DNA from: Candidatus Bathyarchaeota archaeon B24-2
GTDB lineage: Archaea > Thermoproteota > Bathyarchaeia > Bathyarchaeales > B24-2
NCBI GenBank assembly: GCA_002490245.1
Contig: PCNA01000013.1
Span: forward strand, 1-37,004
Reading direction: 5' to 3'
Length of the DNA: 37,004 bases
Shown: positions 1 to 37,004 of the stretch, in pieces
How positions within the stretch are numbered: position 1 is the first letter of the stretch
Layout of the letters: every line of letters starts with the position of its first letter
The notes under the pieces: generated by a model
Databases searched by the model: none
What the model saw: the letters and a program-made list of their open reading frames with translations, nothing else
Told to the model about the DNA's origin: nothing
Program-made: the position numbers and the translations under genes

Positions 1-240
1 TGCGTTCCCGACGACCTCGGAGCCAGAAAAGCGGTTTCATATTTCTACTTTGACGGAAAACTTCAATCCGGAGATACCGTTAGAAAATTCACGGAAAGGT
101 GGGAGGAGTTCAAGGGTTGGATAATTTATTATTTAATATGTGCTTATAATATGGAAAATAGGAAGGGGTGCGAAATATGGAAAAACAAAAACTATACGAA
201 AAGGGGTTGGAGAATTATCCAAAGGCGACAGTGTTTTTAA
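1..240 (+). CDS. C-terminal end of an unidentified protein (partial, cut by window edge)
   Basis: Frame 1 is open from the first base to a TAA at 238-240, giving about 79 residues without a start. The first 40 residues (GARKAVSYFYFDG..., TERWEEFKGW) look protein-like. The tail is lysine- and arginine-rich and overlaps the next gene by 64 bases, so the real protein may have ended earlier, with a frameshift near 120 where frame 2 meets TAA at 122-124. The reverse frames are mostly closed. I do not recognise the family. Confidence 0.3.
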   Translation, partial: CVPDDLGARKAVSYFYFDGKLQSGDTVRKFTERWEEFKGWIIYYLICAYNMENRKGCEIWKNKNYTKRGWRIIQRRQCF

Positions 241-692
241 CAAATGTTTTGCTATTGCTCTGGTTTGGATTCGCTGCTTACGGTATGTCTGCATTAAGAT
301 TTGCTGGGTTACCGATAATCTCCATTATTTATCTGCTATTTGCTTTCTTAATGTTAGGACTCATTTTGAGGAAACATCTTTGCACACATTGCTATTATTA
401 CAACAAGTTGTGTGGCATGGGCTGGGGTAAATTGAGCTCGTATGTATTCAAAGAGAAATCGGGCAATTACGAACTCGGAATGAAACTTGCTGGCTTAACT
501 TGGGGTTTATTGATAATCGTTCCAATCATCGCCATTCCTGTTGCGATGTTTCTACACGAGGAATTTTTAGTGCCCGGTGGAATAAGTCTAACCGGCTTCC
601 TGGCGATGATGGTTGTGAACCAGTTCTGGAGAAAAAAGGGATGCGTGCAATGTAAGATGAGATATACCTGTAAGGCGAGCGCTGCCAAGTGA
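177..692 (+). CDS. Cysteine-rich four-helix membrane protein, function unknown
   Basis: This 171-residue protein starts at ATG 177, preceded by a GGAAGGGG ribosome-binding site; the in-frame GTG at 168 overlaps that site. Four hydrophobic segments are visible (about residues 18-38, 43-66, 104-126 and 131-149). Two cysteine clusters lie next to membrane segments: CTHCYYYNKLC (C-x2-C-x6-C) between helices 2 and 3, and CVQCKMRYTC (C-x2-C-x4-C) near the C-terminus. Their spacing suggests a metal or Fe-S site or redox-active thiols, which is inference. The stop codon overlaps the start of the endonuclease III gene (ATGA), so the two are probably co-transcribed. No family name can be given safely. 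Confidence 0.75.
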   Translation: MEKQKLYEKGLENYPKATVFLTNVLLLLWFGFAAYGMSALRFAGLPIISIIYLLFAFLMLGLILRKHLCTHCYYYNKLCGMGWGKLSSYVFKEKSGNYELGMKLAGLTWGLLIIVPIIAIPVAMFLHEEFLVPGGISLTGFLAMMVVNQFWRKKGCVQCKMRYTCKASAAK

Positions 693-1366
693 TGAATATG
701 GGAACAAAACTTCAAAAGATAGTGGAGATCCTATCAAAGAAATACGAAATTAACGAGTGGTGGGGAAGATATACTCCGTTTGAAACGTTGGTTAGTATAA
801 TCCTTTCCCAGCGAACGTACTGGAAAAATGTGAAAACCGCCACCGAAAGATTTGCTGAGAGGTTTAACGGCGTTGGAGACGTGGCAAAAGCAAGCGTGAA
901 AGAGATTGAGGAAGTTATTAGACCAGCGGGTCTGTATAAGGTCAGAGCCAGAAGAATTAAGAATATCGCCAGAGACTTGATTGAAAAATATGATGGAAAG
1001 TTAGATGAAATATTGAATCTTCCCTACGATGAAGCCAAGAAAAAACTGATAACGATAAAGGGAATTGGGCCGAAAACCGCGGATGTCTTTTTAATGGCGA
1101 CCAAGGGAGAACAAGTTCTACCGGTCGACGTTCACATTTTCAGAATAATGAAAAGATTGAGAATAGCCTGTGAAAGAGATGATTATGAGAGTTTGAGAGC
1201 GAAACTCGAATCTGAGATACCACCAGTACAAAGAACGAAAACCCATCTGATACTGATAGAATTTGGAAGGCGAATTTGCAGAGCACGAAACCCCAAATGT
1301 GAGGAATGCCCGATCAAAAGATATTGCGAGGTTAGGAAAAACGATCTTGCGATGCCAAACATATAG
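692..1366 (+). CDS. nth: Endonuclease III (HhH-GPD DNA glycosylase/AP lyase)
   Basis: A 224-residue base-excision-repair enzyme that removes oxidised pyrimidines and cleaves the abasic site. The helix-hairpin-helix reads TIKGIGPKTAD with the catalytic lysine at about residue 128, and the catalytic aspartate lies in VDVHIFRI at about residue 146. A complete [4Fe-4S] loop follows at C196-x6-C203-x2-C206-x5-C212. Length is normal for Nth. ATG 692 overlaps the upstream TGA; GTG 689 and ATG 698 are alternatives. It uses AAA and ATT codons more than genes beyond 1860, which prefer AAG and ATA, hinting at a different origin or genomic neighbourhood. Confidence 0.93.
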   Translation: MNMGTKLQKIVEILSKKYEINEWWGRYTPFETLVSIILSQRTYWKNVKTATERFAERFNGVGDVAKASVKEIEEVIRPAGLYKVRARRIKNIARDLIEKYDGKLDEILNLPYDEAKKKLITIKGIGPKTADVFLMATKGEQVLPVDVHIFRIMKRLRIACERDDYESLRAKLESEIPPVQRTKTHLILIEFGRRICRARNPKCEECPIKRYCEVRKNDLAMPNI

Positions 1367-1389
1367 AATCTTGCGAGCCCTCGAAAACT

Positions 1390-1491
1390 CAAAATTTCTC
1401 TGAAAGAAATTTTGCCCTTCGGACGCCTAACAGCAGATAAAAGGGAAAAATCAAAGATTCCCCCAAATTGCCTTCGGCAACTTCTTTTATC
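1390..1491 (+). other. Intergenic region of nested inverted repeats (possible structured RNA or terminator complex)
   Basis: Downstream of nth, several perfect inverted repeats sit within about 100 bases. CAAAATTTCT/AGAAATTTTG (1390-1399 with 1405-1414) is a 10-bp stem with a 5-base loop. GATAAAAG/CTTTTATC (1436-1443 with 1484-1491) encloses two smaller hairpins, GGGAA/TTCCC (1443-1447 with 1458-1462) and TTGCC/GGCAA (1468-1472 with 1476-1480). The layout resembles a three-way junction. There is no long T tract after the first stem, so a plain intrinsic terminator is not obvious. Its role is unknown. Confidence 0.45.
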
Positions 1492-1719
1492 CGCGATACA
1501 TCATACGGCATTCCACCCCCTTCGCTAAATAGCACATCCGGAGGTAAGTTTGCGATAATAGAGCCGTCTGCAGGATATAGGTGGCGGGTAAACGAGGATT
1601 TAAAGAGGAAACTTGAGAACTTTGGGCTCAAAAATGTTAAAATTTATCCCCGTGATGATGGCTATCCTAAGAAGAGAAATGTGTATATAATTTACGGAGA
1701 AAAGGAAGGTAAAAAATGA
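1441..1719 (+). pseudogene. Remnant of the C-terminal part of a class I SAM-dependent methyltransferase (tentative)
   Basis: The reading frame is open from 1441 to TGA 1717-1719. From about 1540 it reads like the last strands of a Rossmann methyltransferase: a GGKFAIIEP segment (as in the common PGGxxxxxEP strand), then a helix with KLENFGLKNVKIYP and a closing NVYIIYG strand. The SAM-binding N-terminal two thirds are missing, and the sequence before 1530 is hairpin-rich and does not look coding. A small intact protein from TTG 1468 (83 residues) is possible but lacks a convincing ribosome-binding site. The methyltransferase reading is inference from pattern only. Confidence 0.4.
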
Positions 1720-1858
1720 GGTGTGGGGCTCCGTGAACTCTCCGCTTCAGTGCTTTCACACCCGAGCGATAAATTATACAGCGTTTCACCAACAATAAGT
1801 TAACAGAACCCGTTTTGAAAACTTTTTTATTCTCGGAAACCTAAAGGATAGGAGAAGC
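1720..1858 (+). promoter_or_regulatory. Gene-poor spacer with a hairpin and the LysE gene promoter
   Basis: GGTGTG (1720-1725) can pair with CACACC (1757-1762), with a smaller TGAA/TTCA stem inside. Further on, a T-rich TATA-like stretch (CTTTTTTATTC, about 1822-1832) lies about 30 bases before the exporter start, and GGAG precedes that start. Nothing else is recognisable. Confidence 0.35.
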
Positions 1859-2512
1859 ATGATGGACTTGCTGAGCTTCTTCACGATGGTCGTAGTAATA
1901 TCTGCGTCTGGAGCCCTTGCACCGGGCCCCATGTTCTTCGCTAACATTTCTCGTGGGATAGAGGGGGGCTCTAAGAGCGGTTTATACTTCTCTGTAGGAC
2001 ATACGGTAGTGGAGTTGCCGCTTATCCTGATTCTGGCTAAAGGATTGTTGTCGACTTCTGCTAGACCTCTAGTAAGCGTCATAGCGGGTTTACTTGGCGG
2101 TGTAACCCTGATCGTTTTCGGTTTACTACAGGTTAAGGGGGCGTGGAGTGGGGTCAAAAACTTCAACCCTTCGAGCAGAGGTTTGGGTAGAAGCTCGCTT
2201 GTCCTCGGAATAGCGTTAAGCGGTTTAAATCCGTTCTTCATATTTTGGTGGTTAACCGTCGGCATGAAGTTGATCTATGAGGCTTTAGCCCTAGCTTCAC
2301 TGTTTGGATTGCTTTTCATGTTTATATGCCATATATGGATCGACTATGCGTGGCTTATCTTAACGGCGCACTTAGCGAAAAAAGGGAGGAACGTTCTCAA
2401 GAGTAAGGCGTATCAAGTTTTAACCTTAATCTTCGGTTTACTTCTCCTCTACTATGGAGTGACTTTCCTCACGGAGGGCGTGAACGGACTACTTTCAATA
2501 GTTTATTCATGA
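1859..2512 (+). CDS. LysE/RhtB-family amino-acid exporter
   Basis: A 217-residue polytopic membrane protein of the LysE family, which exports amino acids or similar small solutes. The N-terminal helix carries the family-type segment ASGALAPGPMF, followed by about five more hydrophobic segments, and NPFFIFWW marks the second half. Length is typical. Two ATGs (1859 and 1862) follow a GGAG site; either may be used. It converges on the M20 peptidase gene with only 5 bases between stops. The pairing suggests, without proof, that one gene releases amino acids and the other exports an excess. The substrate cannot be read from sequence. Confidence 0.85.
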   Translation: MMDLLSFFTMVVVISASGALAPGPMFFANISRGIEGGSKSGLYFSVGHTVVELPLILILAKGLLSTSARPLVSVIAGLLGGVTLIVFGLLQVKGAWSGVKNFNPSSRGLGRSSLVLGIALSGLNPFFIFWWLTVGMKLIYEALALASLFGLLFMFICHIWIDYAWLILTAHLAKKGRNVLKSKAYQVLTLIFGLLLLYYGVTFLTEGVNGLLSIVYS

Positions 2513-2517
2513 CGGGC

Positions 2518-3876
2518 TTAGGGTCTCTCTGCATAAGAGGCTATGAAGCGAGCGTAGAACTTTATCGACCTAATGAAGTCTTCGACCCTGATGTTCTCGT
2601 TCGGCGAGTGTATGTTGGATTCCGGGTATCCAACCCCTCCTCCGGAAACGACGGGAGTGTTCATCCAGTTCTTGATCAAGTATATTGGGGTCGTGCCTGC
2701 CGTGGTCGGAATCACGACGGGTTTAACCCCATAGACCTCCTCTAGCTTACCTACTACGAGCTTCACGAAGGGGTCACTCGGCGAAGTCTTCGCCGCCTCA
2801 TATCCACCTAGCTTTTCAACTTTTATGTCGCCGAAACCTTCGGCCTTAAGGTAGTTAACTAAGCTTTCATACAGTTTATCAGGGTTTTGCGCCTCCACCA
2901 GTCGGAAGTCTAGTTTAACTTTAGCTATCGACGGAAGCACGGTCTTCATACCCGGACCCTTATAGCCCGAGTCGAAACCGCAGATGTTACATGTGGTTCC
3001 ATAGTAGAGTTTCTTCCTGCTCTCTACCCCCGAAACCCCGCCTAAGTAACGCTGAATTCCGAAGCGCTTCTTCTCTGCGTCTTCATCGAAGGGTATCTCC
3101 TCAAGCAACTTAACCTCTTCTTCAGACGGTTCCTTCACGTCGTCGTACCAGCCTGGAATCTTTATCCTCTCGTCCTCACCTTTTATCGTGGCTAAAGCCC
3201 ACACAAGCCTCCAAGCAGGGTTAGGTAGAAGCGGAGCCCAAGATGAGTGGGCATCTCGACTTGGACCTATCGCGGTGAGCTCGACCGTTAGGATCCCTTT
3301 AGCCCCTAAGGTTACTATGGGTCTATCCTTCTCGTCTACTCCGTCTCCCTCCCAGAAGTAGCCTTCAGCCCTCAGTAAGTCCATGTTCTCTTTAACGTAT
3401 CTGGGTAGGTGTATGCTTCCTATCTCCTCTTCGCCTTCGATCAAGAAGCGTATGTTCACGGGAACTTTGCCTAGGACTTCGGAGACCGCTTCGACGGCTT
3501 TGAGTCTGGCCACTATGTTTCCCTTATTATCCGATACACCTCTACCGTAGATCTTCCCGTTTCTGACTTCAGGTTTAAATGGTGGGGAAGCCCAGAGGTC
3601 TAATGGGTCGACTGGCTGAACGTCGTAATGGTTGTAGAAGCCTATCGTATGCTCTACACCTTTCGAGTTAACCTCCCCTATAACGACAGGATTTGCACCC
3701 TCGAGTCGTTTAAGGTGGGTCTTTACGCCTACCTCAGACATCATATCGACTAAAGTTTCGACGCACTCCTCTATACCTAAGTTCTGCGCCGAGACGCTGG
3801 GCTTCTCGCAGAGCCTGATCAAATCCTTAATGAACCTCTCCCTGTTCGACTCGATAAAATCAGTTAACTCCTCCAT
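2518..3876 (-). CDS. M20-family metallopeptidase (dipeptidase/ArgE/DapE-like)
   Basis: A 452-residue cytosolic di-zinc hydrolase. Metal ligands and catalytic residues are visible in order: NHYDVQP (His ligand, about residue 83), GRGVSDNKG (bridging Asp), EGEEEIGS (catalytic Glu and Glu ligand), EGDGVDEKDRP (Asp ligand) and the C-terminal SNIHSPNE (last His ligand). The central lid or dimerisation domain lies at about residues 195-320. Length and motif spacing fit the CNDP-like dipeptidase branch better than the shorter ArgE/DapE enzymes, but the substrate remains open. No signal peptide is seen. It is transcribed separately from the convergent exporter gene. Confidence 0.9.
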   Translation of the reverse strand: MEELTDFIESNRERFIKDLIRLCEKPSVSAQNLGIEECVETLVDMMSEVGVKTHLKRLEGANPVVIGEVNSKGVEHTIGFYNHYDVQPVDPLDLWASPPFKPEVRNGKIYGRGVSDNKGNIVARLKAVEAVSEVLGKVPVNIRFLIEGEEEIGSIHLPRYVKENMDLLRAEGYFWEGDGVDEKDRPIVTLGAKGILTVELTAIGPSRDAHSSWAPLLPNPAWRLVWALATIKGEDERIKIPGWYDDVKEPSEEEVKLLEEIPFDEDAEKKRFGIQRYLGGVSGVESRKKLYYGTTCNICGFDSGYKGPGMKTVLPSIAKVKLDFRLVEAQNPDKLYESLVNYLKAEGFGDIKVEKLGGYEAAKTSPSDPFVKLVVGKLEEVYGVKPVVIPTTAGTTPIYLIKNWMNTPVVSGGGVGYPESNIHSPNENIRVEDFIRSIKFYARFIASYAERP

Positions 3877-3944
3877 AACCCTTCATCCTCTCGACTAAGA
3901 GATTAAATGGTGAAGCACATTTTAATTTTAAGGATCTTAAAGTT

Positions 3945-4991
3945 TTAGGTTAGCCTCTTTATATAGTCGCGTCCTCCTCCCTCCAAGGTTCCGACTAGGA
4001 GCCTATGATACGTTTCTCCTGTAAGCTTATCCTCAACTACCTCGATTTTACCTCTAGCCTCTATAACGTCTCCTTCACGGGCTATGTCGGCGTAGACCCC
4101 CTCGTAAGAGGCTACTTCCCTTAAATCCACGTCTTTAGGCCCTTCGAGTACTTTGACCTTCTCGACTAGATACTTGGCTGGCGTGAAGAAAGATTCCCGC
4201 TCATCGCTTATCACCGCACGAATTTTTCCGTAGCCTCGAGGGTAGTAGACTCTATCCCCATACTTCTCTGCTTCCGACTCGACTCTCACAGGGTTTATCG
4301 AGAAACGTGTACCCTTGAATATGCCTATCCTCCACATACTCTCGAGCATCTTTTCCGCGTCCTTAAAGGATATCGGGCATTCACGAACCCTTCTCTCACA
4401 CCATTCGTAGCCTTCACGTCCACTTAACCTTTCGATCGGAACATCCTCGTCGTTGAAGGCTTGTAGGATACCCTCCTTTATTTTCCTGCAGTTTTCATAC
4501 CCATAGACCGTTATGTCTATGTCTGAAATTTCTGGCCTCCATAAGCCGAGAAGGATAGAGCCTGTTACACCGAAATCTTTTGTCGAGACCCCGCTTAGCT
4601 GAGATAGTCGGTCGACGAGTTCTATTAGCTTCTCTATCAACCTGTCTTTAGGCGGATCCTCCATCAACTTCGAGAGGCAGGTCTCTGGCACATAGTGCTT
4701 TCTGATAGATCTTACAGGCACCCCACTCATCTTTATATGATATACGTGGGAGTAGAACAGATAATTCGGATACTTACTACTCAGAAGTCTTAGAGTATCC
4801 ATTAAATCAGGCATGGTATACCGATAGATGACCCTACAGAACTTTAGGGTGGATCCCCATTCACCCTCCCTGCTTGGCATGTACTTCAGGTAGGAGATTA
4901 TCCTATCGGGTGGATGCGTCGACCCAACGACGCAGAAGATCAGCCTTTCTTCAGTCTCTACGTAATCTTTGTCTCTAAAACCTCTCTTCAA
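3945..4991 (-). CDS. Archaeal predicted nucleotidyltransferase, paralog A
   Basis: 348 residues. An N-terminal domain carries the shared THPPDRIISYLKY signature. A polymerase-beta-type nucleotidyltransferase core has GSILLGLWRPEISDIDITVYG (GS...DxD, about residues 145-165). A C-terminal module reads SYEGVYADIAREGDVIEARGK. It is homologous to the two following genes. The third catalytic acid of the fold, seen as KVEFEPVK in paralog B, is replaced here (RFSINPVR), so activity may be altered or lost. Translation appears to start at TTG 4991 after GGAG/GAAGG. It is divergent from paralog B across a 103-base spacer with one TATA-like element. The substrate is unknown. Confidence 0.85.
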   Translation of the reverse strand: MKRGFRDKDYVETEERLIFCVVGSTHPPDRIISYLKYMPSREGEWGSTLKFCRVIYRYTMPDLMDTLRLLSSKYPNYLFYSHVYHIKMSGVPVRSIRKHYVPETCLSKLMEDPPKDRLIEKLIELVDRLSQLSGVSTKDFGVTGSILLGLWRPEISDIDITVYGYENCRKIKEGILQAFNDEDVPIERLSGREGYEWCERRVRECPISFKDAEKMLESMWRIGIFKGTRFSINPVRVESEAEKYGDRVYYPRGYGKIRAVISDERESFFTPAKYLVEKVKVLEGPKDVDLREVASYEGVYADIAREGDVIEARGKIEVVEDKLTGETYHRLLVGTLEGGGRDYIKRLT

Positions 4992-5031
4992 CCTTCTTTC
5001 TCTCCACGACAGAAAAAAGGTGGCGAGACAC

Positions 5032-5044
5032 CTATATATTTAAA
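5032..5044. promoter_or_regulatory. TATA-like element shared by two divergent nucleotidyltransferase genes
   Basis: CTATATATTTAAA sits about 57 bases before the GTG of paralog B and about 45 bases before the TTG of paralog A. Its near-palindromic TATATA core could serve either direction. It is the only good TATA candidate in the spacer, so shared or competing transcription is likely by inference. Confidence 0.5.
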
Positions 5045-5094
5045 GTGCTCCAGAATAAAGTGAGACCGTTAGAGAGGGGGTAGACGGAAGCGCT

Positions 5095-6150
5095 GTGCAG
5101 CGCCTCAGAGACCGAGACTCCATAATAACGGCTGAGGGAATAATCTTTAGGGTCTATGGATACGACCACCCACCTAAAGCCTACATATGCGACGTCGAGT
5201 ATGCGCCTTCATCGGTTTATATCTCTACAGACCCTAGAGCCTTAAGAGACGGGGGACGTGAGAAATACTATAAGTTCTACGCCGACGAGGGGTTAAAGTT
5301 CGTTAGGAAGAACTACCCTAAATACTCGGTGTACTATGAGCCTTTAGGAACTAGCTTGGTGGGTGTGAAGGAAAAGGATATACATAGGATAGTGAAGCCC
5401 GAACTTAAGTTCAGGGAGTTGATAAGTGAAGAGTCGAAAGACGTTCTAACGAAGGCCCTTAAGTCGATCTTCGATGAGGTTTCTGTCGGGACAGGTTTAT
5501 CGATAAGCGATTTTGGAGTCTTCGGTTCTCTGCTACACGGCTTCTATAACCCCAGATATTCAGATATAGACCTCATAGTCTACGGGAGAAAGGAGCTAAA
5601 TAAGCTTAGAAGCTTCCTTGAAGACTCGTATGGAAGTGGAGGAGTACTTGAAAACGAGTTCGACAGTCCGACGGCTGTCTCAGGGAAGACTTGGAGATTC
5701 AGGAATTATAGCCTGAGAGAGTACTTAAAGCATCAAAGAAGAAAACTGATCTACGCCGTGTACATGGACAAGGAGTCTGGTAGGAGGATAAAGGTGGAGT
5801 TTGAGCCCGTTAAGAGGTGGGACGAGATCGGAAGCTATTACGAAGCTGGGGCTAAGGTTCGCAGGGTGGGTTGGATAAAGGCTTTAGCGAGGATAACAGA
5901 CGACTCAGACTCTCCGTTCATCCCGTCGGTTTACGGGATAGAAGTAGAGAAGATACTCGAAGGAGAGAGAATCACCGATATAATCAGGATAATGTCGTAT
6001 GTCGAGGAGTTTAGGATGCAGGCGTTCAAGGACGAGCTAGTCTACGTCGAGGGAAACCTTGAAGAAGTCTTAAGTCCTAGAGGAAGATTCCACCAAATAA
6101 CCCTCACGTACTGCGATAGATACTACGATCAAGCCTTAAAGGTTATCTAA
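5095..6150 (+). CDS. Archaeal predicted nucleotidyltransferase, paralog B (best-preserved active site)
   Basis: 351 residues, homologous to its two neighbours. The N-terminus has YDHPPKAYI in place of THPPDRI. The nucleotidyltransferase core is GSLLHGFYNPRYSDIDLIVYG, and a strand with KVEFEPVK could supply the third acidic residue, which neither sister gene shows. The C-terminal domain contains SDSPFIPSVYGIEVEKILEG and a final strand-rich module. The start is GTG 5095 after a GGAAG site. The stop overlaps the convergent stop of paralog C by 3 bases. The family is widespread in archaea and its substrate is, to my knowledge, undetermined. Confidence 0.85.
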   Translation: MQRLRDRDSIITAEGIIFRVYGYDHPPKAYICDVEYAPSSVYISTDPRALRDGGREKYYKFYADEGLKFVRKNYPKYSVYYEPLGTSLVGVKEKDIHRIVKPELKFRELISEESKDVLTKALKSIFDEVSVGTGLSISDFGVFGSLLHGFYNPRYSDIDLIVYGRKELNKLRSFLEDSYGSGGVLENEFDSPTAVSGKTWRFRNYSLREYLKHQRRKLIYAVYMDKESGRRIKVEFEPVKRWDEIGSYYEAGAKVRRVGWIKALARITDDSDSPFIPSVYGIEVEKILEGERITDIIRIMSYVEEFRMQAFKDELVYVEGNLEEVLSPRGRFHQITLTYCDRYYDQALKVI

Positions 6151-7181
6151 CGTTTATCCACTACGATCATGTAGTCCTCCGGGGAACCACCTAACAACAC
6201 TCTATAATGATACTCCCTCCCGTCCGCTCTCTCCACCCTTTCAAGTTTGCCCTGAGCGACTATCAACTCGCCCTCTCTAGCCTGATCGCAGAATCTCCCG
6301 CGGAAGGATGCTATTTCGGTTATAGACTCAACCTTCCTGCCCTTAACGACCTCCACGTTCTCGATTCCATATCGACAGGGAGTGAATATCGAGTCCGAGC
6401 TATCGGCTACCTCAGCCTTAACTAAGATCCTTCCGCAGTTCTTGTATAGGATAGAGCCGTAGCTCTCCCTCTCCTCGTCGAAGTCCTTTACAAACCTTAT
6501 GAAGAACTCTCTATCCAGATATATGCCTTGGGTGACCTTACGTCTCTCCACTCTCTCAAAGTCTTCATAGCGCATATGCGTGTCGGGGTATCTGAATTTG
6601 TAGAGTTTCTTGAGCTCCTCTTCCCTGTAAGGTCTGACGCAGTCTTCCTCCTCTAGAAGTTCCCTCATAGTCTCATAGACGGCTAAACAGTTCTTTGACC
6701 CATAAACCACTATGTCTATGTCTGAGGATTCTTGATGGAGGCCTATCATCACCGATCCAGATATGCCGATACTCTCCCATGGTATCTTAGAGTGCCTCTT
6801 AATGACCTCGGCGAAACTTAGAGCCTTTAAAGTTAACTCGTCTAAACGATCCCTATTTAGCAGGGTTTCCTTAAGAAACTCGACGGGGTCATGGATCGAT
6901 TTAACTTCGTTGCGTGGAACCTCGCAGAGAACCTCGTCGAATACCGGGTCATATACTAGGTATCTCGGGTACCTCTCCTTTAGAAGCCTATATCTATCTT
7001 TTAGACTGTAGACTTTACGGTATAGCTTGCCTCCTTTAATTCTATTCCCGTTGACGTTTGGGTAGAAGCGGATGAAGGCTACTATGCGGTCTGGAGGGTG
7101 AACTAACCCCTTAACGTCGAAGAATAGGCCGTCTAAGGACTCTAGGATTTCACCTTCCCGTGCGTCTCTCCGCCTTCTCAT
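6147..7181 (-). CDS. Archaeal predicted nucleotidyltransferase, paralog C
   Basis: 344 residues from ATG 7181, which follows GGAAGATAGAAGGC and begins 5 bases after the stop of the upstream membrane-protein gene. The longer ORF-track version (start 7466) reads through that gene in another frame and would add 95 low-complexity residues, so I reject it. Shared features are GLVHPPDRIVAFIRFYP, the core GSVMIGLHQESSDIDIVVYG (one residue shorter between GS and DxD) and SDSIFTPCRYGIENVEVVKG with AREGELIVAQGKLE. The third catalytic acid position appears to be lost (FIRFVKDF). Likely co-transcribed with the ECF-type S component gene. Confidence 0.85.
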   Translation of the reverse strand: MRRRRDAREGEILESLDGLFFDVKGLVHPPDRIVAFIRFYPNVNGNRIKGGKLYRKVYSLKDRYRLLKERYPRYLVYDPVFDEVLCEVPRNEVKSIHDPVEFLKETLLNRDRLDELTLKALSFAEVIKRHSKIPWESIGISGSVMIGLHQESSDIDIVVYGSKNCLAVYETMRELLEEEDCVRPYREEELKKLYKFRYPDTHMRYEDFERVERRKVTQGIYLDREFFIRFVKDFDEERESYGSILYKNCGRILVKAEVADSSDSIFTPCRYGIENVEVVKGRKVESITEIASFRGRFCDQAREGELIVAQGKLERVERADGREYHYRVLLGGSPEDYMIVVDKR

Positions 7182-7186
7182 GCCTT

Positions 7187-7918
7187 CTATCTTCCTTGAC
7201 CCTCCATCTCCCTCGGGAAAAGCCTTGCGAGACGTAGGGAGACTACTAGTGAGGAGCCTATCACGGTCGCTATTAGGGTTAGAAGCGTCCTCTCCACGGT
7301 CGAGATGGGTAGCACAGACATGAAGAGTATGGCCGTCAAGCTCGGGAACATGGACAAGTAGATCAGGTTCCCTAACATGTGGTCTGCTACTATCCCGCAG
7401 TAAGATGCTATACAGATTGAGAGTAAAGCTTTCTTCCCGCTCTCCATGAAGTTTCTGCTTATCCATCCTCTAAAGATCAGGGACATGAGGAAACCTGCCG
7501 TCTGGAGCACAGGATAGAAAAGCGCTTCCCTACCGACGGGTGTAGAATACCAGCCTAGAATAAGGATGAGTAGAATCAAGGAGCCCACGATCCACCCTCT
7601 CAGTTTAACGCTGCCTAAACGTAGCTCGTTCTGAGTTAAGGCTCCGGCCACATAAGCTGAGATAGCCGTGCAGAACGAGGTTAACACACTTAAGAGGTTG
7701 GTTCCGGCTGCGGCTAACCCGCCGATAAGGGCGGCTAAAAAGCCTAGGTTAGGGCCTAACACTATGCCCCAGATCGGAGCTAAAGCCGCATCGAACTTTA
7801 TGCTACCTTGAGCTCCTATGATAGGTATTCCTGGTATGAACTCGGCGACCACGGCGGACAAAGCTGCGAAGACGCTTGTGAACGCTAACTTCCTGGTGGT
7901 GAGTTTAAACCTACCCAT
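7187..7918 (-). CDS. ECF-transporter S-component-like membrane protein
   Basis: 243 residues with about six hydrophobic segments. The N-terminus has the typical S-component layout: a short basic start, TRKLAFTSVFAALSAVVAEF, then an IPIIGAQGSIKFDAALAPIWGIVLGP stretch. S components bind a vitamin or similar micronutrient and work with shared EcfA/EcfT subunits, which are not in this window. Start ATG 7918 has AGGAG six bases upstream; GTG 7921 is too close to that site. It is first of two genes with nucleotidyltransferase paralog C. The ligand cannot be assigned. Confidence 0.7.
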   Translation of the reverse strand: MGRFKLTTRKLAFTSVFAALSAVVAEFIPGIPIIGAQGSIKFDAALAPIWGIVLGPNLGFLAALIGGLAAAGTNLLSVLTSFCTAISAYVAGALTQNELRLGSVKLRGWIVGSLILLILILGWYSTPVGREALFYPVLQTAGFLMSLIFRGWISRNFMESGKKALLSICIASYCGIVADHMLGNLIYLSMFPSLTAILFMSVLPISTVERTLLTLIATVIGSSLVVSLRLARLFPREMEGQGR

Positions 7919-7948
7919 CACAATCTCCTGTATCGATATACATTAGAG

Positions 7949-7977
7949 TGTAATAATTTACATTACTATTATAAAAG
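7949..7977 (-). promoter_or_regulatory. Promoter with candidate operator for the ECF-type gene
   Basis: On the minus strand a TATA-like CTTTTATAATA (about 7967-7977) is followed by a perfect inverted repeat, TGTAA-TAAT-TTACA read on the plus strand (7949-7962). The repeat would lie between the TATA box and the expected transcription start, a usual position for an archaeal repressor site. A further TAATGTA copy sits just downstream. The regulator is unknown. Confidence 0.4.
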
Positions 7978-8082
7978 CGATTTGGTTTAGGAAGGACGGT
8001 AAAAGTGTTGTAGGATATCGTTTATGGGTTTATATGGGTCTTCAAGGCTATGTGATAGGTGGTGGTTTTAGGGGGCTGCTCT

Positions 8083-8592
8083 TTGAAGATTATGGTTGTG
8101 AAGCCGATCGGAATCGTGCACACAAACGCAGATGAGGAAACCATCAAAAATTCTTTACAGGGTGTGGAGGGTGTGATAGAGGTTTTCGAGGAGTTCAGCG
8201 AGGGTTTAGAGGGCATAGAGGGTTTCTCACACCTTTTTGTCATAGCATTCCTCGACCGAGTAACCGAAGAGCAACGTGAAGTCTTAAAGGTGAAGTTTAG
8301 GAGGCTTGTTCGGTTTGGGTTCAAGCTCGAGGAGTTACCTGAAGTCGGGGTGTTCTGCAGCGATTCCCCGCATAGACCAAACCCGATAGCGCTAACCATA
8401 GTTAGGTTGATCGAGCGTAGAGGCCGTTTCCTTAAAGTGGGGCTTTTAGACCTCTATGACGGCACTCCAGTATTAGACTTGAAGCCATACACACCCGACA
8501 GAAGGGTTGAAGACTTAAAGCTTCCTAGCTGGTATAAGAGGATAGCGCGTAGGGTGTCGGAGCTATCAGGATTGAAGGAACCGCGCATTTAG
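8083..8592 (+). CDS. trmO: tRNA (N6-threonylcarbamoyladenosine-37) N6-methyltransferase, TrmO/TsaA family
   Basis: About 170 residues. The enzyme methylates t6A37 of certain tRNAs using SAM through an unusual beta-barrel fold. Family motifs are present: KPIGIVHT at the N-terminus, CSDSPHRPNPIALT in the middle and DLYDGTPVLDLKPYTP near the end. TTG 8083 has AGGGGG at good spacing; ATG 8092 and GTG 8059 are alternatives. A TATA-like TTTATATGG lies near 8031. It stands alone upstream of the MFS gene. Family membership is firm, the exact tRNA target inferred. Confidence 0.85.
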   Translation: MKIMVVKPIGIVHTNADEETIKNSLQGVEGVIEVFEEFSEGLEGIEGFSHLFVIAFLDRVTEEQREVLKVKFRRLVRFGFKLEELPEVGVFCSDSPHRPNPIALTIVRLIERRGRFLKVGLLDLYDGTPVLDLKPYTPDRRVEDLKLPSWYKRIARRVSELSGLKEPRI

Positions 8593-8607
8593 AGGATTAG
8601 AATAAAA

Positions 8608-8637
8608 ACTCCAGAAAACATTTTATATCGCTGGAGT
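8608..8637 (+). promoter_or_regulatory. TATA box enclosed by a 7-bp inverted repeat (MFS gene promoter or trmO terminator)
   Basis: ACTCCAG (8608-8614) and CTGGAGT (8631-8637) are perfect reverse complements and enclose TTTTATATC (8621-8629). The TATA element lies about 53 bases before the MFS start. The repeat could be an operator covering the promoter, or as RNA a hairpin ending the trmO transcript. Confidence 0.45.
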
Positions 8638-8677
8638 CGAATAGTAAAGATCCTCAAGATAAACTTTAAGTGAGCAT

Positions 8678-9895
8678 ATGCATAGAATTAAAGGCGTCTT
8701 AGACTTTATTAAGAGGCAAAAGAAACCCTTTAAGGTTAACTTGGTTAGGGTGTCCCTTAACACTTTCTTACTGTCTCTAACACGGCAATACCAATCGGTC
8801 TACATAGTGGAGAAGGGGGCCACACCCTTAGAGCTAGGATTCCTGAATAGTTTGGGAGGTCTGGCAGGAGCTTCCATATCGCCGGTCTCAGGCTGGTTCG
8901 CAGATAAATACGGAATAAAAAAGGGCCTCCTCCTCGGAACGTTCATAATGGCTTTAGCTTCGTTTATCTTCGCCGAAGCCCCAAACTGGATATACATGAT
9001 TCCGGCTATGCTCTTCTTCATGTTAGCCACCAGAATATTAACGACGGTCTGTCCGATGGTCTGTGGTAGCTATCTTAAGAACGAGGAGAGAGCGACAGGA
9101 ATGCAGCTCTGCGACACATTATCCGCTATTCCAGGCCTATTCTCTCCTTTAGTAGCCGCGGCGATAATAGCGAAGTTTGGAGGACTAAAACCGGAAGGTA
9201 TACGACCACTATACTATATACAGTCAGTCGGCCTCATCTTGGTCTTCCTATTCGTAATGAAGGAGTATAGCGACCTACCTGAAATAAGGGGCGTAAAGTA
9301 TTCTGTAAAGTTCCTTGGGGGAATAAGGGAGGTTCTAGAGGAGGGGGTAGCAGTTAAACAATGGATCCTATGCTCGTCGATGTCTACCCTCTCCTTCTTC
9401 ATAAGCTCGACTTACCTACCGTTATTCGTCAAGGAGGTTAAAGGAGGCGACCAGTATGTGCTCGGAGCTATGGCGGCGGCCTCTATGGTTGTACCTCTCG
9501 CGCTCGCCATACCGACTGGCAGGTTAGCCGACTCGATAGGCAGAAAGAAGGTTATCTATATAACGACGCTCGTTTACTGTATTTCCTTAGTACTCGTTAT
9601 CTACGCCTTTAACCCCGCTTTTCTCATATTCTCCGGTTTTCTCCAAGGATTCTGGATGCTTGCAGGGGTCACTCAAGGTGCCATGAGCGCGGAGCTAGTT
9701 CCCACACATCTGCTTGGAAGGTGGTACGGTCTGTTAGGAGTTTTCGGTAGCGTAATAAGCGTAGCTGCGCCGCTCCTTGGAGGGGTGATCTGGAGCGTCT
9801 TAAGCCCAACTCATGTGTTAACGTTCATAATATTGGCACAGGCCTTGAAGCTACTTGTTCTGTGGAGCATACCCGAAACTTTAAGGATAAGGTGA
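8678..9895 (+). CDS. Major facilitator superfamily transporter
   Basis: 405 residues with the two-half, roughly 12-helix MFS plan. The loop 2-3 signature appears in each half: GWFADKYGIKKG near residue 72 and GRLADSIGRKK near residue 280. PVSGWFADK is typical of drug- or sugar-efflux-like MFS members, but the substrate is not deducible. ATG 8678 is the start; no strong ribosome-binding site is visible. It converges on nob1 with about 30 bases between stops. Confidence 0.88.
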   Translation: MHRIKGVLDFIKRQKKPFKVNLVRVSLNTFLLSLTRQYQSVYIVEKGATPLELGFLNSLGGLAGASISPVSGWFADKYGIKKGLLLGTFIMALASFIFAEAPNWIYMIPAMLFFMLATRILTTVCPMVCGSYLKNEERATGMQLCDTLSAIPGLFSPLVAAAIIAKFGGLKPEGIRPLYYIQSVGLILVFLFVMKEYSDLPEIRGVKYSVKFLGGIREVLEEGVAVKQWILCSSMSTLSFFISSTYLPLFVKEVKGGDQYVLGAMAAASMVVPLALAIPTGRLADSIGRKKVIYITTLVYCISLVLVIYAFNPAFLIFSGFLQGFWMLAGVTQGAMSAELVPTHLLGRWYGLLGVFGSVISVAAPLLGGVIWSVLSPTHVLTFIILAQALKLLVLWSIPETLRIR

Positions 9896-9927
9896 ACTCT
9901 CCCTTAGAAGGAAAGCCGATAAAACCA

Positions 9928-10461
9928 TCATTTTCTAGCACACTCCTTCTTAAAGTACTTACGGATAAGAGGCGTTCCGCAGACCCTACAGACTCTAACC
10001 TTCTTTCTAGGCGGATAAATTCTCCCACAGGCGGAACAAAAGAGGATCCATCTATAACGGAACTTTATGCCAAAGGTAGTTAAGGGCTTGAATTCTATGT
10101 TCATCGATCTCGCTAAGTTTTGGATAGAATAGTCGTCCGTGACTATTATCGGCTTCTCTCCAGCGGACTTAAGCTCTAGCGCTAAAGCTAAAACTTGTTT
10201 ATCGGCCTCTGATAATAGAAGGGAATCCCCGACTCTTTCAGCCTCTCTCTCGACTTCCTCTAGGAAGGCCTTCTTGGGGGTTTTAACCTTCAGTTTCCCC
10301 GTTCTGATCGAGGTCTTTAACCTAACCGATGTCAACCCTCTTTTAAGCTCCTCCTCGACCAATGGAACCGTATATTGCTCGTTCTCTACGTCTGCTGGGT
10401 TGAACCCCGTTATCAAGGCTGAAGCGTCTAGGATTAAGGGTCTATATCTGTTTTCTGTCAA
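9928..10461 (-). CDS. nob1: Ribosome maturation endonuclease Nob1
   Basis: 177 residues: an N-terminal PIN-domain nuclease (LDASALITGF with the first metal-binding Asp, LSEADKQVLALA, and IIVTDDYSIQNLA) followed by a C-terminal zinc ribbon (CSACGRIY...CRVCG). Nob1 cuts pre-16S rRNA at the 3' end of the mature small-subunit RNA. Length matches archaeal Nob1. The ATG overlaps the stop of nadK by 4 bases, so both form one transcription unit. Confidence 0.92.
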   Translation of the reverse strand: MTENRYRPLILDASALITGFNPADVENEQYTVPLVEEELKRGLTSVRLKTSIRTGKLKVKTPKKAFLEEVEREAERVGDSLLLSEADKQVLALALELKSAGEKPIIVTDDYSIQNLARSMNIEFKPLTTFGIKFRYRWILFCSACGRIYPPRKKVRVCRVCGTPLIRKYFKKECARK

Positions 10462-11300
10462 GCTCTTTGCCCCCTAGAGACCAGAAGCCTCCTCCTTAAC
10501 CTACTGTAGAAATCCGTTTCTAACCTAACAAACTTTGTGGTGTATTTGGAGCCTGTAACCTCCACCGTTTCTTCCCCGCTTAGCTCGTATATGAAGTCCC
10601 CGTCGACCACTATGACGGCTTCTTGAGGCTTCATCAACCTTATCTTTACCAAAGAGTCGTTCGAGAAGACTATGGGATAAAAGAGGGTTAACGGGCATAT
10701 AGGCGTTAAAACGAAAGCGTCTATAGAAGGGTCTAAGATCGGTCCCCCACCCGAAAGCGAATATCCTGTGGAGCCAGCTTTAGACGCTACTACAAACCCG
10801 TCCGCCCGACAGAAGCCGACTACCTCACCATCTTTAAGTATTCTAACGTAAAGCATCTTAGCCGGGGTTTTAGAGGTTATATAAACTTCATTCAACGCGT
10901 GAGGTAGATCCTCCCCTCCAACCCTACATGCAACCTTCCTGAACACTTCGAGACTAAACTCTCCGGCTAAACATCTATCTATGGCTTTAAACCCTTCTTT
11001 CGGGTCTACTTCGGTTAGGAAACCCCTGACACCCATGTTTATCGGTAGGATCGGGGGCTCCGGCTTGGGAGTAGACAGGCAGGTCTTCAAGATCGTCCCG
11101 TCTCCACCGATCGTCACTATCAGGTCGACTTTCATGTCTTTCAGGGGGGTAGCAAGATCCTCTCTGCTGGCATGTTTAGCTAGTGTAGGCTCTAAACTAA
11201 CCCTCAACCCCTTCCCTTCTATGTAGGATGCGAGGTCCACCGCATAGTTAAGGGCTTCCTTACGGTCGATCCGAGCTACTATCCCTACAGAGTTAAACAT
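10458..11300 (-). CDS. nadK: NAD kinase
   Basis: 280 residues; phosphorylates NAD to NADP. The nucleotide motif GGDGT occurs at about residue 64, NMGVRGFLTE at about 87, and the NAD-binding stretch ASKAGSTGYSLSGGGPILDP at about 170. ATG 11300 is preceded by GAGGGT at good spacing. A reverse-strand TATA-like CGAATTTAAG lies near 11347-11356. It is the first gene of a nadK-nob1 pair; the two functions are unrelated, so the linkage is probably only transcriptional. Confidence 0.92.
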   Translation of the reverse strand: MFNSVGIVARIDRKEALNYAVDLASYIEGKGLRVSLEPTLAKHASREDLATPLKDMKVDLIVTIGGDGTILKTCLSTPKPEPPILPINMGVRGFLTEVDPKEGFKAIDRCLAGEFSLEVFRKVACRVGGEDLPHALNEVYITSKTPAKMLYVRILKDGEVVGFCRADGFVVASKAGSTGYSLSGGGPILDPSIDAFVLTPICPLTLFYPIVFSNDSLVKIRLMKPQEAVIVVDGDFIYELSGEETVEVTGSKYTTKFVRLETDFYSRLRRRLLVSRGQRA

Positions 11301-11443
11301 ATGTGACCCTCAACCTTAAAGCCGTCTATAGTAGGTAGCGTCCAAACTTAAATTCGCATTCCTCGAATATGAGGGTTTTTATAGGGAACATAGCCCTCCC
11401 TGCTTAACTCTCCAGCTTTTCCTGAGAATTAAACGGCTAAACG

Positions 11444-11453
11444 CTTTAATAAT
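11444..11453 (+). promoter_or_regulatory. Probable aIF5A promoter (TATA box)
   Basis: CTTTAATAAT lies about 65 bases before the aIF5A ATG, implying a leader of about 40 bases that includes a GTGAGGTG ribosome-binding site. Confidence 0.4.
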
Positions 11454-11515
11454 GGATCACCACATTTGAAAAATAGAGGTCTTCTAGGTGTCAGCACGGA
11501 TGTGAGGTGTTTAGT

Positions 11516-11911
11516 ATGAGCAGACCAGCAGATGTAGGCTCCCTGAAAACCGGAAGCTACGTGATGATAGACGGGGAACCCTGCAAGATAGTCGACATAG
11601 CCAAATCGAAGCCTGGGAAGCATGGGTCGGCGAAGGCTAGGGTCGTAGCTATAGGGGTCTTCGATGGTGTGAAGAGAAGCTTCGTTAAACCTGTGGACGC
11701 TCAGGTCGAGGTTCCCATCATAGACAAGAGGGCTGGGCAGGTGATAGCGGTGCTACCTAACGCCGTCCAGATAATGGACTTGGAGACATACAACGTGTTC
11801 GAGACCCCTATACCTAAAGATGAGAACCTAGCCTCCAAGCTAACCTCTGGTGTAGAAGTAGAGTACTGGAGAATAGAGAATAGAACCCAGATAATGCGCA
11901 TTAAAGGCTAA
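11516..11911 (+). CDS. eif5a: Translation factor aIF5A (hypusine-containing)
   Basis: 131 residues; helps ribosomes through difficult peptide bonds and in termination. The hypusine loop SKPGKHGSAKAR places the modified lysine at about residue 35. An N-terminal SH3-like domain is followed by the OB-fold domain ending EVEYWRIENRTQIMRIKG. ATG 11516 is chosen because GTGAGGTG lies six bases upstream; the GTG at 11507 is part of that site. It appears monocistronic, with strong stem-loops after its stop. Confidence 0.95.
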   Translation: MSRPADVGSLKTGSYVMIDGEPCKIVDIAKSKPGKHGSAKARVVAIGVFDGVKRSFVKPVDAQVEVPIIDKRAGQVIAVLPNAVQIMDLETYNVFETPIPKDENLASKLTSGVEVEYWRIENRTQIMRIKG

Positions 11912-11962
11912 ATAGAAACGGCTGTTCTCATCGAGAGGCTGCAACTTAAACCCCCTAAAACA

Positions 11963-12016
11963 GGTTCCCCTAAATTTTTTAGGGCAACCTCCAAAATGAA
12001 GGCTTTTGGAAGGTAC
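11963..12016 (+). terminator. Tandem stem-loops after aIF5A
   Basis: GGTT-C-CCCTAAA-TTT-TTTAGGG-C-AACC (11963-11989) gives an 11-bp stem with one mismatch. It is followed by CCAAAA...TTTTGG (about 11992-12010), a second 6-bp stem. They end the aIF5A region before the srp54 promoter. No long T tract follows, so they may stabilise the mRNA end rather than terminate by themselves. Confidence 0.45.
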
Positions 12017-12039
12017 TGAGAAGCCGAAGGCATGTAACC

Positions 12040-12048
12040 TATTTAAAT
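12040..12048 (+). promoter_or_regulatory. srp54 TATA box
   Basis: TATTTAAAT is centred about 35 bases before the srp54 ATG. Expected initiation about 26 bases downstream would leave a leader of about ten bases carrying AAGGAGAG. Confidence 0.55.
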
Positions 12049-12078
12049 TCGGATACTCAATACTTTCAAGAAGGAGAG

Positions 12079-13404
12079 ATGGTACTCGAAAAACTCGGCG
12101 AGTCGCTGCATAACGCCCTCGCAAAGATATTCAAATCTTCTATGGTAGATAAAAAGCTCGTAAAGGAACTCGTAATAGATATACAGCGCGCCCTACTTCA
12201 AGCAGACGTCAACGTTAAGCTAGTCTTCGAGATCTCTAGAAGGATCGAGGAGAGGGCGCTGAACGAGAAGGTTCCCCCTGGAATTTCTAGGAGAGAGCAT
12301 ATACTGAAGGTGGTGTACGAGGAGTTAACACGCTTCCTAGGAGAGAAGCCTAAACCGCTGAACCTTAAGCCTAAAGGCGTGAACCTGCTCATGCTGGTGG
12401 GTATACAAGGTTCAGGCAAGACCACGACGGCGGCTAAGCTCGCTAGATACTATCAGAAGAGAGGCTTCAAAACGGCGTTGATATGCTCAGACACGTATAG
12501 GCCTGGAGCTTTAGCCCAGCTCAGACAGCTTGCAGAGAAGATAAACGTCCCGGTCTACGGAGACGAAGCCGAAAAAGACCCGGTGAAGATCGTCAAGGAC
12601 GGTGTCGAGAAGTTCAAGGGTTACGACCTGATAATAATCGACACTTCTGGGAGACATAAGGAGGAGAAGGGTTTAATCGAGGAGATGAAGAAATTGGAGG
12701 AAGCGATTAAACCAGACGAAGTTATGCTGGTGATCGACGGAACTATAGGACAGCAGGCCGCTGTTCAGGCTGAAGCTTTTAACAAGGCGACGCCCATAGG
12801 CTCCATCTTCGTGTCCAAGCTAGACGGCTCCGCTAGGGGTGGAGGCGCCCTCTCATCGGTCGCTGCTATAGGCGCTCCTATAAAGTTTATAGGTACAGGG
12901 GAGAAGCTTGACGATATAGAACCTTTCGTCCCGTCGAGGTTCGTCGGTAGACTGCTTGGTCTAGGAGACCTCAAGGGACTAGTAGAGAAGGTACGTGAAG
13001 CCGAAGTTAAGGTTCCAGAGAAAGACGTTAAGGCATTCCTCTCCGGCAAGTTCACCCTCTACGACATGTACAAGCAGTTCGAATCCTTGAGGAAGGTCGG
13101 CCCCCTCGGAAAACTACTTAAGATGATCCCAGGCTTCGCTTACGGTCTTCCTGAAGAGACTTTAGAGCTAGCCGAAAAGAGGCTTGATAGATGGAAGGCC
13201 ATCATAGAGTCGATGACAGTCGAAGAGAGAGTGAACCCGAAGATATTCAACGCGTCGAGGATCAGGAGGGTTGCGAGAGGCTCTGGGACGAGCGAGGCAG
13301 AGGTCAGAGAGCTCCTGAAACAGTATAACTTGATGAGGAAGATGATGAAAAGTCTCAGAAGGAAGAGGCTTCCATTCTTTAAAGGCGGCTTCATGCCTAG
13401 GTAG
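12079..13404 (+). CDS. srp54: Signal recognition particle GTPase SRP54
   Basis: 441 residues, the GTPase that recognises signal sequences and delivers ribosomes to the membrane. N domain at residues 1-95; G domain with P-loop [10 protein letters not shown] at about 108-117, DTSGRHKEE (G3) and [11 protein letters not shown] (G4); methionine-containing M domain after about residue 300, with the SRP RNA-binding [16 protein letters not shown] helix. It has its own promoter and is followed after 11 bases by pus10, probably one transcript continuing into l21e. Confidence 0.96.
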
Positions 13405-13415
13405 ATGAGGTTCTC

Positions 13416-14768
13416 GTGAAGCGTGATGAAGCTTTGGATATCTTAGAGAAGGCTGAGGAGATACTTAAAAAGTACACTCTATGCGATCGCTGTTTAGGTA
13501 GACAGTTCGCCCTTCTAGGATATGGATTGAACAACATGGAGAGGGGTTCGGCGATCAAGACCTTACTCCTAATGAAAGCCGACCTTCTAATTAACGAGGG
13601 GGACCAGAGGGGGGTAGACCTACTTAAGACGTTAGGTAGTAAGGGTCTAAGCGACTCAGCTAGGGCTACTCTACGGAAAAGGAAGGGTGAGACCGTAAAG
13701 AAAGGTGAATGCTACATCTGTGAGGGTAAGTTCGAGTTACTGGACGAATTAACCGAGAAGACCATAGAGAGACTCAAGGAATACGAATTTAGATCCTTCT
13801 TGATAGGCATAGACTTACCCCGGGAAGTCGAAGAGAGGGAAGACGAGTTAAAAGCGGAGTTTAAGGTCGAGTACGGTGAAAACTTACGGAATGAGTTCAG
13901 CAGGGAGATAGGCAAGAGAATATCTAAAAAGCTCTCCAAGAAGGTGGACTATAAGACACCCGACCTAGTGGTCCTGATAAATCCCTTCGAAAACAGGATC
14001 GAAGTGCAGTCAAATCCTCTCTTCATAGGTGGGAGGTACAGGAAACTTAAGCGGGGGATCCCTCAAACCAAGTGGTTATGCTCGAAGTGTATGGGAAGAG
14101 GATGCGAGCGGTGTAACTGGACTGGCAAGATGTATCCTGAGTCCATTCAGGAACTTATAGCCAAACCAGTACTGGATTTAACCCTAGGTAAGGAAGCCGT
14201 CCTCCACGCCGCCGGGAGAGAGGATATCGACGTTCTGATGTTAGGTGACGGCAGACCGTTCGTGATCGAAGTTAAAGAGCCGAAAAAGAGGTTTCTGGAC
14301 CTAGAAGAGTTGACCGAGAGGATAAACGAGTACGCTAAAGGTAAGGTCGAAGTCCTAAACCTACGGTTCGTGGACAGAAAAACCGTTAGGGAGATCAAGA
14401 AGTCGGAGTCGGCCGAGAAGATTTACAGGGCGGTCGTGAAGTTTAACAGGGAAATAACCGACGAAGAAATAGAGGCCTTAGAGAAGACTTTGAATGGCGC
14501 CAAAATAACCCAGAGGACACCCACTAGGGTTCTACATAGGAGAGCCGATAAGATACGAGAAAAATACATATATGAGACGAAAATAAAGAAATTGATGCCT
14601 GACATGTTGGAATTTAGGATAAGGTCTGAGGGGGGTCTCTACATCAAAGAATTAATCGACGGCGACGGAGGCAGAACCCGACCTAGCGTAGCGGACATAA
14701 TCGGGGTCGAAGGGAAAGTGGAAAAGTTAGACGTCTTAAAAGTGGTTAAGAATCTAGGTGGGCTATAA
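13416..14768 (+). CDS. pus10: tRNA pseudouridine synthase Pus10
   Basis: 450 residues; forms pseudouridine at positions 54/55 of the tRNA T arm in archaea. The N-terminal THUMP-like region has zinc-ligand cysteines CDRC and CYIC, and a second cysteine cluster CSKCMGRGCERC lies mid-protein. The catalytic aspartate is in GREDIDVLMLGDGRPFV (about residue 272), and RTPTRVLHRRAD is the conserved C-terminal motif. The start is GTG 13416, 11 bases after srp54, with a GATGAGG ribosome-binding site. It overlaps no gene after choosing the l21e start at 14770. Confidence 0.93.
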   Translation: MKRDEALDILEKAEEILKKYTLCDRCLGRQFALLGYGLNNMERGSAIKTLLLMKADLLINEGDQRGVDLLKTLGSKGLSDSARATLRKRKGETVKKGECYICEGKFELLDELTEKTIERLKEYEFRSFLIGIDLPREVEEREDELKAEFKVEYGENLRNEFSREIGKRISKKLSKKVDYKTPDLVVLINPFENRIEVQSNPLFIGGRYRKLKRGIPQTKWLCSKCMGRGCERCNWTGKMYPESIQELIAKPVLDLTLGKEAVLHAAGREDIDVLMLGDGRPFVIEVKEPKKRFLDLEELTERINEYAKGKVEVLNLRFVDRKTVREIKKSESAEKIYRAVVKFNREITDEEIEALEKTLNGAKITQRTPTRVLHRRADKIREKYIYETKIKKLMPDMLEFRIRSEGGLYIKELIDGDGGRTRPSVADIIGVEGKVEKLDVLKVVKNLGGL

Positions 14769-14769
14769 G

Positions 14770-15063
14770 ATGAAGAAGTCGAAGGGCTTTAGGTCGGGAA
14801 CCCGCGCCCTCCTCAGAAAGAAACCGAGAGAAAGGGGAAAGCTGAAAACATCGAAGATTCTCCAGACTTTCGAGCTTGGAGATAAGGTTGTAATAAAGAT
14901 CGACCCCGCAGTCCATAAAGGCATGCCACACAGGAGATATCATGGTAAAGTCGGGGTCGTTCAAGGTAGGAGGGGTAAAGCTTACATAGTGACAGTTACC
15001 CAAGGTAATGTAGAGAAGGAATTAATCGTTAGGCCTGAACACCTAGACATATATGCAGGGTGA
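14770..15063 (+). CDS. rpl21e: Ribosomal protein eL21
   Basis: 97 residues. Begins MKKSKGFRSGTRALLRKKPRERGK, the standard eL21 N-terminus, and ends QGNVEKELIVRPEHLD. The ATG at 14770 is preferred over the track GTG at 14758 because it gives the family N-terminus and follows AGGTGGG located in the end of pus10. It opens the conserved archaeal l21e-rpoF-DUF655 string. Confidence 0.95.
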   Translation: MKKSKGFRSGTRALLRKKPRERGKLKTSKILQTFELGDKVVIKIDPAVHKGMPHRRYHGKVGVVQGRRGKAYIVTVTQGNVEKELIVRPEHLDIYAG

Positions 15064-15067
15064 TCCC

Positions 15068-15400
15068 TTGCCATATAAAATAATAAATAGTCATCCGATC
15101 TCAAACCCTGAAGCTAAGAAGATACTCAGCTCGATCGGAGAGGAGAACCTCGACCAGTTTCAGAAGAGGACGCTTGACTACACGACCAAGTTCTCTAAGG
15201 TGGACGCCGAGACGGCTGAGAAACTCATCAAAGAGTTAACTACAAAGTTTGAGCTAACCGAGGTTGAGGCTATAGAGATAGTCAACTGTATGCCGAAAAC
15301 CGTCGAGGAGTTAAGGACTTTTTTTGCCGGAGGCAGAAGAATAATCGAGATGGAGAAACTGAATGCTATAATAGACCTTCTTAACGCTCACTCCTCCTAA
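15068..15400 (+). CDS. rpoF: DNA-directed RNA polymerase subunit Rpo4 (RpoF)
   Basis: 110 residues, the archaeal Rpb4 homolog that forms the polymerase stalk with Rpo7 (RpoE). The helical C-terminal half with EAIEIVNCMPKTVEELRTFF is diagnostic. TTG 15068 is proposed because GGTGAT, matching the anti-Shine-Dalgarno region, sits at correct spacing; ATG 15053 would overlap l21e by 11 bases and add MQGDP. Followed by the DUF655 gene after 39 bases. Confidence 0.92.
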   Translation: MPYKIINSHPISNPEAKKILSSIGEENLDQFQKRTLDYTTKFSKVDAETAEKLIKELTTKFELTEVEAIEIVNCMPKTVEELRTFFAGGRRIIEMEKLNAIIDLLNAHSS

Positions 15401-15439
15401 AATCAGGTTTTATGTGGTCTATCTTCTGGCGGTGAAGCG

Positions 15440-15991
15440 ATGGAAAAGAGGTATGAAGAATACGCTTACGTGTTAGACTTCTTACCCCGCGGGAGGCCTA
15501 CCCGAGGTAGGTATAGAGCCGGAGCTATAGCTCAAGTCATAGGAGAGGAGTACTTCACCCTGCTAGAGGTAGCGGTTAAGGAGGGTGAAAGACTTAGACC
15601 TCAGGAGAGGGTTTACGTAGGTAAGAAAGAGAGGAGTAAGATAACCTACATAATAGGTAGGATAAGGTATCAAGACCTCTCTACAGCGGCTATAGCCGAG
15701 CTTCCCGCGGTGATCGAGAAGATAGTTAAAAACAGGGAGAAATGGTTCGTGAACTTCTTCAACACCTCTCAGGCTATAACGCCTAGAATGCACGCCCTAG
15801 AGCTAATACCCGGCATAGGGAAGAAGTATATGTGGCAGATACTGGAAGAGAGGGAGAAGGCTCCTTTTAAAGACTTCGAAGACCTGCAGAAGAGGGTTAA
15901 CCTTCCAAACCCGGTTAAGCTGCTTACCCGAAGAATCTTGGAGGAGATCTCGGGCGAAAGTAAATACAACCTGTTTACTAGACCTTCATGA
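15440..15991 (+). CDS. DUF655-family OB-fold/HhH protein
   Basis: 183 residues. An N-terminal OB-like domain (YVLDFLPRGRPTRGRYRAGAIAQVIGEEYFTLLEV) is followed by a helix-hairpin-helix (ALELIPGIGKKYMWQILEERE), a nucleic-acid-binding combination. The family is archaeal and nearly always sits between rpoF and ksgA, as here. It probably binds RNA or DNA in ribosome or transcription-linked work; the exact role is unknown. ATG 15440 has GGCGGTGA upstream. Confidence 0.88.
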   Translation: MEKRYEEYAYVLDFLPRGRPTRGRYRAGAIAQVIGEEYFTLLEVAVKEGERLRPQERVYVGKKERSKITYIIGRIRYQDLSTAAIAELPAVIEKIVKNREKWFVNFFNTSQAITPRMHALELIPGIGKKYMWQILEEREKAPFKDFEDLQKRVNLPNPVKLLTRRILEEISGESKYNLFTRPS

Positions 15992-16022
15992 GTCTCTCCT
16001 AACTTCTCCTTTAGAAAGTTAA

Positions 16023-16032
16023 GGATTTAAAT
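16023..16032 (+). promoter_or_regulatory. ksgA TATA box
   Basis: GATTTAAATC lies about 33 bases upstream of the ksgA ATG, giving a very short leader. It suggests that ksgA has its own promoter separate from the l21e-rpoF-DUF655 transcript. Confidence 0.5.
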
Positions 16033-16060
16033 CGAAGCATGATAAAACCTAACCTAAAAG

Positions 16061-16903
16061 ATGAACGATCTGCTGAAGGAGATCAAGCGTACTTTAAGGC
16101 TGCATGGGTTAAGCCCGAAAAGATGGATGGGACAGAACTTCCTCATCGACGAAGAGGTAATCGAGAAGCTAATCGACTACGCAAACCCAGAGAACGATGA
16201 AACGGTCCTCGAGATAGGTGCGGGCTTAGGTTTCCTAACCCGAAGGTTGGCTGAAACTTGCGATAGGGTAGTAGCTGTCGAGGCAGACCGGAGACTAGCC
16301 AGAATCCTAGGAGCCAACCTCAAAAGGTTTAAAAACGTTAGGATAATCTGCGGAGACATATTTAAGGTGCGGTTACCAGAGTTCCATAAGGTAGTCTCGA
16401 CGCCGCCCTACAACATATCGTCTAAACTAGTTCTATGGTTATTAAAGAATCGTGGGATGAAACTCGCGGTTCTGACTTTCCAAGATGAATTCGCGAGGAG
16501 GCTGGCAGCCCCTGTAGGAAGCAGAGACTATGGGCGGCTAACGGTCACGGCATACTATCATGCCGAGGTTAAGGCCTTAGATAAGGTACCTAAAACCTCC
16601 TTCTATCCATCGCCTAAAGTAGATTCGAGGATAACCTTAATCAAACCCAGACCTCCCCCATTCAAGGTACAAGACTTCAATCTGTTTAGCGAGCTCGTTA
16701 AAAGCTTGTTTACGCAGAGAAAGAGGAAGGTGAGGAAGGGGATCATGCCCTTCTTGAGGTCTGTCGGACTGGATAAAGAAGACGCTAGGGAGCTAGCAAA
16801 GAGTATCCGCTTCTCAGAGGTCAGGGTTAAAGACCTCGCTCCTGAAGACTTCGGGTTGTTGAGCGATGAATTGTCCAAGAAACTGGAAGACCATCTATTA
16901 TGA
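16061..16903 (+). CDS. ksgA: 16S rRNA dimethyladenosine transferase (KsgA/Dim1)
   Basis: 280 residues; dimethylates two adjacent adenines near the 3' end of 16S rRNA using SAM. Motifs: GQNFLID at the N-terminus, SAM loop LEIGAGLGFLT (about 49-59), VEAD at about 73, GDIF near 98, and KVDSRITLIKP. Motif IV reads STPPYNISS where most family members have N-x-PY. It overlaps the next methyltransferase gene by 38 bases, indicating co-transcription. Confidence 0.93.
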   Translation: MNDLLKEIKRTLRLHGLSPKRWMGQNFLIDEEVIEKLIDYANPENDETVLEIGAGLGFLTRRLAETCDRVVAVEADRRLARILGANLKRFKNVRIICGDIFKVRLPEFHKVVSTPPYNISSKLVLWLLKNRGMKLAVLTFQDEFARRLAAPVGSRDYGRLTVTAYYHAEVKALDKVPKTSFYPSPKVDSRITLIKPRPPPFKVQDFNLFSELVKSLFTQRKRKVRKGIMPFLRSVGLDKEDARELAKSIRFSEVRVKDLAPEDFGLLSDELSKKLEDHLL

Positions 16904-17495
16904 TGGTCATCCTCTATTGGTTCACAACCAAGTCTACGAGCCTGCGGAAGACAGCTTCCTTCTAGCCGACAACTTGAGGCTGACGCCGTGTTCCAAGGTT
17001 CTTGATTTAGGTTCAGGTTGCGGTATAATCGCTGTTAAGGCTGCCGAGCTAGGCTGTGAGGTAGTGGCCGTAGACATAAACCCTTACGCCGTCTATTGCG
17101 TCAAGAAAAACGCGGAGCTTCTTGGTCTAAGAGACAGAATAGAGGTCTTGAGAACCGACCTATTCGCTTCATTTAGGTTGGGGAGGGTTTTCGACGTAGT
17201 AATCTTCAACCCACCTTATCTCCCGACCAGCGATTTCAAGCTTGGTGGATGGCTGGAGAAGGCTTGGGATGGAGGTAGATCAGGGAGGGAGGTGATCGCA
17301 AGGTTCGTCGACGAAGTCGGTGGTTACCTAAAGGATGGGGGTGAGGTCTTCATGGTGCAGTCTTCTCTGTCAAAGGTCGAGGAAACATTAAAACAGTTTA
17401 GAGAGAAGGGATTTAAGCCGAAGATATTGGTCAAGATGGACTTCGACTTCGAAACCCTTTTCCTGATAAACGCAAAGAAAAATTTAAAACCGTAA
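16866..17495 (+). CDS. HemK/Mtq2-like protein methyltransferase
   Basis: About 209 residues. VYEPAEDSFLLAD and DLGSGCGIIAV form the SAM site, and FNPPYLP is the NPPY motif of N5-glutamine methyltransferases, which in eukaryotes and archaea modify the GGQ glutamine of release factor 1. Mtq2 normally needs Trm112, which is not in this window. The start is uncertain: ATG 16866 lies inside ksgA, and family alignment would place the N-terminus close to TIYYDGHPLLVHNQVYEP, a few codons later. Confidence 0.88.
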   Translation: MNCPRNWKTIYYDGHPLLVHNQVYEPAEDSFLLADNLRLTPCSKVLDLGSGCGIIAVKAAELGCEVVAVDINPYAVYCVKKNAELLGLRDRIEVLRTDLFASFRLGRVFDVVIFNPPYLPTSDFKLGGWLEKAWDGGRSGREVIARFVDEVGGYLKDGGEVFMVQSSLSKVEETLKQFREKGFKPKILVKMDFDFETLFLINAKKNLKP

Positions 17496-17526
17496 CGGTG
17501 AAACTGAGTGATGGAGAGGATGGGAA

Positions 17527-18054
17527 ATGTGCATACTCGGTAAAGATAAACTAACAGAGCTAATTAAGAAGTATAAGATCATCCATCCCTTCGACCCTAA
17601 CATGCTCGACGGAGACAGCTACGTCCTCACGGTTAAGGAAGATGTTACCTTACAGTACCTAGAACATAAAAACTTAATATCGAGGGAGATAGTGTTTACG
17701 CCGCCGAACCTAGTCGCCTACCTCACGGCGAAGAGCCGCTTCGGAAGAGCAGGACTCTCATTCCTAAACGCGGCTAAAGTTCACAGTGGCTTCCTTGGAA
17801 GACTGGCGCTTGAACTCGTAAACCTGAGCAACGACAGGAAGCCCATAACGATCGCTAAAGGAGACCCGCTGATGCACATAGAGTTCATCACTAGGATAGG
17901 AGAGCCCTCACCCTACGTCGGTGAATATCAATTCCAATACATGACGGATGAGGAAATAGAGATGTACATACCAATAATGAAGGAAGTATTCAGCAACTAC
18001 GATGAACTCGCTAAGATATGGTTTAGAAACAGGCGGCATATAAAGGGTGTCTAA
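17527..18054 (+). CDS. dcd: dCTP deaminase/dUTPase-family protein
   Basis: 175 residues with the trimeric dUTPase/Dcd fold. TAKSRFGRAGLSFLNAAKVHSGFLGRLALELVN carries the SRxGRxGL and GFxGxxxLE motifs, including the glutamate used for deamination. The residue before SGF is His where many Dcd proteins have Asp, so it may be a divergent branch; deaminase versus dUTPase cannot be settled. ATG 17527 follows a GAGAGG ribosome-binding site. It would supply dUMP for dTMP synthesis. Confidence 0.82.
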   Translation: MCILGKDKLTELIKKYKIIHPFDPNMLDGDSYVLTVKEDVTLQYLEHKNLISREIVFTPPNLVAYLTAKSRFGRAGLSFLNAAKVHSGFLGRLALELVNLSNDRKPITIAKGDPLMHIEFITRIGEPSPYVGEYQFQYMTDEEIEMYIPIMKEVFSNYDELAKIWFRNRRHIKGV

Positions 18055-18060
18055 GCCGAC

Positions 18061-18103
18061 CAACTTGGAAATAAGGGGAAAAGAATTTAAGTATCTCAAG
18101 TTG
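18061..18103 (+). promoter_or_regulatory. uL16 (L10e) promoter flanked by an inverted repeat
   Basis: GAATTTAAGTA (18083-18093) is a TATA-like element about 40 bases before the TTG start. CAACTTG (18061-18067) and CAAGTTG (18097-18103) are perfect reverse complements on either side of it. This may be a regulatory site or coincidence. Confidence 0.4.
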
Positions 18104-18127
18104 TCTGATAAGTAGAGGAATCGGAGA

Positions 18128-18637
18128 TTGAAGGCTCGGAACTACAGGGAGATCAAAGGTCAACCCTACGTTAGGAAAGAGTTTATCAAAGGCCATCCTC
18201 CGCCTAAGATCACTAAGTTCACGATGGGAGACCCTACGAAGGACTTCAGTTATAGGGTTTCCTTGATCGCCGAGAGAGCGGCTCAGGTTAGACACGTCGC
18301 TTTAGAAGCCGGAAGGATAGCCGCGAACCGTCTGTTAACTAAGAAGCTAGGTAAAGACTTCCTCTTAAAGGTTCTTCCCTATCCACATGTCGTCCTGCGT
18401 GAGAATAAGATGATATTTGGAGCTCACGCGGATAGGTTGCAGGACGGCATGAGGGCTGCTTTCGGTAAACCCATAGGCACGGCTGCAAGGGTTAAAGTAA
18501 ACCAACCTGTAATGATCGTAGAGGTCGATGAAAAAGGAATAGACGTCGCTAAAGAGGCTTTAAGGAGAAGCCGTGCCAAGATGCCCATGCCATGCCGTAT
18601 AGTCATAGAGAAAATTAACGGAAAGTTAGGTGGATGA
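18128..18637 (+). CDS. rpl10e: Ribosomal protein uL16 (archaeal L10e)
   Basis: 169 residues of the large-subunit protein near the peptidyl transferase centre and 5S rRNA. Typical sequence: REIKGQPYVRKEFIKGHPPPKITKFTMGD at the start and ADRLQDGMRAAFGKPIGTAARV in the middle. The start is TTG 18128, supported by the family N-terminus and by AGAGG nine bases upstream. Its stop overlaps the ATG 18634 of the ppsA ORF. Confidence 0.94.
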   Translation: MKARNYREIKGQPYVRKEFIKGHPPPKITKFTMGDPTKDFSYRVSLIAERAAQVRHVALEAGRIAANRLLTKKLGKDFLLKVLPYPHVVLRENKMIFGAHADRLQDGMRAAFGKPIGTAARVKVNQPVMIVEVDEKGIDVAKEALRRSRAKMPMPCRIVIEKINGKLGG

Positions 18638-18642
18638 GAGAT

Positions 18643-21075
18643 ATGAGTAGCTCGGAGAAAAAGTTGATACTCTGGTTTGAGGAGCTAAGGAAAGAAGACA
18701 TACCGCTCGTGGGCGGAAAGAACGCGAACCTCGGAGAGATGACGCAGGCAGGTATCCCAGTGCCGCCAGGATTCGCCATAACGGCCGCCGCCTACCAGAA
18801 ATACCTTCAAGAGACGGGCTTAGTGAACAAGATCTATAAGGTAATCGAAGAGACCGTGACCGACATAAACAACCCACAGCAGTACGAGGAAGCCTCCAAG
18901 AAGGTTAGGAAACTGATAGAGTCCACTCCGATAATAGAGGATGTCGAGAAAGCCATTCGGGAAGCCTACCGCAAACTCTGCGAAAAAACGGGAACTAAAG
19001 ACCTCTTCGTCGCCGTAAGGTCGAGTGCAACGGCGGAAGACCTACCGGACGCCTCCTTCGCTGGTCAGCAGGAAACCTACCTGAACGTCAAAGGCGAGGA
19101 TGAACTCATAGAGAAGACTTTGAAGTGCTGGTCAAGCCTATTCACGCCTAGGGCCATCTTCTACAGGACGCAGAAGGGCTTCCGGCATGAAGACGTGCTC
19201 ATAAGCGTCGGCGTCCAAAAAATGGTGAACTCCAAAGCGGCGGGAGTGATGTTCACGATAAACCCGGTCACCGGAGACCCGAACCAGATAGTGATAGAGG
19301 GGAACTGGGGTCTAGGTGAGTCGGTCGTTTCGGGAGCGGTCACTCCAGACGACTTCATAGTCGACAAGAAGACCCTCAAGATAATAGAGAAGCGTATAGC
19401 CAACAAGACGGTCGAGTACATCCGGGACCCGAAGACTGGTAAGACGATACACGCCGAGGTACCAGAGGAGAGGAGGAAGCAGCCATGCTTGACAGACGAG
19501 GAGATACTTAAGCTGGCTGAACTGGCGATACGAATCGAAAAGCATTACGGCGGAAGACCTCAAGACATAGAGTGGGCCATAGACAAGGACATGGAGTTCC
19601 CTGAGAACGTTTTCATCGTCCAATCCAGACCTGAAACCGTGTGGAGTACGAAATTAAAGGAGGAGGCTGCACCGGCTCCCACACCGACCGTCGAGGCTGA
19701 AAGGAACGTCGTGACTAGGGGTCTACCTGCAAGCCCTGGGCTATACGCTGGGGTCGCCAAAGTAGTCCTCACGACCGAGGAGGCCGACCGACTGATAAAG
19801 AAGGGGGACATCCTAGTCACCAAGATGACGAACCCTGACTGGGTTCCTTACATGCGTATGGCCGGCGCCATAGTCACAAACGACGGCGGAATGACCTGTC
19901 ACGCAGCCATAGTCTCTAGGGAACTTGGAATACCCTGTATAGTTGGAACCGGAGACGCTACGGAGAAGATGGTCACCGGGCGGGAGTACACCGTGAACGC
20001 TAAGACAGGGGTAGTCTATGAAGGCGTAATGGAGGAAGCCGTTAAACCTAAGGAGGAGGCTGTAGCCGCCGCGCCGACAGCAGGCTTCGCGGAACCTGTA
20101 CCCGTAACCGCTACCAAGATATACATGAACCTAGGAGTTCCCGAGAAGATAGAGGACTACAAAGACCTACCGTTCGACGGTATAGGCTTGATGCGCGTAG
20201 AGTTCATAATGGCGTCATGGGTCGGTGAACATCCAAACTACCTGATAGAGATAGGACAGGAAGATAAGTTCGTCGAGAAGATGGCTGAAGGTATAGCGCA
20301 GGTCGCTAGGGCTATATTCCCGAGACCCGTGGTCGTACGTTTCAGCGACTTCAAGACCAACGAGTACAGACAGCTGAAGGGTGGAGAAAAGTATGAGCCT
20401 CAAGAAGATAACCCGATGCTCGGTTGGAGAGGAGTCAGCCGGTACATCAGCAAACAGTATGCAGACGCCTTCAGGCTCGAGTGTAGAGCCATAAAGAAGG
20501 TGAGGGACGAATGGAACCTAACGAACGTCTGGGTGATGCTTCCGTTCGTCAGGTGCACGTGGGAGGTCAAGGAGTGCTTAAGGATAATGGCCGAGGAAGG
20601 ATTGAAGAGGGGTAGAGACTTCAAGGTCTGGCTGATGGCCGAGGTTCCAAGCATAATCTTCCTAGCCGACGAGTTCGCTAAGCTATGCGACGGCTTCAGC
20701 ATAGGCAGCAACGACCTAACCCAGCTAATCCTCGGGACAGACAGAGACAGCCAGATACTTCCGGCCATAGACAGCCGCTACTTCGACGAGAGAGACCCCG
20801 CCGTCAAGAGAGCCATATCACACTTGATTAAAGTAGCTCATGAGAACGGGGTCACCGTGAGTATCTGCGGTCAAGCACCCTCTGTATATCCGGAGATAAC
20901 AGAGTTCCTAGTGAGAGAAGGGATAGACAGCATAAGCGTTAACCCAGACGTAGTAGTAAAGACGAGGAAGCTGGTCGCAAGCCTAGAGAGAAAGGTTATG
21001 CTGGAGAGGCTAGCCGAGATCAGGAGGACTCTAAACAGTTCAGCAAAGAAGTCTGAGGAAACCTTCAATTTCTAA
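18643..21075 (+). CDS. ppsA: Phosphoenolpyruvate synthase
   Basis: 810 residues; converts pyruvate plus ATP to PEP, AMP and phosphate for gluconeogenesis. The N-terminal ATP-grasp region begins LVGGKNANLGEM; the swivelling phosphohistidine domain has GGMTCHAAIVSREL with His at about residue 420; the C-terminal TIM barrel has the catalytic cysteine in SICGQAPS at about 742. Length fits the family. ATG 18643 is preferred over 18634 because GGTGG lies nine bases upstream. An alanine/proline-rich linker (KPKEEAVAAAPTAG) follows the His domain. It is closely coupled to uL16, an unusual pairing. A T-rich terminator follows. Confidence 0.96.
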   Translation: MSSSEKKLILWFEELRKEDIPLVGGKNANLGEMTQAGIPVPPGFAITAAAYQKYLQETGLVNKIYKVIEETVTDINNPQQYEEASKKVRKLIESTPIIEDVEKAIREAYRKLCEKTGTKDLFVAVRSSATAEDLPDASFAGQQETYLNVKGEDELIEKTLKCWSSLFTPRAIFYRTQKGFRHEDVLISVGVQKMVNSKAAGVMFTINPVTGDPNQIVIEGNWGLGESVVSGAVTPDDFIVDKKTLKIIEKRIANKTVEYIRDPKTGKTIHAEVPEERRKQPCLTDEEILKLAELAIRIEKHYGGRPQDIEWAIDKDMEFPENVFIVQSRPETVWSTKLKEEAAPAPTPTVEAERNVVTRGLPASPGLYAGVAKVVLTTEEADRLIKKGDILVTKMTNPDWVPYMRMAGAIVTNDGGMTCHAAIVSRELGIPCIVGTGDATEKMVTGREYTVNAKTGVVYEGVMEEAVKPKEEAVAAAPTAGFAEPVPVTATKIYMNLGVPEKIEDYKDLPFDGIGLMRVEFIMASWVGEHPNYLIEIGQEDKFVEKMAEGIAQVARAIFPRPVVVRFSDFKTNEYRQLKGGEKYEPQEDNPMLGWRGVSRYISKQYADAFRLECRAIKKVRDEWNLTNVWVMLPFVRCTWEVKECLRIMAEEGLKRGRDFKVWLMAEVPSIIFLADEFAKLCDGFSIGSNDLTQLILGTDRDSQILPAIDSRYFDERDPAVKRAISHLIKVAHENGVTVSICGQAPSVYPEITEFLVREGIDSISVNPDVVVKTRKLVASLERKVMLERLAEIRRTLNSSAKKSEETFNF

Positions 21076-21077
21076 AC

Positions 21078-21099
21078 TTTTATTTTTTAAACCTTTTTT
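21078..21099 (+). terminator. Oligo-T terminator after ppsA
   Basis: CTTTTATTTTTTAAACCTTTTTTG follows the stop within a few bases. Consecutive T runs without a hairpin are the usual archaeal termination signal. Confidence 0.6.
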
Positions 21100-21150
21100 G
21101 CAAACTTAACTTTTGCTTTGAGGATTTATCCTTTCTAAAAGGTTATTTTG

Positions 21151-22167
21151 ATGGACGACGTATTCGACCTTGAGGAAGATAGGGTAAAAAGGGAGATAGT
21201 CCAGCGTAAAGCTAGAAGGGTGTTGATACAGCTACCTGAAGGGCTGAGAGGTCAACTATTTAAAATAGTCGAAACAGTCGAATCTACCGGAGCCGAAGCC
21301 TTCGTTTCAGGAGATCCATGCTATGGCGCGTGTGACCTACCCTTAGAAGAAGCTGAAAAGCTGAACGTCGACCTCATAATACACTATGGGCATACCGAAC
21401 TCCTCTCCGAGGTAGGCTTCCCTGTAGTATACGTCAAGGCTAAGGCAAGGACGCCGGTGAGTGGTGTAGTCAAGAAATCTCTCAGCCTACTTGAGAAGTA
21501 TGATGTGATAGGTTTAACAACCACCGCTCAGCACCTTGACAGGCTGTCTGAAGCCGTAAAAGCTCTTAAGGAGGGCGGTAAAGAGGTTCTGATCGGAGAC
21601 TCGAAGGGTGCATTACATCCAGGTCAAGTGCTTGGATGCGACTACCGGAACGCCCTTGCTATTTCAGATGGTGTGGACGCCTTTCTCTTCATCGGTGGAG
21701 GGAGATTCCACGCCTTAGGAATCGCCCTTTCGACCCGTAAACCGACTTATGTCGCCGACCCCTTCACAGGCTCCGTATACTCGGTGAACGAGGAAGCGGA
21801 TAAGGTTATACGTCAAAGGTTCGCATGCATCCTTGAAGCTAGGAACGCTGAGACGATAGCGGTTATCGTGGGGCTTAAACCCGGGCAGTTTAGGCTTGAC
21901 TTAGCCATGAAGGCTGCAGAAGAGTTCAAGAAGAAGGGAAAGAGGACTTCGATCCTGACTTTAAGAGAGTTATCTCCGGAAGTCCTGTCTCAGTTCCCTA
22001 GTATAGATGCGTTCGTTAATACCGCCTGTCCGAGGGTATCTATAGACGACGTGTCGAGGTTTATTCCAGTCTTAACGGTCAGCGAGTCGCTGGTCGTATT
22101 AGGGAGGTTGACGTGGGAGGAGCTTTGTCAGAGAGGATTATTCCTAGACGTGAGTTGGAGATCCTGA
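21151..22167 (+). CDS. dph2: Diphthamide synthase subunit Dph2
   Basis: 338 residues; the radical-SAM-like enzyme that transfers the 3-amino-3-carboxypropyl group of SAM to a histidine of elongation factor 2. The three cluster-binding cysteines are visible in GDPCYGACD (about residue 57), GCDYRNA (about 168) and NTACPRVS (about 290). IIHYGHTEL is a conserved family segment. ATG 21151 is the start; the TTG at 21148 adds one residue. It overlaps the next gene by 55 bases, so the dph2-methyltransferase-csl4-rpoL series is probably one operon. Confidence 0.93.
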   Translation: MDDVFDLEEDRVKREIVQRKARRVLIQLPEGLRGQLFKIVETVESTGAEAFVSGDPCYGACDLPLEEAEKLNVDLIIHYGHTELLSEVGFPVVYVKAKARTPVSGVVKKSLSLLEKYDVIGLTTTAQHLDRLSEAVKALKEGGKEVLIGDSKGALHPGQVLGCDYRNALAISDGVDAFLFIGGGRFHALGIALSTRKPTYVADPFTGSVYSVNEEADKVIRQRFACILEARNAETIAVIVGLKPGQFRLDLAMKAAEEFKKKGKRTSILTLRELSPEVLSQFPSIDAFVNTACPRVSIDDVSRFIPVLTVSESLVVLGRLTWEELCQRGLFLDVSWRS

Positions 22168-22859
22168 TTTCCAAGGTACCTGAAAACCCAAATCCAAAGG
22201 TTAAGCTAGAGCAATATACGATACCCCCTGAAGTAGCATCCAGGATGCTCTACATAGCCTGCTACGTTTACAGAGACATAGTCGGTAAGCGGGTTCTGGA
22301 TTTAGGTTGCGGTACGGGTAGACTAGCGATAGGAGCCGCCTACCTAGGGGCTGCTGAAGTCGTAGGGATAGACATAGACCGGGAGGTCGTTAAGATAGCT
22401 AAAGACGCGGCTAACGATCTAGAGGTCGGCGAATCCATATACTGGGTGACCGGTGATCTATACGCGCTTAGAGGTCGTTACGATACCGTTATACAGAACC
22501 CTCCCTTCGGGGTTCAAAGGAGAAGAGCTGACCGCATATTCCTGAAGAGGGCTCTCGAGTTAGGGTTCAAGGTATACTCCCTTCATAAAAGCGAGGTTCA
22601 CGATAGAGAAGTAGTCAAGAGTTTCCGTGGCTCAAGAGATAAGATGGTTCCCGCAAAGCCTTCCAGGTTCCTCGAAACGTACATAAGGGGTCTAGGTGGA
22701 GAGATAGAAGGCGTATACGCGATGTTGATGAGGATCCCTCGAGTATTCCACTTTCACAGGAAATTTAGGCATGAGTTCATAGTAAACTTATACGTGATCA
22801 GGAGAAAAGATGCATCAAAAAGTTTATTGGACTCGCATCCTACTGAAGAGATCGGATGA
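22113..22859 (+). CDS. METTL5-like RNA methyltransferase
   Basis: 248 residues. VLDLGCGTGRLAIGAAYLGA is the SAM site and QNPPFGVQRR the NPPF motif of N6-adenine methyltransferases. N-terminal RRELEILISKV...PKVKLEQYTIPPEVA is characteristic of the archaeal METTL5 homologs, whose human counterpart makes m6A in small-subunit rRNA with TRMT112. GTG 22113 has GGGAGG five bases upstream; TTG 22125 is an alternative. Both lie inside dph2. The rRNA target is inferred from homology. Confidence 0.85.
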   Translation: MGGALSERIIPRRELEILISKVPENPNPKVKLEQYTIPPEVASRMLYIACYVYRDIVGKRVLDLGCGTGRLAIGAAYLGAAEVVGIDIDREVVKIAKDAANDLEVGESIYWVTGDLYALRGRYDTVIQNPPFGVQRRRADRIFLKRALELGFKVYSLHKSEVHDREVVKSFRGSRDKMVPAKPSRFLETYIRGLGGEIEGVYAMLMRIPRVFHFHRKFRHEFIVNLYVIRRKDASKSLLDSHPTEEIG

Positions 22860-22919
22860 AGGAGAAGTTCAGTGATCTGACTTTACCGAGAATTTAAGCG
22901 AGTTCAGGAGGACATGTAG

Positions 22920-23489
22920 GTGATTGGTGAGAGGAGAAGCGGACAGTTCGTAACCCCTGGCACCCCTCTAGCGATAATAGAAGAGTTCCTACCCGGACCT
23001 GGTACGTACGTCGAAGGATGCTACGTGTATTCGAAGATCACAGGTTACATGCTCTTGGACACCCTGAATAAGAAGGTTTCTGTGTATCCAGCTGTTAAGT
23101 CCCCTAACGTACCGACCGTGGGGAGTATAGTGCTCGGCATAGTGGAAAGCGTGAATTTTAAGAGCTGCGACGTAAGCATAAAGGTGGTGGGGAGAAGGAA
23201 GCTCTCAGGTTCGTTGATGGGTGTTCTGCACATCTCTGATGCCAGCCCGCACTACGTCGAAAGCGTGTTCGATGTGTGTAGGCCGGGAGACTACATCAAG
23301 GCGGAGGTCATAAGCAATAAGAATAGGACGTTCCACCTCTCGACCGTTGATAGGAACTTAGGTGTGGTGTTAGCTTTCTGCTCTAGATGCGGTTACCAAC
23401 TATCCAAGGAGAATAGGAGGATGTACTGTAAGAGATGTAAGAACGTGGAGAAAAGAAAAGCTTCGAGTGAATATTGGGTTTTAACTTAA
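22920..23489 (+). CDS. csl4: Exosome subunit Csl4
   Basis: 189 residues of the RNA-binding cap protein of the archaeal exosome. N-terminal domain GQFVTPGTPLAIIEEFLPGPGTYV; central S1 domain (PTVGSIVLGIVESVN...GVLHISDAS); C-terminal zinc ribbon CSRCGYQL...CKRC. The start is GTG 22920 with AGGAGG eight bases upstream. The gene lies between the METTL5-like gene and rpoL, a common archaeal neighbourhood. DnaG, another exosome partner, is also in this window but not in this operon. Confidence 0.95.
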   Translation: MIGERRSGQFVTPGTPLAIIEEFLPGPGTYVEGCYVYSKITGYMLLDTLNKKVSVYPAVKSPNVPTVGSIVLGIVESVNFKSCDVSIKVVGRRKLSGSLMGVLHISDASPHYVESVFDVCRPGDYIKAEVISNKNRTFHLSTVDRNLGVVLAFCSRCGYQLSKENRRMYCKRCKNVEKRKASSEYWVLT

Positions 23490-23507
23490 ACTGAGAGGTG
23501 AACCGGA

Positions 23508-23810
23508 ATGAGAGTTAACGTCATAAAGAGAGAGGAAAACGAGTTGAAGATAGAGATCGAAGGAGAAGACCATACTTTCTGCAACGCGTTACAGACCGTC
23601 TTACTCGAGGATGAAGACGTGGAATTAGCTGGTTACACGATTCCCCACCCGTTAACCTCGAACCCTGTCTTCTATATCAGGATGAAGGAGAAACGTAAGC
23701 CTGTCGAAGCCCTAAGAAAAGCCGCCGAGAAGCTGATGAGCCTGAACGAGGAGCTAAAGCAGTCGTTCCTTAAGGCCGTCGAAGAGTTCACTTCTGAAAG
23801 TCAAAGATAA
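23508..23810 (+). CDS. rpoL: DNA-directed RNA polymerase subunit Rpo11 (RpoL)
   Basis: 100 residues, the Rpb11 homolog that pairs with Rpo3 in polymerase assembly. EGEDHTFCNALQTVLLED and the TIPHPLTSNPVFYIRMK segment are diagnostic of the alpha-like dimerisation fold. It follows csl4 after 18 bases with a GAGAGGTGA site. Its 3' end overlaps the convergent cupin gene by 10 bases. Confidence 0.95.
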   Translation: MRVNVIKREENELKIEIEGEDHTFCNALQTVLLEDEDVELAGYTIPHPLTSNPVFYIRMKEKRKPVEALRKAAEKLMSLNEELKQSFLKAVEEFTSESQR

Positions 23811-24139
23811 GGTACAAGACAGATAAACTTCAGCTTCCCCTTACCCCTATTTTTGAATTGATGCATCTCGTTTGGTGGTATAAAGACTACGTCTCCAGGC
23901 ATTATTCTCTTAACCTCGTCTCCACCCCGTACCTCTCCTTCTCCTTCGAGAACGAAGACTTCATGCTCCCATGGGTGACTGTGGAGGGGCGTATATCCGT
24001 CGACCTCCACCTCGAAGAGTCTCATGGCAAAGTTCTTTGCTCCCATCTCTCTCGTGATAAGCCATCTTACGGTGACTCCTTTAGCCTCCTTCTCCTCCAC
24101 GACCTCTCCTTCGACGTCGAGATAATGGAAGACCTTCAA
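23801..24139 (-). CDS. Small single-domain cupin protein
   Basis: 112 residues with one conserved cupin barrel. Motif 1 HSHPWEHEVFVLEGEGEV carries metal ligands of the HxH...E type, and motif 2 is PGDVVFIPPNEMHQFKN. Such proteins can be isomerases, dioxygenases or sugar-binding sensors; the activity is not assignable. The start is TTG 24139 with GGAGG eight bases upstream. The gene is probably transcribed separately from the RNase III-like gene, since a terminator-like hairpin lies between. Confidence 0.85.
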   Translation of the reverse strand: MKVFHYLDVEGEVVEEKEAKGVTVRWLITREMGAKNFAMRLFEVEVDGYTPLHSHPWEHEVFVLEGEGEVRGGDEVKRIMPGDVVFIPPNEMHQFKNRGKGKLKFICLVPYL

Positions 24140-24173
24140 TCTCTATTCCTCCGACCTATACTTAAACGGAGAC

Positions 24174-24218
24174 TAAAATAAAATCGTTTACTTCCTGAGG
24201 ATTTAGTGTTTCAGGAAG
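24174..24218 (-). terminator. Hairpin terminator of the RNase III-like gene
   Basis: CTTCCTGA (24191-24198) pairs perfectly with TCAGGAAG (24211-24218), an 8-bp stem that includes the stop codon of the minus-strand gene. In transcription direction it is followed by a T-rich stretch (ACGATTTTATTTTAG), which suits termination. Confidence 0.5.
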
Positions 24219-24633
24219 GCTTCTCTAAACACTCCTTAGCCCTAGCTAGGAGTTCGGCGAACCCCTCACATAGGTCTTCATGGGCTGAAAGCTCCTCCAC
24301 GGCCTTCCTGATCGAGAACGCTCCCTTAATCCAAGCGTATACCATAAGCGCCTCCGCAGCGTCTGCTCGGAAATGTCGGTTTACCCTGGACGGAAGATAT
24401 CTTCTTAAGTCTGCCCTCGCAAGAGACTCTGAGAGTATACGTCCGGTCACTTTACCTCCTCTAGGTTCTCCATAGCGGATCGAAAGCGTTAGTGAGTAGA
24501 CGAAATTGACGAAGGAGTCCCCTAAGGCCGCTAAGCCATGGTTCGTCATAACGTCTCTCAAACTTTCGTATTCGCCTAAAATACGGGATAGCTCCTGTTT
24601 CAGACAGTCTTCCCTCTTCATATCCGCTTCCAC
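24211..24633 (-). CDS. RNase III-like family protein (mini-III type, no dsRNA-binding domain)
   Basis: 140 residues, helical. NHGLAALGDSFVNFVYSLTLS resembles the RNase III signature ERLEFLGDS, with LGDS kept but the first Glu changed, and RHFRADAAEALMVYAW resembles the second catalytic segment with Asp and Glu kept. No dsRNA-binding domain follows. I recall archaeal proteins of this type annotated as RNase III family, but activity is not established from sequence. The start may be GTG 24633 or ATG 24621. It is divergent from the TFS gene. Confidence 0.6.
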   Translation of the reverse strand: MEADMKREDCLKQELSRILGEYESLRDVMTNHGLAALGDSFVNFVYSLTLSIRYGEPRGGKVTGRILSESLARADLRRYLPSRVNRHFRADAAEALMVYAWIKGAFSIRKAVEELSAHEDLCEGFAELLARAKECLEKPS

Positions 24634-24746
24634 TTCTCATCCGCCTCTATATCGGTGAAAGATCATCTTTATTAATAGGTTGTAGAAAGCTTTAAATCAC
24701 TTCGTCGATATTAGGGAAGAAAAAATGGATCGAAGGGAGGTTTCGG

Positions 24747-25094
24747 ATGGAGTTCTGCCCTAACTGTGGAACGAAGCTTAACCTCGTTCGAGAGAAGAAA
24801 GAGGGTAAGGTAACTCTTCTTCTGGTCTGCCCGAGATGTGGTTATAAGAAGAAGGCTGGAGAAAAACTCGTTTTAGGCTCGAAGGTTTTGAAGCATGAGC
24901 CTCAAATGCAGGTTACCGTTATAGGTAAGAAGGAGCAGAAACTGAGGACCCTGCCGACTGTGCAGATCGAATGTCCGAAATGCGGGAACAAACTAGCCTA
25001 TGTCTGGCAGGTTCAGACTAGAGGAAGCGACGAGTCTATGACACAATTCTTCCGATGCACTAAATGCGGCTACACGTTCAGGGAATACAGCTGA
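24747..25094 (+). CDS. tfs: Transcription factor S (TFIIS/Rpb9-like)
   Basis: 115 residues with two zinc ribbons: N-terminal CPNCGTKL...CPRCGYKK and C-terminal CPKCGNKLAYVWQVQTRGSDESMTQFFRCTKCGYTF. The DE pair in the second ribbon loop is the acidic tip that stimulates RNA cleavage in backtracked polymerase. ATG 24747 has GGGAGG upstream; a TATA-like CTTTAAATC lies near 24691. The factor acts on the same enzyme as RpoF and RpoL. Confidence 0.95.
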   Translation: MEFCPNCGTKLNLVREKKEGKVTLLLVCPRCGYKKKAGEKLVLGSKVLKHEPQMQVTVIGKKEQKLRTLPTVQIECPKCGNKLAYVWQVQTRGSDESMTQFFRCTKCGYTFREYS

Positions 25095-25198
25095 AGGTCG
25101 CTAACTTTACTTTAACTTTCCCCCTTTAACCTCGAAGTATACGCCGCTTCGATGCTTTAAGATCCTTGCATATAGTAAAACTGTTTCAGACGCGCTTT

Positions 25199-26434
25199 TT
25201 ATAACGCCCTTTCGGTCGTAGTCTCGATCATCTTCTCTATCCTTTTCTTGAGTTCTTCTGGTAGACCGAGGATATCCACGTCCATGAATCCTCGAATTAT
25301 GAGGGCTTCAGCTTCCTCTCTGGAGAATCCTCTAGCCATAAGGTAGCAGACCTCCTCTTCAGATATCTTCCCGATCGCCGCTTCATGGGAGAGTTCTGTT
25401 CCGTTCGTCTTGGCCAATAGTTCAGGGGCGGCGTAGATCGAGGCCTTGTCAGAGAGGAGTAGACCCCGACATTCAAGGTGGGCTTTAGTGTTTTCACGTT
25501 CCCCTACTAGCATTCCTCTAGCATAGATCGTCGACTCACCTTTACCCACCGCCCGGCTGATTATCTCCCCTCTGCTTCCCTCGTTTTGGAGGACTATCTT
25601 CGCTCCCACGTCTATGTATGAGTCTGAGGAGCCGTAGATGATCGAGTTGAACCTCGCCCTCGAATTCGCTCCCTTACAGTATGCCACAGGGTAGGTCTGT
25701 AGACTCTTGACGGGCTTCAAACATATGTAGTTGCATATGAATGTTCCGTCCTCCTCGATCAACGCTCCCGTTCTGGGTCGCGTGTCGAACCTTGGGCTCC
25801 AGTCATGGATCATCGTGAAGGTGAGTTTAGCTCCTTCCTTTATGTAGAACTCCGAGACTCCGACGTGGAGGCCTCTGTTAACGTTTCGGTGAACCGTGCA
25901 GCCCGTAATCATCTGGATCTCGGAGTCGGGTTCGGCGATTATTACGTTGTGAACGTTTTGGTTTAGGTTGTCTGTGGAGATAAAGAGGCATGCTTGGAGG
26001 GGTAAGGTGACTTTCTCTCCCTCTAGGATCCGGATGAAGTAGCCTTGATCCCACTTCAACTCGGCTAGAGCCGTATACTTGTCTGCGTCTACTGGGACTA
26101 TTCTCCACCAGTAATCCTTGAACCAATCGTACTTCTGTAAGGCTTCCGCCGTGCTTAAGACTTCGACCTTCCCTTTAAACATCTCTCGGACGGCGCTGAA
26201 GACAACCGAATGGTCTATCTGGAAGTATGTAGCTGACCGTTCTTCTTCTCTGGGTGTTACACCGACTTCTAGAGACCGCTCGACCACGTCTTCAGGTAAC
26301 TCCGTTAGGGGGCACCGGTAACCTTCCTCACCGCTCCTCGAGTACCCGTTTATATCTAAGTCTGGGCCATAAGCCGCTGGCTTGCTTATCGCTCGCATCG
26401 CTCTCTTCTTACTTTCGGGCATTTCCTGCACCAT
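25199..26434 (-). CDS. sufB: SufB/SmsB Fe-S cluster scaffold
   Basis: 411 residues of the SufB/SufD beta-helix family. The core segment MITGCTVHRN...FTMIHDW and the C-terminal SHEAAIGKISEEEVCYLMARGFSREEAEALIIRGF are typical of SufB. The start ATG 26434 has GAGGGG upstream but lies 49 bases inside sufC; ATG 26398 is an alternative. With SufC it forms a two-gene scaffold-ATPase system. No sufD or cysteine desulfurase is adjacent, as in the minimal SMS-type systems known from archaea. Confidence 0.9.
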   Translation of the reverse strand: MVQEMPESKKRAMRAISKPAAYGPDLDINGYSRSGEEGYRCPLTELPEDVVERSLEVGVTPREEERSATYFQIDHSVVFSAVREMFKGKVEVLSTAEALQKYDWFKDYWWRIVPVDADKYTALAELKWDQGYFIRILEGEKVTLPLQACLFISTDNLNQNVHNVIIAEPDSEIQMITGCTVHRNVNRGLHVGVSEFYIKEGAKLTFTMIHDWSPRFDTRPRTGALIEEDGTFICNYICLKPVKSLQTYPVAYCKGANSRARFNSIIYGSSDSYIDVGAKIVLQNEGSRGEIISRAVGKGESTIYARGMLVGERENTKAHLECRGLLLSDKASIYAAPELLAKTNGTELSHEAAIGKISEEEVCYLMARGFSREEAEALIIRGFMDVDILGLPEELKKRIEKMIETTTERAL

Positions 26435-27123
26435 GCGTACCCCTCGTTAAGTATCTGGGTTAGAATCTTTAAGGGTCTGCCTGAGCAGACTATAGTTCCG
26501 TCTAGGATGACGTGGGCTTCGTCGGCGTCGACGTAGTGGAGGATGTATCCTAGATGGGTGATTAATAAAGCGGATTTACCTTCGATCATCTTCTTTATCA
26601 CCTTACCTATAAGCTGAAGGTTCTCCACGTCGACGCCGGAGTCAGGCTCATCGAGTATGACGAAGTCAGGGTTTTGTGCTAGGATCTGAATAACTTCAGA
26701 TTTTTTCATCTCTCCGCCGGAGAAGCCTAAGTTTAAGTCGCGCTCCATGAAATCTAAGGGGAAATTCAAGGTTTCGGCTAACTCCCGTAGACTGGAGTAT
26801 CTACCTCCCTGAGAGACCAGTCTTTCGAGTACCTCCCTCAGCTTTACGCCTCTGATAGTCGGAGGATTCTGGAAGGCTACGCCTAAGCCTAACTTAACCC
26901 TCTCATTTATCGGTAGACTTGTTATGTCCTGACCTTTAAACAATATTCTCCCAGAAACCACCCTATAAGCCGGAAAACCGAGGATGGACATTATAAGCGA
27001 GCTTTTACCAGATCCGTTAGGACCGAACAGGACGTGTACCTCACCTTTAGGTACCTCTAGGTTAATGTCCCTAAGCACCGGTTTACCGTCGACTTCGACC
27101 GTTAGCTCCTCTACCCTAAGCAT
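26386..27123 (-). CDS. sufC: SufC/SmsC ATPase
   Basis: 245 residues, an ABC-type ATPase that drives cluster assembly on SufB. Walker A GPNGSGKSS (about residue 35), SufC-type signature LGFSGGEMKKSEVIQ, and Walker B FVILDEPDSGVDVE. The C-terminus has two cysteines (YAWCRKCPKVRRERC) that are uncommon for SufC. It overlaps sufB by 49 bases, ensuring coupled translation. ATG 27123 is the first codon. Confidence 0.94.
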   Translation of the reverse strand: MLRVEELTVEVDGKPVLRDINLEVPKGEVHVLFGPNGSGKSSLIMSILGFPAYRVVSGRILFKGQDITSLPINERVKLGLGVAFQNPPTIRGVKLREVLERLVSQGGRYSSLRELAETLNFPLDFMERDLNLGFSGGEMKKSEVIQILAQNPDFVILDEPDSGVDVENLQLIGKVIKKMIEGKSALLITHLGYILHYVDADEAHVILDGTIVCSGRPLKILTQILNEGYAWCRKCPKVRRERCER

Positions 27124-27278
27124 CTCGTCGTCGTCCTAAACTTAACTTTTAAGTTGTCTACCCTCCTCTATCTTATTAATCTTTATGTTCGACTGGCCCG
27201 CTAAGTCCTTCTCTAAGGAAAGGTAAACCGTTAATAGGTTCCTCGACCTATCTATTCCAAAAAGGAGGTGTGCCGTTT

Positions 27279-27611
27279 TTGGGTGAAAGGTGGATCAAGA
27301 GCTCCGAGAGGATTCTAGAGCGGATAAAAAGGATCGAGGAAGTCGAGGATAAAGACCGCTTAGACTACGTGAGGGACATACGCTTTCTTCTAAGCGCTTT
27401 ACACCGAAGCTTGGTAGGCTGGATTCAGTGGGTGAACAACCCTGATGTTATGGCGAGGTTTAGTAGGGAGGAGTTGGATTCCATAGCTAAGAGGATCTCC
27501 GAGTTTACACGTTCCTTCATCGAGTACGATATAGAAGCGACTAAGGCGGGAATCGAGAAGAACCTAGAAGTTAGGAGAAGGGAAAGCGGAGAAGAGGTCT
27601 TCTATATCTAA
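27279..27611 (+). CDS. DUF2153-like helical protein
   Basis: About 110 residues, almost fully helical and charged, with LVGWIQWVNNPDVMARFSREELDSIAKRI resembling archaeal DUF2153 proteins. TTG 27279 is favoured because GGAGGTG lies eight bases upstream; the track GTG at 27270 overlaps that site. Function unknown. It is divergent from sufC and may share a transcript with the following MBL gene. Confidence 0.65.
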   Translation: MGERWIKSSERILERIKRIEEVEDKDRLDYVRDIRFLLSALHRSLVGWIQWVNNPDVMARFSREELDSIAKRISEFTRSFIEYDIEATKAGIEKNLEVRRRESGEEVFYI

Positions 27612-27695
27612 CCGCTGCCCCCTCGTTTTATCAATTCCGTGTTTATACAAAATTTTTTCTTACGCATAGCTCATAGGTTTTCAGGGGTCTTCAAG

Positions 27696-28550
27696 TTGAT
27701 AGAGAGCCTGAAAGTTACGGTCGTGGTGGAGAATACCGCGAGGATGGGAGTGGAAGGTGTACTCGGGAAACATGGGTTCTGTGCTTTAATCGAGGCTAAA
27801 AATAAAGACTACACGGTGAAGGTGCTCTTAGACGCTGGCCCTTCTCCAGATGTACTACTCAACAACTTGAAAGCTTTAAACCTTGATTTAAGCGGTCTAG
27901 ACGTTATAGTGGTGAGTCATGGGCACTACGACCATACTGGAGGACTGTTGGAAGTCCTTAAAATGGTCGAGAAACCTATTCCTGTGATAATCCATCCAGA
28001 CGGACTTAAACCCAAGTTCTCCTCTAAACCCAAACTCAGGTATATAGGAAACCCCTTCAAAGAATCCGACATCGAAGCAGAAGGCGGAATACTGGTTAAG
28101 GTGAAGAACCCGGTTACCATAATCGATGGTTTAACGACGACTGGTGAAATAGAGAGAGCTACCCCTTACGAGAGGCCTAAGAGCTTCTGGACCGTAGAGG
28201 ATGGAAGATACGTGGAGGATCTCATATTAGACGATCAGGCCTTAGCGGCTAAGTTAACCGGTAAGGGCCTCGTTGTGATAACTGGTTGCGCGCACTCCGG
28301 AATAGTGAACACCATACTACACTCGATGAAGCTAACCGGTTCAAACAGGGTTCACGCGGTTCTAGGAGGCTTCCATCTAGTAGACGCGGACGACGAGAGG
28401 CTCATCCAGACTGTAGAGAGGCTCCGCGAACTCGGTGTGGAGACGCTCAGGCCAGGCCACTGCACAGGCTCTAAGGCTGTTAACCTGTTGACAAACGCGT
28501 TCGGCGGGAGGTGTAAGCCTCTCAACGCCGGAGACGTGATCGAGTTTTAA
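27696..28550 (+). CDS. MBL-fold metallohydrolase, MJ0301-like
   Basis: 284 residues. SHGHYDHTGG is the metallo-beta-lactamase metal motif, with GCAHSGIVNT and LGGFHL supplying further ligands. The layout matches the family annotated as dihydropterin-6-methyl-ribofuranosylaminobenzene phosphate synthase, linked to pterin cofactor synthesis, though that assignment is tentative. TTG 27696 follows AGGGG at good spacing; the track start at 27639 would add 19 residues (MFIQNFF...) encoded in what looks like leader sequence. Confidence 0.8.
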   Translation: MIESLKVTVVVENTARMGVEGVLGKHGFCALIEAKNKDYTVKVLLDAGPSPDVLLNNLKALNLDLSGLDVIVVSHGHYDHTGGLLEVLKMVEKPIPVIIHPDGLKPKFSSKPKLRYIGNPFKESDIEAEGGILVKVKNPVTIIDGLTTTGEIERATPYERPKSFWTVEDGRYVEDLILDDQALAAKLTGKGLVVITGCAHSGIVNTILHSMKLTGSNRVHAVLGGFHLVDADDERLIQTVERLRELGVETLRPGHCTGSKAVNLLTNAFGGRCKPLNAGDVIEF

Positions 28551-28841
28551 AGTAGCCTACGCGAAACACCCTCTCTATAGTTCAGAATATCCCTTAACCT
28601 TTTTCACCCACTTTAATCGAACGATTTAAAATCCAAGGTCGCCTAGACCTCCACTATATAAACCTTTGAGTCCTAGTTGAGAAAACCCTCAGAGAAACGA
28701 GGCAGAAACCTTAAAACCCTTCAGACATGAAATCAAACCTCTGAAACCCCTTCAGCTATCTCATGGAACTATATAAACCGGACTAAGGTATAAGGTAAAA
28801 GCGATAATCTTTCTCTCAGAGACTTCCGATGGCTTCTATGC
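28551..28841. promoter_or_regulatory. Gene-free convergent spacer with two near-identical TATA boxes
   Basis: Both flanking genes end here, so no promoter is needed, yet CTATATAAAC occurs at 28654-28663 and CTATATAAACC at 28769-28779, both in plus orientation, 115 bases apart. A hairpin AGGTC-GCCTA-GACCT sits just before the first. The intervening sequence has only trivial ORFs, so a small RNA is conceivable. I found no canonical C/D box pair or tRNA fold. Confidence 0.4.
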
Positions 28842-30467
28842 TTAAAGCTCAGGTCTCGGTTTACCCAGTTTCCGGTCTAGACACGATTTAACAAAACCGT
28901 AGTATTCTGGGTCTGGCTTTCCAGGTCTACTCTTAAACTCGCCGTGGAACTGGGAGGCGAAGAAGAAATACTTGTCTGGTAACTCTAAGATCTCTTTCCT
29001 CCTCCCGTCAGGGCTGCTACCTGAGAAGACTAAGCCGTTGTCTTCTAGGACCTTCCAGTACTTTGGGTTGACCTCCCATCGGTGGCGGTGTCTCTCGACT
29101 ATCCTCCGCGAGTTGTAGAGCTTATAGGCTAAGGTCCCCTCTTTAATTACGATCTCGTGTCCTCCTAACCGCATCGTAGCCCCCTTATACTTTACGTTTC
29201 TCTGTTCAGGCATCAAATCTATCACCGGATGAGGGGTATCCGGATCTAGCTCCGTGCTATTCGCTCCTTTCAATCCACATATATTCCTCGCGAACTCGAC
29301 GACCGCTAGCTGGAAGCCAAAACATATGCCTAGGAAAGGTATGTCGTGTGTCCTAGCGTAGTTGATCGCCATGATCTTTCCTTCACTCCCCCTTGGACCG
29401 AAGCCGTAGGGGACGAAGATTCCGTCGTAGTTTTTCAAGGATTCTATGTCGCCTGGAGATTCCTCGAAGACCTCAGCCTCTATATAGTCGATTGTAACCT
29501 TTACACCGCATTTGGCACCGGCGTGTCTGAGAGCCTCGTTCATACTGACGTAGCTATCCGATAGCCCGGCATACTTCCCGACCAGAGCGACCTTGATCTC
29601 GTACTTAGGGTTCAGCAACGACTCGACGAAGGCATTCCAAGTCTTCCAAGAGGGTTTCTTCCCTCTGAGCTTTAGGCGGCGGCATATGTAGTCGCCCATG
29701 CCTTGCTCGTCTAGCTTCTGAGGCACCAGATATATGGTCGGCACGTTATAGGAGCAGAAGACAGCCTCTTTAGGTATGGTTCCGAATAGAGCGATCTTCC
29801 TCACAGCCTCGGCGTCTATCATCTTGCTGCATCTAGCCACTATTATATCAGGCTGTATACCTATCCTCCGTAGTTCGTTGACGCTGTGTTGAAGGGGCTT
29901 GGTCTTCATCTCTCCGGTCACGTCGAGTATAGGTACGAGGGCGACATGGACGTATAGGGTGTTGTCGAATCCTTCCTCGATCCTCATCTGACGTATAGCC
30001 TCCAAGAAAGGCAACCCCTCTATATCGCCTACCGTACCACCGCACTCGGTTAAGACCACGTCCACCCCAGACTTCTCGGCGACACTGCGGATCCTATACT
30101 TTATCTCGTCTGTTATATGTGGTACTATCTGCACACATCTTCCGAGAAAATCTCCCCGCCTCTCCTTATCTATAACGGACTGGTATATCGAACCCGTGGT
30201 TATATTGTTCTCCTTGTTTAAGTTTAAATCTAGGAACCTCTCATACCAACCTAAATCTAAGTCTGTTTCTCCACCGTCTTCAGTAACGAATACTTCTCCG
30301 TGGATATACGGGTTCATGGTTCCCGCGTCGACGTTGACGTAAGGATCTATCTTTATGACCGTGACCGAGAACCCTCTCTCCTGAAGCATCTTACCTATAG
30401 ATGAGGTTACCACACCTTTACCTACAGAGCTTAGGACGCCGCCTGTCACGAATATATACTTAACCAT
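28842..30467 (-). CDS. pyrG: CTP synthase
   Basis: 541 residues; converts UTP to CTP with glutamine. The N-terminal synthetase begins FVTGGVLSSVGKGVVTSSIGK and contains KIDPYVNVDAGTMNPYIHGEVFV. The C-terminal glutaminase has the nucleophile in GICFGFQ (about residue 385) and the His-Glu of the triad in QFHGEF, where Pro is usual between them. Length is normal. ATG 30467 is the start. A reverse-strand TATA-like GTTTTAATC lies near 30511-30520. Confidence 0.96.
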   Translation of the reverse strand: MVKYIFVTGGVLSSVGKGVVTSSIGKMLQERGFSVTVIKIDPYVNVDAGTMNPYIHGEVFVTEDGGETDLDLGWYERFLDLNLNKENNITTGSIYQSVIDKERRGDFLGRCVQIVPHITDEIKYRIRSVAEKSGVDVVLTECGGTVGDIEGLPFLEAIRQMRIEEGFDNTLYVHVALVPILDVTGEMKTKPLQHSVNELRRIGIQPDIIVARCSKMIDAEAVRKIALFGTIPKEAVFCSYNVPTIYLVPQKLDEQGMGDYICRRLKLRGKKPSWKTWNAFVESLLNPKYEIKVALVGKYAGLSDSYVSMNEALRHAGAKCGVKVTIDYIEAEVFEESPGDIESLKNYDGIFVPYGFGPRGSEGKIMAINYARTHDIPFLGICFGFQLAVVEFARNICGLKGANSTELDPDTPHPVIDLMPEQRNVKYKGATMRLGGHEIVIKEGTLAYKLYNSRRIVERHRHRWEVNPKYWKVLEDNGLVFSGSSPDGRRKEILELPDKYFFFASQFHGEFKSRPGKPDPEYYGFVKSCLDRKLGKPRPEL

Positions 30468-30597
30468 GAAGCGTCATCCCTTCACAGAGATCTTTATCTT
30501 GCAGGAGAAAGATTAAAACCCTTTTGATCCGTATATGTTAAATCCCCACATTACGGTAGTTCCATTTTAGGTAATATCGAAGACCTCATTTTCCTAG

Positions 30598-30618
30598 AGA
30601 GGGAATTTTTCCCTTTTT
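30598..30618 (+). terminator. Hairpin followed by T run, upstream of a small ORF
   Basis: AGGGAA-TTT-TTCCCT (30600-30614) is followed by further T residues, so on the plus strand it resembles an intrinsic terminator. There is no annotated plus-strand gene before it. It may act as a barrier between pyrG promoter activity and the next unit, or mark an unseen transcript. Confidence 0.35.
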
Positions 30619-30685
30619 CGTTAGGAATGTTTTAAATATTAAAATTAGAGAGTTGATCTCGAAAACAGAGGTCGAGGAGGAGAGG

Positions 30686-30790
30686 ATGATGGAAAGAAAG
30701 GTCGAATTCGATGTGGTCGCCGAGATAAACCTCATAGTCTCCAAGCTACCCAAAAGCATGTTTATAAAGTCCACTCAAGTGAGACAGTAA
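30686..30790 (+). CDS. Candidate 34-residue small protein
   Basis: ATG 30686 (or 30689) follows GAGGAGGAGAGG, a strong ribosome-binding site. The frame reads MMERKVEFDVVAEINLIVSK...STQVRQ before TAA at 30788-30790. A TATA-like TTTTAAATATTA lies at about 30629-30640, at proper distance for a leader of about 25 bases. Composition and alternating hydrophobic pattern look protein-like; the longer antisense ORF in the track is its shadow. It is too short for the ORF track. Family unknown. Confidence 0.5.
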   Translation: MMERKVEFDVVAEINLIVSKLPKSMFIKSTQVRQ

Positions 30791-30849
30791 GCGGCTTTAG
30801 ATCCTCTCCTAAGTTTTATGCTAAACCGATTAAAGGAGGGTAGGTTGGA

Positions 30850-31344
30850 GTGTCTAAATCTAAACTCGCGGCCTCCACGATATTCATCTCGTCGTTTCTC
30901 TTAGTAGCCGCGACGCTTCTCCCCTTAATGTACACGACGAAAACCATAGAGCTTGAGGGCGGTTCTTACAGTTTCCTAGTGTCTAGAGATGGATGGAAGG
31001 TCGAGAGGATCCGTGTGGACAGCGAGGACTGGTTCATCACTTTCGACTCAAAGATGTACCGATGTGGAGACTCGCAATTCCTAATAGAAGTCTACGGGAA
31101 AAACGGTGACGGCAACCCCCTCCTCGTCCTAAAAGCGTCCTTCCACGAGGCGAATAAACCATCCCTCGAAAGAGTGTCGGGAGTAGGCGAGAAGACTCCT
31201 AGAATACAGAACCTCTGGAGACTGTTTCAGAAGGATAACCAGTACTACCCAGACCTGCCGAGCGGAGAATACGTCATAAAGATATACTGGAAAAACGTTA
31301 AGTGGCATCTAACGATAGAAGAGATCCACTGTAAACTAGCTTGA
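30850..31344 (+). CDS. Membrane-anchored or secreted protein, function unknown
   Basis: 164 residues. One N-terminal hydrophobic segment (about residues 8-28, AASTIFISSFLLVAATLLPLMY) is a signal anchor or uncleaved signal peptide; the rest is a soluble, strand-rich domain (ITFDSKMYRCGDSQFLIEVYGK, SGEYVIKIYWKNVKWHLTIEEI) with two cysteines. The GTG start follows GGAGGG. It resembles an extracytoplasmic beta-sandwich domain, but no family is recognised. It converges on the cis-prenyltransferase gene. Confidence 0.75.
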   Translation: MSKSKLAASTIFISSFLLVAATLLPLMYTTKTIELEGGSYSFLVSRDGWKVERIRVDSEDWFITFDSKMYRCGDSQFLIEVYGKNGDGNPLLVLKASFHEANKPSLERVSGVGEKTPRIQNLWRLFQKDNQYYPDLPSGEYVIKIYWKNVKWHLTIEEIHCKLA

Positions 31345-31353
31345 AGGGAAACC

Positions 31354-32157
31354 TTAAGCTTCCATACCCTGTTTTTTCTGGAGGATACGCTTTCTCCTCT
31401 GATAGGTTCTTATCCCTCTAAGCAAGTCGATCCTCCTTATTTCAGGCCAGTAAACGTCTATGAAACATAGGTAAGAGTCGCAGCTCTGCCAGATTAGGAA
31501 GTTGCTGAGACGCTTCTCCCCGGAAGTCCTGATCACTATCTGTGGAGGCTCTAAACCCCCGGTATAGAGGTGCTGGGTTATCATGGACTCGGTGATATCC
31601 TCAGGCTTCACCTTTCCCGCCTTGACCTTCCTCATTATCTCTTTGATGGCGTCTACTATCTCAGCCCTTCCACCATAGGCTAAAGCAACGTTGAGTAGGT
31701 AGGAATCGTAATTCTTGGTGGCTTCCTCAGCCTTCTCGATAGCCTTCAAAACCTTCTTCGGAAGCATGTTAAGTCTACCTATAACCTTGATTTTAACTCT
31801 GTTCCTGTGAACTAATTCGTCCTCGGCGAATTCATAGAGTTTCTTTTCGAAGAGTTCCATGAGCTTTTCGACCTCGACCCTCGGCCTATAAAAGTTTTCG
31901 GTGGAGAAGGCGAAGAGCGTTAAGTTTTTTATCTTGAGGTCTAGACACCATAAAAGAAACTCTCTAACCTTCTCTGCACCTACTTGGTGGCCGACGGTTA
32001 ACTCGCTGAAACCCATCTTCCTAGCGAACCTTCTGTTTCCGTCTAAGATCACGGCTAGATGCGATGGAATCTCCCCTCTCTTGACTTCCCTCTCTAAGTA
32101 ACTCTCATATACCCGATAGACGGGGCGAAGCATAAAACGTGTTATCGCCGCTAACAT
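31354..32157 (-). CDS. uppS: cis-Prenyltransferase (UppS/dehydrodolichyl diphosphate synthase type)
   Basis: 267 residues; extends isoprenyl diphosphate in cis to make the lipid carrier for glycosylation. HLAVILDGNRRFARKMG contains the catalytic Asp, followed by FAFSTENFYRP, and the C-terminal region has IRTSGEKRLSNFLIWQ and YWPEI. ATG 32157 has TGAGG upstream; the track TTG 32169 lacks a ribosome-binding site. It is divergent from tyrS. Confidence 0.93.
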   Translation of the reverse strand: MLAAITRFMLRPVYRVYESYLEREVKRGEIPSHLAVILDGNRRFARKMGFSELTVGHQVGAEKVREFLLWCLDLKIKNLTLFAFSTENFYRPRVEVEKLMELFEKKLYEFAEDELVHRNRVKIKVIGRLNMLPKKVLKAIEKAEEATKNYDSYLLNVALAYGGRAEIVDAIKEIMRKVKAGKVKPEDITESMITQHLYTGGLEPPQIVIRTSGEKRLSNFLIWQSCDSYLCFIDVYWPEIRRIDLLRGIRTYQRRKRILQKKQGMEA

Positions 32158-32260
32158 CTCCGTCCTCAAACGTCCGCGATAGCCGTTACAATATAATCGA
32201 CGAAACCTCTAAATTAATATTCCCAGAAGCCGATAGCGAACATTAAATGAGGACTAAAAA

Positions 32261-32269
32261 TTTTTAATG
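32261..32269 (+). promoter_or_regulatory. tyrS TATA box, leaderless mRNA predicted
   Basis: TTTTTAATG is centred about 30 bases before the GTG at 32295, and no Shine-Dalgarno sequence precedes that GTG. Initiation would fall on or next to the start codon. Confidence 0.5.
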
Positions 32270-32294
32270 TTCGATTTTAACTCTATGCTTTAGA

Positions 32295-33389
32295 GTGGTC
32301 GAGTTGGATAAGTCAGAGCGTCTCCGGCTGGTGTTAAGAAACGTCGAGGAAACAGTAACCAAGAGTGAGATAGAACGTCTTCTAGAAGAGAATCCACATC
32401 CACGCGCTTACTGGGGTTTTGAGTGCTCAGGCCTCATGCACATAGGCATGGGGTTGGTCTGCGGGTCGAAGATAAAAGACATGATAAAGGCTGGTTTCGA
32501 GTTCATAATCTACCTAGCGGACTGGCATTCATGGATAAACAACAAGCTAGGCGGAGATATGGAGAAGATAAGAATATGCGGCGAATACTTCAAGGAGTGC
32601 TTCACAGCTTTAGGTGTAGATCCTTCTAAAGTGAAGTATGTTTGGGCTTCAGACCTAGTAGGAGACGAGGGCTACTGGGAGAAAGTCATAAAGATCGCTA
32701 AGTCTGTGTCCCTTCAGAGAGTTTGGAGAGCCTTGCCTATTATGGGGAGGGAGATGAACCCCTCAGATATAGAGGCCGCTTGGATTTACTATCCGTGCAT
32801 GCAGTCGGCGGACATATTCCATATGGAACTGGACGTCGCCTGTGCAGGAATGGACCAGAGGAAAGCCCATATGCTCGCTAGAGACGTCGCAGAGAAGCTC
32901 GGTTGGAGAAAACCCTCCTGCATCCATACGCATCTACTCTTAGGCCTCCAAGGCCCGTCGAAATCGGAGAAAAGATTCGACGAAGACGCTAAGCTCAACG
33001 TCCAGATAAGCTCTAAGATGTCTAAGAGCCTCCCTGAAAACTGCATATTCGTCCATGACAGCCCCGAGGATATAGAGAGGAAGATAAGGAACGCGTACTG
33101 CCCTCCAAGACAGGTCGAAGGTAACCCTATACTCGAGATCGCCAAATACATAATCTTCGCTGAGGAAGGGAAGTTAACCGTCGATAGACCTGAGAAGTAT
33201 GGTGGGAAGATAAGCTTTAACAGTTTCTCCGAACTTGAAACGGTGTACTTGAAGGGAGACTTACACCCCTTAGACCTTAAGCTAGCGGTGGCTAAATCCA
33301 TAACCGAGATACTTAAGCCCGTTAGAGAACACTTCAGCAAACATCCGGAAAGACTTGAAGAAATGATGAAGATAGAGGTGACCCGCTGA
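32295..33389 (+). CDS. tyrS: Tyrosyl-tRNA synthetase
   Basis: 364 residues, class Ic. The HIGH-type motif is HIGMG in GFECSGLMHIGMGL, tyrosine-pocket segments are LADWHSWIN and YPCMQSADIF, DQRKAHMLARDVA is shared by archaeal TyrRS, and the second signature KMSKS is intact. The C-terminal YLKGDLHPLDLKLAVA segment is typical of TyrRS rather than TrpRS. The archaeal type is short, lacking the bacterial S4-like domain. GTG 32295 is chosen from promoter spacing. Confidence 0.93.
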   Translation: MVELDKSERLRLVLRNVEETVTKSEIERLLEENPHPRAYWGFECSGLMHIGMGLVCGSKIKDMIKAGFEFIIYLADWHSWINNKLGGDMEKIRICGEYFKECFTALGVDPSKVKYVWASDLVGDEGYWEKVIKIAKSVSLQRVWRALPIMGREMNPSDIEAAWIYYPCMQSADIFHMELDVACAGMDQRKAHMLARDVAEKLGWRKPSCIHTHLLLGLQGPSKSEKRFDEDAKLNVQISSKMSKSLPENCIFVHDSPEDIERKIRNAYCPPRQVEGNPILEIAKYIIFAEEGKLTVDRPEKYGGKISFNSFSELETVYLKGDLHPLDLKLAVAKSITEILKPVREHFSKHPERLEEMMKIEVTR

Positions 33390-33483
33390 AGAACGGTCGA
33401 AAAACGTGATAAGTACTTAAAGTTCGGATAACGTTAATATCTTGAAAGGGGATAAGTAATTAGCATAAGCGTCTGTTAGAGGA

Positions 33484-34635
33484 ATGTTGGAGATGGGTTC
33501 ATCGCAAACCCTTACTGCTAAATATATAATTAAAGCTAAATTTGAAGTTGAAGGCGTGGTCGAGAAGCCCGACATCATAGGAGCGGTTTTCGGTCAAACA
33601 GAAGGTTTATTTGGACCCGAATTAGACCTCAGAGAACTACAGAAGTCTGGTAGGATAGGGAGGATCGAGATAGAGCTGAAATCGAAGGGTGATAGAACTT
33701 ACGGGAGGATAATAATCCCGACGAGCCTCGATAAGGTTTCCACAGCCATCATAGCGGCGAGCATAGAAAGCATAAACCGGGTCGGCCCCTGCGCCTCCAA
33801 GATAACCCTAGAATGCATAGAGGACGTTAGGGAAGCTAAAAGAAAACAGATCATCGAGAGAGCTAAAAAGATACTTCACGACTGGACCATAGAGAGTTTG
33901 CCGACGGCGGAGGAGGTCTACAGAGAAGTTTCTGAAACCTTAAGGACGGCAAGGGTCGAGAAATATGGCCCTGAAGGCCTAACCTGCGGGCCTGAAGTAG
34001 ACTCGGCTAAAGAGATAATAATCGTCGAAGGTAGGGCAGACGTCATAAACATGCTGAAATGCGGCTACCAAAACGTGATAGCGCTTGAGGGCGCGAAGAT
34101 CCCCGAGACTATAATAAAGTTAACTAAGGAGAAAGAGGCTACAGCGTTGTTAGACGGAGATAGAGGCGGCGACCTGATACAGAAGGAGCTACTCCAAGTC
34201 ACGAACGTGAAGTATATAGCTAGAGCTCCCGAAGGAAAGGAGGTCGAAGACCTAACCCCAAACGAGATAGCTGAAGCTCTCAAGAACAGGAGACCCGTTG
34301 AGGAGTTATATAGGGAGGCCCGTAGGAGGGTCGGGAGGAAACTTGTGCCGAGAAAGATAGTGGAGATAGCGAAGGAGATCGAGGGAACCTTAGAGGCTGT
34401 TCTCCTAAACGAGAAGCTCGAGGAGATAGGAAGGCTGCCAGTCGGGGAGCTAGCCGAGAAACTTAAAGAGAAGGAGGGTGTGGAGACCATAGTGTTCGAC
34501 GGTGTGATAACTCAGCGTTTAGTAGACATAGCCGAGGAGAAAGGTGTAAAGTACATCGTAGCCGGGAGGATCTCGAACATCGTTAAACAACCGCTTAATA
34601 TGCATCTAATAACGTTCTCAGAGATCTATGGGTGA
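33484..34635 (+). CDS. dnaG: Archaeal DnaG-type primase / exosome subunit
   Basis: 383 residues. The N-terminal archaeal region (YIIKAKFEVEGVVEKPDIIGAVFGQTEGLFGPELDLRELQKSGRIGRIE) precedes a Toprim domain with IIVEGRADVINMLKCGYQNVIALEGA and TALLDGDRGGD, giving the catalytic Glu and the DxD. Archaeal DnaG binds the exosome through Csl4 and can make RNA primers. No zinc-binding N-domain of bacterial DnaG is present, as expected. It converges on polB with a 41-base overlap of coding ends. ATG 33484 or 33493 may be the start. Confidence 0.94.
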   Translation: MLEMGSSQTLTAKYIIKAKFEVEGVVEKPDIIGAVFGQTEGLFGPELDLRELQKSGRIGRIEIELKSKGDRTYGRIIIPTSLDKVSTAIIAASIESINRVGPCASKITLECIEDVREAKRKQIIERAKKILHDWTIESLPTAEEVYREVSETLRTARVEKYGPEGLTCGPEVDSAKEIIIVEGRADVINMLKCGYQNVIALEGAKIPETIIKLTKEKEATALLDGDRGGDLIQKELLQVTNVKYIARAPEGKEVEDLTPNEIAEALKNRRPVEELYREARRRVGRKLVPRKIVEIAKEIEGTLEAVLLNEKLEEIGRLPVGELAEKLKEKEGVETIVFDGVITQRLVDIAEEKGVKYIVAGRISNIVKQPLNMHLITFSEIYG

Positions 34636-36964
34636 GCGCCTGCTTTATCTCGACGCCGAAGATCTTTAGTATCCTCTCCACAGGAGGTACTATCTGCTTC
34701 CAGATATAATACTCTATGTCGACATCCTCGATAGAGGCCAAGTTGTATGGAATAGCCCTCTTATAGATCGGACCTGAACCCGAAATTATCACGTAACCCA
34801 CTTTATCCCCAGGATAGATGGTCCATCCCTTATCGATCAGTATCTTAGCTGCCTCTATATGTGGAGCGTTGACTTTATACTCTTCGATCGGTCTGGTAAT
34901 GGACTTCCAGATCACGAGGTCTTTCAGCGGAACCTTCCGTTCCCTAAGTTGAGATACGTATTCGACCACGAAGTCTCTAGCCTTATCCGGGGACTTCTCC
35001 TTCAGGATGATCTTTAAGACCTCCTCTTGAACCTTTTTGGCCGCTTCAGCCCAGTCTCCACGTACTATCTCGAAGCCTACATAGTCTAATCTTCCGTCCT
35101 TCAGTAAGCCGCAGTACCTTTTCTTAGCCTCCGTGAAGAGCACCCTAACGTAGACCTTGTCCGGCCTCAACTCTAAACCTAACTTCTTCCTAACTATGTC
35201 CAACAGTTTATCGACCTTGGCTTCATCGTACTCCACGAAGACGCTGTCTGTATCCCCGTAGATCACGTTCAGGCCTAACTCTTTGGAAAGTTCAAGGGTG
35301 CTTCGGATGATGTACCTCCCCCAAGCGGTAGCCGCTTCTGCGACAGGCTTGATGTACCACCTTGCACCCAACCAGCCAGCGTAACCATAAACCGCGTTCG
35401 TGATGACCTTTATCGCCTTCTGTCTAGCATCGTAAAGCCTATAGCTCGGGCTCCCCACGGCTAAACTTTTAAGTTTAACCCGCAGCTCGTCTCTAGCCGA
35501 GATGAGGTCTTCTAGAATCTTCTTGTATATCCCGGGAGGCTCCTTCAGAAACCTATGTCCAACTTCAGGAGCCACATACACCTTCTCTTCCGGAACGTCC
35601 GCTCCAGGCTCGACATACGTGTCTGGAGATATATTGTACTTTATCATTATGTTTGGATATAGGGACTTGAAGTCTAGGACCGCGATGTTTTCGTGTAACC
35701 CTTTCTTCGGTGTTAAGACCATCCCGCCCGCGTAGGGGAAGTATCTCCTCTCCACCCTCTTCGGCACGAGCTCCCCGAACCTCCTCGCCTCCCTTATCAA
35801 AAGCCATTCGACCCTGAAGCCGACGGCGGCTGAGCCTACGTAATCCATCGGAATACCTACTATATTCGCTAGCTGCATCGAGTAGTCTAGAATCTTATCG
35901 ACTATACTCATAACCCTCCTTGCCCTATCCATCGAGAACCGAAGTAGCTTAGGACGTTTCGACGGGTCGTCCCAATACCTCGCGAACTCCATTTCGTCTA
36001 TCGATTCTACTTCACCGCCTTCTGATATTCCCAGAAACTCGGCGAAGTTCTCTAAAGTCTTAACCTTAATCTCCCCGAACTCGTCGATGTAATCGAGTAG
36101 GTCTAAGTTTATCCTACCCGTAACCGACATGTGACCGTAAACGCTCCTATGAGGAATAGTCTCCGTCCTTCCCACATACAAGTTTACACCGTTCTTAGCG
36201 GCCCTCTCGATCAAGTAATCCCAGTATTTACTGTTCGTCGCATAGCCCGCGATTATATCTGGGTCGAATCCCCTCACGAAGTCCACGAAAGATTTGATCA
36301 GGGATTTCTCGTCGCCTCCGTTGAGAGAGAACTGTTCACTCTTACCGTCGCTCGTGATTAAGGATATTATAACGATGGGGTCTCTCTTGGGGACGGGTTC
36401 GCCTACCGTGCTGTAACAGACGACCGAGAAAGCCAGTATCTTCAGGGCAGGAGTTTCATGGATGTCGAGCGGCTTGAAAGGTGGTTTAACTAGGTAAACG
36501 GCGTCTACCTTAACTCCTTTCTCACCCTCTAGCTCTTCAACCTCTACCTCGTACCAGCTACATGGCCTTAAATCTCTGTCTATCAGATACCTCGCAGTAA
36601 ATCTTATATCGTCTTCGAGAACTTTATCGACCTTCCCCGTCTTTAAGAACCATTTGACGTGTTCTTCGACGGCCTCAGGCCTCGTGTAGGTCACCTTCAC
36701 GGCGTCTACGGGTTTTCCGAAATACCTCATCTTGCAGACTTCTAGCTCCACTACGTCGCTCATTAGCTCTCTATTCGACTTAACTTCCTCGATTATCTCT
36801 CTAGGCTCCGTTTTTTCCTTCGGTATGCAGTAGAAATAGGGTCTGAAGCCCCGGTCGATGAGGAGTATCCTCATGCCTTCTCTGTCGATCCCCCAGATCC
36901 AGACCTCTGGGCAGCCATCTCTAGCCTCATAGTTAACGTCTAGGAGCCAGAAGGCCTTTCTCAT
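34595..36964 (-). CDS. polB: Family B DNA polymerase with apparently inactivated exonuclease
   Basis: 789 residues. Polymerase motifs are intact: DFKSLYPNIM (motif A, Asp about 431), RQKAIKVITNAVYGYAGW (motif B) and IYGDTDSVFVEY (motif C). In the proofreading domain the Exo I DIE position reads FSVVC (residues 179-183), Exo II lacks the usual Asn and Asp (YATNSKYWDYL), and Exo III has Arg at the Asp position (FSMDRARR, residue 347). Family B replicases usually proofread, so this is probably a specialised or accessory paralog, possibly for repair or lesion bypass. ATG 36964 is the start; an AT-rich promoter region lies at the window edge. Confidence 0.93.
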   Translation of the reverse strand: MRKAFWLLDVNYEARDGCPEVWIWGIDREGMRILLIDRGFRPYFYCIPKEKTEPREIIEEVKSNRELMSDVVELEVCKMRYFGKPVDAVKVTYTRPEAVEEHVKWFLKTGKVDKVLEDDIRFTARYLIDRDLRPCSWYEVEVEELEGEKGVKVDAVYLVKPPFKPLDIHETPALKILAFSVVCYSTVGEPVPKRDPIVIISLITSDGKSEQFSLNGGDEKSLIKSFVDFVRGFDPDIIAGYATNSKYWDYLIERAAKNGVNLYVGRTETIPHRSVYGHMSVTGRINLDLLDYIDEFGEIKVKTLENFAEFLGISEGGEVESIDEMEFARYWDDPSKRPKLLRFSMDRARRVMSIVDKILDYSMQLANIVGIPMDYVGSAAVGFRVEWLLIREARRFGELVPKRVERRYFPYAGGMVLTPKKGLHENIAVLDFKSLYPNIMIKYNISPDTYVEPGADVPEEKVYVAPEVGHRFLKEPPGIYKKILEDLISARDELRVKLKSLAVGSPSYRLYDARQKAIKVITNAVYGYAGWLGARWYIKPVAEAATAWGRYIIRSTLELSKELGLNVIYGDTDSVFVEYDEAKVDKLLDIVRKKLGLELRPDKVYVRVLFTEAKKRYCGLLKDGRLDYVGFEIVRGDWAEAAKKVQEEVLKIILKEKSPDKARDFVVEYVSQLRERKVPLKDLVIWKSITRPIEEYKVNAPHIEAAKILIDKGWTIYPGDKVGYVIISGSGPIYKRAIPYNLASIEDVDIEYYIWKQIVPPVERILKIFGVEIKQALTHRSLRTLLDAY

Positions 36965-37004
36965 TTAGCAGACCAACCTTTCACTCATTTATGTTTAAGG
37001 GGAA

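Follow-up and report, generated by a model that had tools for sequence, protein, structure and literature searches.

Archaeal PolB3 is usually treated as a high-fidelity proofreader, and the archaeal family-B polymerases with a dead exonuclease have been discussed as PolB2. Considering this, the question raised by one contig end of Candidatus Bathyarchaeota archaeon B24-2 is to which group a family-B polymerase belongs whose exonuclease motifs appear lost and whose polymerase site appears intact, and what it may do. The window (the whole stretch of DNA analysed, 37,004 nucleotides of contig PCNA01000013.1) encodes a full-length enzyme with an exonuclease domain (PF03104) and a polymerase domain (PF00136), and the reading frame is open throughout. 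Its closest solved structure is the PolB of Pyrobaculum calidifontis (5mdn; E 4e-219, whole-length match). An AlphaFold model made with 61 relatives (pLDDT 90.2, pTM 0.85) has both domains folded into a complete PolB fold, and 5mdn was also the top Foldseek match to this model (TM 0.84, 45% identity). The features at the locus are as follows.

33484..34635, plus strand: dnaG-like primase (Toprim), convergent; its 3' end overlaps the polymerase gene by 41 bp
34595..36964, minus strand: family-B DNA polymerase of the PolB3 group, predicted to be exonuclease-dead (exo-dead), 789 aa, ATG start; PF00136 E 1e-66, PF03104 E 3e-21
34598..34615, minus strand: TLLDAY, C-terminal, degenerate form of a PCNA-binding-like tail (relatives: TLFDFF / KLTDFF)
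35240..35260, minus strand: motif C, YGDTDSV, intact; D571, D573
35375..35410, minus strand: motif B, KVITNAVYGYAG, intact; K519, N523, Y526
35648..35674, minus strand: motif A, DFKSLYPNI, intact; catalytic D431, steric-gate Y436
35915..35941, minus strand: degenerate Exo III, RFSMDRARR (canonical RYVLDDVRS), residues 342-350; catalytic Asp to R347
36215..36247, minus strand: degenerate Exo II, GYATNSKYWDY (canonical GYNSNGFDWPY), residues 240-250; Asn to A242, catalytic Asp to Y247
36410..36433, minus strand: degenerate Exo I, AFSVVCYS (canonical AFDIEVYN), residues 178-185; D to S180, E to V182

The interval 35924-36433, to which the preliminary description had drawn attention, corresponds to Exo I through Exo III of ORF 34595-36964 on the minus strand. 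The exonuclease ligands were read from an alignment with 5mdn and the Thermococcus PolBs. Where the canonical 3'-5' exonuclease has D, E, D and D, the B24-2 protein has S, V, Y and R (S180, V182, Y247 and R347), so that the claim that all three motifs were lost held, as did the missing Asn and Asp of Exo II (A242 and Y247). No intact acidic residue stands at the exonuclease metal sites in this alignment. An exonuclease kept active by acidic residues elsewhere, either through misalignment or through a shift of the ligands, is scarcely credible: D249 and D346 do sit 2 and 1 residues off the canonical sites, but Exo I needs both its D and its E, its surroundings offer neither Asp nor Glu as a replacement, and the three motifs align free of gaps with 5mdn (45% identity) as well as with 88 relatives.

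The polymerase motifs gave the opposite picture. Motifs A, B and C were confirmed as intact by alignment, and D431, Y436, K519, N523, Y526, D571 and D573 were invariant in all scorable orthologues of the class (n=88). A protein without any catalytic activity that serves as a structural or regulatory subunit, the role first suggested for PolB2, would agree with the dead exonuclease site and with the divergence of the B24-2 protein. Nevertheless, we consider it very unlikely, as the polymerase catalytic residues do not vary among the scorable class members, in contrast to the drifting exonuclease residues, and one exo-dead relative (L112) carries an intein in motif B, a site which inteins occupy in active polymerases. 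The end branch of the B24-2 protein on the polymerase-domain tree is long (0.6), and for this reason an altered polymerase activity is possible. Inteins were seen at several points in the data set. That of L112 (genome G200; Intein_splicing, LAGLIDADG) lies within motif B (YGY^C...) at residues ~533-1035 of a 1294-aa ORF, another occurs in the exo-active L021, and in G144 C11 the ORF of the PolD large subunit has 1716 aa versus the usual ~1140, probably owing to another intein.

Sequence and gene context place the B24-2 polymerase in archaeal PolB3, not in PolB2. It matches exo-active PolB3 proteins of Thermoproteota at 44-51%, and PolB1 matches it over the polymerase half only, at ~33%. PolB2 is defined by a motif C with a single Asp and a missing Exo III (PMC7544198); here motif C (YGDTDSV) is intact, the exonuclease domain is of full length and its Exo III region is present, though degenerate. 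Together with the dnaG context these features ruled out PolB2 membership, in agreement with the preliminary description, which had set the protein apart from the known inactivated PolB2 proteins by its undamaged polymerase motifs. The operon criterion for PolB2 is an inactivated radA together with an arCOG07300 gene; only the dnaG side is readable at this locus, where the downstream neighbour is the convergent dnaG and the contig stops 40 bp upstream of the polymerase gene. The neighbourhood itself, which had first seemed unusual, proved to be ordinary. The convergent arrangement of polB3 and dnaG is a known conserved PolB3 context (PMC4104785), and it recurs at 27 of 29 class loci as well as beside many exo-active orthologues. 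In relatives, the 3' ends of dnaG and polB lie ~-13 to +42 bp apart.

The losses are not peculiar to B24-2. A long PolB3 orthologue was recovered from about 123 of the 257 genomes of its class that were searched, and each of the 88 orthologues that could be scored kept 0 or 1 of the 4 exonuclease ligands. Because the frame is open and this state recurs in all 88 relatives, an assembly, frameshift or sequencing artefact was rejected; private degeneration in one genome was likewise ruled out, as the class orthologues are exo-dead as well. Thus, what had been regarded as an isolated oddity is, as judged from the sequences, a class-wide state of exonuclease loss. The Exo I Asp was replaced by Ser in 63 of the 88 and the Exo I Glu was kept in none, nor was the Exo III Asp, which was replaced by Asn in 58. 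The Exo II Asp was the sole surviving ligand in 69 of the 88, and by itself it cannot form a two-metal site. Among all 151 scorable sequences the ligand counts were bimodal, with all four kept in 46 and at most two in 105; the B24-2 protein and 21 others had lost all four. Judging by representatives, exo-dead PolB3 occurs in nine further families of the phylum and the remaining families are active. The PolB3 proteins of Candidatus Culexmicrobium profundum (G464) and Candidatus Methanomethylicota (G439) are both exo-dead. Of 119 good class genomes, 49 have no PolB3, among them several that consist of a single contig or are 97-99% complete; the gene is therefore dispensable. Two exo-dead copies (L079, L095) lie on different contigs of one genome (G136). 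In a 99%-complete genome (G195) the gene (L111) is split into two ORFs by a frameshift just past motif C, the first ORF having 579 aa; this may be a sequencing error, a split gene or decay.

The phylogenetic placement called for in the preliminary description was carried out on the polymerase domain only, so the columns of the exonuclease trait do not shape the topology. On this tree the exo-dead lineages fall outside the active cluster, with the exception of the Culexmicrobium-type pair. The exo-active proteins and this pair form one group (SH-aLRT 99), in which the pair is nested (99) and adjoins four active rows (97). Two state changes suffice on this tree and, given the nested position of the pair, it implies two or more losses of the exonuclease. 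Outside the Culexmicrobium case, the placement of the remaining dead lineages on the polymerase-domain tree is compatible both with one ancient loss and with several early losses, also with a Thermococcus PolB as outgroup, whose branch is very long. The ratio of exonuclease-domain to polymerase-domain distance was 1.45-1.55 in the dead lineages and 1.18 in the active ones, a descriptive measure since the pairs are non-independent. The higher divergence of the exonuclease domain in dead lineages is expected if only the exonuclease was freed from constraint.

The preliminary description had also predicted a proofreading replicase elsewhere in the genome, and there is one. The B24-2 genome (1.35 Mb, 98% complete, 92 contigs) encodes PolD, with CDGDED intact in DP2 and DLHVG, GDLIDG, GNHD, YHGRS and GHVH intact in DP1. 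The suggested search for a second PolB or a PolD thus succeeded for PolD, and in this assembly, a gap of which could hide one, neither another PolB nor a Y-family polymerase (PolY) was found. PolD was present in 118 of the 120 good genomes of the class, and most class genomes also carry an exo-active PolB1, a separate gene with intact exonuclease motifs. Three good class genomes (G000, G209 and G229) have an exo-dead PolB3 and neither PolB1 nor PolY. Outside the class (40 genomes in all), exo-dead PolB3 was found in 11 genomes with PolD versus 2 without, the latter two being ~76% complete, and exo-active PolB3 in 3 with PolD versus 24 without. With relatedness ignored, the association of exo-dead PolB3 with PolD has P = 1e-5 by genome and 0.0008 by family. 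PolB3 and PolY were anticorrelated by genome (P = 0.002), but the association weakened by genus (P = 0.11) and on the DP2 tree, where 10 independent pairs comprised 0 of the same and ~3 of the opposite direction (P = 0.25). The idea that exo-dead PolB3 stands in for PolY was therefore set aside, and the anticorrelation is kept only as a hint.

Two further traits were compared across PolB3. Tails of the PCNA type (TLFDFF, KLTDFF) are retained in exo-dead relatives, and the degenerate tail of the B24-2 protein is a putative PIP box. The residues of the uracil-sensing pocket, at positions which we take, from Pyrococcus/Thermococcus PolB, to be the equivalents of Pfu Y7, P36, F116 and R119, hardly vary among the exo-active PolB3 proteins and are relaxed in many of the exo-dead ones, as seen in L155-L194. 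The B24-2 protein keeps most residues of the pocket, all but V93, which is changed to A, a change common to many active enzymes. Its own tail and pocket weigh against the reading proposed below, those of the exo-dead relatives in its favour.

So, what would such an enzyme do? The B24-2 PolB3 is very probably an accessory polymerase with a dead exonuclease and an active polymerase site. Catalytic activity, absence of exonuclease activity, PCNA binding and a role in damage tolerance or gap filling are all inferred here, and low fidelity and translesion synthesis, which the preliminary description had suggested, may accompany them. Taken as a whole, the observations are probably best explained by a PCNA-linked, non-proofreading PolB3 which works beside PolD in damage tolerance and gap filling. 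The PolB3 orthologue would have shed 3'-5' proofreading and retained 5'-3' DNA synthesis, while PolD (DP1/DP2) would carry out chromosome replication with proofreading. PolB3 would step in wherever proofreading is a hindrance: it would elongate primer ends that carry a mismatch or a lesion, and fill gaps, and an end past damage would be extended and not chewed back. Loss of proofreading would be tolerable with replication left to another, proofreading enzyme, and useful at imperfect ends, where proofreading would undo the synthesis. Published work on Sulfolobus bears on this reading. Sulfolobus islandicus lacking its exo-active PolB3 is sensitised to 4-NQO (PMC8100216). The nearest characterised exo-less archaeal PolB, the PolB2 Dpo2 of S. 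islandicus, extends mismatched and lesion ends and copies undamaged DNA with normal fidelity (PMC8764526).

The main rival is a lagging-strand or Okazaki-fragment polymerase, which would perform strand-displacement synthesis or extend primers for PolD, in the manner of Pol alpha or Thermococcus PolB. Loss of the exonuclease would then favour strand displacement over idling, and PolD would proofread in trans. The PolB of Thermococcus kodakarensis does act on the lagging strand and is far better at strand displacement than PolD (PMC13136892), and the PCNA-type tails and the PolD partner are both conserved. However, PolB3 is missing from those 49 good class genomes though PolD is near-universal, and the exo-active PolB1 of most class genomes could do such work; we hold the lagging-strand reading to be possible but rather doubtful. 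On the basis of dispensability, of a PolY link that is only a hint and of the published roles of PolB, we favour an accessory polymerase that serves damage tolerance and gap filling. Whether damage tolerance, rather than lagging-strand work, is its main role is evenly balanced.

No description of an exo-dead PolB3 was found in the open-access literature, including the main surveys of archaeal PolB; supplementary files and subscription journals lay outside this search, and an earlier notice is possible. Our results indicate that PolB3, its polymerase site remaining perfect, shed proofreading throughout one class and, in a separate event, in the Culexmicrobium group; the lineages concerned mostly carry PolD. 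We tentatively suggest, with some reserve, that in a major archaeal lineage whose replication relies on PolD, PolB3 may have become specialised as a polymerase that does not proofread. It would be the archaeal equivalent of Pol zeta or Pol alpha and would have arisen on two or more occasions; B24-2 would have no further PolB and, in the absence of a Y-family enzyme, no other candidate for translesion synthesis. The role of PolB in archaea whose replicase is PolD, a long-standing question, is thereby made testable. These proteins also offer naturally exo-minus polymerases related to those of thermophiles, a property usually engineered for sequencing and for work with modified nucleotides.

Among known systems, the exo-active PolB3 proteins of Thermoproteota (P. 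calidifontis PolB, 5mdn; Sulfolobus Dpo3) are closest to the B24-2 protein. They share with it best-match orthology, the full-length domain order, motifs A, B and C, a PCNA-type tail and the convergent dnaG neighbour. In contrast, they keep the four acidic ligands that are S, V, Y and R in B24-2, and their hosts in our sample mostly lack PolD, which B24-2 has. PolB1 of the same class is also a family-B polymerase of these archaea, but it is ~30-35% identical, over the polymerase half only, keeps IDIEV, FNGDDFD and YCxxDA, and was not found in the B24-2 genome. PolB2/Dpo2, the translesion extender of Sulfolobus, resembles the B24-2 enzyme in prospect, being an exo-less, dispensable archaeal PolB that possibly extends past damage; it differs in its altered motif C with one Asp and in having no Exo III, whereas B24-2 has YGDTDS, a full-length exonuclease domain and the PolB3 neighbourhood. 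The B24-2 protein lacks the C-terminal metal-binding domain and the known accessory subunits of eukaryotic Pol zeta and Pol alpha, its exonuclease was lost independently and a like role for it is putative. Pol alpha is naturally exo-dead, and the likeness to this pair is that of family-B enzymes in which the polymerase site is intact but the exonuclease domain inactivated, placed beside proofreading replicases.
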